Below, piece by piece: positions 1-64,000 of a DNA stretch of 64,000 nucleotides. The translations under genes were made by a program, and so were the position numbers. The DNA is from Acidobacteriaceae bacterium. GTDB taxonomy: Bacteria; Acidobacteriota; Terriglobia; Terriglobales; Acidobacteriaceae. How positions within the stretch are numbered: position 1 is the first letter of the stretch; the number at the start of each line of letters is the position of its first letter. Location: assembly GCA_003151335.1 (NCBI GenBank), contig PLXE01000030.1:1-64000 (forward strand). The letters are read 5' to 3'. The notes under the pieces were generated by a model. That model did no database searches. It was not told the DNA's origin and worked only from the letters and a program-made list of their open reading frames with translations.

Positions 1-1304
1 GAACTGGTCACCGCCGTGGTGCTGCTCCCTAGTGGGATCAGACGGAAGACCGTGCCCGCCCCGTTCGTCCCGCCTTCATACGTTGTTCCGTAGAAGTTCC
101 CGTCGGCGGCTTGCATCAGCTTACCGTAAGGCAGTATGCCGTCAGCGCAATTCGGCTGAGAGCAAAAGTTATACAGCGTGGTCAGCGTGCCCGCCGCGGT
201 GATTTCGAAGACTGTGCCACAGGCGATACCGCCACAATTGCCATGGCTGCCGCCTCCGTTTGTTGTCCCGTAGAAGTTGCCATCGGTGGCCTGCACCAAC
301 GCGCCGTGAGGGAGGTCGCCGTCGGTGCAGTTTGTTCTGGAACAAAAGTCGTACAGTGTGGTCAGTATGCCCGCGGGAGTGATCTTGAATACCGTGCCCC
401 CGACAGGTACCGGGTAGCCACAGTAGCCACTAGGCCCACCCCCGCTCGTAGTCCCGTAGAAGTTCCCGTCGGTGCCTTGCACCAGCCCTGCCTCGGGATA
501 GCAGCCACCAGCGTTGTCGAAGCTGTGCAGCGTGGTCAGTGTGCCCTGCGGGGTAATTTTGAAGACCGTGCCACAGCCGTTAGAGGAATATGATGTACAG
601 TTGCTGCTGGTTCCGCCTGCATAGGTTGTTCCGTAGAAGTTCCCGTCGGTGCCTTGCACCAAGGTCAGAGGGTACTCGCCGTCAGCGCAGTTCGGCTGAG
701 AGCAAAAGTAGTAGAGCGTGGTCGGCGTGCCCGCAGGCGTGATTTTGAAGAACGTGCCGCCAGCTTGGCCGCCGGACGTCCCGTACAAGTTCCCGTCGGT
801 GCCTTGCACCAATGCGGAGGGAGGTTCGGCGCCGTCGAAGCAGTACTGCTGCGAGCAAAAATTGTAGAGCGTGTTCAAACTGCCTTCCGGGGTGACTTTG
901 AAAACCGTCCCGCACCCGACAAAGCCGCCAAAGACGCAGCTAGGGTCGTCGTTGGCTCCGCCATTGAACGTTGTCCCATAGAAGTTTCCGTCGGTGCCTT
1001 GCACCAGCTCGGCCAAAGAGTTCGCGCCGTCGGCGCCGCCGAACGTGTGCAGCGTGGTGAGTGCACCTTGGGGAGTGATCTTAAAGATCGTACCGTCGTC
1101 GGCTGCGCCTTGGGACGTTGTGCCGTACAGGCTCCCGTCGCTGCCTTGCACCAACCCCGCGTCAGGCAAAGCCCCGTCAGCGCAGTTCGTTTGAGAGCAA
1201 AAGCTGTAAACCGTGGTTAAAGTTTGTCCAGACGAGGCGATCGTCATTGCGGCACAAAACACAAAGACGACGCAGGCCATCTTCGATACGCTAAATTTCG
1301 TCAC
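1..1304 (-). CDS. Secreted tandem-repeat protein of the 'VQGTDGNFYGTT' type, partial
   Basis: The reading frame starts at a GTG (1304-1302) 8 bp after a purine-rich AGGAAAGGG and runs off the left edge, so the C-terminus is missing. Residues 1-27 look like a signal peptide ending near ASSGQ. The rest is about seven copies of a 45-60 residue unit with the pattern TLYNFCSQ, then LVQGTDGNFYGTT, then GTVFKITPxG. This looks like the beta-propeller-like repeat proteins common in Acidobacteria (known family habit). Several units carry paired Cys (CSQxNC), which suggests disulphides in an exported protein (inference). Function is unknown. An alternative ATG lies at 1280. The opposite strand holds only shadow frames. 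Confidence 0.8.
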   Translation of the reverse strand, partial: MTKFSVSKMACVVFVFCAAMTIASSGQTLTTVYSFCSQTNCADGALPDAGLVQGSDGSLYGTTSQGAADDGTIFKITPQGALTTLHTFGGADGANSLAELVQGTDGNFYGTTFNGGANDDPSCVFGGFVGCGTVFKVTPEGSLNTLYNFCSQQYCFDGAEPPSALVQGTDGNLYGTSGGQAGGTFFKITPAGTPTTLYYFCSQPNCADGEYPLTLVQGTDGNFYGTTYAGGTSSNCTSYSSNGCGTVFKITPQGTLTTLHSFDNAGGCYPEAGLVQGTDGNFYGTTSGGGPSGYCGYPVPVGGTVFKITPAGILTTLYDFCSRTNCTDGDLPHGALVQATDGNFYGTTNGGGSHGNCGGIACGTVFEITAAGTLTTLYNFCSQPNCADGILPYGKLMQAADGNFYGTTYEGGTNGAGTVFRLIPLGSSTTAVTS

Positions 1305-1604
1305 ACTGCCACCCTTTCCTGTTGAGCGCGTCAGCCGAGAGCGCTTTCAGTGCGAAGCTGCACGCAAGAGATGACAGGCGGGGTCGGCGCGCAGTTTGCA
1401 TTGGGGTGTTTCCGAAGGAATTTTCCTCGAGACCGCCCCCGGTGTCCCCGGGTAAACCCTTCGGTTCTAGCGTGCGCTGACCAATCCCGTTTTGTCGGTA
1501 ATTGCGCTCACGGGTCTCTACAACTTATTGGTCACCCCCCTCCTTCGCTCGCACCATCCGTCTGAGTACCATGAACAGGCTTTGAGGTGTGCGCGGCGTG
1601 CCCA
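1305..1604. other. Intergenic, nothing recognised
   Basis: About 300 bp between two minus-strand genes. I see no convincing gene, RNA or terminator here. The part next to 1305 must carry the promoter of the repeat protein. Confidence 0.4.
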
Positions 1605-2513
1605 TCACTTGGCCTTCATCACCTCGAGAATGCGGTCGAAATCCTCCAGGGAGGAGTACTCGATCAGGATCTTGCCTTTGCCATTGCGGTCGGTAATGGC
1701 GACCCGGACGCCCAGCGCCCGTTGCAGCTCTTGCTCGGCTTCTTTGACGTTTGGGTCCACAATTCGAACCTTTTCGGCCCTTTCCGGGGGGTGAACCAGA
1801 TTAGTAACCGCCTGCTCGGTCTGGCGAACTGAAAGCGAAAGTGCGACCACCCGCCGGGCCAGCTGCTCGATGGCCTCGGGCGACTCCAGCGCCATCAGCA
1901 CCTTGGCATGGCCGAAGCTGAGCTCGCCCTGGTCGAGCATGGCCTGCACGCTGGTCGGCAGCTTCAACAGGCGCAGGAAGTTGGCCACCGACGACCGTTC
2001 CTTGCCGGTGCGCAGCGCCATCTGCTCCTGGGTGAGGCCGAACTCGCGCGACAGCCGGTCGTAGCCGCGGGCCTCCTCCATGGGGGTCAGATCCAGGCGC
2101 TGCAAGTTTTCGACGATGGTCATCTCCATGGCCTGCTCGTTGGAGACCGGGCGCACCACTGCGGGGATGGTTTGGTGGTGGAGCATACGCGCAGCTTCGC
2201 AGCGGCGCTCGCCGGCAATGACCTGATAGCGTCCGCCCGCCACCGGCCGCACCACTATGGGCTGCAGCACGCCTACGGCTTGAATGGAAGCGGCCAGCTC
2301 GTTGAGCGCGGCCGGGTCGAGAGAAACGGTGCGCGTCTGGTAGGGGTTGCGGTCGAGGTGGTCGAGCGAAATCTGGTGCAGCGCCTCGCCGGGGCGATCG
2401 CTCGGCGCTGGGGTGTGCGCCGTGGACGAAACCGCGGTCGAAGCATGAGGCAGGTGTCGCGGCGGGAGCAGGGTCTCCAAGCCTCGGCCAAGGACTTTGC
2501 GCTTTTCGGTCAT
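1605..2513 (-). CDS. parB: ParB/Spo0J chromosome-partitioning protein
   Basis: 302 residues, the usual ParB length. It opens with the typical KRKVLGRGLETLL leader. The ParB/sulfiredoxin N-terminal domain (about 45-135) has NPYQTR and the GERRCEAA motif that binds CTP in this family. A helix-turn-helix follows (LTQEQMALRTGKERSSVANFLRLLKLP), and a C-terminal dimerisation segment lies at about 250-300. ParB loads on parS sites near the origin and works with ParA to segregate chromosomes. No parA lies directly upstream here, which is unusual because parA-parB are normally adjacent. The start is an ATG (2513). Confidence 0.95.
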   Translation of the reverse strand: MTEKRKVLGRGLETLLPPRHLPHASTAVSSTAHTPAPSDRPGEALHQISLDHLDRNPYQTRTVSLDPAALNELAASIQAVGVLQPIVVRPVAGGRYQVIAGERRCEAARMLHHQTIPAVVRPVSNEQAMEMTIVENLQRLDLTPMEEARGYDRLSREFGLTQEQMALRTGKERSSVANFLRLLKLPTSVQAMLDQGELSFGHAKVLMALESPEAIEQLARRVVALSLSVRQTEQAVTNLVHPPERAEKVRIVDPNVKEAEQELQRALGVRVAITDRNGKGKILIEYSSLEDFDRILEVMKAK

Positions 2514-2540
2514 GGGAAGTCCCTAGCATATCGCAAGAAG

Positions 2541-2583
2541 CAACGGGCAACTAGCAATTAAGCAACTAGCAATTAGCAAAAGC
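2541..2583. repeat. Heptanucleotide tandem repeat (CAACTAG type)
   Basis: Six units begin with CAA: CAACGGG, CAACTAG, CAATTAAG (one extra base), CAACTAG, CAATTAG, CAAAAGC. It lies just upstream of parB and is one of at least seven loci in this window with 7-bp periodicity. Confidence 0.8.
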
Positions 2584-2657
2584 TGGGGGACGATGGGAGC
2601 CTGCGTATTTACGCGGGGGAAGAAGCGGAACGCCGCAGCGCTCGTCCCAACGCTAGC

Positions 2658-2694
2658 CAAAGCAGATTCCTCGCTGCGCTCGTAATGACAATTC
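2658..2694. repeat. Dispersed intergenic repeat, copy 1
   Basis: Contains CAAAGCAGATTCCTCG, then GCTCGTAATGACAATTC. A related copy at 49057-49111 has CAAAGCAGGTCCCTCG and CTCGGGATGACAATTC around a GC-rich insert. Both copies are intergenic. Confidence 0.6.
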
Positions 2695-2710
2695 CAGAGA
2701 AGGGCAAGCG

Positions 2711-2740
2711 CAAAAACAAAGCCGGACGATGTGTCCGGCT
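2711..2740 (-). terminator. Intrinsic terminator after the DUF6580-like gene
   Basis: 8-bp arms AGCCGGAC (2720-2727) and GTCCGGCT (2733-2740) with a 5-nt loop. On the minus strand the hairpin is followed by TTTGTTTTTG, 22 bp after the stop at 2763. Confidence 0.7.
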
Positions 2741-2762
2741 GTTTGTCATGCTCACGAGGGCC

Positions 2763-3302
2763 TTAGCGAAGGTTGCGGCTAACGGGAACCGAAGCCGGCT
2801 CCGTCGCGCGCTGGCTCGCCAGGTATGCAATGCCAAAAAAGACCCCGCAGAACAGCAGGTCGGAGACAACTTCGGCGCGGAAGAAGGGCAAGCCGGCGAC
2901 ATAGCACGTCAGCAGGCCGTTGATGGTCTTGGGATACATGTCGCGCCAGACCATCCACACCGCTAAGTTGCTGATCAGGAAAAACGAAACCGAAGCGGTC
3001 AGGGAAGCGGTGCCGATGCGCAGCGCCGAGAAACCCTTGATCAGCACACCACCCAGCAGCAGCATGGCCGCATACCAGGCCCAAGTGACGAAATGGTCGG
3101 CTGTCAGCGGATAGGCGTAGGTCACCCGCGTGAGATAGACGTCGGAGGCGACCAGCAGGGCCACCGGAATCCACATCTGCTTGCGGGGCATGCGCGCCCC
3201 GAAAAACAGCAGGGCGGCGGCCACCGGCGTGAAGCTGAAAGGCATCGCGAAAAACCGCAGGTGCACGGCCACGGCAACGAGTACGAAGACATACGCCAGC
3301 AT
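2763..3302 (-). CDS. Small integral membrane protein, DUF6580-like
   Basis: 179 residues from the ATG at 3302, which follows GAGGTG. A longer frame to 3371 adds a hydrophilic head unlike the family, so I prefer the shorter start. About five hydrophobic segments begin LAYVFVLVAVAVHL, and the middle contains FFGARMPRKQMWIPVALLVASDVYLT. It resembles the DUF6580 family of uncharacterised bacterial membrane proteins (recognition from memory, not a search). No catalytic residues are evident and its role is unknown. A terminator lies just downstream. Confidence 0.75.
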   Translation of the reverse strand: MLAYVFVLVAVAVHLRFFAMPFSFTPVAAALLFFGARMPRKQMWIPVALLVASDVYLTRVTYAYPLTADHFVTWAWYAAMLLLGGVLIKGFSALRIGTASLTASVSFFLISNLAVWMVWRDMYPKTINGLLTCYVAGLPFFRAEVVSDLLFCGVFFGIAYLASQRATEPASVPVSRNLR

Positions 3303-3384
3303 GTTCACCTCAGCCCTTTGATTCTGTACGCCGCGTCGCCGTCCGTCAAGGGGGTCAGCGGGTGACGGCAAATTTTTGGTGGAA

Positions 3385-4473
3385 TCACTGCCGGCCAGGC
3401 CCGTGCTCCAGGCTGTCCACCGTCGGCGAGCGGCTGGAGTTCATCCCCTGCTGCAGCACGCGCAGGTCGGGGCTGAGCACGACGTAACCGCCCAACGGCG
3501 TTCGGCCCCGCATATCCGGGAAGGTGTAGCGCAGGTCCTTGAACTCGGCGAGATAGCCTCCGTGCTCGCCCCGAAATTCCTGCACTTCCACCATGGGAAA
3601 TACCGCCCAATCCAGGTACACCTGCCCAAAGTACGAAGATTTTGCCGCGCGGCTGGCGTCGGTTTCAGCCGGCTTGTAGAAAACCAGGCCGTGCGAGTCA
3701 TCGACCTCCGGGGCCAGCGAATTCACCGGAACGGTTTCAAGAAAGCCAGCCGTCTCGACCACGCCGTGCCAGCGGAATGGATTGATCATGTAGGGATACG
3801 CGGCCAGCCGCAACGGCGCGGCCCCGTGGTAGAGGAACGAGTTCATGGCGGTGACGGCGCGGCGATGCTGATAGTCGCGGAAGCCCCAAACCAGCACCAG
3901 ACACGCCAGAGCGAAGATTGCCCCCGCCCGGCCTCGCGGGCCCGTGCTGCGGGCGCCAATTTCCTGGTTGATCAAGCCGAACAGCGAAGGCAGAACCAGC
4001 CCGGCGATGAGCGCAAGCAGCATGATGGGCTCGATGATGGCAACGATGTCCCAGGAATACCAGCGGAAGTCGAATGGTTCAAACAGGCGAATGCCGTAGG
4101 CGGTCGTGTAGTCCAGCAGTAAATGGCTGAGAGCGGCCACCACCGCGCAGAAGTAAAGATATCCCCAGCGGATGGGCAACCGCGGCGGAGCTTCGGGGGA
4201 GCGCGCACGCGGGGGCCGCAGTCGCAGCTTCAGCCGATGGCCGAGATACACGAAGGCCAGCACCGCGGCGGCAATCAACGGCACACCCACGAAGCTGTGC
4301 GTGATTCCGCGGTGATGCTGGAGCCCTGCGGTGGAGCTCTTGAGCGCCCACAGCACGTCGATGTCAGCAGCCTCAGCGGCCAACACCATCGTCAGCGTGG
4401 TGAGGGCGCTCTTACGATTGAAGCCTGCGCGTCCCATGCACGCGCCAGTCAGAAAATGAGTGAGAGGGTCCAA
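3385..4473 (-). CDS. Membrane-bound metal-dependent hydrolase, YdjM/DUF457 type
   Basis: 362 residues starting at TTG (4473), chosen because MDPLTHFLTGACMGRAGFNRK is the conserved family start and GGGGAAAG lies just upstream. Residues 1-100 carry the family pattern with DPLTH, DIDVLW and HHRGITHS, whose His/Asp residues are the likely metal ligands. Several membrane helices follow to about residue 200. The C-terminal third is soluble and probably periplasmic. The family is known as LexA-regulated or putative inner-membrane hydrolases. The substrate is unknown. Confidence 0.85.
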   Translation of the reverse strand: MDPLTHFLTGACMGRAGFNRKSALTTLTMVLAAEAADIDVLWALKSSTAGLQHHRGITHSFVGVPLIAAAVLAFVYLGHRLKLRLRPPRARSPEAPPRLPIRWGYLYFCAVVAALSHLLLDYTTAYGIRLFEPFDFRWYSWDIVAIIEPIMLLALIAGLVLPSLFGLINQEIGARSTGPRGRAGAIFALACLVLVWGFRDYQHRRAVTAMNSFLYHGAAPLRLAAYPYMINPFRWHGVVETAGFLETVPVNSLAPEVDDSHGLVFYKPAETDASRAAKSSYFGQVYLDWAVFPMVEVQEFRGEHGGYLAEFKDLRYTFPDMRGRTPLGGYVVLSPDLRVLQQGMNSSRSPTVDSLEHGPGRQ

Positions 4474-4548
4474 GTCTTTCCCCGGGTGGTTCTCGGCACA
4501 GCAAGAGAGCTATTGTACGCAGGCGCGAGCTGGATTGGATGCTAGAGC

Positions 4549-5049
4549 CTACTCGGAGCGCGGCGGGTGGGCATCGTCATGCACGGTTTTGCCCGCCAAT
4601 AGATCGAGCGCGTGGGGCAGAATCTCGACGACGGCCAGCAGCGACTCCGATGCCCCGGTTGGGCTGCCCGGCAGGTTTAGAATGAGCGTGCGCCCGCGTA
4701 CGCCGCAAACCCCGCGGCTCAGAATGGCGTAGGCAGTGTTGGCCGTCCCCTTAGCGCGCATTCTCTCCGGAATGCCCTCGATCAGCTTGGAGCACACCGC
4801 GCGTGTCGCCTCAGGCGTGACATCGCGAGCGGCAATGCCGGTTCCACCCGTCGTCACAATCAATTGGACCTGGTCACTCAAGCGAACCAGCGCCGACTCG
4901 ATGGTCGGCTGATCGTCGGCAACGATCTCCAGGCGGATGACATCGAAGCCTTCCTGGCGAAGCAGCTCGGCAGTGGCCGGCCCGGAGCGGTCGGCGCGCT
5001 CGCCTCGCGCCGAGGAGTCACTGATGGTCAAGACAGCGGCGGTTCTCAT
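4549..5049 (-). CDS. mog: Molybdopterin adenylyltransferase family (MogA/MoaB)
   Basis: 166 residues. The sequence carries the MoCF-domain signature VTTGGTGIAARDVTPEATR and the later GSPTGASESL. MogA adenylylates molybdopterin before Mo insertion; MoaB proteins share the fold, and the two cannot be separated by eye. It lies 6 bp downstream of moaC with AAGGA before its ATG, so the two are almost certainly co-transcribed. The moeA gene just upstream supports a molybdenum-cofactor role. Confidence 0.9.
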   Translation of the reverse strand: MRTAAVLTISDSSARGERADRSGPATAELLRQEGFDVIRLEIVADDQPTIESALVRLSDQVQLIVTTGGTGIAARDVTPEATRAVCSKLIEGIPERMRAKGTANTAYAILSRGVCGVRGRTLILNLPGSPTGASESLLAVVEILPHALDLLAGKTVHDDAHPPRSE

Positions 5050-5055
5050 AATTCC

Positions 5056-5574
5056 TTATCTCGACTTTGATTTCTTGCGCTGATACTCCCCGCTCTTACC
5101 GCCCGTCTTTCGTACCAGCGCAATCTCGCGAATCTCGATGCCTTTGTCCAGCGCCTTGCACATGTCGTAAACGGTCAGCGCGGCGACCGAGGCCGCGACC
5201 AGGGCTTCCATTTCGACGCCGGTAACAGCGGTTGTGCGAGCGAGACTGCGAATGGCGACTCCGTCCTTCCGCACCTTAAGTTGAACATCGACTTTGCTCA
5301 GCGGAACCGGATGGCACATGGGAATCAGTTCCGCCGTGCGTTTGGCGGCCATGATACCGGCGACGCGCGCGACTTCCAGCGGATCGCCTTTGGGATTTTG
5401 CGGCAGGGCCCGCATCACCGCGCGGCCCATCGCCACGAAGGCCCGGGCCTCGGCTTCGCGCAGGGTGGGCTGTTTGGCGGAAACGTCCACCATCGACGCC
5501 CGCCCGGCGGCGTCGTAGTGCGACAGCTTCTTCGACTTGTGGTTCCGCTTTGCCATCGCGCCGTCGAAAATCAT
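5056..5574 (-). CDS. moaC: Cyclic pyranopterin monophosphate synthase MoaC
   Basis: 172 residues, slightly long for MoaC (about 160). The family signature is clear: [65 protein letters not shown] and the ending [10 protein letters not shown]. With MoaA (not in this window) it forms cyclic pyranopterin monophosphate from GTP. The ATG at 5574 follows GGGTGG; an ATG at 5556 (MAKRNHK) is also possible. It sits between moeA and the mog-type gene. Confidence 0.95.
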
Positions 5575-5610
5575 TTACCACCCTTCGGCTTCGCTCAGGG
5601 CAGGCTTCGA

Positions 5611-5673
5611 CACGGAGGACACGGAGTTATTGGTTTCTGTCGAGCTTTCTCCGTGATCTCTGTGCCTCCGTGG
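5611..5673. repeat. Palindromic CACGGAG-type dispersed repeat, copy 1
   Basis: Left arm CACGGAGGACACGGAG (5611-5626) and right arm CTCCGTG, CTCTGTG, CCTCCGTGG (5649-5673) are inverted copies around a 22-nt spacer. Related copies lie at 31144-31214 and 52036-52104, with a half copy at 29722-29749. Confidence 0.7.
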
Positions 5674-5720
5674 TTATTTTTCATTCCTATGGCTGGGCCA
5701 CAGGCGATGTAGCACTCGAA

Positions 5721-6959
5721 TCAGAACAGCAGGACCGTCACCGCTTCTCCGGCAGCGAACCGCTCGCGATCCGGTGGTACCACAATGTAGCAGTTCGCGC
5801 CGGAGACGGCCATTAAGTCTCCCGAACCCTGCCAGCGCACCAGTTCCACCTCCGGCCGCTCGTGCGTGCCACCCAGTTGCGCCGGCAGAAACCGCGTCAG
5901 TCCTGTCTTAATGGTGAATTCCTCTTTCAGACTCGCTTGTGCAAACGGCAACGGCTGGGGCTTGGAGCCGGCCAGCCCATCGAGCAAAGGGCGAGCGAAG
6001 AGTTGAAACGTGACCATGGTAGAAACTGGATTTCCCGGCAGCCCAAAGAAGGGTACGGTGCGCCCGTGAAGCGCAACCTCGCCGAACACCACCGGCTTTC
6101 CCGGCTGAATGCGAACGCCGGTGAACAGGAACCGGGCGTCGAACGAAGCCAAGACCTGTTCGACCAGATCGTATTTGCCCATGGAAACCCCGCCGCTGAT
6201 CAGCAGCAGATCGCTTTGGAAGCCTTTGCGTAACAGCAGGGCCAGTTCATGGGCGCTGTCGGGCGCGACCGGCAGAATCACGGCTTCGCCACCAGCGGCA
6301 TAAACCTGGGCGGCCAGCGAGTAACTGTTGGAATTACGAATTTCGTTGGGGCCGGGCGGCAGGTTGATGTCCACCAGTTCGTCGCCGGTGGCGAGAACGG
6401 CGACCCGTGGTCGGCGATAAGCGGCGATCTCCGCGCGTCCCACCGCGGCTGCAACGGCCACGATGGCATGGTTCACGCGAGTTCCGCGTAAGACCATGGT
6501 CGCGTCCTGACGCGCTTCGGCTGCGGCGGGAACAATGTTCTCGCCTGCTCGCACCGCGCGACGAACCGTCACCACGTCGCCGTCTCGCTCGGCGTATTCC
6601 ACCATCACGACGGCATCGGCGCCGGCGGGAACGGGCGCGCCCGTCATGATTTCGGCGGCTTCTCCGGCTGCAATTTTGATCGCGCTTTGTTCTACGGTTG
6701 CTCCGGCCTTGATCTCCCCGACACAACGCAGGCGCGCAGGCGTTGCAGCGACGTCGGCAGCCCTCACTGCAAATCCATCGCGCGTGGAGCGCGGAAAGGG
6801 TGGGAAATCGCGGTCGGCGCGCAGATCTTCGGCAAGCACAAGACCGAGAGCGTCGAGCAGGGACAGCATCTCGGGCTGCGTCGGCCCGAGCGTGGCAGCG
6901 TACTGCTCAACCGTCTGTCGCGCTTCGGAAAAGGACAGAAGCTTGGGATCGGGAGTCAT
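5721..6959 (-). CDS. moeA: Molybdopterin molybdenumtransferase MoeA
   Basis: 412 residues, the normal length, from the ATG at 6959 (MTPDPKLLSFSEA). The frame stays open upstream to 7751, but that part is antisense overlap with the rhomboid gene. Signatures are DFPPFPRSTRDGFAVRA, APVPAGADAVVMVEY, the NSNS segment, ISGGVSMGKYD and FFGLPGNPVSTMVTF. MoeA inserts molybdate into adenylylated molybdopterin. It lies upstream of moaC, separated by a palindromic repeat at 5611-5673. Confidence 0.95.
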   Translation of the reverse strand: MTPDPKLLSFSEARQTVEQYAATLGPTQPEMLSLLDALGLVLAEDLRADRDFPPFPRSTRDGFAVRAADVAATPARLRCVGEIKAGATVEQSAIKIAAGEAAEIMTGAPVPAGADAVVMVEYAERDGDVVTVRRAVRAGENIVPAAAEARQDATMVLRGTRVNHAIVAVAAAVGRAEIAAYRRPRVAVLATGDELVDINLPPGPNEIRNSNSYSLAAQVYAAGGEAVILPVAPDSAHELALLLRKGFQSDLLLISGGVSMGKYDLVEQVLASFDARFLFTGVRIQPGKPVVFGEVALHGRTVPFFGLPGNPVSTMVTFQLFARPLLDGLAGSKPQPLPFAQASLKEEFTIKTGLTRFLPAQLGGTHERPEVELVRWQGSGDLMAVSGANCYIVVPPDRERFAAGEAVTVLLF

Positions 6960-7012
6960 GGCCTGACCGGATTTTACCGGAGCGCGGAGTTCATTCAAAT
7001 GAGCGAGACTTC

Positions 7013-7891
7013 TCAGTTCACCCACGGCGGGGTGGAGTCGCCGTTTTTCTTGCGCACATCGCGCGTGCTGGGATCGCGGAAGTTGCCGTGTTCGTCGAAG
7101 TAGTCGTCGTGCCGGTAGTCGCCGCGATCGTGCTTGCGCATATACACCTCGAACTTGCGTGCGGCGCGCTTGCGCTTCCAGCGGTAATAGGAGTTCCGCA
7201 GTCCGAAGGCTCGCTCCGAGGCGGCGTAGCCAAAGCCGCGGCGGGGAATAAACTTCAGCCAGATGTAGCCGAAGAGCGCGCCGCCCAGGTGCGCCATGTA
7301 GGCGATCGACTGGCCTCCACCCTGCGCGGACGACAGCGCGCCATACATTGCCAGGGCGATGATGCCGATCACGAAATACTTGGCCTTGATGAGGAAGGGA
7401 AACGGGAAGAGCATCACTTGTGATTCGCCGTGCAGAATGCCGAAGGCCAGCAGCAGTCCGTAGATGCCACCCGACGCGCCGACGGTTAAAGTTCGAGGCG
7501 AGACACCGAGCAGGCCGGTGAAGGAGACCGCGACCGTGACCAGCGCCGCGCCCATCACGCAGAAAAAATAAAACTGCAGGAAAAGACCGTAGCCCCAGTC
7601 CTGTTCCAGTTGCGCGCCAAACATCCACAGCGCCAGCATGTTGAACAGGATGTGCAGCACACCATAGTGCAGGAACGAGTAGGTCACCAACTGCCAGATC
7701 TCGCCATGCGCGACGGCCGCGCCTTCGAGTCCGAGATGGACGTAGGCCCACTCCCCGAACAGCGCCGTGGCGCTAAATGCGCGCAGAAACCAGAACAGCA
7801 GGAAGACAACGCCGTTGGCGATGAGCAGCTCTTTCACCGCGCGGGTGAAGGGCGGAAAACTCATGGACATGGTCGACGAGCCGCGTGGCAT
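7013..7891 (-). CDS. Rhomboid-family intramembrane serine protease
   Basis: 292 residues with six or more membrane helices between about 25 and 215. The catalytic pair is visible: Ser140 in GASGGIYG and His201 in AYMAHLGG; HYGVLHILFNMLALW supplies the conserved His/Asn region. A charged cytosolic tail of about 75 residues, rich in Arg, Lys and Asp, follows the core. Rhomboids cleave membrane proteins within the bilayer; the substrate here is unknown. Internal ATGs at 7870 and 7864 are alternative starts. It lies 53 bp before moeA and 30 bp after the M28 peptidase, so these may share a transcript. Confidence 0.92.
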   Translation of the reverse strand: MPRGSSTMSMSFPPFTRAVKELLIANGVVFLLFWFLRAFSATALFGEWAYVHLGLEGAAVAHGEIWQLVTYSFLHYGVLHILFNMLALWMFGAQLEQDWGYGLFLQFYFFCVMGAALVTVAVSFTGLLGVSPRTLTVGASGGIYGLLLAFGILHGESQVMLFPFPFLIKAKYFVIGIIALAMYGALSSAQGGGQSIAYMAHLGGALFGYIWLKFIPRRGFGYAASERAFGLRNSYYRWKRKRAARKFEVYMRKHDRGDYRHDDYFDEHGNFRDPSTRDVRKKNGDSTPPWVN

Positions 7892-7921
7892 GGCTTACTC
7901 CGTTCTGTGCATGGCCGGGCC

Positions 7922-9322
7922 TCAGCGTTCCGGCAGCGGTACGATCGCCAAACTGCGATGGCCCCTGGCATCGAGGGCGCGTACAGCAAAGACTACATCG
8001 TCCTTGGAAAGCGGCAAAGTGGCCTTGGCGACATTACCCACCGGCTTTACATGTTGCCACTCGGCCGCGGTAGTGTCGCGCCACAGGACTTCATAGCCAG
8101 TGGCCAGCCCGCCGGGCGAAGGCTCCCAGGCCAGCGTGGAATCGTTTTGCAACTCCTTGGTCAGCAGGCGCACATTGGCCGGTGGCGCTGGACCTGACGC
8201 CAGCGACGCCAGGGTCGCCGCATTCAACCGCGCCACGTTCGCGGTGTAATCGTAGTCCACGAATTTTGGCAGATCACCGTATTCGATGCCGTTCTCGGTG
8301 CGCACGTTCTGGTGCTGATGGTTGTAGTTCTCGCGAAATTCGGTAAGCCGCACCGCCGCAAACCCCTCGGCGTTGAACGAGAAGTGATCGCCGCCGCGCA
8401 GATAGCGATCGTGCCGGAAGACCAGCAAGGTGCTAAAAGTTGCGGCAGGCAGATACTCTTTGGCGACCGATGCGACATAGCGCGCCAGTTGCCGCGAAGG
8501 GCCGTCGCTCTCGCCGCCCAGCGCGCGAATCATCTTAAGCTGCTTCTCGTCGGAGGTGCTCGGAATGCCTTCGGAAAACACACGCACTACATGCGTATCC
8601 TGCAAGGTGTCTCCCGGTGTGCGGTCGCCGCCAACGATGTCGTTGTTCAACACCGCCTCAAGGTCCCAGCCGGCCGCTTTGGCCGTTTTGGCGAAGTGGG
8701 CGCTGCCGTATAGCCCTTGTTCTTCTCCGGCCACGGTGAGAAAGATGATGGTGGCGGGAAAACGATGCCGGCTCAGCACGCGCGCGCATTCCAGGCTCAC
8801 CGCCGTGCCGCTGCCGTCATCGTTTGCGCCGGGAGCGGCTCCCTTGGTGTCGTTGTTGTCGCTGTCGCGGGAATCGTAGTGACCGCTGACCAGATAGATG
8901 CGACCGGCATTCGCAGAGTCGGTCCCGCGCAGAACCGCATAGACGTTGGTGATCTTCGTGGGGGTCGGAACGCGCGGTCCCGGCTCTTGCGTAAATTCGT
9001 CAGTCTTCACTTCCAGGCATCCGCCGCAGGCTTTGGCGTAGCGTTCGAATTCGCTTCGGATCCACTCTGCGGCAGCGGTGGCGCCTTTTCCGCTGGAGGC
9101 CGGCATGTCGGACGAGAGCGTCGACCGGGTCTCGAAGCTGACCAGCTTCTCAATGGTTTGCTGGATGCGCTCGCGTGAGACCTGGTGCAGGGCCGCAGCG
9201 ATCTGCGGGTCCGGGATGGCAGGGGAGATGGTGTCCGGCGGCTGAGAAAAAAGAGCAACCGAGAGGACGATGGTCAACATCAAAACCGCGATTCCGTTTA
9301 GGATTGCATTCAGACTGGGCAT
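7922..9322 (-). CDS. M28-family zinc peptidase, exported
   Basis: 466 residues from the ATG at 9322, which follows CTGGAG; a longer frame to 9376 is less likely. Residues about 5-25 form an N-terminal signal or anchor segment. The M28 core shows ligands in order: SGHYDSRD (His/Asp), GANDDGSG (bridging Asp), VAGEEQG (catalytic Glu plus ligand), LNNDIVGG (Asp), and a late His in ENYNHQHQ. The C-terminal 90 residues look like a fibronectin-type module (ANVRLLTKELQNDSTLAWEPS). Likely a periplasmic or secreted aminopeptidase. Substrate unknown. Confidence 0.9.
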   Translation of the reverse strand: MPSLNAILNGIAVLMLTIVLSVALFSQPPDTISPAIPDPQIAAALHQVSRERIQQTIEKLVSFETRSTLSSDMPASSGKGATAAAEWIRSEFERYAKACGGCLEVKTDEFTQEPGPRVPTPTKITNVYAVLRGTDSANAGRIYLVSGHYDSRDSDNNDTKGAAPGANDDGSGTAVSLECARVLSRHRFPATIIFLTVAGEEQGLYGSAHFAKTAKAAGWDLEAVLNNDIVGGDRTPGDTLQDTHVVRVFSEGIPSTSDEKQLKMIRALGGESDGPSRQLARYVASVAKEYLPAATFSTLLVFRHDRYLRGGDHFSFNAEGFAAVRLTEFRENYNHQHQNVRTENGIEYGDLPKFVDYDYTANVARLNAATLASLASGPAPPANVRLLTKELQNDSTLAWEPSPGGLATGYEVLWRDTTAAEWQHVKPVGNVAKATLPLSKDDVVFAVRALDARGHRSLAIVPLPER

Positions 9323-9451
9323 CGGAACTCCAGGAACCTCAGGAAAGCGGATGCGTCTATTACTTGACGCTGCCAAGAGATTCTAAATATAAATGCAGGG
9401 ACGTGCGGGCCTAATTCTGACGGCGCGGCAACATCGAGAACGGGGAGGCTA

Positions 9452-9655
9452 ATGATTATGGTTATTTGTCCTGAATGCGAGAGCGATCTGGACATCGAAG
9501 AGGATGAGGTTGACGAGGGCGAAATCGTTTCCTGTCCGGAATGCGGTACCGATTTTGAAGTCGTGGCCGTGGAGCCTCTGGAACTGAGTCGCGTCGAGGA
9601 AGAGGACGAGGAGGAAGAAGAGGACGAAGAAGAAGAGGACGATGGCGACTACTGA
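9452..9655 (+). CDS. LysW-like small acidic zinc-ribbon protein
   Basis: 67 residues. The N-terminal half has two CPEC knuckles, VICPECESDLDIEEDE and VSCPECGTDFEVVAVEPLEL, matching the LysW amino-group-carrier family. The C-terminal 20 residues are nearly all Glu/Asp. LysW proteins normally end in EDWGE, and the last Glu carries the amino-acid intermediate of lysine or arginine synthesis. This one ends in DDGDY, so it lacks that Glu. No lys/arg genes are adjacent. It may be a LysW paralogue with another role. A GGGGAGG precedes the ATG at 9452; a second ATG at 9458 is also plausible. Confidence 0.85.
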   Translation: MIMVICPECESDLDIEEDEVDEGEIVSCPECGTDFEVVAVEPLELSRVEEEDEEEEEDEEEEDDGDY

Positions 9656-9905
9656 TCAGCCTCGCGCCGCTCTGCAACGCGGAGGGTTGGCTGGTCGTGC
9701 TTCCCTCCTGTTCCCGATTTCGGCTGTGGCCGCCGGGCCGCAGGCGGTTCAGCCTGCTTTCCGCTTGGTTCAATCCGCTTCGCAAGTCCTCACTCCTGTT
9801 CGTCAGTTGATTACCCCGTAGTTAGCACCCCATTTAGGGGATTCCCCAGCATTCGCAGCGGTGCTATTTCTAAATCGGTTCCAGGATTGGTGTGTCCGCC
9901 GATAC

Positions 9906-10039
9906 GGGTAGTGCGGGCCTTCAGGCCCGCGTATAGGGGCAGGAAAAAAGATCGCCTAAGCCGCTGAGGTCGACGACCTCAGCGGCTTAGGCGGGTGTTT
10001 GGCCGCGGCGAAACGCGGCGCTGAAGCGCCGCACTACCC
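9906..10039. repeat. Compound palindromic intergenic element (three nested hairpins)
   Basis: Outer arms GGGTAGTGCGG (9906-9916) and CCGCACTACCC (10029-10039) are exact inverted copies. Inside are a hairpin with arms GCGGGCCT/AGGCCCGC (9913-9930), a perfect palindrome with 20-nt arms and a 1-nt centre (9953-9993), and a hairpin GCGGCGCT/AGCGCCGC (10015-10032). It fills the gap between the LysW-like gene and the ArsR-type gene. The rest of 9656-10075 shows no gene. It could be a REP/BIME-like element and may also stop transcription. Confidence 0.8.
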
Positions 10040-10075
10040 GGACAAACCGGACACTCTGCTGGCACCTGGGGGTGT

Positions 10076-10405
10076 GTGATCAAGAAAAAATCAAAGTCGA
10101 ATCCGCACGACTACGAACGCGAGGCGGCGATCTGCAAGGCCTTCGCCAATCCAACCCGGTTGCAATTGGTCGCGATGCTGGAGCGCGGCGATCGCTGGTC
10201 CGCAGAACTACAAGCGGGACTCGGTATTTCCAAAGCGAACCTTTCTCAGCATCTTGGAATCTTGAAATCCGCCGGCCTCGTGGGCACACGGCGGGAAGGC
10301 AAACAGCTTTACTGTGGCCTTTGCATGCCGGAAGTGAAACAAGCCATGACGCTTTTGCGCGCCATGATCAAGATTCAGGTGCGCGCTAACCGCCGCGTGA
10401 TCTAG
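10076..10405 (+). CDS. ArsR-type winged-helix transcriptional regulator
   Basis: 109 residues from GTG (10076). The winged-helix core is AICKAFANPTRLQLVAMLERGDRWSAELQAGLGISKANLSQHLGILKSAGLVGTRREGKQLYCGL, typical of ArsR/SmtB repressors. The classical metal-binding ELCVCDL motif is absent; only two Cys (in an LYCGLCM stretch) appear near the wing, so the effector may not be a metal. No target gene is obvious: the next gene on the same strand is a GNAT acetyltransferase about 150 bp away. Confidence 0.85.
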   Translation: MIKKKSKSNPHDYEREAAICKAFANPTRLQLVAMLERGDRWSAELQAGLGISKANLSQHLGILKSAGLVGTRREGKQLYCGLCMPEVKQAMTLLRAMIKIQVRANRRVI

Positions 10406-10553
10406 CCCATACTCGACTCCCCGCTCATAGAAAAACTATCCCGTCATTCAAACAAGATAATTCCCACCCTTTTGTGTTCGCCAGGATTACAAACCGTTGT
10501 TGCGCGGCGAAGAACACTTGCGCGGCTTGCCATGGAAGCGCCAAACTGCTGAC

Positions 10554-11129
10554 GTGCAGTTTAACCTCCGCAACTATCGCGCTGCCGACTTCGAGCGCTT
10601 GTGGCAAATCGACCAACTCTGCTTTCCCCAAGGCATCTCCTACACCCAGATGGAATTGAGCGGCTTCATCACCCGGCGCAACGCGATAACGCTGGTCGCC
10701 GATTATAACGAACTGCAGGATGACCGGGAGAAGCTCACCGTCGCCAGTCCCCAGCCGGGTAATGGATTGAATTCTCGCGAGCCGGGAGCGGAGCGCTCGG
10801 CAACTCCAGCAGGGACACCGGCAACTGCAGCAGCGACACAGGCAATTGCCGGCTTCCTCATTGCCCACCCGGTCCGAGGAAAAGCGGGGCGCATTCTGAC
10901 CCTCGACATTATTCCTGAAGCGCGCCGGATGGGACTGGCGTCCCTGCTGATGCAGGAATGCGAGCACCGGTTGCGCGACTTCGGTTGCACAGAGGTGTAC
11001 CTGGAAACAGCAGTCAATAACGGGCCCGCGTTGCGGCTCTACCGCAAGCTGGGCTATCAGATATTGCGCACCCTGCCCGGCTATTACGCCGCCTCGCTGG
11101 ATGCATTCCTGATGGGCAAACCGCTGTAG
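10554..11129 (+). CDS. GNAT N-acetyltransferase, RimI-like
   Basis: 191 residues from GTG (10554), chosen because the GNAT fold starts right there (FNLRNYRAADFERLWQIDQLCF). A TTG at 10497 would add 19 residues. The acetyl-CoA site is IIPEARRMGLASLLM, and the end LETAVNNGPALRLYRKLGYQ matches RimI-type enzymes. About 35 residues of Pro/Ala/Thr-rich sequence (around 60-95) interrupt the fold between two beta-strands. The substrate could be a ribosomal protein N-terminus or another amine. Confidence 0.8.
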   Translation: MQFNLRNYRAADFERLWQIDQLCFPQGISYTQMELSGFITRRNAITLVADYNELQDDREKLTVASPQPGNGLNSREPGAERSATPAGTPATAAATQAIAGFLIAHPVRGKAGRILTLDIIPEARRMGLASLLMQECEHRLRDFGCTEVYLETAVNNGPALRLYRKLGYQILRTLPGYYAASLDAFLMGKPL

Positions 11130-11185
11130 TGGCCGCGGAGCGCGTGCTAAAATCGGCGATTCTCCGCGCCAGTGTTCGCTCGACC

Positions 11186-13243
11186 ATGTCCGCTTCGCGC
11201 AAGCACACTTCGAAGGCACCCTCCCGCATAGCCGTGGATACCGGCGGAACTTTCACCGACTGCGTTTGGATCGAACGCGGCCGGTTGCGCATGGTGAAGG
11301 TGTTCTCCACCCCGGAGGACCCTTCGCAATCCATTGCCGAAGCGGTTTCGCGCAGCGGCTGCGCGGGCGAGATCGTGCTGCTGCATGGGACGACCGTGGG
11401 CACCAACAGCCTGCTGGAACGCAAGGGCGCGCGGGTGGCGTTGGTTACGACCGCTGGATTCGAGGACATCATCGAGATTGGACGGCAGGCCCGACCCCGG
11501 CTTTACGACCTTACGTTTCAGCGAGTGCCTCCGCTGGTGGAGCGGGCCATGAGGTTCGGCGTGCCGGAACGTGTAAGTTGCGAGGGCGAAGTCCTGCAAC
11601 GGCCCTCGGCGCAGGACCTGCGGCTGCTGGCGCGCGATGTCCATGCCAGTGGTGCAGACTCGATCGCCGTCTCCACCCTGTTCGCCTTCGCTAATCCCGA
11701 AAACGAGCGTGCGATCGGACGGGTGCTGGAAGAACTTGGTCTGCCCCTGTCTCTCTCCCATTTGATCTTGCCGGAGTTCCGCGAGTACGAACGTGCCAGT
11801 ACGGTGGTGGTCAACGCATACCTGCAGCCCATCATGCAGAGCTATCTGCAGCGCCTGGACACGCGACTGCGACAGCGCGGCCAGCCAGGCGCCAAGGCAT
11901 CGCGGGTGTTCGTGATGCAATCCAGCGGTGGCATCACTTCCCTGGAATCGGCGGCGCGCCAGCCGGTGCGAACGGTACTGTCCGGCCCGGCCGGAGGAGT
12001 GGTCGGTGCTGCCGCGATGGCCCGCCGCAGCGGCTTCGAGCGGGTCATCACATTCGACATGGGAGGAACGTCAACCGACGTCGCGTTGGTGAGCGGCGAG
12101 CCTAAGCCCAGCAATGAGGCGGAAGTGGCGGGCTTGCCGGTGCGCGTGCCCATGCTCGACATCCACACCGTGGGGGCTGGCGGCGGTTCGCTGGCGCGAT
12201 TTGACGCCGGCGGCGCGTTGCGGGTCGGGCCTGAATCCGCGGGCGCCGATCCCGGCCCCATCTGCTACGGGCGCGGAACTCGACCCACCGTGACCGATGC
12301 CAATCTGCTGCTCGGACGTTTGCAGGCGGACTTATTTCTCGGCGGAGAATTCACTCTGGACTTCGAGCGCACCCAGGCGCTCACTCGCGAATGGCTGAAA
12401 GCCCAGGGCTCGCGATTGTCCCTGGAGCAATTCGCAGAGGGCGTCATCCGGGTGGTGAATGCCAACATGGAGCGGGCGCTGCGCGTGGTCTCCATCGAAC
12501 GCGGTCACGATCCGCGAAATTTTGCGCTGGTCGCGTTCGGCGGGGCAGGCGGTCTGCACGCCTGCGAGCTGGCGCAGGCGCTGGGCATTCCCCAGGTCAT
12601 CGTTCCGGCGATGCCGGGCGCGCTTTCCGCCTACGGCATTCTGGTCAGCGATGTGGTCAAGGATTATTCGCGGACCGTGGTCCGGAACATGGGCCCGAAA
12701 CCTTCCACCGCGCCGATACGCAAGCAATTTGCGGTCTTGGAGCAGCGGGCGAAACGAGAATTTCGAGACGAAGGCTGGGGCGGCAAACTGCACTTCGAGC
12801 GCAGCGCCGACCTTCGCTATCGTGGACAAGGTTTTGAGTTGAACATTGCGTTCTCGCCGGACTTCGTGAACGAATTTCATCGCCAGCACCATTTTCGCTA
12901 CGGCTACAGCCATCCTGACCGGGAAGTCGAGCTGGTGACTCTGCGAGTGCGGGCCCGGATCAAGACGCGACGTGAATCTGCGAGGCTGGTCTCGAAGGCA
13001 AATGAGTCCGCCAGGAAAATGGAGAAGCGACCAGTCTGGTTTTCGGGGCGTTCAGTGGCAACTGCGCTCTATGAGCGAACCAGTTTGCGTTCCGGCCAGA
13101 GACTGCGAGGTCCCGCCATCATCGCCGAGTACAGCGCAACTACTTTCGTTCCCTCCGGATCAACTTTCCTCGTCGACCCAGCCGGGAATCTGCTGATCGA
13201 GAGCGCCGAGAAAAGAAAGGTGCCTCGTAAGGCGCCTGGTTAA
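11186..13243 (+). CDS. hyuA: Hydantoinase/oxoprolinase family protein (HyuA-like)
   Basis: 685 residues from the ATG at 11186, the usual length for the N-methylhydantoinase A subunit. The N-terminal ATP-binding motif is AVDTGGTFTDCVWIE, and the second actin-like motif is TFDMGGTSTDVALVSG. HTVGAGGGSLA and FGGAGGLHACELA are also conserved. The family hydrolyses hydantoins or 5-oxoproline with ATP, usually with HyuB. No hyuB lies next to it, so the substrate is uncertain. The stop codon overlaps a heptad repeat at 13239. Confidence 0.88.
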   Translation: MSASRKHTSKAPSRIAVDTGGTFTDCVWIERGRLRMVKVFSTPEDPSQSIAEAVSRSGCAGEIVLLHGTTVGTNSLLERKGARVALVTTAGFEDIIEIGRQARPRLYDLTFQRVPPLVERAMRFGVPERVSCEGEVLQRPSAQDLRLLARDVHASGADSIAVSTLFAFANPENERAIGRVLEELGLPLSLSHLILPEFREYERASTVVVNAYLQPIMQSYLQRLDTRLRQRGQPGAKASRVFVMQSSGGITSLESAARQPVRTVLSGPAGGVVGAAAMARRSGFERVITFDMGGTSTDVALVSGEPKPSNEAEVAGLPVRVPMLDIHTVGAGGGSLARFDAGGALRVGPESAGADPGPICYGRGTRPTVTDANLLLGRLQADLFLGGEFTLDFERTQALTREWLKAQGSRLSLEQFAEGVIRVVNANMERALRVVSIERGHDPRNFALVAFGGAGGLHACELAQALGIPQVIVPAMPGALSAYGILVSDVVKDYSRTVVRNMGPKPSTAPIRKQFAVLEQRAKREFRDEGWGGKLHFERSADLRYRGQGFELNIAFSPDFVNEFHRQHHFRYGYSHPDREVELVTLRVRARIKTRRESARLVSKANESARKMEKRPVWFSGRSVATALYERTSLRSGQRLRGPAIIAEYSATTFVPSGSTFLVDPAGNLLIESAEKRKVPRKAPG

Positions 13244-13270
13244 AGGTTAAGAGTTGAAGGTCAGTTGAAG
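13239..13270. repeat. Heptanucleotide repeat (GTTGAAG type)
   Basis: Units GTTAAAG, GTTAAGA, GTTGAAG, a GTCA spacer, GTTGAAG. The first unit supplies the TAA stop of the hyuA-like gene. Confidence 0.6.
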
Positions 13271-13411
13271 ATCAAGCGACGTTGCGATCTTCGTCACCCT
13301 CGGGCTGTTCCTGTTCAATGTCTTTCGACCGTTTGTGCTCGCTCTTGGCGTGGTCAGTTGCATGGCGAGCGGTAATCATTGCCGGCACTCTGTTATCCTC
13401 TGCGCATTACC

Positions 13412-14233
13412 ATGAAAGTTGCGATTCAGGGAGAACTTGGTTCGTTCAGCCACGAAGCTTCCACGAACATGCTGGCGGGAGCGACCGTGGTTCCATGCGC
13501 CCGATCGGCGGAGGTATTCGACCTGGTGGAGAGCGGCTCGGTGCACGCGGCAGTGGTCCCGATCGAGAATTCGCTGGCCGGGTCGGTGGCCGAGCACTTC
13601 GACCTGCTGCTCACGCGGCAGGTGTTCGTGCATCGCGAGTTTTATTTGCGGATCCGTCACAACCTGATTGCCATGCCGGGCGTGAAGAGGAACGCGATAC
13701 GGCAAGTGTTCTCGCATCCGGTGGCGCTGGACCAATGCCGGAAGTTCTTTCGGTCGCACCCCCGTATCCAAGCGGTGCCGTTCTACGATACTGCCGGAAG
13801 CGTTCGCCACATTGTCGCGGAAGAACTGCACGACGCGGCGGCGATCGCTCCCAAACAAGCGGCCGCACAATATGGAGGGCGCGTGCTGCTGGCCGGGATT
13901 GAAGACGACCAGGAGAACTACACGCGCTTTCTGTTGATCAGCAAGTCCAAAAAGATCGGCCAGGGGGCCAACAAAACCTCGATTGGTTTTGCCCTCAAGA
14001 ATGTGCCGGGTGTACTCTTCAAGGCGCTGAGCGTCTTTGCCCTGCGCGATATCGATCTCAGTAAGATCGAATCGCGCCCGCTGCGTGGCCGTCCCTGGGA
14101 ATACGTTTTCTTCATGGACATCCTTCGCGGAGATGACGAACCGTCGCGCAATGCGTTGCGTCACCTGGGAGAGATCGCAGAATTTGTGAAAATATTGGGA
14201 GTTTATCCGGCAGCCAACTCCAGAGCAGGTTAG
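13412..14233 (+). CDS. pheA: Prephenate dehydratase with ACT domain
   Basis: 273 residues from the ATG at 13412. The dehydratase domain (1-180) has VAIQGELGSFSHEA, VVPIENSLAGSV and the catalytic TRF of NYTRFLLIS. The ACT regulatory domain (about 190-270) has IGFALKNVPGVLFKALSVFALRDIDLSKIESRPLRG, including the ESRP motif that binds phenylalanine. It converts prephenate to phenylpyruvate for Phe synthesis and should be feedback-inhibited by Phe. It is monofunctional, with no chorismate mutase domain. No clear ribosome site is visible. Confidence 0.95.
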   Translation: MKVAIQGELGSFSHEASTNMLAGATVVPCARSAEVFDLVESGSVHAAVVPIENSLAGSVAEHFDLLLTRQVFVHREFYLRIRHNLIAMPGVKRNAIRQVFSHPVALDQCRKFFRSHPRIQAVPFYDTAGSVRHIVAEELHDAAAIAPKQAAAQYGGRVLLAGIEDDQENYTRFLLISKSKKIGQGANKTSIGFALKNVPGVLFKALSVFALRDIDLSKIESRPLRGRPWEYVFFMDILRGDDEPSRNALRHLGEIAEFVKILGVYPAANSRAG

Positions 14234-14520
14234 GGCGTAACATGATTGGCGGCCAACCTATAGGTTTGGGAAAGTGAGGGGGTGGATTGCACTCCTTATC
14301 GGCTCTGAACGGCCCGTTGCTTATTTGCCATTCAAGGCTCTTTAGATCTTTGAGAAGTACGGGCGCCGGGCGTGATGGGAGCCTCAACCAACTCGGTGTC
14401 GCGGTCGATATACCGTTTGGGCGACGTGATGGCGCAGTATCCATCACCGCTTCCGGGGGCGACATCAAGCTTCTCCGGTCACTACCGTCTGCATCTTTTG
14501 CAGGGCCGCCTCATCTAAAG
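14234..14520. other. Intergenic upstream of lon
   Basis: About 290 bp with no convincing gene; frames here are short and unlike known proteins. It ends at the HAIR operator and must contain the lon promoter, but no clear -35/-10 pair stands out. Confidence 0.4.
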
Positions 14521-14541
14521 CTTGAGTGTGATAGACTCAAG
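14521..14541 (+). promoter_or_regulatory. HAIR operator for an HspR-type repressor, upstream of lon
   Basis: The sequence CTTGAGT-N7-ACTCAAG (arms 14521-14527 and 14535-14541, spacer GTGATAG) is an exact match to the HAIR consensus known for HspR in Streptomyces and relatives, where it controls dnaK, clpB and lon. The right arm overlaps the lon ribosome site AAGGAG (14539-14544). Bound repressor should block lon transcription until heat or folding stress. No hspR gene is in this window. Confidence 0.85.
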
Positions 14542-14548
14542 GAGTCAT

Positions 14549-16996
14549 ATGTCTAAGGAAACAAAAGATTTAAAGGTAACCGATCCGGAATTGCGGGACG
14601 ATGCATCAGCCGCCCGCACCGTTCCGGTCTTGCCGGTGCGCGACACCGTGCTGTTTCCCCACGCCGTGCTGCCGCTGACGGTTGGCCGGGAAAGTTCGGT
14701 CCAGTTGATCAATTCCCTGGGTGAGGACAAGACCATTGTGGTGGTGGCGCAGCGCGAAGCTCGGGTCGATTCGCCGCAGCCTACCGACCTTTACACGGTG
14801 GGAAGCCTGGCGGTGGTGCATAAAGTAGTGCGCATGCCCAACCAGAGCCTGTTTGTTTTTGCCGAAGGCTTGGAGCGCGTCAAGGTGACGGAGTACACGC
14901 AGTTGACTCCGTTCATGTACTCGACGGTCGAGACTATTCCCGAGATACCGGCCCCCAAGAGTTCCGCGATCGAGGCTTTGCAGCGCAACGTATTGACGCT
15001 GTTTCAGCAGATCGTGGCGGGCTCACCGACGCTTTCCGATGAACTTTCCACGGTGGCGGCCAACATCGACGACGCCGGCCGCATGGTTGATTTTATCGCC
15101 TCGTCGCTGCCGTCGTTGTCCACCCGCGATAAGCAGGACGTGCTGGAGACCCCCGACGTTAACGCGCGCCTGGAGAAAATCAACCAGCATTTGGCCAAGG
15201 AACTGGAAGTTCAGCAACTGCGCAATAAGATCCAAAGCGAGGTGCAGGACCGGGTGCAGCAGACGCAACGCGAGTACTACCTGCGCGAGCAAATGAAGGC
15301 CATCCAGAAAGAACTGGGCGAGCAGGACGAAACCACGCGCGACGCGGAGGAGCTGCGGCAGAAAATTGAATCGGCGGGCATGCCCGACGACGTGAAGAAG
15401 GAGGCCCTGAAGGAACTGGGCCGGCTGGCCCGCATGTCACCCATGGCCGCCGACTACGGGCTGACGCGCAATTACATCGAGTGGCTGGCGATACTTCCCT
15501 GGCAGAAATCCTCGGGCGTGGAAGTGGACATTCTGAAAGCCAAGGAGATCCTCGATTCCGACCATTACGATCTGGAGAAAGTGAAGGACCGGATTCTGGA
15601 TTACCTGTCGGTCCGCCGGTTGAAGCCCAATATGAAAGGGCCGATCCTGTGCTTCGTGGGACCGCCGGGAGTGGGCAAGACTTCGCTGGGCAAGTCGATC
15701 GCGCGCGCCCTGGGACGCAAGTTCGTGCGCTTGTCGCTGGGCGGGGTGCACGACGAGGCCGAGGTCCGCGGACATCGCCGCACCTACATTGGCGCTTTGC
15801 CCGGCCAGATCATGCAGGGCATCCGCCGCGCGGAAACCAACGATCCGGTTTTCATGCTCGACGAAATTGACAAAGTGGGACGCGACTTTCGCGGCGATCC
15901 CGCGTCGGCGCTGCTGGAGGCCCTCGATCCCGAGCAGAACTTCAGCTTCCGCGATAACTACCTCGACGTGCCCTTCGATTTGTCGAAGGTGCTGTTCATC
16001 ACCACCGCGAACGTGCTCGATCCCATAGCCGATCCGCTGCGCGATCGCATGGAGATCATCGAGCTGCAAGGCTACACGGAAGAGGAAAAGGTACACATCG
16101 CATTCCAGTACCTGGTTCCCCGCCAGATCGAGGAGAACGGAGTTACCGGCGCTCAGATCGAGTTTCCCGAGGAAGCGGTCCGTTTTATCATTCGCCACTA
16201 CACCCGCGAAGCCGGTGTGCGCAGCCTGGAGCGCACCATCGGGACCATCTGCCGCAAACAGGCGCGGCGCATTGCCGAGGGTAAGCACGACAAACTGACG
16301 GTGACGCCGGAGTTGGTGCAGCAGAAGGACATGCTGGGTGGGATGAAGATCCGCACCGAGGGCGAAATTGCCGAGCGCACCAAGCGATCGGGCGTGGCCG
16401 TGGGCCTGGCGTGGACGCCGACCGGCGGCGACATCCTGTTCATCGAGGCCAACAAGATGAAGGGCAAGGGCGGCTTCACCATGACCGGCCAGCTCGGTCA
16501 GGTGATGCAGGAGTCCATGCAGGCGGCGCTGACCTGGGTGCGGTCGAATGCGAAGGAGCTGAACATCAACGAAGGGTTCTTCGCCGACCATGACATTCAC
16601 ATCCACGTGCCCGCGGGCGCTATTCCGAAGGACGGACCTTCGGCGGGTGTGACCATGGCTACGGCTTTGGTGTCGCTGCTCACCGATCGGCGAGTTCGGC
16701 CGCTGACCGCGATGACCGGCGAGATCACGTTGAGTGGCAATGTGCTTCCCATCGGCGGCATCAAGGAGAAAACCTTGGCGGCAAAACGCGCGGGCGTGAC
16801 GGACATTATTCTGCCTGCCGACAACCGCCAGAACGTTGACGAAGACCTGACGCCGGAGCAACTTCAGGGCCTGACCATGCATTACATCAAGACCATTGAG
16901 GAGCTGCTCGACATTGCTCTGCCCACCAGTCGCGCGGAAGCCAAGCAGGACGAGGAAGTCCGCGAGCAGGTGCTGAGCACGGTTCCAGTTGGATGA
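14549..16996 (+). CDS. lon: ATP-dependent protease Lon (LonA type)
   Basis: 815 residues from the ATG at 14549, which follows AAGGAG. The N-terminal LAN domain (about 25-215) begins [23 protein letters not shown]. The AAA+ module has Walker [10 protein letters not shown] (about 371) and Walker [10 protein letters not shown]. The protease domain has catalytic Ser about 698 in PKDGPSAGV and the Lys of GGIKEK about 43 residues later. It degrades misfolded and regulatory proteins. Transcription is probably HspR-controlled through the HAIR site at 14521, and a terminator follows at 17063. Confidence 0.97.
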
Positions 16997-17062
16997 GACT
17001 GACTTTCTCCGTGCCGCGGGATCGAACTTGATCGCTGTTTTGGGAACCAGTCGCGCAACCGA

Positions 17063-17088
17063 GGGCCATCCATTCGGATGGCCCTTTT
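17063..17088 (+). terminator. Intrinsic terminator after lon
   Basis: GGGCCATCC (17063-17071), loop ATTC, GGATGGCCC (17076-17084), then TTTT. It lies 66 bp past the lon stop. Confidence 0.9.
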
Positions 17089-17178
17089 GATTTGGGCGCG
17101 CACCCCAGCATGCGCTCCGTCGTCCCGTACAATGATTTCCACCGCCATCTGCTCTCAACGAGTAGGTCAATCTGCGTT

Positions 17179-19488
17179 ATGAAAAGGGCTCTCATCGTTC
17201 TCCTGTGCGCCCTGCCGCTCTTTGCCCAGAGCAAGACCGGTGAACTGCGCCTGCGGGTGACCGACCCCTCTGGACTTGGCTTGAGGAGTTCGGTGGAGCT
17301 GGTGAGTGAGTCAAATCAGTTTCGGCAGACGTTTCGCACCGACGAAGCGGGCGCACTCGACGCCCAGCGCCTGCCCTTCGGAGTGTACCGGCTGGAGGTG
17401 AAACGCGAGGGATTCGCTCCCGTTTCACAATCGCTGGAAATCCGTTCCGCTATTCCACGGGAACTCAACCTGAAACTGAGTGTTGCCGGGGTGAATACGT
17501 CGGTCAACGTCAGTGACCAGGACACGCTCATCGACCCCGAACGAGTTGGCGCTGTCAGCCAGATCGGCTCCGAGGCGATTGCCGACCGCGCCACATCCCT
17601 GCCGGGACGTTCCCTGCAAGATCTGGTGAACTCGCAGCCGGGATGGCTTTATGAAGGCAATGCGGTGCTGCATCCGCGCGGATCGGAATACCAGACGCAG
17701 TTCGTCGTCAATGGAATTCCGCTCACTGACAACCGTTCGCCCGGTTCAGGCCCGGAGATTGAAGCGGACAATGTCGAGTCGATGAGCGTTTACACCGCCG
17801 GAATCCCCGCCGAATATGGAAGGAAGATGGGAGGCATTGTCGAGGTCAACACCGCGAGAGACAGCCGGGAAGGGTTTCACGGACAAGTGGTGTTGTCAGG
17901 GGGAAGCTTCGACACTGCCGGCGCCTATACCATGCTGCAGTATCTCTCCGGCAAAAACCTGTTCAGTATCAGTGGCAGCGGCGCGATGACAAGTTACTAT
18001 CTAAGTCCACCTGTTCCGCAAAACTTCACCAATACTGGAACAACGGGGGACTTCGCTGGCAGATACGAGCGGGACTTCACCACGAGCGACCGTCTGACTT
18101 TGATGTTTCGCCACGAGTTGGCTCGCTATGACATACCCAACGAGCAGGTCCAGCAAGCTGCAGGCCAACGCCAGGATGGCGGCAACTTCGAGAACATGGG
18201 AGTCGTCACCTATCAACACATGTTCTCTTCCAACATTGTGGGCGATGTTCGAGGAATGGTGCGCGACAACTCCAGTGGCCTGTCATCCAATCTGCTGTCC
18301 ACGCCGATTATCGCTTTCCAACGTAACCACTTTACCGAGGGCTATTTCAACGGAGCGGTCTCGATTCATCGCGGCAATCAGGAGTGGAAGGCCGGTGTGG
18401 AATCGGACAGCATCTTCCTGCACGAACGTTTGGCCGATGTCATCACCGCCCCTTCGCAGTTCGATCCGGGTACGCCCACCCGGTTCAGCTTTGTGGGCAA
18501 TCGCCCGGACCTGGAGCAGTCCGCTTTTGTGCAGGACTTGATTCGTCTGGGCAAGTGGACTGTCAGTGCCGGCGTGCGCTGGGACCATTACCAGCTCATC
18601 GTCAATCAAAATGCAGTGAGTCCCCGATTGGGAGTTTCGCGCTACTTCGCCAAAAGCGAACTACTGCTTCATGCCGCTTATGACCGGGTTTTCCAAACTC
18701 CCTCGTTCGAGAACATCCTGCTGTCGAGTTCCCCCGAGGTTGCAGTCCTGAACCCCAACGTGCTGCGCCTGCCGGTAAAGCTATCGCATGGCAACTACTA
18801 CGAACTTGGACTGACGAAGGCGTTCATGGGGAAGGTCAGCGTGGACCTAAATTCCTATTTCCGCGACATGAACAACTTCGCCGACGACGACCTGCTGCTG
18901 AATACTTCGGTGAGCTTCCCGATCGCCTTTCGCAAAGCCCTGATCTATGGTGCCGAAGGAAAAGTCAATCTTCCGCGCTGGGGCCATCTGTCGGGCTTTG
19001 TGAGCTATTCCTACATGGTGGGCTCGGCCTATTTCCCGGTCACCGGAGGTCTTTTCTTGGGGCAGTCGGCAACCAATGGGTTGACCCAACTGGCTGGGCG
19101 TTTCTGGATCTCGCAAGATCAGCGCAACTCAATGCGGACGCGCTTCCGCTACCAGTTCCTGCCTCGGTTCTGGGCTGCGCTCGGCGGAGAATATGGAAGC
19201 GGCCTGCCAGTCGATTTCGACGGCACCTACGAACAAGCGCTCGCGCAATACGGTCAGCAAGTGATCGATCGGGTTAATTTCGAGCGCAACCGAGTCAAGC
19301 CTTGGTTCTCGCTGGATGCTTCCATCGGCGCCGATATCTGGAAAAAAGACAACCGAGCGGTGCGAATGCAGTTCGACGTTCAGAACATGAACAATGGGCT
19401 CAACCTTATAAACTTTGCGGGACTATTCTCAGGTAATTCCATTGCGCCTCCGCGCAGCTATGCAGTCCGGCTGCAGGCGAGTTTTTAG
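17179..19488 (+). CDS. TonB-dependent outer-membrane receptor with carboxypeptidase-regulatory-like domain
   Basis: 769 residues from the ATG at 17179 (MKRALIVLLCALPLFAQ, a signal peptide). Residues about 22-100 form the carboxypeptidase-regulatory-like beta-sandwich (GELRLRVTDPSGLGL, LPFGVYRLEVKREGF). A plug domain follows (about 120-240, with VNGIPLTDNRSPGSGPEIEADNVESMSVYTAGIPAEYGRKMGG). The rest is a beta-barrel ending in Phe (RLQASF), the usual outer-membrane sorting signal. The substrate is unknown. It stands alone, convergent with a glycosyltransferase. Confidence 0.9.
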   Translation: MKRALIVLLCALPLFAQSKTGELRLRVTDPSGLGLRSSVELVSESNQFRQTFRTDEAGALDAQRLPFGVYRLEVKREGFAPVSQSLEIRSAIPRELNLKLSVAGVNTSVNVSDQDTLIDPERVGAVSQIGSEAIADRATSLPGRSLQDLVNSQPGWLYEGNAVLHPRGSEYQTQFVVNGIPLTDNRSPGSGPEIEADNVESMSVYTAGIPAEYGRKMGGIVEVNTARDSREGFHGQVVLSGGSFDTAGAYTMLQYLSGKNLFSISGSGAMTSYYLSPPVPQNFTNTGTTGDFAGRYERDFTTSDRLTLMFRHELARYDIPNEQVQQAAGQRQDGGNFENMGVVTYQHMFSSNIVGDVRGMVRDNSSGLSSNLLSTPIIAFQRNHFTEGYFNGAVSIHRGNQEWKAGVESDSIFLHERLADVITAPSQFDPGTPTRFSFVGNRPDLEQSAFVQDLIRLGKWTVSAGVRWDHYQLIVNQNAVSPRLGVSRYFAKSELLLHAAYDRVFQTPSFENILLSSSPEVAVLNPNVLRLPVKLSHGNYYELGLTKAFMGKVSVDLNSYFRDMNNFADDDLLLNTSVSFPIAFRKALIYGAEGKVNLPRWGHLSGFVSYSYMVGSAYFPVTGGLFLGQSATNGLTQLAGRFWISQDQRNSMRTRFRYQFLPRFWAALGGEYGSGLPVDFDGTYEQALAQYGQQVIDRVNFERNRVKPWFSLDASIGADIWKKDNRAVRMQFDVQNMNNGLNLINFAGLFSGNSIAPPRSYAVRLQASF

Positions 19489-19497
19489 GAATGCCCT

Positions 19498-20559
19498 TCA
19501 CGGTTTTCCGAAGAGCCGAAAGTAGAGCTTCAACAGACCAGAGCGCTCCGCTGGAGGCAGGGACAGCTGCCAGTCATAAATCTGGCGCTCCGACTCCCGC
19601 AACTGCGCCAGAAATTCATCGTCCGTGATGTGACGATTCGTCATAAGCGCTCTATGCTTGCGCCGCATTCCGGCGAGACCGCGCAGCCCGGCCCACCCTC
19701 CGCGCAGATACGCGCCCAGTCTCCGGCTGCGCACGGCAAACATCAGCCACAGAGCCTGATAGACGACGATTCGCGGCAGCAGCCGCCACAATACCGAACC
19801 GGGATAATCCTTGGCCAGGAGATAGATCTGGTTGCGCGTAAGGTACTCGACGATGCGAGGATGCAGTACATCGCCCAGGGTCGCACTGCCGATGTGGTAG
19901 GCAACTGCCTGCGGCAAGTAGAGTCCTGTGTAGCCGAGGAGATGCGCGCACAATGCCAGATCGAGGTCCTCAAGATAGGCAAAGAACTCTTCATCAAGTC
20001 CGCCGCAAAGTTCGAGGACGTCTCGGCGATACAGCACCGCGGCCCCGCAGCCGCTCAAAACCGGCATCGGATGATCGTACTGACCCTTGTCCTCGGCGAA
20101 ATGCCCGAGCCGATAGGCGGCCCCCGCCATCAGCATTGCGTCTCCGGCGCCATCGAGATGAGTTGGCTGGGTTGCGCGTAGTAGCTTACCGGTAGCGAAT
20201 CCGAGTTTCGGGTCAGAATCGAGCGCCTGCGCCAGCTTCGCAAGGTAGTCGGGGCGCATCTCGACATCGTTGTTGAGCAGCAGAACATAACGCGACTCGG
20301 TCTGCGCTACGGCGCGATTGATGGAGCCGGTCGTTCCCTCATTGGTGGACAGCTCGATGCGTTGCGTATTCGGCGGCAGTGGATCGGGAAAAATACTGTC
20401 AGGACGCGCCTCGTTTTCAATCACCACGACGTCCCAGGCGTCAGCCGGCAGCGTCTGCTGTTGAATAAAATGGAGGCAACGCGCGGTGAGGTCAGGACGA
20501 TGCAGCGAGGGAGTTGCTATGGTGACGGTCTTCACGCGGCTATGCTCGCGATTGTACAC
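19498..20559 (-). CDS. Glycosyltransferase family 2
   Basis: 353 residues from GTG (20559); GTG at 20535 (VKTVTIATPSL) is also possible. The GT-A core shows VTIATPSLHRPDLTARCL, STNEGTTGSINRAVAQTESRYVLLLNNDVEMRPDYL (acidic metal-binding NND) and GCGAAVLYRRDVLELCGGLDEEFFAYLEDLDLALC, the acceptor-side ED motif. Such enzymes extend cell-surface polysaccharides in the cytoplasm. The 12-bp gap to the upstream bifunctional glycosyltransferase suggests one operon. The nearby ABC exporter fits glycan export. Confidence 0.9.
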   Translation of the reverse strand: MYNREHSRVKTVTIATPSLHRPDLTARCLHFIQQQTLPADAWDVVVIENEARPDSIFPDPLPPNTQRIELSTNEGTTGSINRAVAQTESRYVLLLNNDVEMRPDYLAKLAQALDSDPKLGFATGKLLRATQPTHLDGAGDAMLMAGAAYRLGHFAEDKGQYDHPMPVLSGCGAAVLYRRDVLELCGGLDEEFFAYLEDLDLALCAHLLGYTGLYLPQAVAYHIGSATLGDVLHPRIVEYLTRNQIYLLAKDYPGSVLWRLLPRIVVYQALWLMFAVRSRRLGAYLRGGWAGLRGLAGMRRKHRALMTNRHITDDEFLAQLRESERQIYDWQLSLPPAERSGLLKLYFRLFGKP

Positions 20560-20571
20560 ACCCTGGGCCGC

Positions 20572-22740
20572 CTAGGACATCGCTGCCGGCCGTTCGTTCA
20601 AGACTGACCTTATGCTCTTGGCGAACGCGTCAGGACTAAGTTCGTCGATCACGCGTTGCAAGGCGTTTGCGCGAAGGGTCTGCCAAAGGGCTTCATCGCT
20701 GTATAGGTGGCTGCACTTTTGTGCGAAGGTATCCGCATCGCCGGCGACAAGATAATCGATGCCGTCCCGCCACTTCATTTGCCGCGCAATGATGTCGGAG
20801 ACCACCAGTGGCACCCCGAATGCAGCCGCCTCGTACGCTTTGAACGGCAAACCTGCAGCGTAGCGGGTGGGAACGACAAACGCCCGCGCCTGTTCGTAAA
20901 CAGGCCGCAAATTCTCCTGCGCGCCAAGCACGCGTACGGTGGAACTGTTCAGATCGCCCAGCACCTGGTCGGTTCCGTAGCCCGCGACGACCAAGCTTGC
21001 TCCGGTCGCCTTTTGCACCGTCGGCCAAATTGCGCGACAGAAGTATCGAATCGAGTCGGCATTGGGATTGTCCGAACCGTGTACTCCTCCGACGAAGAGA
21101 AAGGTACGGCGCTGCGCGAACCCAGTGGACGCAGGAGACGGAGAGAGCTGAAATCCAACCACGTGCACCGAGCGGACGCCGGACTGAAGCATCGCTATTC
21201 GGTCACTCTCCGAAACTACAACAACAGTGTCCGCCGACCTGGCCAGAGCGAATTCATCATAGGGCTCAACCGCGCCGGCACTCGGTCCGCCCAGGGCCCG
21301 CTTTTGTTGCGCTCTCTCCGAGAAAATCGCCTCCGCATCATAGATCAGGCGAAAATGTCGAGTGCTCGCACCGGCCAGGCATTGCGTCATGAATACGTGG
21401 AGATTGTGGGGACGGCTGATCCATACGATGTCGCTGCACCGGCAATAGTCCTTCGTCAATGCCGCACGGTTGCGCAGGCCGTCAAACAGCTCAATTTCGC
21501 GGGGGATGTCAGAATACTCATCCCGCAGCAACGGAAACATAAGCGTTGAACAGGTGACGTGATGACCGAGTGCCACCAGTTGCCGCAAAATGTCATTGCT
21601 TCGTGGATAGCCGGAACCGAGGTTCCTGTGCGGTATCCGGTCGTCAACATAGAGGATTCGTAAACCGCTGGCGCCGACTGCTATGCGCGCAGCACTGATT
21701 GGCGACAAGCCGGGAGCATAATGCCGTTGTAATACAGTGCTCCACTTGTGCAGAAATTTCTTCTGGTGTTCCGCCATCCGGGCCTGGGCAAACTCATTTC
21801 CTCCCGAGGTTGCCGATTCATAATGTCGAATGACCGCCAGCGGTTCATAAATAATCTGAAAACCTTTCTGCCACAGCGCCATGCAATAGTCGGTATCTTC
21901 GTAGTAGGCGGGCGCGAACTCGGAACTGAATCCGCCCAGCTCGGCGAACAGTCGCCGCGGCGTTAGTAAAAAGACTGCGGAGCAGTAGTCCACCGGCCGG
22001 CGAAACTCGTAGGTCGGAGCCTGCGGGTCATCGCCTCGTCCGTAACCCAAAGCGCTTCCGTCAGACCACACAATGTTGCCGGCTTCCTGCAGCGCGCCAT
22101 TGGCGAGCAGCACCTTTCCGCCAACCGCACCCACGCTGGCGAGCGCGAAATTGGCGAGCGCGGCGCTGATCGTCGCGGGGCTTAGTAGCGCGTCATTGTT
22201 GAAGAAACACAGGTACTCTCCGGCAGCGCAAGCCGCAGCCTGCATGCAGGCCGGACCGAATCCGACATTGGTTGGGTTACGAATTACTTTTGCGCCCTGC
22301 AACCGGTCCAGCATCAGCCCAGTCTCGTCAGTGGAGGCGTTGTCCACGACAATCAGTTCATAACTGGCGTCAGCGTTTGCGATGACGGACTCTAAGCTGA
22401 GCAGCGACAGGTGTGCGCGGTCATGCAGAACTACGATGAACGATACGGTGGGATGCTCGGTTGCCGAACAGGCAAGTTGCTCGCCTCCCTGCAGAAGTTG
22501 ACGCAGACGCGCACGTCCCTGCTTGTCCCACGCCTTCTGGGCGGGCCGGACGTCTGCGGGCCGCGCACTCCAAGTGCGCCCCACGATGCGGTCCAAACAC
22601 CAGGAACATACCCGTTGTCGAGCCCGGACCGGCAAGGGCAGCCGGGTACACACACCTTGTACAACCCGGTAGCGGTCGTCCACATTCCCCGGCCGGAATG
22701 CGCGGAGCAGAGTGCGGACCCGCTTCTTCTGCCGCCGCAT
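20572..22740 (-). CDS. Bifunctional glycosyltransferase, GT2 plus GT4
   Basis: 722 residues from the ATG at 22740; a TTG at 22773 would add 11. The N-terminal half (about 85-320) is a GT2 domain: VSFIVVLHDRAHL, IVVDNASTDETG, NPTNVGFGPACMQAA, FFNNDALLSP and YYEDTDYCMALWQKGF. The C-terminal half (about 355-715) is GT4-like, with FLFVGGVHGSDNPNADSIRYF, VVAGYG and PTRYAAGLPFKAYEAAAFGVPLVVSD, the nucleotide-sugar-binding E-x7-E-like region. One chain could add two sugars in sequence to a glycan (inference). It is upstream of and probably co-transcribed with the 19498 gene. Confidence 0.88.
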   Translation of the reverse strand: MRRQKKRVRTLLRAFRPGNVDDRYRVVQGVCTRLPLPVRARQRVCSWCLDRIVGRTWSARPADVRPAQKAWDKQGRARLRQLLQGGEQLACSATEHPTVSFIVVLHDRAHLSLLSLESVIANADASYELIVVDNASTDETGLMLDRLQGAKVIRNPTNVGFGPACMQAAACAAGEYLCFFNNDALLSPATISAALANFALASVGAVGGKVLLANGALQEAGNIVWSDGSALGYGRGDDPQAPTYEFRRPVDYCSAVFLLTPRRLFAELGGFSSEFAPAYYEDTDYCMALWQKGFQIIYEPLAVIRHYESATSGGNEFAQARMAEHQKKFLHKWSTVLQRHYAPGLSPISAARIAVGASGLRILYVDDRIPHRNLGSGYPRSNDILRQLVALGHHVTCSTLMFPLLRDEYSDIPREIELFDGLRNRAALTKDYCRCSDIVWISRPHNLHVFMTQCLAGASTRHFRLIYDAEAIFSERAQQKRALGGPSAGAVEPYDEFALARSADTVVVVSESDRIAMLQSGVRSVHVVGFQLSPSPASTGFAQRRTFLFVGGVHGSDNPNADSIRYFCRAIWPTVQKATGASLVVAGYGTDQVLGDLNSSTVRVLGAQENLRPVYEQARAFVVPTRYAAGLPFKAYEAAAFGVPLVVSDIIARQMKWRDGIDYLVAGDADTFAQKCSHLYSDEALWQTLRANALQRVIDELSPDAFAKSIRSVLNERPAAMS

Positions 22741-22927
22741 GATTTCCGTCAGGCTCTGCAAGGATGATCTCAAGTATCCCAGTTTCGCGATTTGCGGCTT
22801 GCCGTCACGACTCGTTCGATCTCTTCAGCTAGAGGACTTACTCCCGATTCATGCAGCGGCACCGTGCCCGAAAAATGGGGAGCGACAGCGGTCCTTTGCC
22901 GCAGGAACGATTGTCGGAGTGAATTTC

Positions 22928-23473
22928 TTAATCGCTGATTGAATTCGCCGGGGTAGTGTCGGCAATCCCAAGTTTTCCCTCGAGTTCGGCCACGCGCTCC
23001 ATGAGGCGACTGTCGTATCCCTTGAAGTTTCGCAGGCGAAAGAGAAATTCTCCGAGCAACAGCAGTCGCGAACAGACAACCACCACAAACAGCAAGGCCA
23101 GCGTGATGTCCAGATTCGCGTGGAAGCGGCTGTACGCGCCGGGATCTCCCCGATTTTCCACCCGGATCGAAACTACCTCCAGGAAAATCCCGCCGATGAA
23201 AAGGCTGCTGAGCAGCAACACAAAGACCAAGAAACGGGAAATATAGACCAGAGTCGAGAAGGCGTTGTTTTGACATTCACAGAGATTGAACAGCTTGGAG
23301 TTTACCGAAAGCAGTCTCGCCTTCAAGATCCAAGTCGACAATTTCTGGGGAGGCAGGGACAGAAAATGCCGGAGTGTATCGGCATAGAACGCCACCAGGG
23401 CGCTGAGAATGACCAGGACAATCTCGAAGGACCTTGCGTGTTCGTGAAGCCAGTGAGCGAACGCGTGCAGCAT
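22928..23473 (-). CDS. Membrane protein of unknown function in the glycan cluster
   Basis: 181 residues from the ATG at 23473 (MLHAFAHWLHEHARSFEIVL); GTG at 23494 is an alternative. Three hydrophobic segments are visible: IVLVILSALVAFYA, TLVYISRFLVFVLLLSSLFIGGIF and LDITLALLFVVVVCSRLLLLGEFLF. A predicted helix at the C-terminus (LMERVAELEGKLG) may be coiled coil. I do not recognise the family. It lies between the ABC exporter genes and the glycosyltransferases on the same strand and may assist them. Confidence 0.6.
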   Translation of the reverse strand: MLHAFAHWLHEHARSFEIVLVILSALVAFYADTLRHFLSLPPQKLSTWILKARLLSVNSKLFNLCECQNNAFSTLVYISRFLVFVLLLSSLFIGGIFLEVVSIRVENRGDPGAYSRFHANLDITLALLFVVVVCSRLLLLGEFLFRLRNFKGYDSRLMERVAELEGKLGIADTTPANSISD

Positions 23474-23536
23474 AGATTGGCGCCAATATAACACGAATGC
23501 AGCGTGGCCGCGGGGAGGCCATCTTTCCTCGCAGCA

Positions 23537-24316
23537 TCAATGGGCGCCGACCGCCTCCAGCGCCAGCAATCTCTTGTACACCTCGATGACGTTGTCCGGC
23601 AGGCCGTTGGCCATGATGCATCCCTTGTCCAGAAGAATGGCGCGGTCGCAGTGCTGCGCGACTTGTGCCATGTTATGGGTCACCATAAGGATGGTTTTGC
23701 CGGCCCGTCGAAAATTTCGGATGCGTTCGAAGCACTTGTCCTGAAATCCGGCGTCCCCGACGGCGAGGATTTCGTCGATCACCAGGATCTCTGGATCCAC
23801 CTCCGTGGCCACTGCAAACGCCAGCCGCATGTACATTCCCGACGAGTACTGCTTCACCGGCGAGTCGATGAACTCGCCAATCTCGGCAAAGTCAATGATG
23901 CTCTGTTGGCGCTCCAGTACCTGGCGTTTGGAGTAACCCATCAGCAGACCGCTGAGCAGAATATTCTCCCGGCCAGTCAATTCATGGTGGAAGCCGGCGC
24001 CCAATTCAATCAGCGGCGCCAACGAACCTTGCACCTGCACGGTTCCGGCGGACGGCCGGTATACGCCTGAAACGATCTTCAAAATGGTGCTCTTGCCCGA
24101 TCCGTTGCGCCCGATCAATCCCAGCATCTGGCCCTTTGGGACTTCAAAGGAGGCGTTTTTTACCGCCTCAAAGTCGTGATAGCTGGATTGGCGACGGAAA
24201 AACTTGGAGAACAGTTCGCGCACCGTATCGGGGCGCTCGTGAATCACCCGAAAGCGCTGGGTGACGTTCTGCAATCGAATTGCAACCGGGCTGGAAGACA
24301 TTCCTGACTCAGACAT
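23537..24316 (-). CDS. Polysaccharide ABC exporter, ATP-binding subunit
   Basis: 259 residues. Motifs in order: Walker A LIGRNGSGKST, Q-loop region, signature YSSGMYMRLAFA, Walker B EILVIDEILAVGD and switch H in VTHN. This is the TagH/Wzt class that exports O-antigen or teichoic-type glycans with a two-helix-bundle permease. It stops at about 259 residues, so it lacks the C-terminal carbohydrate-binding domain of classical Wzt. The start at 24316 overlaps the end of the permease gene (stop at 24309); ATG 24301 is also possible. Confidence 0.92.
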   Translation of the reverse strand: MSESGMSSSPVAIRLQNVTQRFRVIHERPDTVRELFSKFFRRQSSYHDFEAVKNASFEVPKGQMLGLIGRNGSGKSTILKIVSGVYRPSAGTVQVQGSLAPLIELGAGFHHELTGRENILLSGLLMGYSKRQVLERQQSIIDFAEIGEFIDSPVKQYSSGMYMRLAFAVATEVDPEILVIDEILAVGDAGFQDKCFERIRNFRRAGKTILMVTHNMAQVAQHCDRAILLDKGCIMANGLPDNVIEVYKRLLALEAVGAH

Positions 24317-25085
24317 AGAAAACGAAATTATCCTGGTACTTGCGGAAGATGGCAAATCCCAGGAACAAGCTTAAGAAAGCGCACACAAATGAGGCCACGA
24401 TGGAAGGCGCCTTGGGCAACATGCCGTAATATACCGCCAGGCGAAATCCGTTAATGACGTAGATGATTGGGTTCAGCTTGAAAATCCATTGATAGCGCGC
24501 CGGTATCAGTTCAAGGGGATAGATAATTGGAGTCAGGTAGAACCATGCCGAGAGCAGGATCTGCAGGATGTGCGCTACATCGCGGTAGTACACATTGGCG
24601 GCGGCGAAGAAGAATGTCATCCCCAGGGTGAAGATAGCCAAGGCCAGCAGTGGGACCGGCAGGTACACCCAGGTCCAATAGAAGGGGTGCCGCAGGAGTG
24701 GAACCAGCAGGGCCAACGGAATAAGCGAGAGCAGCAGGTTGATGATGTTGGAGACCACTGCCGCCATGGGAAACACCAGCTTGGGCACCGCGATCTTCTT
24801 GATCAAATCGCCGTTGGCCACGATGGCTTCCACGGCATAGGAGAGCGATTGCGAGAAGAACGTCCAGGGAAGCAACACGCTGAGCAGAAAAACCGCGTAA
24901 TGCGGTATGTTGAAGCGCATGATCGTGGAAAATACCAGGGTCAGCACGACCATGAGCAGGGCCGGGTTCAGCAGCGCCCACATGAAGCCCAGGACCGACC
25001 GCTTATAGCGGATCTTCAGCTCCTTGAGGGCCAGCGCCCAAATCAACTCCCGATACCGGTAGGTGTCGCGAACAAGTTCGATCAT
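24309..25085 (-). CDS. Polysaccharide ABC exporter, permease subunit (Wzm-like)
   Basis: 258 residues with six membrane helices. LKIRYKRSVLGFMWALLNPALLMVVLTLVFSTIMRF is the ABC-2 permease signature, and the C-terminal part has the AWFYLTPIIYPLELIP motif. Together with the following ATPase it should move an undecaprenyl-linked glycan across the inner membrane (known for the family). It is the first gene of the cluster in transcription order. Confidence 0.93.
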   Translation of the reverse strand: MIELVRDTYRYRELIWALALKELKIRYKRSVLGFMWALLNPALLMVVLTLVFSTIMRFNIPHYAVFLLSVLLPWTFFSQSLSYAVEAIVANGDLIKKIAVPKLVFPMAAVVSNIINLLLSLIPLALLVPLLRHPFYWTWVYLPVPLLALAIFTLGMTFFFAAANVYYRDVAHILQILLSAWFYLTPIIYPLELIPARYQWIFKLNPIIYVINGFRLAVYYGMLPKAPSIVASFVCAFLSLFLGFAIFRKYQDNFVFYV

Positions 25086-25224
25086 AGTTAGACAGTTTTC
25101 GTCCGTCGTCCCGCTAACGGCAACGCCGCAAGGGGCGGAAGCTCGATGTTAAATTATTTTGCCGCGCGGTGCTTCCGGTCGTAGGGAGAAACGGGCAGGA
25201 ACATAGATTGTCTTGGTCTTCGGC

Positions 25225-25986
25225 TTAGTGCGACGGCTCGACATTCAGATCGGTCATGCCGCGCAGCAGGTCCCGTTCATCATCGGTGTAGCCATTGCGA
25301 AACTCGTCAGAGCTTAACAACCGATTGCGCGCCTGGGGCGGCATACCGCGCAACCTTCGGTAGGCTTGCGAAACCCTGCTCTTCTGGTCGTCAGGCAGAT
25401 TGCGATACCGCTGAAACAGACTGCGCGTAGCGGTCTGCTGCTCCGGAGTCATGCGCTCGAAGGTTTCCATCCGATTGAGAATCGTGGCCTTCTTTCCCAG
25501 AGGCTGACTGTTGAAGTCCCGCAAACGATTGAGCAGATGGTTCTGTTTATCGGGCGGAAGACTGCGGAAACTCGGATCTTGTTGCAGTTGCCTCTCCTGC
25601 TGCTGCGGTGGCAATGCCATATATTTTCGGAGCCAATCGCCGCGATGCGGACCGGGACCGTTCAGGTGGGGCGGATAGCCTCCGTTAGGGCCTCGCGGCG
25701 AGAATGGCGGTGGGCCGTTCATAGGCCGAGAGCCTTGCGGCGAAGACGGCGGTGGACCGTTCATGGGTCTGGAACTTTGCGGCGAAGACGGCGGGGGGCC
25801 GTTCATGGGTCGAGAGCCTTGCGGCGAAGACGGCGGTGGACCGTTCATGGGCCGGGAACCTGGCGGCGTCTGCTGCGCCGATCTTGAGGGCGGAGCGTGC
25901 TGCTGCCAGCCGGGAAAAAGCGCCAGCGCTGGAATCGAGCTGAAAAGCAGCAGCAGGCTTGCCAGAATGGATTGAGCGGAGCGCAC
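25225..25986 (-). CDS. DUF3106-type secreted protein with Pro-rich repeats
   Basis: 253 residues with a signal peptide (LLLLFSSIPALA). Residues about 40-105 hold tandem copies of a 14-residue unit, close to SRPMNGPPPSSPQG. The C-terminal 150 residues have repeated helical modules (LPPDKQNHLLNRLRDF, MTPEQQTATRSLFQRY, LPDDQKSRVSQAYRRL, MPPQARNRLLSSDEF), the DUF3106 pattern. It starts 5 bp after the anti-sigma gene stop, so it belongs to that operon and may act in the periplasm in the sigma-factor stress response (inference). Confidence 0.82.
   Translation of the reverse strand: MRSAQSILASLLLLFSSIPALALFPGWQQHAPPSRSAQQTPPGSRPMNGPPPSSPQGSRPMNGPPPSSPQSSRPMNGPPPSSPQGSRPMNGPPPFSPRGPNGGYPPHLNGPGPHRGDWLRKYMALPPQQQERQLQQDPSFRSLPPDKQNHLLNRLRDFNSQPLGKKATILNRMETFERMTPEQQTATRSLFQRYRNLPDDQKSRVSQAYRRLRGMPPQARNRLLSSDEFRNGYTDDERDLLRGMTDLNVEPSH
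25717..25884. repeat. Four 42-bp in-frame tandem repeats in the DUF3106 gene
   Basis: Copies begin at 25717, 25759, 25801 and 25843 with GTTCATRGG and an exact 42-bp period; a fifth partial copy precedes them. Each encodes 14 residues, so copy-number change keeps the frame. Confidence 0.85.
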
Positions 25987-25991
25987 GACTT

Positions 25992-26483
25992 CTAATTCTC
26001 CGTTGGGGATTGCTCGTCATCAAGAGCGTCAAAATCTGAAAACAGATCGGCATTCTTGTCCAGGTACTGCAAGTCGCCAACCGCGGTTCCGGGGCTGTTG
26101 TTCACCCGTACCACACCGGGCTGGCCATTGGTCGCCAGGGTGTTGCGGTCGCGATTCACGCGGCCCATCTCCAACAGTCCGGCGCCAACCGCCACCAACA
26201 CTATAGCGGCCGCCGCGGCCACCGGCCTGCGCAACCATGCCAGCCAGCCGCTTGGCTGCATCGCCGTTGCCTCGCGCATCCGCGCCCGCAATCGGGAACT
26301 GAAATACGGGGAAGGCTCCGGCGCCTGCCACTCGTCCAGGACCGACATGGTTTGCTGGAACGAAGCCAGTTCACGCGCGCAGGCCGCGCAACTTCGCAAA
26401 TGCTCCTGCAATTGCGGCGAAGCCGTTTCCGGCCCGCTTAGCACCGCTTCCATAAAATCGCCGCGAAGCTTCTCGCACATCAT
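25992..26483 (-). CDS. Anti-sigma factor with zinc finger (zf-HC2)
   Basis: 163 residues. The N-terminal domain has the HLRSCAACAREL zinc motif (His-x3-Cys-x2-Cys) with Cys3 upstream. One membrane segment (about 86-106, VAAAAAIVLVAVGAGLL) precedes a short periplasmic tail. The family binds its partner sigma factor until a signal releases it. The gene is 20 bp downstream of the ECF sigma gene, the usual pairing, and is followed by the DUF3106 gene. Confidence 0.9.
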   Translation of the reverse strand: MMCEKLRGDFMEAVLSGPETASPQLQEHLRSCAACARELASFQQTMSVLDEWQAPEPSPYFSSRLRARMREATAMQPSGWLAWLRRPVAAAAAIVLVAVGAGLLEMGRVNRDRNTLATNGQPGVVRVNNSPGTAVGDLQYLDKNADLFSDFDALDDEQSPTEN

Positions 26484-26503
26484 AACCGCACCCTACTTCC
26501 TGC

Positions 26504-27322
26504 TCATAAAAACTGTTTCAATGTCTCCCGCAGCGTTTCATACGCCCGGAACAGCAACGACTTGGTTGCCGACTCACTTAACTTTAATACCGCCGCGATC
26601 TGCTTGTAATCCATATTCTGGTACTTGTGCATGATCACGGCCATGCGTTGGCGCTCCGGCAATGCCTCGACCTGGCGGCGAATGGCCGCCAACCTTTCCG
26701 TGCGCAGAAGGCTTTGCTCAGCATTCAAGCCGCCGTCCGCCAAGTCCACGGTCATGCCGGTATCGGTATCGGGCTCATCCAGATTCACCATGTTCTCGGG
26801 GCGTTCGTGCTTGGTGTCGCGCGCGTAATTCACCGCCAGGTTGGTCGCAATACGATAGAGCCAGGTGGTGAACTTAGCGCTCGCCGCATAGCCTTGCCGC
26901 GAGCGATAGACCCGCAGAAACACTTCTTGCGCCAGCTCCTCCGCCACCGACTGAATGTGGGTCATGCGGTACATGAAGCTGATCATCTGACGGCGGTATT
27001 TTTCCACCAGATAATTGAAAGCGACATCGTCGCCCGCGGCCACGCGTAGCATGACCTCGGCGTCGCTCAGCATCTCCAGCACGACAGGTTCGATCAATTC
27101 GCCCCGTAGTCCGGCGGGTAGCTCCGCTGTCCCCTCAGCGGAGCCACCCCCCAGCAAGCGTCGATCCAGGGCGATGCTGCTCACATCGGCTGTAACCCTT
27201 CTGCCTCCAGAAAGTTGCGTCGGAGCAGCCCGGCTTCCCGCCGGCCCGCGAGCAGGCCGCGCGGAACTGCGATCGGAAGAGTCAGCAAGCTCCGATTCGC
27301 GTTTGGGTTTGTCCATTGCCAT
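26504..27322 (-). CDS. ECF RNA polymerase sigma factor
   Basis: 272 residues. Region 2 lies at about 95-165 (AFNYLVEKYRRQMISFMYRMTHIQSVAEELAQEVFLRVYR) and region 4 at about 210-265 (LPERQRMAVIMHKYQNMDYKQIAAVLKLSESATKSLLFRAYETLRETL). ECF factors are about 170-200 residues; here about 85 extra low-complexity residues precede region 2. The true start may be later, for example ATG 27073 (MLSDAEVMLRVAAGDD). It directs a small regulon and probably its own operon with the anti-sigma and DUF3106 genes. Confidence 0.9.
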   Translation of the reverse strand: MAMDKPKRESELADSSDRSSARPARGPAGSRAAPTQLSGGRRVTADVSSIALDRRLLGGGSAEGTAELPAGLRGELIEPVVLEMLSDAEVMLRVAAGDDVAFNYLVEKYRRQMISFMYRMTHIQSVAEELAQEVFLRVYRSRQGYAASAKFTTWLYRIATNLAVNYARDTKHERPENMVNLDEPDTDTGMTVDLADGGLNAEQSLLRTERLAAIRRQVEALPERQRMAVIMHKYQNMDYKQIAAVLKLSESATKSLLFRAYETLRETLKQFL

Positions 27323-27401
27323 GTAGCAGCCTGCTGCATTCCAGCGGGGTTAACAGTATTATGCATGAGTGGCCGAGTTCCGGCACACCGGTAATCCTTT
27401 G

Positions 27402-27911
27402 ATGCAAAAGCGCATGTCGTTTATTTGCCGACTCGCACTGTTGTCTGGCGTCTTGCTGACCACAGTGTTGCAATGCGGTCTACTGGCACAGAATCAGCAG
27501 CCTCCGGCCCCCGAGCCCGCACAGCCGCCAGCCGAAGAGAAGCTGGATCTCAACGACCAGGTCATACGGGACGTGTTCAGCCCGCTGCAACGCGGAATGG
27601 AGGGCCACAATCCCTACCAGGTACTGGCCCTCTTCGACCAGCAGCAGATGCCCGACTACGCCCAGGTTCGCGACCAGTTGCGCGCGTTTTTCGCTCAGTA
27701 CGATGCCATCCGCTTCCGTTACCAACTACTGCAGGTCACATCCGATGAGCACGGCGGCTCCGCGGTTGCCGAGATCGAGATGGAGGCCACGCCCGCGGAC
27801 CCGTCGCAGATTATCGTGCGGCGCGCCACCCAAATGCGCTTCCGCTTGACCCTGGGGAGCAAGGGCTGGAGGCTGGTGGGATTTTCCCCTGCGGATTTCT
27901 TTGCCCAATGA
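27402..27911 (+). CDS. Secreted protein, possible NTF2-like fold
   Basis: 169 residues from the ATG at 27402, with a signal peptide (MSFICRLALLSGVLLTTVLQCGLLAQ). A Pro-rich linker is followed by a globular domain of about 115 residues (VIRDVFSPLQRGMEGHNPYQVLALFDQQQMPDYAQVRDQLRAFF, then beta-rich sequence ending WRLVGFSPADFF). The layout resembles NTF2/SnoaL-like domains, but this is only a weak impression. It diverges from the ECF sigma gene, whose start is 79 bp away. Confidence 0.7.
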   Translation: MQKRMSFICRLALLSGVLLTTVLQCGLLAQNQQPPAPEPAQPPAEEKLDLNDQVIRDVFSPLQRGMEGHNPYQVLALFDQQQMPDYAQVRDQLRAFFAQYDAIRFRYQLLQVTSDEHGGSAVAEIEMEATPADPSQIIVRRATQMRFRLTLGSKGWRLVGFSPADFFAQ

Positions 27912-27951
27912 CGCCAGTGCGATGCCTTCTGCCTGACCGCAGACACCTGCC

Positions 27952-28392
27952 ATGAAACGCGATTATCCCGAGCGGCCCATCATCGGAGTTGGCGCAGTGA
28001 TCATCCGTGGGGACCGCGTGCTGCTGGTACGCCGCGCCACCGAGCCGCTCAAAGGAGAGTGGTCTGTTCCCGGCGGCGTGTTGGAACTCGGCGAGAAGCT
28101 TCGCGAAGGCGTTCGCCGCGAGGTGTTGGAAGAGACCGGGCTCCAGGTTGAACCGGGCGACGTGCTGGACGTCTTCGACAGCATCTTCCGGGATGGGCAG
28201 GGACGTACGCAGTACCACTACGTCCTGGTCGACTATCTTTGCCACTCCGTCTCGGATGAAGCGAAAGCCGGAAGCGACGTCAGCGAGGTCAGATGGGTGC
28301 GACAGGGCGAGCTGGCGGCGATGGGGTTGCGGGAGTCCATTGAGCAGGTGGTGCGCAAAGGCTTCTTGAGGGCCTCGCAAAATACCTGTTGA
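27952..28392 (+). CDS. NUDIX hydrolase
   Basis: 146 residues. The Nudix box is complete: GGVLELGEKLREGVRREVLEETGLQ, with the metal-binding REVLEETG. The N-terminus begins PIIGVGAVIIRGDRVLLVRR. Such enzymes hydrolyse nucleoside diphosphate derivatives; this group often acts on ADP-ribose or oxidised nucleotides (inference). It starts 40 bp after the upstream secreted-protein gene and may be co-transcribed. Confidence 0.93.
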   Translation: MKRDYPERPIIGVGAVIIRGDRVLLVRRATEPLKGEWSVPGGVLELGEKLREGVRREVLEETGLQVEPGDVLDVFDSIFRDGQGRTQYHYVLVDYLCHSVSDEAKAGSDVSEVRWVRQGELAAMGLRESIEQVVRKGFLRASQNTC

Positions 28393-28436
28393 CGCCATGC
28401 CAGTGGCGCAGGAACATGCTTCTAGCGGAGGATATA

Positions 28437-28988
28437 ATGCCGCGCAACTTCGTTGGCTGTATCGTAATTTCGCTTCTTTTTTTCACGGTGATCTCGGTTG
28501 AGGCGCAAGATACGACGGAGCCGGATACGACAAACCCATCGGAGCAAGTTCCGACTGCTAAACCCGCGAAGCAAGTTCCGACTGCTAAACCCGCGGAGCA
28601 GGTTCCTCCGCCGAACCCACCTGACATGGTTTGCTTCGGCGAGGACCCCAAGTTCAACATGCAGTTCGTCTCGTGGGGCGCTAGATATCTCGGCATCAAT
28701 CAGCCGGACAAAGACTTCCGAGGCGGCTTTTTCTGGGTACCGGACCAACAGGCCTGGCTGTGGCAGCGGGAAAATAACATCGCGTCGGTGGGCGGCGGAG
28801 ATGTGCTGTCGGCCAAGATCCAGAAGGCGTCATGCACCGATCCTGAGCACAAGGGAACGTTCCCCTTTGCAGCGGTGATCACTTTGTCGCAGGGCGACAT
28901 GCTAAGCGGCTGCTGTCGTCTATTGAAGGCCGGGGAAGCGCCAGCCGCACCGAAGATTGTGCCCTCCAATAACACCCCGCCAAAGTGA
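28437..28988 (+). CDS. Small secreted protein of unknown function
   Basis: 183 residues from the ATG at 28437, which follows GCGGAGGA. A signal peptide (FVGCIVISLLFFTVISVEA) is followed by two near-identical 10-residue repeats (EQVPTAKPAK, KQVPTAKPAE) and a globular domain with FGEDPKFNMQFVSWGARYLGIN, FFWVPDQQAWLWQ and GDMLSGCCRLLKAG. The adjacent CC and the single Cys in KASCTDP suggest disulphides. I do not recognise the family. A terminator follows. Confidence 0.7.
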   Translation: MPRNFVGCIVISLLFFTVISVEAQDTTEPDTTNPSEQVPTAKPAKQVPTAKPAEQVPPPNPPDMVCFGEDPKFNMQFVSWGARYLGINQPDKDFRGGFFWVPDQQAWLWQRENNIASVGGGDVLSAKIQKASCTDPEHKGTFPFAAVITLSQGDMLSGCCRLLKAGEAPAAPKIVPSNNTPPK

Positions 28989-29026
28989 AGCGTCGCGGCT
29001 GCCTCGCACCTGGGCTTCCAGATAGA

Positions 29027-29060
29027 AAAGACCCGCAGCGCATGGCGCCAGCGGGTCTTT
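29027..29060. terminator. Bidirectional terminator
   Basis: Arms AAAGACCCGC (29027-29036) and GCGGGTCTTT (29051-29060) with a 14-nt loop. It follows the plus-strand secreted protein; panD ends on the other side at 29272. Confidence 0.75.
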
Positions 29061-29271
29061 CCGGTTAGCTGTTGGGATTGGCCTGAGGCTGTCCACTCTA
29101 CGTGGCCCCAGCGGCAGACTTCACAGCGATGCGAGTCTTGCGAGGATTTAGAGCAGAAGCCCTAAGCCTCAGCCACCTCACTTGGGATACTACACGGACA
29201 ATCAATCTTCATATATTTGGATCACCCTCCTTTCCAGTGTAGAAGCAAAATAACACTGCGGAAGGCGTCCG

Positions 29272-29652
29272 TCAAACACAGAGTTGCGGGGAGTCTTCAG
29301 GTTGCAAATCCCCCAGCCACCTCACGAACTCGTTGTTTGGTCCCAGCACGATTTGTTTGGGCGCGACCGGCCGGTCGGCCAACTCGAAGCCCATGATGAT
29401 GACCTCTTCACCCTTCTTGACCAGGTGAGCGGCCGCTCCGTTCATGCAGATGACGCCAGAGCCGCGCTCGCCCGGAATAGTGTAGGTTTCCAGTCGCGCG
29501 CCGCTGGTATTGCTGACCACCATCACTTTTTCGCCGGGCAGCAGTCCCACCATCTCCATCAATTCCTCATCGATCGTGATACTGCCTACGTATTGCAGAT
29601 CGGCATCGGTAACTGTGGCCTGGTGAATTTTCGAACGTAACATCCACCTCAT
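29272..29652 (-). CDS. panD: Aspartate 1-decarboxylase proenzyme
   Basis: 126 residues. It starts [28 protein letters not shown]; the chain should self-cleave between Gly23 and Ser24 to form the pyruvoyl group. [18 protein letters not shown] is also conserved. It makes beta-alanine for pantothenate and CoA. MLRSKIH at residue 4 is the common family start, so ATG 29643 is a possible shorter start. No other pan genes are adjacent. Confidence 0.95.
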
Positions 29653-29721
29653 ATTGTTCCTCCGTGTCCCGTGCCGCGAACGCGGCTGCAGGCACTAACC
29701 AATATCCTAGCAGGTTTGATT

Positions 29722-29749
29722 CACCACAGAGACATAGAGACACAGAGAA
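29722..29749. repeat. CACAGAG-type dispersed repeat, half copy
   Basis: CACCACAGAGACATAGAG then ACACAGAG, matching one arm of the palindromic repeats at 5611, 31144 and 52036 but with no opposite arm visible here. Confidence 0.55.
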
Positions 29750-29810
29750 AGAATCGGTAGGCCAGGGTCCAATGCCCCGTAGAATCAGTCGTTCCTTGGA
29801 AATTGGAATT

Positions 29811-29838
29811 GAAAACTGAAAACTGAAAACTGAAAACT
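29811..29838. repeat. Heptanucleotide repeat GAAAACT x4
   Basis: Four exact 7-bp units at 29811, 29818, 29825 and 29832, between panD and the VWA gene. Confidence 0.9.
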
Positions 29839-29864
29839 GGAAGCTGCAAACGTGTTGAACTAGT

Positions 29865-29888
29865 CCCTAGCCCCTGACCCCTAGCCCC
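29865..29888 (-). repeat. Heptanucleotide C/G-rich repeat, possible G-quadruplex
   Basis: Plus strand reads CCC-TAG-CCCC-TGA-CCCC-TAG-CCCC, a 7-bp period. The minus strand therefore has four G-tracts with 3-nt loops, directly downstream of the VWA stop at 29892. G-quadruplex formation is inference. Confidence 0.7.
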
Positions 29889-29891
29889 TCA

Positions 29892-31088
29892 CTACTGCCT
29901 GGGCGCGTAGTAGCCCTTGCGGGCGCGCACCTTGTACTTCTTATTGTCGGCCATGATCTCGATTTTGCGGTACTGGCCATTGGCAGTGAAATCCGCCGGT
30001 TTGTAGGCCACAGCGTACTGGCTGCGCAGCTCGTCCTGAATTTGCGAGAAGGCGTCGGCCACATCCTGGATCTTGAATGGGAAGAAGGCCTTGCCGCCGG
30101 TTTCGTCGGCGAAGTGTTCCAGGATTTTGTCGCCGCGCAATTTCAACCCGCTGGTGTTGGTGGAAATGGTATAGATAATGACCTCGGCGCGCTGCGCCAT
30201 TTCCACGGCTTCTTCGCGGGAGACGCGGCTCTGGTTGTCCTCGCCATCGCTGAGCAGGATGATGGCGCGCCGGGTCGCCACCAGACTTTTGTCCTCCTTC
30301 ATCAGCTTGTCGCGGCAAGCATAGAAGATGGCGTCGTACATGGCGGTGCCGCCCCCTGGCCGCAGCATACGCACGCCATGGGAGAGGGCCTCGCTATCGT
30401 CGGTGAAGTCCTGAGTCACCTCGGGCGTGGTGTCGAAGCCGATGACAAACGCCAGGTCGAACCTCGGCCGGATGATCTGGTTCAGGAACTCGATGGCCGC
30501 TTCCTGCTCAAACTTGAAGCGATCGCGCACCGAGTTGCTGGCGTCGATGAGCAATCCCACGCGCAGCGGCAGGTTGGTTTGCCGGCTAAACGAGCGGATG
30601 CTCTCCGCGGGCTTGCTGCCGTCAAAAACTCTGAAATCGTTCTGCGTAAGGTCTTTCACGAAATGGCCGCGCTTGTCGGTGACGGTGAAGACCACGTTGA
30701 CTTCGTCCACCCGTTTGCGGATGACGGTGATCTCATCGTCGGGATTGCCGGCCTTGCCCGTGGCCCTATCGGCAGACCCCCCCGGCGCCGTGGTGGATCT
30801 ATTCAACGCGCTGGAAGTGGCCGGCTGCGCAGGGCTGTTCTGCTGGGCCGTTGCCGGTGGTGAAGAACGTGGACTGGCAGCGCTCGCTGCGCTCGGATCA
30901 GCAGCAGGCGTAGCCGGTGATTGCGCCGGTGTCGTGGATTGGCCGCTCCCGGACGCTGGCGGAGCGGACTGCTGCGGAGGGAACTTCGTCGCCGATGGCG
31001 CGGTAGGAAGCTGCTGCTCTGTAGAGTTCTGGGCGGCCAGCCCCCACGGCAGTGCCGCCAACAAAACCATCATCACCCAAGTTTTCAT
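29892..31088 (-). CDS. VWA-domain protein, acidobacterial TIGR03436-like
   Basis: 398 residues with a signal peptide (VMMVLLAALPWGLAAQ). Residues about 25-115 are Pro/Ala/Ser-rich and disordered. The VWA domain (about 170-370) has the MIDAS motif DASNS, later GGGTAMYDA and LLSDGEDNQS. The region before it (VNVVFTVTDKRGHFVKDLTQNDFRVFDGSKP) is typical of the VWFA-related acidobacterial proteins. It probably binds proteins at the cell surface or periplasm with a metal ion. It ends right beside the G-rich heptad repeat. Confidence 0.88.
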   Translation of the reverse strand: MKTWVMMVLLAALPWGLAAQNSTEQQLPTAPSATKFPPQQSAPPASGSGQSTTPAQSPATPAADPSAASAASPRSSPPATAQQNSPAQPATSSALNRSTTAPGGSADRATGKAGNPDDEITVIRKRVDEVNVVFTVTDKRGHFVKDLTQNDFRVFDGSKPAESIRSFSRQTNLPLRVGLLIDASNSVRDRFKFEQEAAIEFLNQIIRPRFDLAFVIGFDTTPEVTQDFTDDSEALSHGVRMLRPGGGTAMYDAIFYACRDKLMKEDKSLVATRRAIILLSDGEDNQSRVSREEAVEMAQRAEVIIYTISTNTSGLKLRGDKILEHFADETGGKAFFPFKIQDVADAFSQIQDELRSQYAVAYKPADFTANGQYRKIEIMADNKKYKVRARKGYYAPRQ

Positions 31089-31143
31089 TCCGAAATTCTA
31101 TTATAGCCGCTTGCGGGCTTCGCCAGCGACGCTCCGTTGTCAT

Positions 31144-31214
31144 CACGGAGAACACGGAGGGCACGGAGAAGAAATAACAATAGAAACCCCGTGATCCCCG
31201 TGTCCTCTGTGGTG
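31144..31214. repeat. Palindromic CACGGAG-type dispersed repeat, copy 2
   Basis: Left arm has three 9-bp units CACGGAGAA, CACGGAGGG, CACGGAGAA; the right arm (about 31188-31214) has CCCGTGA, CCCCGTG and CCTCTGTGGTG. Compare 5611-5673 and 52036-52104. Confidence 0.7.
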
Positions 31215-31295
31215 AAAAGAGAGTTCTTGGGAAGAGCCAGCCTTCAGGTTGGTGTCAAAGATCGGCCCGACACTCAGCACGCATCACCCTGCTGG

Positions 31296-32342
31296 TCACC
31301 CTCGAATCTGCTCCAGAAAATGCGTCAACTCCGGAGGCAAAAGGGCACTGAAAGAGAGCGGCTCCCCGCTTCGGGGATGTGTGAACTCGACGGCTGCCGC
31401 ATGGAGGAAATTGCGATTGAGGGCGAGTACGCTGGGCAGCTGCGTGGCTTCCGACCGGCTTGCCCCTCGCGAGGCAGCCTTGGTTGAGGCCGTTGGCGGA
31501 GCCGTAGGCCGGCGCAGTTCTTTCGGCGCGCGGTACAGTGAGTCACCGACAACCGGATGGCCAATGGACGACATGTGCACGCGGATCTGGTGAGTGCGGC
31601 CGGTCTCGATACGGACATCCACCAGCGCGAACTTGCCAAATGGCGAGGCTATGCGCTCGCGAACTTCATAATGAGTAATTGCCGCGCGACCTCGGCTGCC
31701 GCGGGTGGTCATGCGAACGCGCCGCACAACATCGCGGCTGATCTCGGCATTGATGGTGCCGCGGTCTTTCGCGGGCCAGCCATGCACCAGGGTCACGTAA
31801 CGCTTCTTCACCTCGCGCCCCGAGAATTGCTGGCCCAGCTTGCGGTGGGTCACGTCGTTCTTGGCGACGATGATCAGCCCGCTGGTTTCCTTGTCGAGAC
31901 GGTGCACGATTCCGGGGCGCAACTCGCCGCCTACCTCCGACAGCTTGGCGAAACGATGCAGCAGGGCGTTGACCAGCGTCCCGCGGTTGCGTTCGCTGTC
32001 GGTGGCGCCCGCACCGGCGTGCACCATCATCCCCGCTGGCTTGTTGATGACGGCCAGGTCGTCGTCCTCATAGACGATGTCGAGAGGAATGTCTTCTGCG
32101 ATGGCGCGCAGCGGCGGGGGTTCGGGATCGCCAAGGATCGTGATCTGTTCACCGCCGCGCAGCCGCAGCGACGGCTTGGAGACGGTTCCGTTGACCAGGG
32201 CTTTCTGTTCCGCCAACAATTGCTGCACGCGCGCACGGCTGATGTCGGGGATGTGCGCGGTGAGAAATTGGTCGAGGCGCTGGCCGGCCGCATCGGGAGA
32301 AACGGAGATGGTTACGGGGAAGTTCCGAGTTTCAAGTTTCAA
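31296..32342 (-). CDS. rluD: Ribosomal large-subunit pseudouridine synthase RluD-like
   Basis: 348 residues. An S4 RNA-binding domain (about 16-75: QRLDQFLTAHIPDISRARVQQLL) is followed by the RluA-type catalytic domain with catalytic Asp in GIVHRLDKETSGLIIVAKN. It modifies U in 23S rRNA helix 69 or similar. A variable Ala/Ser/Thr-rich insert (PTAPPTASTKAASRGASRSE) lies near residue 285. The only start before the S4 domain is TTG (32342), inside a heptad repeat, with an in-frame TGA at 32348-32346. Confidence 0.9.
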   Translation of the reverse strand: MKLETRNFPVTISVSPDAAGQRLDQFLTAHIPDISRARVQQLLAEQKALVNGTVSKPSLRLRGGEQITILGDPEPPPLRAIAEDIPLDIVYEDDDLAVINKPAGMMVHAGAGATDSERNRGTLVNALLHRFAKLSEVGGELRPGIVHRLDKETSGLIIVAKNDVTHRKLGQQFSGREVKKRYVTLVHGWPAKDRGTINAEISRDVVRRVRMTTRGSRGRAAITHYEVRERIASPFGKFALVDVRIETGRTHQIRVHMSSIGHPVVGDSLYRAPKELRRPTAPPTASTKAASRGASRSEATQLPSVLALNRNFLHAAAVEFTHPRSGEPLSFSALLPPELTHFLEQIRG

Positions 32343-32354
32343 GTTTCAAGTGTG
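32327..32354. repeat. Heptanucleotide repeat (AAGTTTC type) at the rluD start
   Basis: Units GAGTTTC, AAGTTTC, AAGTTTC, AAGTGTG. The opposite strand supplies the TTG start of rluD. Inverted related units lie at 32441-32471. Confidence 0.85.
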
Positions 32355-32440
32355 CGGAACGGGCGGAAGTTCGTCAAGAACAGACAGCGACCGGCCGTCT
32401 TGAGGGTGTTCGGAGGAGCCCATTGTTGCCGGGCCAACTC

Positions 32441-32471
32441 GAAACTTGAAACTGGTTCGAAACTCGAAACT
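32441..32471. repeat. Heptanucleotide repeat (GAAACTT type), inverted partner
   Basis: GAAACTT, GAAACTG, GTTC, GAAACTC, GAAACT. These are reverse-complement relatives of 32327-32354, about 90 bp away, so the rluD-lgt gap could fold back on itself. Confidence 0.8.
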
Positions 32472-33273
32472 ACCTTGCGGCTTTGGCCGGTACCACCGGG
32501 GCCAGCGCCGCGCGACGCATCCACAGCAGGCCGCCGCCAATCACCAAAAGCAAGGCGATCGCCTGCGTGCCTGACATGAATCCCATGAACTCGCCGCGCC
32601 CGGGATCGCCGCGGAAGAACTCAATGAAATAGCGGGCCACCCCGTAGATGATCATGTAGGTGCCCATGATTTCGCCTTCAAACTTCTTGCGCCGAAGGAG
32701 CCACACCAGGAACAGGCAGTTGGCCAGCTCGACGACCATCTCGTAAAGCTGGGTGGGATGCAGAGGCACGTTGAGCGGGGTCCCGACGATTTCATTGGCC
32801 AGGGGATTGTGGAACGTCACGGCCCAGGGCACGTGAGTTTCGCGGCCCCAGCAGCAACCGGCGGCGAAGCAGCCGACACGGCCGAACGCGTGTCCCAGCG
32901 CCAGTCCTGGGGCAAACACGTCGCAGATCCGCAGCACCGGCAGATGGTTGCGGCGCATATACCAGATGCACATCGCGAGCGCCAGCACAAAGCCGCCGGA
33001 CCACACGCCCCCGGCCTGGAAGGTTGACAGGCTGAAGATCTCTGCCGGGTGGTCGCGGTAGTAGCCGAGATCCACCAGGATCATCAGGAGCTTGGCGCCG
33101 GCAATGCCGGAGAGGATGGCAATGATGCCAAGGTTCCAAAGCTTGTCGGGATCGAGTCCTTGCTCGCGGCCGAGCTTGACGATGAGCATGAGACCAAAGA
33201 TCAGGCCCAGGGCCGCCATCAACCCGTAGGTGGGCAGGCCGAAGTTGCCAATGTGAAATAAACGGGGAAGCAC
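32470..33273 (-). CDS. lgt: Phosphatidylglycerol-prolipoprotein diacylglyceryl transferase
   Basis: 267 residues with seven membrane segments. The Lgt signature HAFGRVGCFAAGCCWG contains the conserved His/Arg/Gly core; LHPTQLYE and ARYFIEFFRGD are also family motifs. It transfers diacylglycerol to the lipobox Cys of prolipoproteins, the first step of lipoprotein maturation, in the inner membrane. The last codons run into the 32441 heptad repeat. Confidence 0.95.
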   Translation of the reverse strand: MLPRLFHIGNFGLPTYGLMAALGLIFGLMLIVKLGREQGLDPDKLWNLGIIAILSGIAGAKLLMILVDLGYYRDHPAEIFSLSTFQAGGVWSGGFVLALAMCIWYMRRNHLPVLRICDVFAPGLALGHAFGRVGCFAAGCCWGRETHVPWAVTFHNPLANEIVGTPLNVPLHPTQLYEMVVELANCLFLVWLLRRKKFEGEIMGTYMIIYGVARYFIEFFRGDPGRGEFMGFMSGTQAIALLLVIGGGLLWMRRAALAPVVPAKAAR

Positions 33274-33349
33274 GGTTCCATTTTAGATGCAGATGGGCAA
33301 CTTGCGCTTCAGGACACGTCAGAATCGATGACAGCTCTTGTCGAGCCTT

Positions 33350-33397
33350 AGCTGACGGCTGAAAGCTGATAGCTGACAGCTGACAGCTGACAGCTAG
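33350..33397. repeat. Heptanucleotide repeat AGCTGAC, about 6 units
   Basis: Units AGCTGAC, GGCTGAA, AGCTGAT, then AGCTGAC x3 and AGCTAG. It starts just after the 3' end of the 6S-like RNA. Confidence 0.9.
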
Positions 33398-33595
33398 AAA
33401 AAGCCGACCCGCGGGGCCGTGTTCAGTGGGCCGTCAATGAACCCGTCCTATACGGTGGGAACCCTCCGCAGCTCTTTAGGCATTTCCGCATGACGGAACA
33501 TCGCACACCGAGCCAGATACGAGTAGGGCCCCCTGTTCATTGAGCATTGGTTCAAAAAACGGTTGCCACCAACACCAACTTTGCAGGCCGGCTTT
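33398..33595 (-). ncRNA. ssrS: Probable 6S RNA
   Basis: The transcript side is the minus strand, about 198 nt. The ends pair as AAAGCCGGCC with GGGUCGGCUUU, and the 3' end runs into UUUUU. Inside, GUGUUGGUGG pairs imperfectly with CCACUGAACAC, UCAAUGAAC pairs exactly with GUUCAUUGA, and CACCG pairs with CGGUG. This gives a long rod with internal bulges, the 6S RNA shape. It lies just downstream of zapA, the position of 6S RNA in many bacteria. 6S RNA mimics an open promoter and binds sigma-70 polymerase in stationary phase. A covariance-model search was not possible here. Confidence 0.62.
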
Positions 33596-33775
33596 CTGCT
33601 CAGATGCTATGGAAAAGTCGAAGGGATGACAAGGGCTGGGAGGTAAATAGTTGGAAATTTACGTGCGGCAATATTCTTGGATCACGGCGAACAGGGAGGG
33701 CATCGACTTTCCGGATTTAGGCAGCGGTAGGACACGAGTGTATTGCCTGCGCGCGCCGCGAGTCGCTGGTCAGCT

Positions 33776-34099
33776 TCAGCCAGCTCGACGCGGCTCCGCC
33801 AGAACTTCGTCGAGCGCGCCCGCCAGTTGCTCAGCCCGCTCGTTGTAGTCGGTAGCGATGGAGTCGTACTTCCGTTTCAGCAGGTGGAACTCATCGGCGA
33901 TGTTCAGCGCGGCCAGCACGGCGACGCGCAAGGAATCGACCGTAGCGGCCTGCTTGGAGATCAGTCGCATCTTGCTGTCCACGTAGTCGGCCAGCTCGCC
34001 AATGTATTCCGGGTCGGAACCCCGGAGATGGTAGGTCTGGTCGTAAATCTCGACACGGACGCTGCCCGCGCCGTTTCCGTTGCCGTTAGACTGACTCAA
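33776..34099 (-). CDS. zapA: Cell-division protein ZapA
   Basis: 107 residues. VRVEIYDQTYHLRGSDPEYIGELADYVDSKMRLIS is the ZapA core, followed by the coiled-coil helix VDSLRVAVLAALNIADEFHLLKRKYDSI. ZapA tetramers cross-link FtsZ filaments at the division ring. An extra Gly/Asn-rich N-terminus of about 12 residues precedes the core. It is downstream of a ZapB-like gene and pheST, and upstream of the 6S-like RNA. Confidence 0.93.
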   Translation of the reverse strand: MSQSNGNGNGAGSVRVEIYDQTYHLRGSDPEYIGELADYVDSKMRLISKQAATVDSLRVAVLAALNIADEFHLLKRKYDSIATDYNERAEQLAGALDEVLAEPRRAG

Positions 34100-34117
34100 G
34101 CGCCGCCTCCTGTTTCA

Positions 34118-34185
34118 GGGGTTAGGGGTCAGGGATTAGGGGCTAGGAAATCGACGATGCAACTAGTCCCTAGCCCCTAGCCCCT
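34118..34185. repeat. Inverted heptanucleotide repeats, G-rich then C-rich
   Basis: Left block GGGGTTA, GGGGTCA, GGGATTA, GGGGCTA (34118-34145); right block AGTCCCT, AGCCCCT, AGCCCCT (34165-34185). The two blocks are nearly complementary, so the gap between zapA and the zapB-like gene can form a hairpin or, on the plus strand, a G-quadruplex (inference). The units match those at 29865. Confidence 0.8.
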
Positions 34186-34193
34186 GCCTTGCA

Positions 34194-34487
34194 TTATCCT
34201 GCCGATTCTTCCGCGTTCAAAGCTTCAATTTGGTCCAGCATCTTTTCTACTCGGGTACGTACCTCTTCGCGCTCCCGGCGCAGGCCGACCATTTCCTGGC
34301 GCATGGTGTCAATTTCCGCTTCACGCTCATGCAATTGCTGGCGCAAGCGGGAGGCATCGCGCTCGGCGGCGGCTTTGGCCTCACGGGCCGACTTCAACAG
34401 CTCGATGGTGCGCAGAATTTTTTCTTCCAGGGACTTGAAATCGGCATTAGAGGAGGCGGAGACGGCTTCGACTGCATTCGCGGGCAT
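34194..34487 (-). CDS. ZapB-like coiled-coil protein
   Basis: 97 residues, almost wholly predicted coiled coil (LEEKILRTIELLKSAREAKAAAERDASRLRQQLHEREAEIDTMRQEMVGLRREREEVRTRVEKMLDQIEAL). This length and the position between pheT and zapA match the ZapB/coiled-coil division genes found upstream of zapA in other phyla. The function is inferred from context. It is separated from zapA by G-rich heptad repeats. Confidence 0.75.
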   Translation of the reverse strand: MPANAVEAVSASSNADFKSLEEKILRTIELLKSAREAKAAAERDASRLRQQLHEREAEIDTMRQEMVGLRREREEVRTRVEKMLDQIEALNAEESAG

Positions 34488-34663
34488 ATAAAGACCAAAC
34501 CTCGAAAAAATTTGTTATGGCGAGCGCAGTATACCGCAAAAGTTTGTGGGCGGAACTGTGCAAAGCACGATTGCGTTGCCATTTGTGGTCGGCGAACCTG
34601 AATGTGCAACGTTCGCGGTGCAGACGGCCCCAAATTTGCTGATCTGTGCTTACGGTTGTGCTC

Positions 34664-36844
34664 TCATTGCGCGCGCAGCACGCCGCCCAGCGATTGCAGT
34701 TTCACGACGATCTGCGCCGACCATTGCGCCACTTCGTCGTCACGCAGCGTGCGCTCGTTCGACTGGAACTCGGCGTGGAGCAGCACCGAGTATTTGCCGG
34801 CGCCGACCTTCTCGCCGCGAAAGATCTCAGCCGGGACGAACTTCTGCAGCTCGCCCAGCCCCAACTCTTCGATGGCCGAGCGGATGCGCTCGAAGGTCAC
34901 CGCTTCATCGAAGATGAACGAGAAATCGCGCTCGACCGTGGGGAATTTCGAGATCCGCTGATACCGTGGCTCGCGCAACGGGTGGCGATACACCCGCTCG
35001 AGCATCAACTCTGCGATGTAGATCTCCTGGCGGAACTTGCGTTCTGTTGCCAGATCAGGATGCAACTGCCCGAAGCAGGCGACGGTCTCGCCGTCCATCA
35101 GTGCACGCGCCGAGCGGCCGGGATGGAAATACGGCGGCGTGTGATCGTCGAAATGCAGCTCCTGATGCTCGAAGGCCGCAAGCAGCTCTTCGACGTCGCC
35201 CTTCATGTGGAAGAACGTGTACGGCTGCGCCGCTGAATGGACGCTCTTCGTGATCGCGTCGCCGGTAGCGACAAAGCCCAGGTGGCGGCGCTCGTCTTCG
35301 ATGGAGCGGTCGCCCAGCTTCTCGAAGACCTCGCCGGCCTCGAAGAGCCGTACGTTGGCGTTGCCGCGATTCAGGTTGTAACCCACCATGTTCAGCAGGC
35401 CGGGAATGAGCGAGGTGCGGAGGTATCCCGCCTCTTCGCTCAGCGGATTGGCGATGGCCAGCGGCTCGGCGGGCGCCCCACCCAAGCTGGGCGCCCCACT
35501 CAAGCCGGTGTTGCTTGAGTGGGAGCTTGCAAAGGCCTTCGCCTCCTGCTCGGAGACGAAGGTGATGGAAATGCTCTCGTCGTAACCGAGCGCGAGCATG
35601 GTTTCGCGAAGCTTGGCGTTCTTGGGCTCGTCCGGCAGCGTGACGACTGCGCCGGTGAACGCAGGCAGGGTGTTGGGGAACTGGTTGTAGCCGTGGACGC
35701 GCGCCAGTTCCTCCAGCAGATCAACCTCGCGCTCCACGTCGAGGCGCCAGGTGGGAATCTGGATGCTGAAGCTACCTTCGGGTGCGCGTGTGACGCCGAA
35801 ACCGAGCCGGCCCAGGATGCGCTGGATCTCATCTTCATCAAAATCGATGCCGAGAATACGATTCACCTCCGAGCGATGCAACGCGATGGATGCACGCTCT
35901 GCTTTACGGGCGACAGTGTCGATCTGTTCACCGTGTAACTCGCCGCCGGCGCTCGCGAGAATTAGCTCGGCTACGCGATCGCAAGCCAGCGGCGTAATGC
36001 CCCAGTCAGCGCCGCGCTCGAAGCGATGCGACGCGTCGGTGTGCATGAGGTGGCGCTTGGCCATGCTGCGGACCGTCGCCGGGTCGAACCATGCCGACTC
36101 GATGAGCACGTTCTTCGTGCGCTCGGTGATCATGGAATCGAAGCCGCCCATGACGCCTGCCAGCGCCACCGGCTTCCTTCCGTCGGCAATGACGAGGTCG
36201 TCGGTCGAGAGCTTGCGGTCCACGCCGTCGAGGGTCTTGAGCACTTCGCCTTCGCGTGCACGGCGCACGATGATGGTGCCGCCTTCCAATAGATCGAGAT
36301 CGAAGACATGCGTGGGATGGCCAAGCTCGTTCAAGGCATAGTTGGTTGCGTCGGCGGCGTTGTTGATGGGGCGCGAACCGAGCAGTTCGAGCCGCCTGGC
36401 GACCGGCTGCGGCGATGGCCCGATCTTCACGTTGCGAACGATGCGCGCGGTGTAACGCGCACAACCCTGGGCATCCTCGATCACGATAGGGAACGCCTCA
36501 GCTGTTGTGCTGTCATCAGCATTGAGTTCGTCTTTCGTGAAACTTGTCATCCCGATCGGAGCTCGCCAGACAGCCGAATTGGATTGACGCGTCTTTCGTT
36601 CCGGCAGCATCGGGCTGACCTTCTTCAGCTTTACGTCGTAGATGGCCGACGCCTCGCGCGCCACGCCGTAATGGTTCATGGCGTCCACGCGGTTGGTGGT
36701 CAGGTCCATCTCGTAGATGGTCGCGCCGTTCTCTTCCTGGACGGACTCCACCGCGATGCCGGCCGAAGTGAGATCCTCGGCGAGTTGGCGGTCGTTGGCG
36801 GCAACGTTGACGAACTCACGCAGCCATGCGGGGAGAATTCTCAC
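34664..36844 (-). CDS. pheT: Phenylalanyl-tRNA synthetase beta chain, short form
   Basis: 726 residues. Conserved B3/B4 and B5 parts are seen (DLTTNRVDAMNHYGVAREASAIYDVKL; NRILGIDFDEDEIQRILGRLGF), and the C-terminal ferredoxin-like anticodon-binding domain (RYQRISKFPTVERDFSFIFDEAVTFERIRSAI) is complete. After the first 40 residues the chain goes straight to the B3 lead-in, so the OB-fold tRNA-binding domain of full-length PheT (about 800 residues) is missing. It overlaps pheS by 4 bp (ATGA). PheS and PheT form an alpha2-beta2 enzyme. Confidence 0.95.
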   Translation of the reverse strand: MRILPAWLREFVNVAANDRQLAEDLTSAGIAVESVQEENGATIYEMDLTTNRVDAMNHYGVAREASAIYDVKLKKVSPMLPERKTRQSNSAVWRAPIGMTSFTKDELNADDSTTAEAFPIVIEDAQGCARYTARIVRNVKIGPSPQPVARRLELLGSRPINNAADATNYALNELGHPTHVFDLDLLEGGTIIVRRAREGEVLKTLDGVDRKLSTDDLVIADGRKPVALAGVMGGFDSMITERTKNVLIESAWFDPATVRSMAKRHLMHTDASHRFERGADWGITPLACDRVAELILASAGGELHGEQIDTVARKAERASIALHRSEVNRILGIDFDEDEIQRILGRLGFGVTRAPEGSFSIQIPTWRLDVEREVDLLEELARVHGYNQFPNTLPAFTGAVVTLPDEPKNAKLRETMLALGYDESISITFVSEQEAKAFASSHSSNTGLSGAPSLGGAPAEPLAIANPLSEEAGYLRTSLIPGLLNMVGYNLNRGNANVRLFEAGEVFEKLGDRSIEDERRHLGFVATGDAITKSVHSAAQPYTFFHMKGDVEELLAAFEHQELHFDDHTPPYFHPGRSARALMDGETVACFGQLHPDLATERKFRQEIYIAELMLERVYRHPLREPRYQRISKFPTVERDFSFIFDEAVTFERIRSAIEELGLGELQKFVPAEIFRGEKVGAGKYSVLLHAEFQSNERTLRDDEVAQWSAQIVVKLQSLGGVLRAQ

Positions 36845-37962
36845 GCGAACTGCTCCAAAAACCTCACGTCGCCCTCATAGAACAACTGAATCTCTTCCAC
36901 CTCGTACTTCAGGATGGCAATGCGCTCGACACCCATGCCGAAGGCGAAGCCCGAGATCTTCGATGAGTCATAACCGTTGTGCTTGACGAAGTCGAAGACG
37001 TTGGGGTCAACCATGCCGCAGCCCAGCAACTCGATCCAGCCGCTGAATTTGCACTTGCGGCAGCCCTTGCCGCCGCAGAAGATGCAGCTCACCTGCATGT
37101 CGGCGCTGGGCTCGGTGAAGGGGAAGAACGACGGATAGAAGCGCGTCTTCACCGACGAGCCGAACAATGCTTTCATGGCGTGGTCGAGCGTGCCCTTCAG
37201 ATCGCAGAAGGTGATGTTGGTGTCCACCGCCAGCCCTTCGACCTGGTGAAATACCGGCGAGTGGGTGGCGTCGAGCGGATCGTTGCGATGCACCTTGCCC
37301 GGGATCACGATGCGCACCGGCGGCGGTTGCTGCTCCATGGTGCGAATCTGCACCGGCGAGGTGTGGGTGCGCAGCAGCAGACGATCGCGCGCGGGTTTGC
37401 TTTCCTGGCCGGCGATGAACAGCGTGTCCTGCGTATCGCGCGCGGGATGGTCCGGCGGGAAGTTGAGCGACTCGAAGTTGTAGTAGTCAGTCTCGACCTC
37501 GGGGCCTTCGCCGACGGAGTAGCCCATCGCTTTGAAGACGGCGACGATCTCGTCCATCACGCGCAGCACGGGATGCTTGACGCCGATGGGGCGCTGGATG
37601 CCGGGGAGAGTGATGTCGAGACGGTCGGCGGCGAGGGCATCTTTAGAAAGGGAGTCTATGACGGTTCGAATGTCCTCGTCTCGGCTCTGCCCATGGGTTA
37701 CGAAATGCTCGATCTCCGGACGCAATGTGTTGATGATCTGTCCGATAGTTCGCTTTAGATCGGCTGGACAGGGTTTAAGCCAAAGGTTATTCAGCTGAGT
37801 GAGGATTCCATTCTTGCGAGCGAGCCATCGATCGCGGAATGCCTTCCAGTCAGCCTGAGAGGAGATCGAAGCTTCTTCTTCAGCAAGTGCCCGGCGAAGA
37901 TCGGCGACGGCGCGATCGAGCGCTTCCGGCGAATAGTCCTCGAGTTTGGGAACGGTGTACAT
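36841..37962 (-). CDS. pheS: Phenylalanyl-tRNA synthetase alpha chain
   Basis: 373 residues. The N-terminal coiled-coil arm (about 10-100) precedes the class II core with motif 2 IPGKVHRNDPLDATHSPVFHQVEGLAVD and motif 3 GFAFGMGVERIAILKY. A Cys cluster CIFCGGKGCRKCKFSG (about 290-305) suggests a bound zinc, seen in some bacterial PheS. The ATG at 37962 lies behind a hairpin at 37971-38004, which separates it from rplT. Confidence 0.96.
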   Translation of the reverse strand: MYTVPKLEDYSPEALDRAVADLRRALAEEEASISSQADWKAFRDRWLARKNGILTQLNNLWLKPCPADLKRTIGQIINTLRPEIEHFVTHGQSRDEDIRTVIDSLSKDALAADRLDITLPGIQRPIGVKHPVLRVMDEIVAVFKAMGYSVGEGPEVETDYYNFESLNFPPDHPARDTQDTLFIAGQESKPARDRLLLRTHTSPVQIRTMEQQPPPVRIVIPGKVHRNDPLDATHSPVFHQVEGLAVDTNITFCDLKGTLDHAMKALFGSSVKTRFYPSFFPFTEPSADMQVSCIFCGGKGCRKCKFSGWIELLGCGMVDPNVFDFVKHNGYDSSKISGFAFGMGVERIAILKYEVEEIQLFYEGDVRFLEQFA

Positions 37963-37970
37963 GCTGAAGG

Positions 37971-38004
37971 AAAAAAGCGCAACGGGCGGCCGCGCGGGCC
38001 GCCC
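37971..38004 (-). terminator. Hairpin between rplT and pheS
   Basis: GGGCGGCC (37984-37991) pairs with GGCCGCCC (37997-38004). On the minus strand it is followed by GTTGCGC and TTTTTT (37976-37971). It could end the rplT message or attenuate pheST; no leader peptide is obvious. Confidence 0.65.
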
Positions 38005-38041
38005 ATCGGAATTCTACTGCAAGGTTTCTGGGATGGGCGGA

Positions 38042-38398
38042 CTACGCCGTGGCGGCTTGCGCCTGCTTGCACAGCGCCGCAAATCCGGCGGCGTCGTTGA
38101 CCGCCAGATCGGCCAGGATCTTGCGATCCAAATCGATGCCGGCCCTCTTCAAACCATGGATGAACTGGCTGTAGCTGGTGCCGTTCAGCTTGGCCGCGGC
38201 GCCAATGCGCACGATCCAGATGGAGCGATACTGCCGCTTCTTCTGCTTGCGCCCGCTGTAGGCGAACTTCAGGCCTCGTTCGACCGATTCTTTCGCCGAA
38301 CGGTAGAGTTTGGATTTTGTTAAGTAATAGCCACTGGCGCGCTCAAGTATCTTTTTGCGGCGCGCGCGGCGCTTGGTACCACGTTTAACGCGAGGCAT
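38042..38398 (-). CDS. rplT: Ribosomal protein L20
   Basis: 118 residues, full length. [68 protein letters not shown] is the canonical L20. It binds 23S rRNA early in 50S assembly and can repress its own operon. It follows rpmI by about 165 bp, more than usual. Confidence 0.97.
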
Positions 38399-38564
38399 GT
38401 TGCTCCTTTTTGCAAGTCACTAAGCGGCTGGAGGCAAGGACTTCGACCACGCTCGCCTTCCCGTTCGGGTTGGCACAGGGGCCCAGAATAGCCTCTTCAC
38501 ACGCTGTTGGCCGTCGTGGTCTGATGACGCGCGCCGGATGCCGCACCATGCGGCTAGTTGTGGA

Positions 38565-38762
38565 TCAGGCGTAGGGGATCATGCGCGCAATGCGCTTTTG
38601 GTCCGCCTTGTCCACCAAAGTATCGGTATCGAGCTGGCGTTTGCGCTTGGTCGCCTTGGAAGTCAGGATGTGGCGCTTCATCGAATGGCCACGCTTGATC
38701 TTGCCGGTTGCGGTCTTCTTGAAGCGCTTCGCCGCTCCACTATGGGTTTTCATCTTTGGCAT
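38565..38762 (-). CDS. rpmI: Ribosomal protein L35
   Basis: 65 residues. [44 protein letters not shown] is the L35 signature. It lies between a small membrane-protein gene and rplT in the infC operon. Confidence 0.97.
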
Positions 38763-38832
38763 AACGTCTTTCCATTACAACATAAATGGGCGTACTCGGC
38801 CAGTTGGTCAGAACTGTGGCACTGGGTCAATT

Positions 38833-39162
38833 TCAAAACGACAGTCCGAGCATTAGAATACCCGTCGCAACTAACGCTACCACTTGGGGATTCCCCTTCA
38901 CCCCGAGGGCCGCGACCGCCAGTGCAATGAACAGGAGCATTAACACGTTCGTGACGCGCACGATGAGGCGTACGTCTTGTTCTTCTCTGTGTCTTGTGTG
39001 AATCAGGTTGAGCGCGCTGTAGAACAACAGGGCTAGTCCGGTACCCAAAAACCATAGCGCGTTGGCGTTCAGTCTTTTATAAGGGACAAACGCAAGAGTT
39101 GAATGCAATATCCCCAGGAGGAAAGCGATCACCACCACTGTCAGATATGCCTTGCGCTTCAT
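38833..39162 (-). CDS. Small four-helix membrane protein inserted in the infC operon
   Basis: 109 residues with four hydrophobic segments: TVVVIAFLLGILHSTLAF, ANALWFLGTGLALLFYSALNL, VTNVLMLLFIALAVAALG and VVALVATGILMLGL. I do not recognise the family. It sits between infC and rpmI, which are adjacent in most bacteria, so it may be a recent insertion. Codon use looks less GC-rich than its neighbours. Confidence 0.65.
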   Translation of the reverse strand: MKRKAYLTVVVIAFLLGILHSTLAFVPYKRLNANALWFLGTGLALLFYSALNLIHTRHREEQDVRLIVRVTNVLMLLFIALAVAALGVKGNPQVVALVATGILMLGLSF

Positions 39163-39431
39163 TTAGCGCTCCTTGACAGAGCCGACGCCTTCATAGATGA
39201 CCCACTACCCGAACTGTGAGAACCTCTGCCGTCCCTACAGGACTCGAATCTGTTTTCCAGCCTACCCAGCACTCCGCCTGCGGCTGCGTCCACCCCAATC
39301 CGCGCGAAAGCGGCGCGGCTTGGGGACCCCGGTGCATGCTGCGCTAAACTGTTTCGCGCCTATGGCGCTGGATCTCCGGGCAGCAAACTACACTGGCTAA
39401 CACCAAGTTTGATCGTCGCACCCACTCGGAG

Positions 39432-40055
39432 TTACTGCGGCGGTTGCTGCGGCGGGGCCGGTTGCGGAGCCGCGGCCTTGTCTGGCTTGGGCGCGTGCGG
39501 CTTGGCTTCGGCTTTGGGCGCGTGCGGCTTGGCCGGCGCTTGCGTCTTGGGCGGCGCCAGAATGAGGTGCAACGTGTTGCCCTCTTGCCGCGGACGAAAC
39601 TCCACGATCGCCTTGTCGCCCAGGTCCTTGATCAAGCGCTCCAGAATTCCACGTCCCAAACTCTGGCGGGTCATCTCGCGTCCGCGGAAGAAGATGGTGG
39701 CCTTCACCTTGTCGCCTTCGGCGAGAAAGCGCAACACGTGGTTCTTCTTGGTGTCGTAGTCGTGATCGTCCACATTGATGCGGAACTTCACTTCCTTGAC
39801 TACGATCTGGTGCTGATGTTTCTTGGCCTCGCGCTCGCGCTTTTCCTGCTGATACAGGTATTTCCCGTAATCCATGATGCGGCAAACAGGAGGTTGGGCG
39901 GTGGGCGAGACTTCTACCAGGTCCAGGGTTTTCTCGCGGGCGATCTTGAGCGCGTCGAAGGGGGTCATGACGCCTAACTGGTTGCCTTCGTCGTCGATGA
40001 CGCGAACTTCACGGCCACGAATGCGTTCATTCGTGCGGATAAAACGTTTATCGAT
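39432..40055 (-). CDS. infC: Translation initiation factor IF-3 with AUC start
   Basis: 207 residues when started at ATC (40055-40053). GGAGG (40065-40061) lies 5 nt upstream. A stop in frame lies just before it, and no ATG, GTG or TTG occurs between that stop and the first ATG (39968), which would delete the conserved head DKRFIRTNERIRGREVRVIDDEGNQLG. E. coli infC uses AUU in the same way, for self-repression. The C-terminal domain (VKEVKFRINVDDHDYDTKKNHVLRFL) is intact. The last 35 residues are Pro/Ala/Lys-rich and extra. Confidence 0.92.
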   Translation of the reverse strand: MDKRFIRTNERIRGREVRVIDDEGNQLGVMTPFDALKIAREKTLDLVEVSPTAQPPVCRIMDYGKYLYQQEKREREAKKHQHQIVVKEVKFRINVDDHDYDTKKNHVLRFLAEGDKVKATIFFRGREMTRQSLGRGILERLIKDLGDKAIVEFRPRQEGNTLHLILAPPKTQAPAKPHAPKAEAKPHAPKPDKAAAPQPAPPQQPPQ

Positions 40056-40102
40056 ACAGTCCTCCGCAACAACTGCAGTATTTCAAAAGTATAGCATGGG
40101 AA

Positions 40103-41479
40103 CTAGGCGGGAACCGCGGTTGGAATTGCCAGCTTCGCGATTGCGACCGAGCCTACCAGCGCATCGGAATGCGCCGCTTCGATTGTGCCGCGCACCCACT
40201 GATTCGCCCGGTGCTCGCCGCGCAGCTTGAATTTCAAATAGTTGTCCGTCAACGCTTCAGTGCACTCGCCGTCGTAATGCGTAAGCGTGATCGCCTCCAC
40301 CTCGCGCCCGATGAACGACTGCATGAACTCGCGCTTCTTCCTGGCAGCCAACTCGCGCAGCACACGATTGCGTTCGCGCGCGATGTGCACCGGGACCTGC
40401 TCCGGCATTTCCGCGGACGGAGTTCCCGGCCGCGACGAATACGTGAACACGTGCAGATACGTGAACGGCAGGCGGTCGATGAGCGCGCGGGTCTGCTCGA
40501 AGTCGTCGTCGGTCTCGCCGGGGAAGCCGACCATCACATCGGCGCCAATCGCGGCACCGGGCATGGCGCGGCGGATGCGCTCGATGCGATCGGCGTAATG
40601 CCAGGGGCGATACTTGCGGTGCATCTTGCGCAGAATGCGGTCGCTGCCCGATTGCAGCGGCACGTGCGCGTGCTTGGCGATGCGCACTGAGGTTGCGACC
40701 AACTCGATCACCTCGTTGGTCCAGTCCATGGGCTCGACCGAGCTGATGCGGACCTTCTCGATCGCCGTGTTCGCGAGGATCGCGCGCAGCATGGCGGCGA
40801 AATTCATGCGCGGCGTTAGCTCCCGTCCCCAGCGCCCCAGGTTGATGCCCGACAGCACAATCTCGCGATAGCCGTTGGCGACCAGCCCGTCCACTTCGCG
40901 AAGCACCTGCTCCAACTTCAGCGACCGGCTGCGGCCGCGCACCGACGGGATGATGCAGAACGAGCAACGATTATTGCAGCCGTCCTGCACTTTGAGGTTG
41001 GGGCGTGTCTTCTCGAAGGAGCCGGCTGCAAAGACTGGAGCAGCCATTAGCTCGGTGTGAGCGAAGATGTCGCCGACGATCACGGTTGACGCAGGATTCA
41101 AGCCGATTTGATCCAACGCTACGAAGCCTGCGTCGCTTGCCGGCGGGACGGCGTAATTTGCCAACTCGTGCTTATGCGAGTTTCCGATGACCAGACTGAC
41201 ACCGGGCAGCGCCGAAATCTCCTCGGGTGCGCGCTGAGCGTAACATCCGGTGACCAGGATTCTGGCGGCGGGATTTTCGCGGTGAATGCGGCGGATGGCA
41301 GCACGGGCATCCTGATCGGCCGAGGCGGTGACCGTGCAGGTATTCAGGACGACGACTTCGGCCTCGACGGCCGCAGAGGCGCGCTCTAATCCGCGGGCCA
41401 GCAGTTGGCGCTCGATGGCGGCGCCATCGGCCTGGGTCGCGCGGCATCCGAAGTTCTCCACATGATAAGTCGCCACCAA
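40103..41479 (-). CDS. mtaB: tRNA t6A37 methylthiotransferase MtaB
   Basis: 458 residues. The N-terminal UPF0004 domain has FGCRATQADG, LNTCTVTASAD and VTGCYAQRAPEE (three Cys for an auxiliary 4Fe-4S cluster). The radical SAM domain has CNNRCSFCIIPSVRGRSRS. The C-terminal part resembles a TRAM domain. MtaB adds methylthio to t6A37 of tRNA. TTG (41479) or GTG (41476) is the start; TATAAT at 41488-41483 lies so close that the transcript may be leaderless. Confidence 0.93.
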   Translation of the reverse strand: MVATYHVENFGCRATQADGAAIERQLLARGLERASAAVEAEVVVLNTCTVTASADQDARAAIRRIHRENPAARILVTGCYAQRAPEEISALPGVSLVIGNSHKHELANYAVPPASDAGFVALDQIGLNPASTVIVGDIFAHTELMAAPVFAAGSFEKTRPNLKVQDGCNNRCSFCIIPSVRGRSRSLKLEQVLREVDGLVANGYREIVLSGINLGRWGRELTPRMNFAAMLRAILANTAIEKVRISSVEPMDWTNEVIELVATSVRIAKHAHVPLQSGSDRILRKMHRKYRPWHYADRIERIRRAMPGAAIGADVMVGFPGETDDDFEQTRALIDRLPFTYLHVFTYSSRPGTPSAEMPEQVPVHIARERNRVLRELAARKKREFMQSFIGREVEAITLTHYDGECTEALTDNYLKFKLRGEHRANQWVRGTIEAAHSDALVGSVAIAKLAIPTAVPA

Positions 41480-41644
41480 GCTATTATAATGGGCGCACTT
41501 TAAGGCTGGCGCGGGTCCGGCGCGGGGGAAACAGGCAAGGGGACGCGCAGCCGGGCCAGAATTCGATTCGCAGCAACTTAGCGGTAGGAATTGGCATCAC
41601 ACCAGCCGCACGTCGATGACGAGGCTTTTCCCCTGGAGGTCCCG

Positions 41645-42100
41645 ATGAAACGTCGCATCCTGTTGGTCGATGATGAACTTGCCATTCTGCTCACCCTGCG
41701 TGCCATCCTGGAAATGAACGATTTTGAAGTGGACACCGCCTCCTCGGCCAGGGAAGCTGAGCGCAAACTGAAGAGCGGCGTCTTCGAGATGGTCATTACC
41801 GATATGCGCATGGAGACCGAGACCGCCGGTTACGATGTGATGCGAGCGGCGCGGCAACTGCCCTACAACCCGGCCACCGCCATCCTGACCGCGTACCCGT
41901 CTCTGGGCAATGAATGGCGGAGCCACGGAGCGCAATCGTTACTGGTGAAGCCGGTGAATACGCAAGAACTGCTGCGCCAAATTGAAGCGCTGTTGATCAG
42001 CCATCAGGACCACAAGACCCGGGCAGCCGCTGCGAATGGCGTAAAAACTCTCAACCCCACTTCCAAGAAAGAAAGTCCGGCGGTCGAAAAGGCGGTATAG
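41645..42100 (+). CDS. Stand-alone response-regulator receiver protein
   Basis: 151 residues from the ATG at 41645, after GGAGGT (41635-41640). The receiver fold has the DDE acid pocket, phospho-acceptor Asp53 in VITDMRM and Lys in LLVKPV. No output domain follows; only about 25 residues of Ala/Lys/Ser-rich tail. It may act through a partner protein, as CheY or Spo0F do. No kinase is adjacent. Confidence 0.9.
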   Translation: MKRRILLVDDELAILLTLRAILEMNDFEVDTASSAREAERKLKSGVFEMVITDMRMETETAGYDVMRAARQLPYNPATAILTAYPSLGNEWRSHGAQSLLVKPVNTQELLRQIEALLISHQDHKTRAAAANGVKTLNPTSKKESPAVEKAV

Positions 42101-42225
42101 CGGTTGGTCGAGTTTGCCGGCGTGCTGAAAAACCGTTTGCTGCCAACCCCTGTTGAGACGCAAAATCCCCCACGCGTCCACAGCACGTGGTGGCTGGCGC
42201 TAGCGGATGGCTGGGATTCGGCAGC

Positions 42226-42534
42226 TCAGGCAGTGGCGGCGGTGGTGCGCCGCTGCTGGAAGCACTCCCGACAGAAGACGGGCCGTCCTTGCGTGGGCTT
42301 GAATGGCACGGTGGTTTCCTTGCCGCAACCCGAACAATTGGTGCGAGTTTCCACCTTTGGGTAATTGCCGGGCGGCGTGGCGCCCACTGAGGATGCCCGC
42401 TTGGCCTTGCAGGCTTTGCAACGTTTGGGTTCGTTCTTGAATTGTTTGTCGTAGAAGAACAGTTGTTCTCCCGCGGTGAAGACGAAGTCGGCGCCGCAGT
42501 CAATACACGTCAGAACCTTGTCCTGGAATTCCAT
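42226..42534 (-). CDS. Zinc-ribbon domain protein
   Basis: 102 residues from the ATG at 42534, after AAGGAG. Two Cys pairs form one zinc ribbon (LTCIDCGADFVFT and KRCKACK) and a second set (TNCSGCGKETTVPF and VFCRECF) a second ribbon. This matches the widespread small 'probable zinc-binding domain' proteins of unknown function, which are often linked to CxxC cold-shock or RNA-binding proteins. It is 250 bp upstream of rpsU in transcription order. Confidence 0.82.
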   Translation of the reverse strand: MEFQDKVLTCIDCGADFVFTAGEQLFFYDKQFKNEPKRCKACKAKRASSVGATPPGNYPKVETRTNCSGCGKETTVPFKPTQGRPVFCRECFQQRRTTAATA

Positions 42535-42744
42535 GGGGAGTTGCTCCTTCAGTCCGCGATCCCCGCAGCTATGGACAAGGGTCAAGTTGCAAGCGGCCAG
42601 AGAACCGGACTGAATATTCTTGCTGCCGGTTGCAAATTCCAAAGCTCGGGCACATCCCCGGGGTTCGGCCCACCATGCAACGCATGGTTTACTACCGGTA
42701 AGACTGCGGTCCTGTGAATCAAGAATTCCCCACCAGGATTGGGG

Positions 42745-42776
42745 AAAAGCAAGGGCCGCCGTCGGAACGGCGGCCC
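42745..42776 (-). terminator. Terminator after rpsU
   Basis: GGGCCGCCGT (42753-42762), loop CGGA, ACGGCGGCCC (42767-42776). On the minus strand the hairpin is followed by TTGCTTTT, 10 bp beyond the rpsU stop. Confidence 0.8.
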
Positions 42777-42785
42777 AACGTTGAA

Positions 42786-42983
42786 TTAGTCCTGCTCTTT
42801 GCGAGCCTTCTTGCGGCTGCGCTTGCGCGCCAAAGCTTCCTTTACGCGCTTTTTTTCGCCCGGCTTGAGGTAGAAGGAGTGACGCTTCACTTCCTTGATA
42901 ATGTCCTCTTGCTGGACCTTGCGCTTAAACCGCCGCAGAGCGTTCTCTAACGATTCGCCCTCTTGAATGCGAACTTCCGCCAA
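42786..42983 (-). CDS. rpsU: Ribosomal protein S21
   Basis: 65 residues from TTG (42983), giving MAEVRIQEGESLENALRRFKRKVQQEDIIKEVKRHSFYLKPGEKKRVKEALARKR, the usual S21 start and length. GGGGGTG lies about 8 nt upstream. A GTG at 43010 would add nine residues not seen in S21. S21 acts in translation initiation on the 30S subunit. Confidence 0.93.
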   Translation of the reverse strand: MAEVRIQEGESLENALRRFKRKVQQEDIIKEVKRHSFYLKPGEKKRVKEALARKRSRKKARKEQD

Positions 42984-43128
42984 ACGGGAAACACCCCCAA
43001 ACTCGTCCACGAAGGACAGTAGTAGTTATCCCAATGTTTGTAAGGGAAGTCAAGGAAAGAGTACGAAGCGAGCTTGCGCGAAAGGGGGTTTGCGTCAGGC
43101 CACCAAAGTGCTCTACGCCGTATGTGGC

Positions 43129-46100
43129 TCAGAAATTGAGCCTTAGCGCGATTTGGATCTGCCGGGGTGCATAGGCATTGGTAGGATCCAGATAGGTCTT
43201 ATTGACCTGATACTGGCCGGGATAGTACTTCCCGTTGGCCTGGATCAGGGTGGAATAGGCGACAAATTGGCCGGCGGAATTGAAGAAGCCATCGTCGCTG
43301 ATCTGGACCCGTTTGTTAGAACGATTGGTCACGTTGAACGACTCGGCGAGAAGATCCAGCTTGGCTCGCCCGCTAATCTTCAAGTTGCGCGTCAGGCGAA
43401 GATCGGTGCTGAAGTAATCGGTGCCCGTGAATGCATTCCTACTATTGGTGGGCAGGCGGTCGTTGTAAATGTTGCCGTCGCCATTCGGGTCGCTGGCGAT
43501 GGTGGCATTCAGCCGCCGCCCCGATCCAAAGGTGACAATGCTGGAGAATTTCCAGTGATTGACCAGACCGTTAAGCCACGCTTGGTTCAATTGGAACTTT
43601 CTGGGCTCAGCCACCCATGCGGCCACGAAGCGATGCCGCTGATTGTCGGTACTATAGGCCCGTTCCGCGCTGGTGTTATAGGAATTCTGCACGTTTCCGG
43701 GGCGGCCAACCACCAGCGCGTCGGGGCCATCGTCCAAGGCTTTCGACAATGTATAACCAACCCTGAAATACATGCCATAGCCGACTTGCCGCTTCAGCGA
43801 AACCGTCATGCCGTTATAGACGCTGCTCGACGCACTCTCGAAAGAGTTGATTGTGCCCAATTGCGAAATCGGCCTTTGCACGGGATTAATACACGGAGGA
43901 TAAGGACAGGTCACCGAAGGCGTGGTCTGCCAGGTGGCGAAGGATGCGACGTCATAAAAGGTGCCCAGGAAAACGGACCCAGTATCGTTGTACACCGGGT
44001 ATTGCTCCATGATTGGGGGCGGCAGGTTGGCGTCGAGCGAGCGCAGCAAGTGCACCCCGTGAACATACAGATAGCTGACGTCGCCGACCACCTTGGAGCC
44101 AAACTGGCGCTCCATGCTTAGGTTGGCTTGCTCGGTGCAAGGCGTCTGAAAGTTGGTCGCGAAAGCGGAAACCTGCGTAGTCACCATTCCCGCTAGCGAT
44201 GGCGGCGGCGTGCAGACCAGGGTGCCCGATGGGCAATTCACCAGGGGGGTTGGATACTTGGGAAAAACCGCCGCGTTTGAGGGAATCATGTTGTCGAGAA
44301 AAATTTCGCCCTGGGTGATTCCGTTGTCGGTCGCCACCTGCGATGCGTATATGGACGGAATCTGCATATAAAACACGCCGAAGCCTCCGCGAATCGCCAG
44401 CGAGCGATGCTCCCCGACCGCGTAGGCGAAACCGAATCGGGGCGACACATTGTGCGATACGGTAGGAATCCTTCCTGACGGAAGATACAACGGATTGGTG
44501 ATCAGGTTGCCAGCCTCAAAGGTCTGCAAGTCGTAGCGGAGCCCGATATTCAATGTCAACCGATCGCTGACCCGAATGGCATCTTGCATGAACGCGGCGT
44601 AGGAGCGCGAATTAGGATGGGATATGGCGGTTCCGAAGTCCTGCATGTAATAGCGGGGTACTTCGTGGGCGTAGGCGCGTAGCGGCGTCAGCGGCTCGCC
44701 ATATTTCATCGGCGCATAGGTCCAGGGGTTGACCTTCACGTTGTCGAAGTAATATTCGCCTCCGAACATGGAGGGGAAGTAGTTGTAGATCCATGCCTGA
44801 ATAAAATCGCCGCCGAACTTCCAGTGCACCCGCCCGGTTTCGTAGCTCAAGGTATCGGCGATGTGCAGCTTGTGCTCATTCGTGTTGCGCGGCAGTATGC
44901 TGGAGCGCCCGAAGCCGGCCACCAGGTTGTAGATTTTCGTCAGTGGTTCTTCGGTGTTGGCATACGACTGCTCCGCGTCACGCGAGAATTGCGCCCGCAG
45001 CGTGGTAGCCAGTTTGCTGGTCCACATACTGGTAAGCGATGCGGCCAGGCTTTCGGTCTTGACGTCTTCGGTTCCGTTAGCGCTTTCCGCGTAGGTGGTT
45101 ATGGGACTGGAGGGATCGAAGAACACGTTGTTGGTGCCGGTGTAGCGCGAGGTGCTAAGCCGTAGGAACGCAATCTGCTTGGGGGAGATGGTGAAATCCA
45201 GTTTGGCGAATCCGGCGTTGCCCTGCATGGTGGTGGGATAGGCGCCCCCCATCGCATTCAGTTGCTGTGCCGCCGCGGTAACCAGTTGCTGGTCGGTGTA
45301 GTCGTAGTCCGCCGGGGTCGCAACCACGGAGCTGGCGCCATGGGCAAACTGCATGACGGAGGGAATGGTCAGCAGATGCTGGTCGAAGCCGGCGTAAAAG
45401 AACAAGCGGTCTTTGCGAATCGGTCCCCCGATGGTGCCGCCAAACTGTTGCTGGCGATCATCGGGCTGGCTGGTGACGTAGGACTGCTGGGCGTCGAAGA
45501 TGCGATCGCGCAGATAGTAGAAGGCGCCGCCGTGCCAATCGTTGGTCCCTGATTTGGTGACCACGTTGAAGACCGCGCCTCCAGCCTTCCCGAGCTCCGC
45601 GCTATAAGCGTTGGAGGAGACCCGGAACTCCTTGATGACCTCGTTGCTGAACTGATAGGGCGCGCGATAGCGGCCCCGCGCCTGGGCAAAGAAGGAATTA
45701 TTGTTGTCGGCGCCATCCACCAGAAAGCTGTTCTGAAATCCCCGCGTTCCGCCAAACGACAGATCGCCGTTCGAGTTGGAGGTGAGACCGCGCGGGTCCT
45801 GGGTCACTCCCGGAGTGAGCAGCGCCAGATCGGTGAAGCGCCTTCCGTTCAGGGGCAGGCCTTGGATGGCTTGCTGGGTGATGACCTGCGAAACATCGCC
45901 GACCTGGGTCTCCACCGCTTCCGACTGTTCGCGCACGGTGACCGTTTCCGTGACCCCGGTCAGTGCCAGGCGTACTTGCACCACGGCCACGCCCCCCACA
46001 TAAAGCTCCACGCCGTGGCTTGTCTTGGTGGTCATGCCGGGCGCGGAAGCGCTGATGTCATAGCGTCCTGGCGACAGCATGGCGAAGATGAATTGGCCTT

Positions 46101-46341
46101 GGGCATCGCTCTCCGCTTCCGAGCGGAAGCCTCGTGCCGGATCCAGGACGGTGATCTTTGCGCCGGCGATGCGGGCGCCGCTGATATCTTCGACCACGCC
46201 TTGCAGCGAGGCGGACCCGTCTTGCGCGATTGCACGATGCGGAAGAGTCAAGCTCAGCAGAAGAAACAGTCCGGCGCTGAGGCGGAGGAGGCGAGTGGAG
46301 AGGTACAGAGGGGGGATTCCCCGATTGGGCGGCGTTCCCAT
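43129..46341 (-). CDS. Large TonB-dependent receptor, Oar-like
   Basis: 1070 residues with a signal peptide (LLRLSAGLFLLLSLTLPHRAIAQ). The carboxypeptidase-regulatory-like domain (about 40-130: ASLQGVVEDISGARIAGAKITVLD, SPGRYDISASAPGM) precedes a plug (about 140-250: GLPLNGRRFTDLALLTPGVTQDPRG, SFLVDGADNNNSFF). The barrel ends in QIALRLNF, a C-terminal Phe sorting signal. The family handles large substrates such as proteins or glycans in Myxococcus (Oar) and Acidobacteria. Substrate unknown. It is divergent from gcvT. Confidence 0.92.
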   Translation of the reverse strand: MGTPPNRGIPPLYLSTRLLRLSAGLFLLLSLTLPHRAIAQDGSASLQGVVEDISGARIAGAKITVLDPARGFRSEAESDAQGQFIFAMLSPGRYDISASAPGMTTKTSHGVELYVGGVAVVQVRLALTGVTETVTVREQSEAVETQVGDVSQVITQQAIQGLPLNGRRFTDLALLTPGVTQDPRGLTSNSNGDLSFGGTRGFQNSFLVDGADNNNSFFAQARGRYRAPYQFSNEVIKEFRVSSNAYSAELGKAGGAVFNVVTKSGTNDWHGGAFYYLRDRIFDAQQSYVTSQPDDRQQQFGGTIGGPIRKDRLFFYAGFDQHLLTIPSVMQFAHGASSVVATPADYDYTDQQLVTAAAQQLNAMGGAYPTTMQGNAGFAKLDFTISPKQIAFLRLSTSRYTGTNNVFFDPSSPITTYAESANGTEDVKTESLAASLTSMWTSKLATTLRAQFSRDAEQSYANTEEPLTKIYNLVAGFGRSSILPRNTNEHKLHIADTLSYETGRVHWKFGGDFIQAWIYNYFPSMFGGEYYFDNVKVNPWTYAPMKYGEPLTPLRAYAHEVPRYYMQDFGTAISHPNSRSYAAFMQDAIRVSDRLTLNIGLRYDLQTFEAGNLITNPLYLPSGRIPTVSHNVSPRFGFAYAVGEHRSLAIRGGFGVFYMQIPSIYASQVATDNGITQGEIFLDNMIPSNAAVFPKYPTPLVNCPSGTLVCTPPPSLAGMVTTQVSAFATNFQTPCTEQANLSMERQFGSKVVGDVSYLYVHGVHLLRSLDANLPPPIMEQYPVYNDTGSVFLGTFYDVASFATWQTTPSVTCPYPPCINPVQRPISQLGTINSFESASSSVYNGMTVSLKRQVGYGMYFRVGYTLSKALDDGPDALVVGRPGNVQNSYNTSAERAYSTDNQRHRFVAAWVAEPRKFQLNQAWLNGLVNHWKFSSIVTFGSGRRLNATIASDPNGDGNIYNDRLPTNSRNAFTGTDYFSTDLRLTRNLKISGRAKLDLLAESFNVTNRSNKRVQISDDGFFNSAGQFVAYSTLIQANGKYYPGQYQVNKTYLDPTNAYAPRQIQIALRLNF

Positions 46342-46816
46342 AGTGATACAACCTATAACGGGGTCGCCATTCGGCAGTCTGTGATGGGGACCTCACGAAA
46401 GGCCAGTACCAAAATGGGAATGGATTGTACTTTCGTTTTGGGAAGGGAAATTTTCAATCGCTACGCTCGTGACGTTGAAGCGCTGCGGCAGTCCAAGCTT
46501 CTCCTGAAAATTTTGGATCCGCGTTATAGAACCTCCGTTATGCTGTTCCAGAATAATTAAAGTTTTTAACGGGAAAGTTTAGTTACGAATTTGACAGCTC
46601 CTTTCCTCCTTCCCGCCGGCATGTCTCGGAAATTACCGATCAATCAAACGATGAGCAAAAACCACTGATTTCCGCGCGGAGTGTTAACCGCCTTAGATGA
46701 AATTCGAATTGAGCAAATGACTGCCGTGTCTGCGTTGACCGCTGAAAAGTGCGCGTGTTACCGTACTTGGTTACACCAACCTCATTTGCGCGATCTGTGC
46801 GCCAAAGGATGCCCCC
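46342..46816. other. Divergent intergenic region, TonB receptor and gcvT
   Basis: 475 bp with no credible gene. It must hold both promoters. I looked for a glycine riboswitch before gcvT and did not see the paired conserved cores. It is more A/T-rich than its flanks, especially 46410-46600. Confidence 0.4.
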
Positions 46817-47962
46817 TTGTCCTCTGAGACTGTGGCGGCCACGCCCCGTAAAACTGCTTTGAATCCTGTCCATCGCCAGATGGGCGCCAAGATGGTCGAT
46901 TTCAACGGTTGGGACATGCCGGTGGAATATCCTCCCGTGGGCGGACTGATGAAGGAACATCTGGCGGTCCGCAACGGAGTCGGAGTTTTCGATGTCAGCC
47001 ATATGGGCGACATCAGGATCGCGGGACCGCAGGCGCTCGCTGCCGTGCAGCACATCACCATGAACGACGCCGCGGGAATGGCGATCGGCCAATGCCGGTA
47101 TTCGGCGATGCTGTATCCGCAGGGGACGTTCGTCGATGACGTGATTGTGCATCGTATGGGCGACGACGATTACATGCTGGTGATCAACGCCGGCACGCGC
47201 GAGAAGGACGTTAGCTGGGTGACCGAGAACACCCGCCAGTTCGACTGCAAAGCCGAGAACCTGAGCGATAACTACACTCAGATCGCGATTCAGGGACCGA
47301 AGGGCGTAAACACGCTGCAGAAGCTGACCGATGCGGACCTGTCGCAGGTGAAGTTTTACTGGTTCACGCACGGCACAGTTTGCGGGCTGCCGAACATCTT
47401 GATTGCGCGAACGGGCTACACCGCCGAAGATGGCTTTGAGATTTACGTTCCCACCGACGAGCCGACCAGCGCGCGGGTTTGGTACGCGGTGATGGAAGCG
47501 GGCAAGGAGTTCGGCATTGTTCCCTGCGGGCTGGGCGCGCGCAACACGCTTCGCCTGGAAGGCAGGCTGCCGCTGTACGGGCATGAGATTTCCGATTCCA
47601 TCAACGTGTGGGAGGCCGGCCTGGAGCGCTTCCTCAAGATGGAGAAGGGCGACTTCACTGGCCGCGCGGCGCTGGAGCGCGCCAAGGCCGATGGCATCAA
47701 ACGCACGCTGGTGGGGCTGGAGTCGGTGGACCGCGGCATTCCGCGCGACGGTTACAAGGTGCTCGATCTGAAGGGCAAGGAGATCGGCTACGTCACCAGC
47801 GGTTCGTACGCGCCATTCCTGAAGAAGAACATCGCGCTGGCCTACGTGCCCATGGAGCACTCCGCCATCGGCAGCGAAGTGGCGGTGGAAATCCGCAACC
47901 AGCCGGTAAAGTGCAAGGTAATTCCGACGCCGTTTTACAAGCGTCCCAAGAAGCAGTCCTGA
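46817..47962 (+). CDS. gcvT: Glycine cleavage T protein (aminomethyltransferase)
   Basis: 381 residues from TTG (46817), 8 nt after AAAGGATG. The family motifs are MVDFNGWDMPVEYPPVGGLMKEHLAVRNGVGVFDVSHMG, QCRYSAMLYPQGTFVDDVIV and the late ARNTLRLEGRLPLYGHEI. It transfers the aminomethyl carbon from GcvH to tetrahydrofolate. It is the first gene of the glycine-cleavage cluster. Confidence 0.96.
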   Translation: MSSETVAATPRKTALNPVHRQMGAKMVDFNGWDMPVEYPPVGGLMKEHLAVRNGVGVFDVSHMGDIRIAGPQALAAVQHITMNDAAGMAIGQCRYSAMLYPQGTFVDDVIVHRMGDDDYMLVINAGTREKDVSWVTENTRQFDCKAENLSDNYTQIAIQGPKGVNTLQKLTDADLSQVKFYWFTHGTVCGLPNILIARTGYTAEDGFEIYVPTDEPTSARVWYAVMEAGKEFGIVPCGLGARNTLRLEGRLPLYGHEISDSINVWEAGLERFLKMEKGDFTGRAALERAKADGIKRTLVGLESVDRGIPRDGYKVLDLKGKEIGYVTSGSYAPFLKKNIALAYVPMEHSAIGSEVAVEIRNQPVKCKVIPTPFYKRPKKQS

Positions 47963-47996
47963 AAAAAGAAGCAGGCGTGAAAGAAGGGGAGGGCCG

Positions 47997-48500
47997 GTGC
48001 TGATCAGCGAATTGTTATTGCCGGAATTTGACGAAGAAATGAAAAAGACGCGTACGACGCTGGAACGGATTCCGGCAGACAAGCCGGAATTCGCGCCCCA
48101 CCCCAGGTCTATGCCGCTGGGCAAGCTCGCGCCCCACGTAGCTCAACTCGCCAGCTTCGGCCTCACCATCTTGACGACTCCCCAGCTGGACTTCGCCACG
48201 GCCAATTTCAAGCCCGTGCCGTTTGAATCGGCGGCCCAACTGGTCAGCGTTTTCGATGAAGGCGCAGCGCAGACACGGAACGCACTTCTCGGCACGCCTG
48301 ATTATGCGTGGGAGCAGAACTGGAAGCTTCTGATGCAGGGCAAGAGCATCTTCGACGGCTCGCGTTTCCTGGCGTACCGCCAAATGTTCCTTAATCACAT
48401 TGTGCATCACCGGGCGCAACTTGGTGTTTATCTGCGCATGAACGAAGCAAAAGTTCCGGCCATTTATGGGCCGTCGGCGGACGAGACTCTTGGTTTTTAG
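47997..48500 (+). CDS. DinB-family four-helix protein
   Basis: 167 residues from GTG (47997) after AGGGGAGG. The N-terminal ISELLLPEFDEEMKKTRTTLERIPADKPEFAPHPRSMPLGKLAPHVAQLASF and the motif FLNHIVHHRAQLGVYLRM supply the three His that bind metal in DinB/YfiT folds. The substrate is unknown; relatives use thiols such as mycothiol or bacillithiol. It sits between gcvT and gcvH on the same strand. Confidence 0.85.
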   Translation: MLISELLLPEFDEEMKKTRTTLERIPADKPEFAPHPRSMPLGKLAPHVAQLASFGLTILTTPQLDFATANFKPVPFESAAQLVSVFDEGAAQTRNALLGTPDYAWEQNWKLLMQGKSIFDGSRFLAYRQMFLNHIVHHRAQLGVYLRMNEAKVPAIYGPSADETLGF

Positions 48501-48618
48501 GTGTACTGTGTCCCGTCCGAGTTTTTCCGTAGCGAAGCAGTCGCTGGAAGAGAAAATGATTTAATTCGCATTTAAATTTTCGCCCGTGCAGGCGCGCAGT
48601 GCTGAGGAGGCAATTCCT

Positions 48619-49008
48619 ATGGCTTATCCCGCGGACTACAGGTACACCAAAGAACACGAATGGCTGAAGGTGGAAGGCAACACCGGAACCGTCGGCATCA
48701 CCGATCACGCACAGGAATCGCTTGGCGACATCGTGTTCGTCGAGTTGCCGAAGGTGGGGACCGAGCTCACCGCCGGCAAGACCCTTGGCACAGTCGAATC
48801 GGTGAAGGCGGTTTCGGATATCTTTGCGCCGGCCTCCGGAACTGTGACCGAAGTGAATGAAGCTCTCAACACTTCGCCTGAGCAGGTGAACAAAGACGCC
48901 CATGGGGCGTGGATGGTTAAAGTCAAGCTGAAGGACCCGAGCGAGGCGAACCGGTTGCTGTCAGCCGCCGATTACGAGAAGTACGTCGCCGCCGAGGGCG
49001 GGCACTGA
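48619..49008 (+). CDS. gcvH: Glycine cleavage H protein
   Basis: 129 residues from the ATG at 48619, 8 nt after GAGGAGG. The lipoyl-accepting Lys63 is in GTVESVKAVSD. It shuttles the aminomethyl group between P, T and L proteins. The gene is in the glycine-cleavage cluster between the dinB-like gene and gcvPA. Confidence 0.97.
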   Translation: MAYPADYRYTKEHEWLKVEGNTGTVGITDHAQESLGDIVFVELPKVGTELTAGKTLGTVESVKAVSDIFAPASGTVTEVNEALNTSPEQVNKDAHGAWMVKVKLKDPSEANRLLSAADYEKYVAAEGGH

Positions 49009-49056
49009 GGGAGCTTTGGTCCGCAACCAGCAACGGCGAGTCTCGCGGAGACGGCA

Positions 49057-49111
49057 CAAAGCAGGTCCCTCGACTCGCCCGCCGCGGCGGGCTCACTCGG
49101 GATGACAATTC
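49057..49111. repeat. Dispersed intergenic repeat, copy 2
   Basis: CAAAGCAGGTCCCTCG, a GC-rich insert CGCCCGCCGCGGCGGGC, then CTCGGGATGACAATTC. Related to 2658-2694. It lies between gcvH and gcvPA. Confidence 0.6.
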
Positions 49112-49196
49112 TGATGTGTAGCACCTAACTAATTCAGCCTCCGGGATTCGCCGGAGGTGCTCTTCATACAGTCGCCCAGGAAAGCTGCAGGTACCC

Positions 49197-50525
49197 ATGC
49201 GCTATCTTCCTAAGTCTGAATCCGACCGCGAGGTCATGCTGCGCCAGATCGGCGCCAAGTCCATCGACGATCTGTTCGCCGCCATTCCACCCGAGTATCG
49301 CCTGAAGGGCGATCTAAAGATTCCACGTGCCTATGCGGAAAGCGAAATCGTGGAGTTCTTTCGCGATTGTGCCACCGGGAGCGCGCAAGGTTATGCCACG
49401 TTCCTGGGCGCAGGCGCTTACTCGCACTATCGCCCGGTCGTGATCGACTCGCTGGTTTCGCGCGGAGAGTTCTTCACCGCTTACACTCCCTACCAGCCCG
49501 AGATCGCCCAAGGGACGCTGCAATCCATCTTTGAATTTCAGACGATGATTTGCGAGCTGACCGGCATGGATGTGGCCAACGCTTCCATGTACGACGGCTC
49601 GACCGGCGCCGCCGAAGCCCTGATGATGGCCGCCCGACTGACTGGCCGGCACAAATCGGTGGTCGCCAGCAGCGTGCATCCCGAGTATCGCGAGGTCATC
49701 ACCACCTATGCGCGCTATCAGGGTATGCCGATCTCGACTGTCGCTTACTCGAAGAATGGCCGGGTTGATCTGAGCGCCCTCGAGAAAGGCATCGACAACG
49801 AAACCGCCGGTGTGCTGGTCCAGTCGCCGAACTTCTTCGGCGCCATCGAGGACGTTGCGGCGATCGCCGACCTCGTGCACAAGAAGGGAGCGCTGCTGAT
49901 TGTCTCCATCGCGGAAGCGGTTTCGCTGGGCATCGTCAAGCCGCCTGTCGAGGCCGATATCGTCAGCATGGAAGCGCAGTCGTTCGGCGTGCCGCTGGGA
50001 TTCGGTGGCCCCTACTGCGGGGTGATGGCGACGCACGACAAGTTTGTGCGCCAGATGCCGGGGCGGCTGGTCGGCCAGACCTTGGACCGCAACGGCAAGC
50101 GCGGATTCGTGCTGACGCTCTCCACGCGCGAGCAGCACATCCGTCGCGAGAAGGCGACCTCGAACATCTGCACCAACCAGGCGCTGGTTGCGCTGATGTG
50201 CAGCATCTTCATGACCGTCTATGGCCGCGAGGGACTGAAGGACTTGGCCAAGCAAAACCTGGCCAAGGCGCATTATGCGGCCGGCGAGTTCAAGAAGGCC
50301 GGGGCAACTCTGCTGTTTGAGGGCGCGCCACGATTCAACGAGTTTGTCATCCAGACCAAAACCGATTCCTACGCCATCAATGACAAGCTGCTGGGGCAGC
50401 GAATTATCGGGGGCTTCCCGCTGAAGAAGTTTTATCCCGACTTGGGGAATGCCTCGCTGTGGTGCTGCACCGAGACCACGGCCAAGGCGTCGATCGACGC
50501 GGCGGCCAAGCAGGTGGCGCTGTGA
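49197..50525 (+). CDS. gcvPA: Glycine dehydrogenase (decarboxylating) subunit 1
   Basis: 442 residues. Conserved parts are [106 protein letters not shown]. It pairs with GcvPB as the split P protein, as in Gram-positives and many Acidobacteria. Its stop overlaps the GcvPB GTG start by 4 bp. Confidence 0.96.
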
Positions 50526-52027
50526 ATAAAAAGATCCGCAAAGTCACCACCCACATCAGCCAGAACGAAGTGCTCCTCTTCGAACGGTCGTCGGCAGGCA
50601 AGAAGGCGTATGAGTTGCCGCCGCTCGATGTGCCCGAGGTCGATCCCGCAAAGTTGCTGGGCGCGCAGGCGCGCCAGGACCTGGGCCACATGCCCGAGGT
50701 GAGCGAGGTCGAGATCATCCGCCACTTCACCCGCCTGTCCACGTGGAACTATGCCGTGGACCATGGCATGTATCCGCTGGGCTCGTGCACCATGAAGTAC
50801 AACCCGCGGGTGAACGAGGCGGTGGCGCGATTGACCGGATTGGCCGAGGCGCATCCTTATCAGCCGGAGCGCATTTCGCAGGGCGCGCTGCGCATCCTGA
50901 AGATGCTGAGCGAGCAGCTTATCGAAATCACCGGCATGGATGCCATCACCTTGCAACCCGCGGCCGGCGCGCACGGCGAGCTGACCGGAATTCTGCTGGT
51001 GCGCGCGTATCTGGAATCGCTGGGCAATCCGCGCAAAAAGGTCCTGATCCCAGATTCGGCGCACGGCACCAATCCGGCGACGGCAGCGATGGCAGGCTAT
51101 GCGGTCGAGAACTTGAAGTCGAATGCCGCCGGCATGGTGGACATCGCCTCGCTGGTGGCCCAGGTGAACGAAGACGTAGCCGCGCTGATGCTGACCAACC
51201 CCAACACGCTGGGCGTGTTCGAGCAGGAGATCCACAAGATTGCGGAAGTGCTGCACGCCAAGGGCGCGCTGCTGTACATGGACGGCGCCAACATGAACGC
51301 GCTGGTCGGCAAGACGCGTCCCGGCGACTTCGGCGTCGACGTGATGCACCTGAACCTGCACAAGACCTTCTCGACGCCGCACGGCGGAGGCGGACCGGGC
51401 TCGGGACCGGTGGCGTGCAAGAAGATTCTCGAACCCTTTTTGCCTTCTCCGGTGGTTGTCACCAAGCCGGATGGCACGTTGGGCTTCGACTACAACCGGC
51501 CGCAGTCCCTCGGACGCGTGCGCATGTTCTACGGCAATTTTGGGATGCACATCCGCGCGCTGGCCTACATCATGGCCAACGGTCCCGACGGCTTGCGGCA
51601 GACGACCGAAGACGCCGTGCTCAACGCCAACTACATCCGCAAGGGACTGGAAGGCGCTTACGATCTGCCGTACAAGACGCCGACCATGCACGAGGTGGTG
51701 TTCAGCGACCACATCCAGTCGCAAAAGGGGATTAAGACCGGGGACATCGCCAAGCGGCTGATTGACTACGGCTTCCATCCGTACACCGTCAGCTTCCCGC
51801 TGGTCGTGCACGGAGCAATCATGATCGAGCCGACGGAGAGTGAGTCGAAGGAATCATGCGACATGTTCATTGAAGCGATGAAGGACATCGCCGAGGAGGT
51901 CGAGGAGCATCCGGAGTTTGTCCTCGAAGCTCCCCACAACACCCGCATCTCGCGTCTGGATGAGACCATGGCGGCGCGCAAACCGATCCTGCGCTGGAAG
52001 CCGCAAAGCGAGGCGGTAGGGAAGTAG
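50522..52027 (+). CDS. gcvPB: Glycine dehydrogenase (decarboxylating) subunit 2
   Basis: 501 residues from GTG (50522), which overlaps the gcvPA stop. The PLP Lys is about residue 281 in [20 protein letters not shown]. It decarboxylates glycine with GcvPA and loads the aminomethyl group onto GcvH. It is the last gene of the cluster. Confidence 0.96.
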
Positions 52028-52035
52028 CTGTTCAA

Positions 52036-52104
52036 CACAGAGGCACAGAGACACAGAGTTGCGGAAACAAGAATTCCCTCCAGGTTCTCCGTGCCTCCGT
52101 GGTG
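52036..52104. repeat. Palindromic CACGGAG/CACAGAG dispersed repeat, copy 3
   Basis: Left arm CACAGAGG, CACAGAGA, CACAGAG (52036-52058) and right arm TCTCCGTGCCTCCGTGGTG (to 52104). It follows gcvPB and precedes the rpsT terminator. Confidence 0.7.
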
Positions 52105-52125
52105 AAAACAAGCATCTCTAACAAA

Positions 52126-52151
52126 CAAAAAGGCGGGCCCGTGGCCCGCCT
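52126..52151 (-). terminator. Terminator after rpsT (and possibly gcvPB)
   Basis: AGGCGGGCC (52131-52139) pairs with GGCCCGCCT (52143-52151). On the minus strand TTTTT follows at once, so it ends rpsT. Plus-strand gcvPB reads into the same hairpin followed by only TT. Confidence 0.85.
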
Positions 52152-52173
52152 TTAAACTTTGCTTAAGTTCGGC

Positions 52174-52446
52174 CTACTTCGCCGCGCCCACAGCCTTCAC
52201 CCGTTTGCTGAGGCGGGATTTGTAGCGACTGGCGGTGTTCTTGTGCAGGATGCCCTTCTGGACGCCCTTGTCCACCACGGAAACCGTCTCGCGATAGGCG
52301 GCTTGGGCGGCTTCCTTCTCGCCCTTGGCAATGGCTTCGCGCAGGGAACGCAACACGCTGCGCAGACGCGACTTGTTGGCGCGATTGCGCGTGGTTTTAG
52401 TCTCGGTTTGACGCGTACGCTTAAGCGCCGAAAAATGGTCTGCCAT
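52174..52446 (-). CDS. rpsT: Ribosomal protein S20
   Basis: 90 residues: [78 protein letters not shown], the canonical S20. It binds 16S rRNA. It is monocistronic, with a terminator 22 bp after the stop. Confidence 0.97.
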
Positions 52447-52602
52447 ATTTTGCTGTGGTCCTTGTAGGAAATCTCGACGTGAGCCGGATAGTTGATTCTA
52501 CCGGAAGCTGTCCCCTTCGAGCAAACGGCGGCAGCTTGCTCCTTCGAACTTGTCTCCGTCAGGCTATGAAGAGCGCTCTCGCTGTCAATCCTGCCCGGCG
52601 AC

Positions 52603-52630
52603 AAAAAAAGGAGGGCGCTTTCGCCCTCCT
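52603..52630 (-). terminator. Terminator after the TIGR03118 protein
   Basis: AGGAGGGCG (52609-52617), loop CTTT, CGCCCTCCT (52622-52630). On the minus strand it is followed by CTTTTTTT. It lies 26 bp past the stop at 52657. Confidence 0.9.
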
Positions 52631-52656
52631 GGATTGGTTCTTTACTCCAGTCTCAG

Positions 52657-53766
52657 TTACTGCCTCGGAGGGACTCCGGGAAGAACCACGATCGAACCAA
52701 ATATGCCGTGGGCCTCTGCGAAATATCCCGCCGTAAAGAACAGCGTAGTGGTTGGACCGGCAGAGCCACCATTGCCAAAGCCCAGTCCCCACAACCCGTC
52801 AATTCGCAGTTGCAGAATATTGGGATCGAGCAGCAACGCCGCGAGATTGCCGGTCGTAGGGTTGTACGCCACGATTGCGCCGCTACCGAATTGTCCAACC
52901 AGAAGGTCTCCGCTGTATCCGCCAAAGCCGGTCGCCGGAGCCATCACCACAGCCCAGGGAGAATTCAGGAAAGCACTGTGTTGAAAGCGGCGCACCAGAT
53001 TGCCTGAAGTGTCAAAGATGTCAAGGTAGCCATTTCCCGGACCCGCCACATCATCATGCTTGGCGGCATTCTGTTTGGCGTAGGTCACGGCCAGCTTGCC
53101 GCCACCGATATTGGCAACGTTGAAAGGCGCAAAGCCGGTGGGGATGGAGCTGTCCTGGAACGCCCCTGACCCAAACGAGTGCGGCGCAAAGTTCCCGTCA
53201 AACACGTCCACCGAGCCGTTGTGGAAGTTCGCCACATAAAGGTAGTTGGCGCCGCCCGCCGAGGCCAAAGCAATTCCCTTATAGACGGCATTGCCACTAC
53301 CGCTGTTGTTAACCACGAGCTGGGCTGTCGTGCCGGTGTACCATCCGGAGATGGTTCCGTCCTCCCCTGCAAAGAGGAAGTGTGCGGGAGTGCCGACAAT
53401 TTTGAAGTCTGTCGTACCGTTGTAAACCTGTCCCGTCGGCGCTCCCGGGTCTACTCCGTTTCCCGAAGGAATGGTAACCACCAGCCCCTGAGGCGTTCCG
53501 GACGCGTTATACAGAGTGGAAAGCCCCGTCCCATTGTCGGAGACCCACCAGGGACCCGAAGGGCTGGAAGACATACCCCAAGCGTTGACCAGGTTGGCAT
53601 CGGTGTTGACGCTGATGTTAACGATGTCGGATGTGAGAAATGTCGCCTGAACGGACTGGGCCGTTGCCGGCAGGGCAAACAGGGCAGTCGCCAGCAGCAA
53701 CACGGCGGCGCTCAAAAGCAGCCGGGAAGTGGTTTGGGATTTATTGATCTTGTGGGTGCTTAGCAT
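52657..53766 (-). CDS. Secreted TIGR03118-family protein
   Basis: 369 residues with a signal peptide (LLLSAAVLLLATALFALPATAQ). The family signature is LVNAWGMSSSPSGPWWVSDNGTGLSTLYNASG and repeated beta-strand units (GTPAHFLFAGEDGTISGW, FDGNFAPHSFGSGAFQDSSIPTGFAPFNVANIGG, AVVMAPATGFGGYSGDLLVGQFG). It is probably a six-bladed beta-propeller. Members are common in Acidobacteria and Planctomycetes; the function is unknown. It is divergent from the two-component operon. Confidence 0.87.
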   Translation of the reverse strand: MLSTHKINKSQTTSRLLLSAAVLLLATALFALPATAQSVQATFLTSDIVNISVNTDANLVNAWGMSSSPSGPWWVSDNGTGLSTLYNASGTPQGLVVTIPSGNGVDPGAPTGQVYNGTTDFKIVGTPAHFLFAGEDGTISGWYTGTTAQLVVNNSGSGNAVYKGIALASAGGANYLYVANFHNGSVDVFDGNFAPHSFGSGAFQDSSIPTGFAPFNVANIGGGKLAVTYAKQNAAKHDDVAGPGNGYLDIFDTSGNLVRRFQHSAFLNSPWAVVMAPATGFGGYSGDLLVGQFGSGAIVAYNPTTGNLAALLLDPNILQLRIDGLWGLGFGNGGSAGPTTTLFFTAGYFAEAHGIFGSIVVLPGVPPRQ

Positions 53767-54031
53767 GGTTCCTCCATCAATTTCAGAATTGAGAATTTAC
53801 TTAGGCAACGCGGAGTCCGGTGAAACTTTGTTGCCATGAGTCTTCTGCAATCTATCGAGGACTGAAGCGGGAGTTGTCGTGGACAGGTAAACACCTTGTC
53901 AAAGTTTAGTGACAAACGTCAGGAGGGCAATTCCATCGGGCGCGCAGGATGTCACGGAATTGTCAACAAGCCATTGACTGCCACTTCGAGGTGTTGTTAG
54001 CTGTAGTTAGGACGCTGTGTGGAAGCGAGCG

Positions 54032-54712
54032 ATGGACAAAATTCTGGTCATTGAAGACGATTTGGCAGTGCAGCGGGCGTTGCGGCGGACCTTTGAATCC
54101 GCCGGCTTCGAGGTGTCTGTCGCCGCCGATGGAGCGGTTGCCATGGAGACCTTCCGCGCCACCATGCCGCGGATCGTTATCCTGGATTTGCGTCTGCCGG
54201 GAAAGTCGGGTCAGGACATTTGTCGTGAGATCAAGCAGGAATTCTCCAGCGTTCCCATCCTGGTGTTGAGTGCCGCCAGCGATGTGCTGGACAAAGTCCT
54301 GCTGCTGGAAATCGGCGCGGATGACTATGTCACCAAGCCCTTCAGCCCCCGCGAACTGCTGGCACGGGTGCGCGCCGCGATGCGCCGGTTGAACCAGGCT
54401 TCGGACAAGCCCGACATTTTTAGCTTCGATGATGTGGAAGTGAACTTCTCCAAGATGGAGTTGCGGCGTGATGGCCAGTCGGTGGCCATGACTCCGCAGG
54501 AGTTCAAGATGCTGCGTTTCTTCCTCCACCACCAGGAGCGGGTAGTCTCGCGCACCGAACTGCTGAATGAAGTGTGGGGCTACACCAATTACCCGACCAC
54601 GCGCACGGTCGATACCCACATGCTGCGCTTGCGGCAAAAATTGGAAAAGGATCCCGCCGATCCAGTACATTTCCGTACTGTCCACGGAACGGGCTATAAG
54701 TTCGTCCGCTAA
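54032..54712 (+). CDS. OmpR/PhoB-type response regulator
   Basis: 226 residues from the ATG at 54032. The receiver has phospho-acceptor Asp52 in VILDLRLPG and Lys in VTKPF. The winged-helix output domain (about 130-226) has SVAMTPQEFKMLRFFLHHQERVVSRTELLNEVW and ends TVHGTGYKFVR. It is 23 bp before the kinase gene and should be its partner. Confidence 0.95.
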   Translation: MDKILVIEDDLAVQRALRRTFESAGFEVSVAADGAVAMETFRATMPRIVILDLRLPGKSGQDICREIKQEFSSVPILVLSAASDVLDKVLLLEIGADDYVTKPFSPRELLARVRAAMRRLNQASDKPDIFSFDDVEVNFSKMELRRDGQSVAMTPQEFKMLRFFLHHQERVVSRTELLNEVWGYTNYPTTRTVDTHMLRLRQKLEKDPADPVHFRTVHGTGYKFVR

Positions 54713-54735
54713 GCGGAGCGGGAAGGAGATTGGCG

Positions 54736-56523
54736 ATGGGGCGGGTGCGGGTGCGGTTGCGGACCAAGTTCCTGATCGCCATGCTACTGACTTCGGCGGG
54801 ATTGACTGCGGTCTCCCTGCTGATTGTGCAGCGCACGGTGGAAAACCAGGTACGGCGCGACCTCAGCAACGACCTGGCCAACTCCGTCGAAACCTTCCGC
54901 AATGCCCAGAAGGAGCGCGAGGCGGTCCTGGCGCGTTCCGCCAAGCTGATGGCCGATCTTCCCAGCCTGAAGGCATTGATGACATCCCGTCACCCGCCCA
55001 CCATCCAGGATGCGTCGGATGAGATGTTCCGCCTTTCCGGCGGCGACCTGTTCGCGCTACTAGATCCCACCAGCCAGTTTGTGGGATTTCACACCAAAGC
55101 GCCCGGCATCACCCGCGAGCAAGCCCAACAACTGCTGGACCATCGCAACTCCCTCGACCAGCCATTGCAGTGGTGGTTTGCCGGCGGGCATCTTTATGAA
55201 GTCGTCCTGGTTCCAATCTACTTCGGGCCCAGCACCGACAATTCTCTGCTCGGGGTGGTTGCAGTCGGTGATGAGATGAACGCGGCCGTTGCCCGCCAGG
55301 TGAGCCAGATCGCGGCCAGCCAGGTGACCATTGTCTGCGGGTCTGACGTCGTGGTCAGCACACTCAGTGCCGGTCAGAGAAGCGAGGTCGGCGCCTACCT
55401 GAAGGGCCAAGCCATTCCACGGGGCCCCATCGATTGGAAGCTGGGCGGAGAAAGCTTCGTGGTTTCGTCACTCGCCTTGGATCCCGGCGAGGCGCCGGCG
55501 GTCACCCTGCTGGTGATGAAGTCGTACGACGAAGCCACTGCATTCCTCAACCATCTGCGGCGGCTGTTGCTGGCAGTAGGACTGGGTGCGGTGTTCGTGG
55601 GGAGCGTGCTGGTGTACGTCACGGCCCGGACCTTCACCCGTCCCCTGGAAGAACTGGTGGATGGAGTGCGGGCCTTGGGCAAAGGCGATTTTCGTTACCC
55701 GGTCGAGGCGCGCGGCGCCAGTGAGATCGCGGAGCTTACCAATGCTTTCTCGCTCATGCGCGAGAGCCTGCATCAAGCGCAGCAGCGGCTGCTCCATGCC
55801 GAGCGATTGGCGACCATTGGAAGAATGGCCAGTTCGATTTCGCATGACTTGCGCCATCCCCTGACCGCGGTCCTGGCCAATGCGGAGTTTTTGGCCGATG
55901 CCGATCTGACCCGGCAACAGCGCGAAGAGCTTTATCAGGAAATCCGCGTTGCGGTGAACCGGCTGACCGATCTGGTCGATTCGCTGCTGGAGCTGTCGCG
56001 TCCCGCCGATTCGTTGAACCTCAGCGAAGCTCCCATCGAGCGGACCATCAGCCGCGCCATTGAGCTGGTGCAAGCGCATCCCCAGTTTCACAAGATCCTG
56101 GTCAGCATTGAATCGCCGGGGCTGCACAGCGCGCAATTCGATCCGCGGAAAATGGAGCGTGTCTTTTACAACCTGCTGCTGAATGGCTGCCAGGCTGCCC
56201 AGGTTTGCGGCGGCCACGTCGCGGTGCACGTGGCTGAGGTCAACGGCAACCTGGAAATCCGCACCACCGACGATGGGCCCGGAGTAGAATCCTCTCTCCG
56301 CGACAAGCTTTTTCAACCATTCGTCAGCCACGGCAAGGAGAACGGCACAGGGCTGGGTCTTACGATCGCGCAGAAGATCGTGCAGGACCATGACGGCACC
56401 CTGGAACTGGAAAGCTCGGTACCGGGGCACACCGTAATGCAGATCGTGCTGCCCCGGGTGTGCAAGAAGATCGTCACGTGGAATGGCCGGACCGCGGACG
56501 CCTCTCAACCGTTCACTGTCTAA
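54736..56523 (+). CDS. Membrane sensor histidine kinase
   Basis: 595 residues from the ATG at 54736, 7 nt after AAGGAG (a TTG at 54730 is possible). Membrane helices lie at about 12-34 and 275-300, with a periplasmic sensor domain of about 240 residues between (double-Cache-like, inference). HAMP follows (about 300-350), then the phospho-accepting His370 in SISHDLRHPLTAVLANAEFL and the ATPase domain with N-box FYNLLLNGCQAA, G1 TDDGPGV and G2 NGTGLGLTIA. The operon downstream makes copper or envelope stress a plausible signal. Confidence 0.94.
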   Translation: MGRVRVRLRTKFLIAMLLTSAGLTAVSLLIVQRTVENQVRRDLSNDLANSVETFRNAQKEREAVLARSAKLMADLPSLKALMTSRHPPTIQDASDEMFRLSGGDLFALLDPTSQFVGFHTKAPGITREQAQQLLDHRNSLDQPLQWWFAGGHLYEVVLVPIYFGPSTDNSLLGVVAVGDEMNAAVARQVSQIAASQVTIVCGSDVVVSTLSAGQRSEVGAYLKGQAIPRGPIDWKLGGESFVVSSLALDPGEAPAVTLLVMKSYDEATAFLNHLRRLLLAVGLGAVFVGSVLVYVTARTFTRPLEELVDGVRALGKGDFRYPVEARGASEIAELTNAFSLMRESLHQAQQRLLHAERLATIGRMASSISHDLRHPLTAVLANAEFLADADLTRQQREELYQEIRVAVNRLTDLVDSLLELSRPADSLNLSEAPIERTISRAIELVQAHPQFHKILVSIESPGLHSAQFDPRKMERVFYNLLLNGCQAAQVCGGHVAVHVAEVNGNLEIRTTDDGPGVESSLRDKLFQPFVSHGKENGTGLGLTIAQKIVQDHDGTLELESSVPGHTVMQIVLPRVCKKIVTWNGRTADASQPFTV

Positions 56524-56583
56524 ACCCGCGGGCCGAGACCCGCAAGTGTCGGGGCATTCAAAACTCGTTGCGCGAGGTGTGAC

Positions 56584-58170
56584 ATGAAATTCACCAGGTG
56601 TTTGCAGGTTTCGCGTCTGGCGCTGCTGGTGGCTCTCGCCTTGGTGGTAGCTGTGCCGGGTTCCACCCAGACAGCTCAATCCAACGCCACGGCTGGGGAC
56701 AACGCCAGCGTGAAAGCGTCCTTGGGAGAACTTCAATCCCAGGTCCGCGAACTGAAGGAAATGGTGTTGCAACTGCAACAGCAGACGATGGCCGGCCGCG
56801 CCGAGATCTCCCAACTGCGACAGGAACTCGAAGCACAACACGGCGCAAGCGGCACGGTAACCGGCGCTGAGGCGACGCTCGACGAAGCCTCGCCGGCAAT
56901 ACCTTCTTCGAGCACCGCCCAATTGGCGCATCGCGTGGACCAGCTTGCCGAAGACCAGCAATTGCTCTCTGACAAGGTGAACGAGCAATATCAGACGAAG
57001 CTGGAGAGCGCTTCCAAATACCGGGTGCGCTTTTCCGGCATCGTGCTTTTCAACTTGTTCGGCAATAGCGGCTATCCGGACAATCAGGACGTTCCCACGT
57101 GGGCGCTCAAACCCGATCCCATGGACTCGCCGGGCTCGGTGGGCGGCACGCTTCGGCAATCGATCCTTGGCTTCGAGGTTTTTGGGCCAGACCTCTTCGG
57201 GGCGCACTCCAGTGGCAACGTCAACTTTGACTTCGGCGGCGGATTTCCCTCCACCAACAATGGTGTGAACTCCGGTGTGGTGCGATTGCGTACTGCCACC
57301 GTTCGTCTGGATTGGAAGGACACCTCCGTGATCGCGGGGCAGGACGGCTTGTTCCTTTCGCCGCAGTCTCCAACTTCGTTCGCGTCGTTGATCGTTCCGG
57401 CGCTCACCTACTCGGGCAATCTCTGGTCATGGACTCCGCAATTGCGGATCGAGCATCGCTTCGAATTTTCCAATCATTCCCATTCCAATGTCAGCCTGCA
57501 AGGCGGGGTGCTAGATCCGTTGACCGGCGAGACACCCAACAATTTCAGCTACGTTTGGTACCGGACTCCCGATGCCGGAGAAGAATCGCGGCAGCCGGCT
57601 TTCGCGGCGCGGATTGCCTACTCCCATCCATTGTTGGGCCGGACTTTCACCGTGGGCGTTGGAGGCTACTACAGCCGCGAGTACTGGGGATTCAACCGAA
57701 AGGTGAATGGATACGCGGCGACCGCAGACTGGAACCTGCCGCTTAACCGTTGGTTCACGCTGAGCGGTTTTTTCTATCGTGGGCAAGCCATCGGCGGACT
57801 CGGCGCTGCCCTTAGTCGCAGCGTCGTCTACAACGGGCCGCTCACCGATCCGGCCACCAGCGTGCTGCCGCTGAATTCCGTCGGCGGCTGGGCGCAGTTG
57901 AAGTATCAGCCTCTGCCGAAGCTTGAGTTCAACGCCGCGTTTGGACAGGACAATCCTTTTGCGGCAGACATTCGCTACTTCGGCGAGCAGGCCCAGAGCT
58001 ATGCCAATCCTTTCTTGACCCGTAACCGCGCCGGGTTTGGCAACGTCATCTACCGGCCACGTTCCGACTTGCTGTTGTCTTTGGAATACCGCCGGCTGCG
58101 GACCTTCTCGATCTACAGTTCCAGCTATGAGGCTGGGCAGTTGAACATGGCGATGGGGATACTGTTCTGA
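56584..58170 (+). CDS. Outer-membrane porin-like beta-barrel with coiled-coil head
   Basis: 528 residues with a signal peptide (LALLVALALVVAVPGSTQ). A coiled coil (about 42-85: VKASLGELQSQVRELKEMVLQLQQQ) precedes a beta-rich barrel of about 400 residues that ends GILF, the outer-membrane sorting pattern. FGNSGYPDNQDVPTWALKP and the regular strand/turn pattern resemble porins found beside surface-layer homology or coiled-coil modules. It lies 60 bp after the kinase and 8 bp before the cupredoxin gene, so it is likely in the same operon. Confidence 0.8.
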   Translation: MKFTRCLQVSRLALLVALALVVAVPGSTQTAQSNATAGDNASVKASLGELQSQVRELKEMVLQLQQQTMAGRAEISQLRQELEAQHGASGTVTGAEATLDEASPAIPSSSTAQLAHRVDQLAEDQQLLSDKVNEQYQTKLESASKYRVRFSGIVLFNLFGNSGYPDNQDVPTWALKPDPMDSPGSVGGTLRQSILGFEVFGPDLFGAHSSGNVNFDFGGGFPSTNNGVNSGVVRLRTATVRLDWKDTSVIAGQDGLFLSPQSPTSFASLIVPALTYSGNLWSWTPQLRIEHRFEFSNHSHSNVSLQGGVLDPLTGETPNNFSYVWYRTPDAGEESRQPAFAARIAYSHPLLGRTFTVGVGGYYSREYWGFNRKVNGYAATADWNLPLNRWFTLSGFFYRGQAIGGLGAALSRSVVYNGPLTDPATSVLPLNSVGGWAQLKYQPLPKLEFNAAFGQDNPFAADIRYFGEQAQSYANPFLTRNRAGFGNVIYRPRSDLLLSLEYRRLRTFSIYSSSYEAGQLNMAMGILF

Positions 58171-58178
58171 ACGGAACT

Positions 58179-58904
58179 ATGCATATCGCGAGGCAATTCG
58201 CGCTCTCGTTGACTGTCGCGTTAGCGCTATGCGCGACGCCAGCCTTGTGGTCGGAAGACATCAGCGTATCCGGTCGCGTGGTGGCCGAAGGAGGCGGCAA
58301 CCTGTCTCCTGCCAGCGCCACTGTCGTCTGGCTGGCCCCGATTGGCGTCGCGCAGGGCGATCCCACTGTCGTTCCCCCGATGCACGCCATACTGCAACAG
58401 AAGAACAAGACATTCGAGCCGCACCTGCTGGTCGTCACCAAGGGCTCGACCGTGGATTTTCCCAATCGCGATCCCTGGTTTCACAACGTGTTTTCGTTGT
58501 TTAACGGCAAGCGTTTCGATCTCGGGCTCTACGAGGCCGGTACCAGCCGCACCGTCCACTTCGACCGCGAAGGAGTGTCGTACATCTTCTGCAACATTCA
58601 TCCCGAGATGAGCGCGGTTGTGGTCGTTCTGTCCAGCCCACACTTCGCCGTCCCCAACAAACAGGGCGAGTTCGCGATCACCTCCGTCCCGCCCGGCCGC
58701 TACCGGCTGCACGTGTGGAATGAGAATGCGCTGTCCGCCACGCTGCGGGCGCTTTCACGCGAGGTCGTGGTGAGCCAGGATGCCCACGCGCTGGGCCTTA
58801 TTCACGTGCGGGTAACGATGGCCGCTTCCGCTCCGCACAAAAACAAGTACGGACAGGACTACCAGCCGCCGTCTCCCAACAATCCGATCTACGTCCAGCC
58901 GTGA
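58179..58904 (+). CDS. Secreted cupredoxin-like protein
   Basis: 241 residues with a signal peptide. The type 1 copper ligands are visible in order: His of DPWFHNVFSL, Cys of IFCNIHPEM, His of NIH and Met of PEM, as in plastocyanin-like proteins. A carboxypeptidase-regulatory-like stretch (GEFAITSVPPGRYRLHVWNENA) follows. Similar genes are often called methylamine-utilisation or plastocyanin proteins. It is the last gene of the two-component operon. An electron-transfer or copper-binding role in the periplasm is inferred. Confidence 0.83.
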   Translation: MHIARQFALSLTVALALCATPALWSEDISVSGRVVAEGGGNLSPASATVVWLAPIGVAQGDPTVVPPMHAILQQKNKTFEPHLLVVTKGSTVDFPNRDPWFHNVFSLFNGKRFDLGLYEAGTSRTVHFDREGVSYIFCNIHPEMSAVVVVLSSPHFAVPNKQGEFAITSVPPGRYRLHVWNENALSATLRALSREVVVSQDAHALGLIHVRVTMAASAPHKNKYGQDYQPPSPNNPIYVQP

Positions 58905-58963
58905 TTTGAGGGTTTGAATGTACGCTTGTGCCCCAGATTCGCGGTACGGCGGCCGCTAATCGC

Positions 58964-59347
58964 TCAAAACTTCAGCACCAGGTCCAAATCCGCAGCCTCT
59001 GCGAAGGCGCGAAAGTCCCGGTCACGCGTGAGAAGGGGCGCGCCCCTATCAATGCAGCTTTCGGCAATCAAGGCGTCTCCGAGCCGCGCTTTTCGGTGCT
59101 TGGCAATTGCTTTTGCGCGCAGTACTCCCGCCCGTTGCCAATATCCTGGCTCTACCTCCAGCATCGGCACTTCCGACAGCGTTGCGGACACGCTGGCAGG
59201 AAGTTTAGGGTCGCTTAGGAGTTCGGTAAGCACGACCGGCACCATGAGGACCTGGTGGTCGCCCAGTGCCTGGTCCAACAAACGCGTGTCCGGGCCGCTG
59301 CGGCCCTCCAGAAACGCGATCCACGTGCTGGTATCGGCGGCGATCAT
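58964..59347 (-). CDS. vapC: PIN-domain toxin VapC
   Basis: 127 residues. The PIN acidic residues are Asp5 (MIAADTSTW), Glu in VVLTELLSD, Asp in LGDALIAESC and Asp in LLTRDRDF. VapC toxins cut tRNA or rRNA. Its ATG overlaps the vapB stop by 4 bp (ATGA). It is convergent with the cupredoxin gene. Confidence 0.9.
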   Translation of the reverse strand: MIAADTSTWIAFLEGRSGPDTRLLDQALGDHQVLMVPVVLTELLSDPKLPASVSATLSEVPMLEVEPGYWQRAGVLRAKAIAKHRKARLGDALIAESCIDRGAPLLTRDRDFRAFAEAADLDLVLKF

Positions 59348-59547
59348 CGGTCCGCTTTCAGCTCCGCCAACGTGCGGCTAAAGCGGACCTTGCCTCGCAT
59401 CTGGCGCAGCCGGGCATATGCCTGGGATGCCGCCAGCAACTGCAGTCCGCTACGGACCGTCTGGGTGATGCCGGTTCCGCTGGCCTTCTGTGCTTTCTCC
59501 AGAAGTTCAGCAGGTATCTCGACAGTGATTTTTCGCGCGGCTGGCAT
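59344..59547 (-). CDS. vapB: Antitoxin VapB (ribbon-helix-helix type)
   Basis: 67 residues. The DNA-binding head KITVEIPAELLEKAQKASGTGITQTVRSGLQLLAAS is a ribbon-helix-helix. The C-terminal tail (FSRTLAELKADR) should neutralise VapC. It is the first gene of the pair and probably represses the operon through the palindrome at 59562. Confidence 0.85.
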   Translation of the reverse strand: MPAARKITVEIPAELLEKAQKASGTGITQTVRSGLQLLAASQAYARLRQMRGKVRFSRTLAELKADR

Positions 59548-59561
59548 GGCAGTCTCAACAT

Positions 59562-59591
59562 ACCATACTCAATACCAGCATTCAATATGGT
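59562..59591 (-). promoter_or_regulatory. Palindromic operator upstream of vapBC
   Basis: ACCATA (59562-59567) and TATGGT (59586-59591) are exact inverted 6-bp arms, and TATTGA occurs twice between them on the minus strand. It sits 14 bp upstream of the vapB start, where VapB/VapC complexes bind in this family. Confidence 0.65.
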
Positions 59592-59640
59592 AAAGTCGGT
59601 CGCTCTCCGCCTCGACCGATAAAAGGATGAAAGTCAAAAA

Positions 59641-59671
59641 CCCCACCCAACCAAAGGAAGGTTGGATGGGG
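59641..59671. repeat. Hairpin with AAAGGAA loop
   Basis: CCCCACCCAACC (59641-59652), loop AAAGGAA, GGTTGGATGGGG (59660-59671), one mismatch. The same loop is found in the hairpin at 60563-60601. On the minus strand it may end mqsA transcription. Confidence 0.65.
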
Positions 59672-59682
59672 CACCTTATTGT

Positions 59683-60153
59683 TTATCCACTCATCGAAGT
59701 GCCTGCCTGGGCCACCCGCCCAACTTTGGCTCGGTGACGAATTGCATGGGCTCCCTTCAAGTCAACTAGCAAATCCGGATGTTTGTCCAGCAGCCGGAAC
59801 AGATTTAATACGGCGGGCATCGGAGTTGCCTGTCCGCGTTCGTAACGCGAGAATGCATTGTGGCCGCCGCCAGTCAGCCGAGCGGCCTCCCTTTGCGTCA
59901 AACCAAGCTTGCGCCGAATGCGCCGAATCTCTTCGCTCTGTTTAGCCCGTTGCCGTAGAACCAGTGCATCACCCGCGGCCCCATAGCGCTTCGCGCTGGC
60001 TGCATCAAATTCCACTTCGCCGCAATCGTCGCATCGCCAGCCCGAAAGTCCCCCCACCTTGGCCTTGTTTCCTGCGTATTCGACCTCAAACGTCTCTCCC
60101 TCAAAACGGGTCATGGCTCTACGCAAATCGCAATTCAAGCACTTCCGCGGCAT
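59683..60153 (-). CDS. mqsA: Antitoxin MqsA
   Basis: 156 residues. The N-terminal zinc domain has CLNC and later RCDDCGE. The helix-turn-helix (LGLTQREAARLTGGGHNAFSRYERG) is the MqsA signature. E. coli MqsA has 131 residues; here about 22 extra residues at the end (from RHRAKVGRV) coincide with a short repeat GGGCCACCCGCCC also seen at 60661. It starts 1 bp after the mqsR stop. Confidence 0.88.
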   Translation of the reverse strand: MPRKCLNCDLRRAMTRFEGETFEVEYAGNKAKVGGLSGWRCDDCGEVEFDAASAKRYGAAGDALVLRQRAKQSEEIRRIRRKLGLTQREAARLTGGGHNAFSRYERGQATPMPAVLNLFRLLDKHPDLLVDLKGAHAIRHRAKVGRVAQAGTSMSG

Positions 60154-60154
60154 T

Positions 60155-60457
60155 TCACTTCTCCTTAAACTGGATCACCGGGGCCAGGTCCCGCAATGTG
60201 ATCTTGATATACGCTTGCTTGTTCACAGGCGTGTCAGCGTGATAAACGTCTTGCCAGACGCGATAATCGGCATACGTCGTCATCGACTTGTAGAAATTCC
60301 GGCGCGATAGGGAAGCAATGACCGCCAGCATTTCGGCCGTGGTCAATCCCATTTCGCGCCCGCCGTCCAAGGCAGTCTTGGTGAATGCCGCCGCGCCCAT
60401 TCGTCGCACCTGTTCCTGGATACGCACCAATTCGTAATGTGGTGTGCGCTTCTCCAC
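60155..60457 (-). CDS. mqsR: Toxin MqsR (GCU-specific mRNA interferase)
   Basis: 100 residues. The family pattern is KRTPHYELVRIQEQVRRMG, AFTKTALDGGREMGLTTAEMLAVI and RRNFYKSMTTYADYRVWQDVYHA, with the catalytic Lys/Tyr/Arg residues present. MqsR cuts mRNA at GCU and is bound by MqsA. The toxin gene comes first, as in E. coli. A palindrome lies 11 bp upstream. Confidence 0.92.
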   Translation of the reverse strand: MEKRTPHYELVRIQEQVRRMGAAAFTKTALDGGREMGLTTAEMLAVIASLSRRNFYKSMTTYADYRVWQDVYHADTPVNKQAYIKITLRDLAPVIQFKEK

Positions 60458-60467
60458 AAGATCAGAT

Positions 60468-60482
60468 TACCCTATTAGGGTA
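60468..60482 (-). promoter_or_regulatory. MqsA-type operator upstream of mqsRA
   Basis: TACCCTA-T-TAGGGTA, a perfect 15-bp palindrome. E. coli MqsA binds AACCT-N2-4-AGGTT; here ACCCT-ATT-AGGGT has the same layout with a paired change in both arms. Expected to mediate self-repression. Confidence 0.7.
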
Positions 60483-60562
60483 GAAGGTGCAAACCTATCG
60501 CGCGTTGAAATCGCGTGAATCGATTAATGAGGGAACTTGGGCCGTCGGGAGCCTTTCCCAGG

Positions 60563-60601
60563 CCCAGGTTAGCGTCCAAAGGAAGGACGCGAGACCTGGG
60601 G
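60563..60601 (+). repeat. REP-like hairpin, copy 1
   Basis: CCCAGGTTAGCG, TCC, loop AAAGGAA, GGACGCGAGACCTGGGG. A related copy on the opposite strand is at 61969-62006. The rest of 60458-60711 shows no gene. Confidence 0.65.
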
Positions 60602-60711
60602 TACCCACAGTTACCTGATTTTGTTGCCCAAAATTAAGGACGGCTCCGGGCAGGAGACCCGGGCCACCCGCCCGAACCTGGGAAACACCAAGTACAGTAC
60701 AATTTTGGACC

Positions 60712-60840
60712 ATGGGAAATCAAAAATCCAACAAAAGTGTAAACAAGCACAAACGTCGTCGTGAAACGAAAAAAATAGCGAGGTCCATTAAAGACGTCCT
60801 CCTTAGCAAAGAGGAGCAGGAAAAGTCCAAGTCCAAGTAG
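60712..60840 (+). CDS. Possible small basic protein
   Basis: 42 residues beginning MGNQKSNKSVNKHKRRRETKK, with a high density of Lys/Arg and a C-terminal acidic-basic tail. No strong ribosome site is seen (TTTTGGACC before the ATG). It is A/T-rich compared with its neighbours. It could be a real small nucleic-acid-binding protein or chance; it is kept because it lies between the two REP-like hairpins. Confidence 0.3.
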   Translation: MGNQKSNKSVNKHKRRRETKKIARSIKDVLLSKEEQEKSKSK

Positions 60841-60927
60841 AAATTCAAAACAGCCCGCTACCCGGGGTTGACATTTCCATCGCGCGGGCGACTCCACACC
60901 GCACTCTGTGGACTCTTGATTGCAAGT

Positions 60928-61854
60928 TCATGGGGAAGTGCTGTTGCCCTTAACGCCGAGTTCCCGCGCCGCAAGCGCCTGCAAGACGTTGAACAGGAAC
61001 CATCCGCAGTCGTCCGCTATCCCGGTATTTTTCGGAATAAAAATTTGCTCGTTCGCTCCGCTTCTGCAAACCCCGACAGCATCTGTGTAGTACTGGAACC
61101 GCATGATCTGGTTATACGGCAGGCGAAAGTTAACCCCCCTTTGGTTACCACCGAAGTAGATTGCTCGATTGGTCAGCAGAAAATCTCCGATGTCGACATC
61201 TTGCAATTCGGAATGCTCCTCCCGATGACCACGGCCCCCGCCGAACCGGTACCAAAGTCCGCCAGCCACTCGGACGCTCAGGCCGTTGTAGCCTCCTGCA
61301 TAAGAAACCCGCATAGTCTGCTGTCTTAGCAGCATATGTGGCATACCCCACACTTTGTATTCTCCGGCTTGAAGATTGAAAGCGTTTCTGATTTGGGGTG
61401 GGAGGCAATCTTGTGCCACTTCCTTACCGTTGAGTGCTGCCCAAATTGTCGAACTAAACGATACCGCTGCCATCGCTGTATAAATTGCCGGATTGGCTGT
61501 TCCATCTCGTATGGCAGCTGAGAAAGTTTCTTCGGTGAGGCCTTCTGCATCGGCTATGAGCTCCCATTTTGCATCGCCTTCAACACCACTCATTGGTTGA
61601 GCCTTGCTACGTTCTATAGTGGCTTGACTCCAACTGTTGATGATGCTGGCATGAAGTTCAGCAGGAGACAAACCAGCTTCGGATGCCAGCTCATTGATCC
61701 TGTCTGACACTTCGTTGTACTTCTTTCCAGTTGTAACCGCATCTGCCATGCAACTCTTTATCGATGTGATAGCTTCGTTTGCTTTTTGTACGCAGGCATC
61801 GTGAGCGTCGCTAAACCAACCGGCCTTTTCGTGGCAGTACCTGCAGATGCTCAT
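60928..61854 (-). CDS. Orphan protein with N-terminal zinc motif and possible PH/GRAM-like C-terminal region
   Basis: 308 residues from the ATG at 61854, directly after AAGGAGG. Residues 4-21 (CRYCHEKAGWFSDAHDAC) look like a Cys2-His-Cys zinc site. The middle is helical (about 25-160). The C-terminal part (about 215-300: DIGDFLLTNRAIYFGGNQRGVNFRLPYNQIMRFQYYTDAVGV) resembles a PH/GRAM-type beta-sandwich (weak impression). Base composition is lower in GC than the flanking genes. I do not recognise the family. It is bounded by inverted REP-like hairpins, beside toxin-antitoxin genes. Confidence 0.7.
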   Translation of the reverse strand: MSICRYCHEKAGWFSDAHDACVQKANEAITSIKSCMADAVTTGKKYNEVSDRINELASEAGLSPAELHASIINSWSQATIERSKAQPMSGVEGDAKWELIADAEGLTEETFSAAIRDGTANPAIYTAMAAVSFSSTIWAALNGKEVAQDCLPPQIRNAFNLQAGEYKVWGMPHMLLRQQTMRVSYAGGYNGLSVRVAGGLWYRFGGGRGHREEHSELQDVDIGDFLLTNRAIYFGGNQRGVNFRLPYNQIMRFQYYTDAVGVCRSGANEQIFIPKNTGIADDCGWFLFNVLQALAARELGVKGNSTSP

Positions 61855-61968
61855 GTTGCCTCCTTCTGCGGCACGGGCGCTTCGATCATAGGCGGCGTCA
61901 AGATATCCTGTAAGTGAGCGCTGTCACAACAGGACTTTGCGCCGGGCGCCCCACACATTCGCTTGCTG

Positions 61969-62006
61969 CCCCGGGTTCGCGTCCCAACTTCGGTCGCTAA
62001 CCTGGG
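61969..62006 (-). repeat. REP-like hairpin, copy 2 (inverted)
   Basis: On the minus strand: CCCAGGTTAGCG, ACC, loop, GGGACGCGAACCCGGGG, the same frame as 60563-60601 with a different loop. The two copies flank the orphan gene in inverted orientation, about 1.37 kb apart. Confidence 0.65.
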
Positions 62007-62096
62007 ATCACTCACACTCGCAACCGACATCACATCCTCCCTTGACCCGGCCATTTACAATTCCTCCTGCTGCCAACTTGCCCGGAGGCTGTATCC

Positions 62097-64000
62097 ATGG
62101 CCACAGCTGCACCCGATCTCGAAACCAAGTCCCTGCCCGCGAACGCCTATCAGCCGTTGAAAGAGGGTGAACTCTATGTGCCGCTGGTGCCCACCGGCAT
62201 GGACCTGCCGGAAGTCACCTGGCGCGCGGTGCTGTGGGGCACGCTGCTGTGCATCATTTTCAGCGTGGCTTCGGCCTACTCCGCCCTGAAGGTCGGACAG
62301 GGAATGGAGGCGGCGATTCCCATTTCCATCCTCGCCATCGGCCTGGCGCGCATGTACCGCCGCCGCTCCACCGTGCTGGAGAACATGATCATCACCGGCA
62401 TGGGCGGCGCCTCCGGTAGCGTGGTGGCCGGCGCCGTTTTCACTGTGCCGGCGCTCTACGCGCTCCACCTCGACCCCCATCCGGTGCAGACCATCTTCAT
62501 CTGCCTTGCGGGCGGCTGCCTGGGCATTCTCTTCCTCATTCCGCTGCGCCGCTATTTCGTGCGCGAGATGCACGGCAAATTCCCCTTTCCCGAAGCCACG
62601 GCCATCACCGAGGTGCTGGTCACCGGCGAGAAGGGCGGCTCGCAGGCCAAGCTGTTGATCCAGGCCACCATCGTCGCCGCTATTTACGATTTCTTCGTCA
62701 CCACCTTCCATGTCTGGAAGGAGTACGTGAACTTCCAATTTGTGCCGCTCATGCGAACGCTGGTCGATCGCCAGCGCATGGTCTTCAACTTCGACGCCAT
62801 CGGCTTCATTCTCGGCCTCGGCTACATCATGGGCCTGCGCATCGCCATGATCTTTTGCGCCGGTGGCGTGCTGGTCAACTTCGTGCTGGTCCCCGTGATC
62901 TGGTTCCTCGGCAGCCACATGGGCGACGTCACGGTCTATCCGGCCACCATTCCCATCTCGCATATGACGGCTGCCGAAATCTACCGCAACTATGTGCGCT
63001 TCATCGGGGTGGGCGCCATCGCTGCCGCTGGCCTGGTCGGTATCCTCAAATCGCTGCGCGTGGTGGCGGGCTCGTTCGGCATCGCGCTGCACGCCTTCCG
63101 CCACGGCGAAGCCCCGCATATGGAGCGCACCGACCGCGATATTCCGATCATGGCCATACTGCTCGGCGTGGTGGTGGGGGCCGTCGCCGTGGCCGTCTTC
63201 TACGGACAACTGCATGTCACCTGGACCGTGGTGGCGCTGGGTCTGGGGCTGACGCTGCTCTTCGCCTTCTTCTTCACCACGGTGGCCGCCAACGCCATTG
63301 CCACCACGGCGAACAATCCAGCCTCCGGCATGACCCTGCTCACCGTGATCATCTCGGCGGTGGTGCTGCTGAAGTTTGGCCTCTCTGGAACCACCGGCAT
63401 GTTCTTCGTGATGGCGCTCGCCGGCATGGTGTGCGTCGCCCTCTGCGCCTCGGGACAATTCATTACCGACCTCAAGGCCGGCTACTGGATCGGCTCGACG
63501 CCCGCGGCGCTGGAGAAGGTGAAGTTCATCGGGGTGGTGGCCGCGGCGATCACCGCCGGCTTGACCATCATCCTGCTGGCCAAGGCCTTCCAGTTCGGCG
63601 AGGCTGCGCCCGGAGACGTGCGCCAGGTGCTGGCCGCGCCGCAGGCCTCCGCCTTGAAGGCCGTGGTCGAGGGATTCATGAGCGGCCAGCCGGTCGCCTA
63701 TGTGCTGTTTGGCATCGGCGCCCTGGTCACCGTGGTGTTGGAGATGCTCGGCGTCTCGTCCATGGTCTTCGCCCTGGGAATTTACCTCCCGCTGCAACTG
63801 ACTACGCCCATACTGGCTGGCGGATTCCTCTCGCACCTGGTGAACAAGCGCGCCGACAAGACGGGCGGTGACAGTGGCCGCAGCATACGCGAGCGTGGCG
63901 TCATCGTCGCCGGCGGACTCATGGCGGGCGGAGCGCTGGGCGGCGTCTTCGGCGCGGCCTTGCGCCTGCTGCCGAAATATAGCGAAGACATGGTCCACAC
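62097..64000 (+). CDS. OPT-family oligopeptide/metal-chelate transporter, partial
   Basis: Starts at the ATG at 62097, 8 nt after GGAGG (62084-62088), and runs off the right edge after 634 codons. About 14 membrane helices are visible. Family sequence includes TWRAVLWGTLLCIIFSVASAYSALKVGQGMEAAIPISILAIG and GKFPFPEATAITEVLVTGEKGG. OPT proteins import oligopeptides or metal chelates with protons. The opposite strand has a long open frame that is only a shadow. Confidence 0.93.
   Translation, partial: MATAAPDLETKSLPANAYQPLKEGELYVPLVPTGMDLPEVTWRAVLWGTLLCIIFSVASAYSALKVGQGMEAAIPISILAIGLARMYRRRSTVLENMIITGMGGASGSVVAGAVFTVPALYALHLDPHPVQTIFICLAGGCLGILFLIPLRRYFVREMHGKFPFPEATAITEVLVTGEKGGSQAKLLIQATIVAAIYDFFVTTFHVWKEYVNFQFVPLMRTLVDRQRMVFNFDAIGFILGLGYIMGLRIAMIFCAGGVLVNFVLVPVIWFLGSHMGDVTVYPATIPISHMTAAEIYRNYVRFIGVGAIAAAGLVGILKSLRVVAGSFGIALHAFRHGEAPHMERTDRDIPIMAILLGVVVGAVAVAVFYGQLHVTWTVVALGLGLTLLFAFFFTTVAANAIATTANNPASGMTLLTVIISAVVLLKFGLSGTTGMFFVMALAGMVCVALCASGQFITDLKAGYWIGSTPAALEKVKFIGVVAAAITAGLTIILLAKAFQFGEAAPGDVRQVLAAPQASALKAVVEGFMSGQPVAYVLFGIGALVTVVLEMLGVSSMVFALGIYLPLQLTTPILAGGFLSHLVNKRADKTGGDSGRSIRERGVIVAGGLMAGGALGGVFGAALRLLPKYSEDMVH

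Follow-up and report, generated by a model that had tools for sequence, protein, structure and literature searches.

The inverted repeat that lies directly upstream of lon in this Acidobacteriaceae genome, at positions 14521-14541 of the 64,000-nucleotide stretch analysed (hereafter the window), is in our reading an operator for HspR, which would repress lon in unstressed cells and release it on heat, with transcription predicted to begin within the operator's left arm from a promoter of the ECF-sigma-like type. We give this reading a probability of about 0.88. Judging from sequence, it is very probable that this soil acidobacterium regulates Lon by heat in the way known from Streptomyces. The suggestion of an earlier note on this DNA, that HspR controls Lon in this lineage, is supported by an hspR gene, by sister sites at other heat-shock genes and by conservation within the family, from which we infer both binding and the response to heat.

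An exact HAIR site overlaps the ribosome-binding site of lon

The letters at 14521-14541 (CTTGAGTGTGATAGACTCAAG) match the HAIR consensus CTTGAGT-N7-ACTCAAG at 14/14 bases; the site, to which no strand is assigned, is identified as a HAIR operator from its sequence, from genome searches and from its conservation in the family. The earlier note had described this exact match, and direct reading bears it out. Its attribution of the consensus to Streptomyces HspR, and its statement that lon is a target there, agree with the available parts of two published accounts, in which the S. coelicolor HspR consensus is CTTGAGT-N7-ACTCAAG (PMC6102357) and lon is an in vivo target of HspR in Streptomyces (PMC2687793). 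The position given for the site also holds: the HAIR ends 7 bp before the ATG of lon at 14549, and the last three bases of its right arm are the AAG with which the ribosome-binding site AAGGAG (14539-14544, plus strand, direct reading) begins. The presumed target, lon (14549-16996, plus strand), encodes an endopeptidase La of 815 amino acids that scores 952.6 bits against TIGR00763 (cut-off 608) and contains the LON_substr_bdg, AAA and Lon_C domains in a family profile search. Its six best complete named relatives, with 67-74% identity, are all from Acidobacteria, including Granulicella and Edaphobacter, which by itself would place the window in the Acidobacteriota, probably close to Acidobacteriaceae. 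A longer lon frame starting from a TTG inside the HAIR was considered and rejected, since the distance between operator and start codon is either 7 or 8 bp among relatives and a frame running through the HAIR is therefore not kept.

The exact HAIR occurs once in the whole genome (4,652,150 bases), at lon, and by our own arithmetic about 0.0002 exact copies (64,000/4^14) would be expected by chance in the window. When up to three mismatches are allowed, the lon site is still the only match in the window, where 1.5 would be expected by chance, so that within the window exactness alone is informative. Across the genome, this loose form is found at 88 places compared with 214 for a reversed control pattern; there is no enrichment, loose likeness by itself is thus unconvincing, and the list of sites with up to three mismatches was set aside as uninformative evidence for a regulon. 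The case for a lon operator, as far as sequence can make it, rests on exactness, place and conservation. Besides lon, 13 places in the genome have one or two mismatches, and one of them lies at a recognised heat-shock gene, dnaK; the other 12, as judged by eye from translations, fall in reading frames, in an apparent repeated element and, in one case, between two metabolic-looking genes, while two of the places with three mismatches were examined. The form of the site typical of the lineage, CTTGASW-N7-ACTCA, is present at four distinct places, namely lon, dnaK, one hsp20-clpB pair and one position within coding sequence. Since its reversed control finds three places, this number is ordinary, and it is the addresses, three of the four before heat-shock genes, that constitute the evidence.

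The genome encodes HspR next to dnaK and dnaJ

A profile search with PF13411 identified four MerR-type genes in the genome. One of these, on contig C103, has dnaK and dnaJ directly ahead of it on the same strand, in the order dnaK-dnaJ-hspR, and its product scores 105 bits against the HspR profile NF047375, a borderline value exactly at the curated cut-off of 105, with a MerR_1 domain at 72 bits. Two of the other three MerR-type genes were scored against NF047375 and reach 27.5 and 33.4 bits. A MerR-like hspR in the neighbourhood of dnaK or clpB, as the earlier note had envisaged, is therefore present, as are further HAIR sites at chaperone genes; that note had regarded the absence of both as the finding that would speak against HspR control.

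Matches to hspR at E <= 1e-15 were obtained in 58 of the 61 genomes searched, including 9/9 of the genus and all 23 genomes that have a strong lon HAIR; no match at this threshold was found in G016, G028 (a genome that is 76% complete) or G058. The helix-turn-helix and DNA-binding region of HspR is almost unchanged across the nine members aligned.

Sister sites precede dnaK and two hsp20-clpB pairs

Upstream of dnaK we find CTTGACA-N7-ACTCAAG, which matches HAIR at 12/14 bases. The TTGACA of this site is followed 17 bp on by TATAGT, which implies that the operator overlaps a promoter of the sigma-70 type. The combination TTGACA-N8-CTCA is present at dnaK in 25 of the 27 genomes, this one included, in which dnaK was readable (41 stretches behind hspR were examined; dnaK was not found in 14, some of them cut by contig ends), and 20 of these 25 sites are followed after 16-18 bp by a -10-like hexamer. 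Two hsp20-clpB pairs in the genome carry CTTGACAGCAATACACTCATA and CTTGATGGTTATACACTCATA upstream, with 10/14 HAIR bases each, the second pair having a CTTGATG form. The lon HAIR is more symmetric than the dnaK and hsp20 sites, which lie well away from their start codons.

The clpB of the second pair (L253/L254; G000:C29:816-3375) gives two overlapping partial matches, each in another frame, and is possibly a decaying duplicate or an assembly error; in the copy of the pair on C75, clpB is in one frame.

The lon operator is conserved within the family

Sixty of the 61 genomes have a Lon match, and the region upstream of this lon could be read in 50: 36/37 from the same family, 9/14 from the sister family and 5/10 from others of the class. 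To these we added 8 of 80 named records, the nearest acidobacterial ones having the gene start. A HAIR of at least 12/14 precedes lon in 9/9 genomes of the genus and in 14/27 of the rest of the family (23/36 for the family as a whole), and in 0/9 of the sister family, 0/5 of the others of the class and 0/8 of the named records. At this threshold mononucleotide shuffles gave a mean of 0.01 or less, and the second lon gene gave 0/20; at 11/14 or more, the second lon gene gave 2/20 (0.16 in shuffles). A scan was possible for 76 of the 80 named lon loci, the best two of which reach 11/14. In the genome studied here, the second lon gene (G000:C120:61189-63510; upstream region L208) is 50% identical to the first and carries neither a HAIR nor the promoter-like element described below.

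According to the script used for scoring, the operator ends 7-8 bp before the start codon in 21 of the 23 family sites; of the remaining two, one lies at 73 bp (G035) and the other was not scorable by the script (G018). All 23 have a spacer of 7 bp, a length that is set by the search pattern, and among them there are 18 distinct spacer sequences. Strong HAIR sites are lacking at 13 of the 36 family lon loci, although hspR is present in 11 of the 13 genomes concerned. We considered whether hspR and the lon site were lost together in G016 and G028 and rejected this as too weak an association (2/13 compared with 0/23), G028 being incomplete.

In Granulicella, Edaphobacter and similar genera, TTGATA-N7-ACTCAATG lies over the lon start codon; the core TTGATA-N7-ACTCA is seen there at loci L029-L032, L131, L168 and L178. 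It may be a decayed HAIR or a different element. It is also kept in G016 (L168), which has no hspR match, and HspR need not explain this sequence.

A promoter-like element lies directly upstream of the operator

Immediately ahead of the HAIR there are two further blocks on the plus strand: a putative -35 element, TGCATCTTTT (14490-14499), which is conserved about 31-22 bp before the operator and would belong to an ECF-sigma-like promoter, and a putative -10 element, CATCTAAA (14512-14519), which is supported by conservation and by the occurrence of the same octamer before the dnaK HAIR. The family shares boxes resembling TGCATCYTTT and CATC upstream of the lon operator, and of the 16 family lon loci displayed, 15 have the CATC box no more than 6 bp from the HAIR; in G013 it lies further up. 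Within the genus, the promoter-like element and the HAIR are both kept in 9/9. ECF promoters with a -35 box of the type TGAAACYTTT and a -10 box of the type CGTC are known, and we read the upstream element as a probable ECF-type promoter that would start inside the operator.

A strict pattern drawn from lon and dnaK themselves, TGCAWC-N15..18-CATCWAAA, has two matches in the genome, at lon and dnaK, while its reversed control has none. It is present in 32 of the 60 family genomes searched, and 31 loci were readable, some places having been assigned no locus. Fourteen of these 31 have a HAIR-like site (at least 10/14) 0-1 bp behind the pattern, and all of them are lon (7) or dnaK (7) loci; the other 17 have no HAIR-like site at that distance. 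A looser pattern, TGMAWC-N14..18-CATC, derived from the very loci that were then counted, is found at 29/36 family lon and 11/15 family dnaK loci, compared with 0/14 outgroup lon, 0/12 outgroup dnaK, 0/20 second lon and 1/8 named-record controls, and with fewer than 0.2 on average in dinucleotide shuffles. A search with TGCAWCYTTT...CRTC returned lon and two places that have no ATG or GTG frame of at least 70 amino acids within 300 bp. The genome contains 25 sigma-70-family matches, of which 19 are over the cut-off, and the promoter-like element was found before none of the 23 scanned, self-control not being universal among sigma genes. One ECF-type gene of this family lies in the window itself (26519-27022, minus strand; TIGR02937, 98.1 bits) and has no TGMAWC...CRTC upstream; the window also contains a 6S RNA (33402-33592, minus strand; RF00013, 59.5 bits).

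In Bifidobacterium the HAIR is extended by AAA in front, as AAAsTTGAGysw, in the part of the report available (PMC9004370), so the AAA of CATCTAAA may instead belong to an extended operator rather than to a -10 element. With a likelihood that we put a little short of even, the family might possess a dedicated class of heat-shock promoters, TGCATC-N16/17-CATCWAAA, read by an ECF-type sigma factor and with the HspR operator fused to the start at lon and dnaK, an arrangement that would put protein quality control under a two-key switch needing sigma on and repressor off.

Alternative interpretations

The conservation of the promoter-like element also bears on the possibility that HspR binds but that an ECF-like sigma factor mainly controls lon, the HAIR providing secondary fine-tuning. 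In favour of this interpretation, six lon loci of the family retain the element with a HAIR score below 12/14, including that of G028, which has no hspR match; on the other hand, both elements are kept throughout the genus (9/9), and the operator covers the predicted start, a strong position for repression. We therefore regard predominantly sigma-led control as possible, if rather unlikely.

A second interpretation is that the inverted repeat acts in the mRNA, as a 5' hairpin in which the ribosome site is partly masked until heat opens the stem (an RNA thermometer). Assuming that the transcript starts at the operator, the two arms would pair over 7 bp, with the AAG of AAGGAG inside the stem, and the segment 14521-14575 folds at -11.2 kcal/mol (z -1.96), a stability equalled or exceeded by 8 of 200 shuffles. 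However, the full stem pairs in 5 of the 20 distinct sequences among the 23 family sites, the outer pair being G-G in 9 and the inner pair C-A in 5, and just a single site shows a compensating change, whereas the near-invariant bases of these sites are those of the HspR consensus; the lower symmetry of the dnaK and hsp20 sites and their distance from start codons also argue against it. Since the pairing of the stem is not kept, we rejected an RNA thermometer as the main reading and consider it very improbable. That the HAIR is due to chance or is a by-product of the translation-start sequence (TTGA...ACTCAAGGAG) is hardly credible, for although the TTGATA-N7-ACTCAATG found over the start codon in related genera, and even in G016, fits such an origin, sites of at least 12/14 occur in 9/9 and 14/27 genomes, shuffles average 0.01 and the second lon gene scores 0/20; with 7 or 8 bp to the start codon, moreover, no reading frame is preserved through the operator.

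Discussion

On the preferred reading, control by HspR at an operator on the lon transcription start, an HspR dimer bound to the HAIR would block lon transcription in unstressed cells. DnaK acts as a co-repressor of HspR in Streptomyces. Upon heat or protein damage HspR would let go, and Lon levels would increase alongside those of DnaK and ClpB. The most likely promoter of lon is the ECF-sigma-like TGCATC-N16-CATCTAAA directly upstream; transcription would then begin within the left HAIR arm and give a 5' leader of about 20-28 nt consisting mostly of operator and ribosome site. As the operator at lon lies behind the sole conserved promoter-like element seen there, bound HspR would lie over both the start point and the DNA of the ribosome site, while at dnaK and hsp20-clpB the operator would overlap the -35 region and spacer of a promoter of the sigma-70 type. 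Both layouts would be expected to exclude RNA polymerase for as long as HspR is bound.

HspR control of lon is already known in Streptomyces and Deinococcus; what is new is the lineage and the layout. Among the top matches in the open-access literature we found no report of HspR regulation in Acidobacteria. Our analysis would extend HspR control of Lon to the Acidobacteriota, a phylum that is plentiful in soil yet little studied, and the genes of the regulon can be named one by one. The promoter element shared by lon and dnaK offers a lead to a presumed heat-shock sigma factor.

The hspR gene of Streptomyces coelicolor sits in the dnaK operon and is likewise linked to dnaK here. The two systems also have the same operator consensus and the same kinds of target (dnaK, clpB and lon), as far as the available parts of the Streptomyces reports extend (PMC2687793; PMC6102357). 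Unlike that of S. coelicolor, the present system belongs to a host in the Acidobacteriota, has hsp20 ahead of clpB and has no grpE seen between dnaK and dnaJ; its lon and dnaK operators are also preceded by an ECF-like element, in a comparison that covered the operators and targets of Streptomyces. In Deinococcus radiodurans, the portions of the literature consulted indicate that HspR controls hsp20, dnaK, lonB and clpB, among others (PMC2687793), and that sig1 is needed for the induction of GroESL and DnaKJ (PMC6888292). The comparison with HspR and Sig1 of that species covered the targets and the part played by the sigma factor. The promoter motif of SigH is of the GGAAT/GTT type and is unlike the TGCATC/CATCTAAA found here. 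In Corynebacterium glutamicum this ECF sigma factor and HspR belong to one heat-shock network, according to the available part of the account (PMC3489674).
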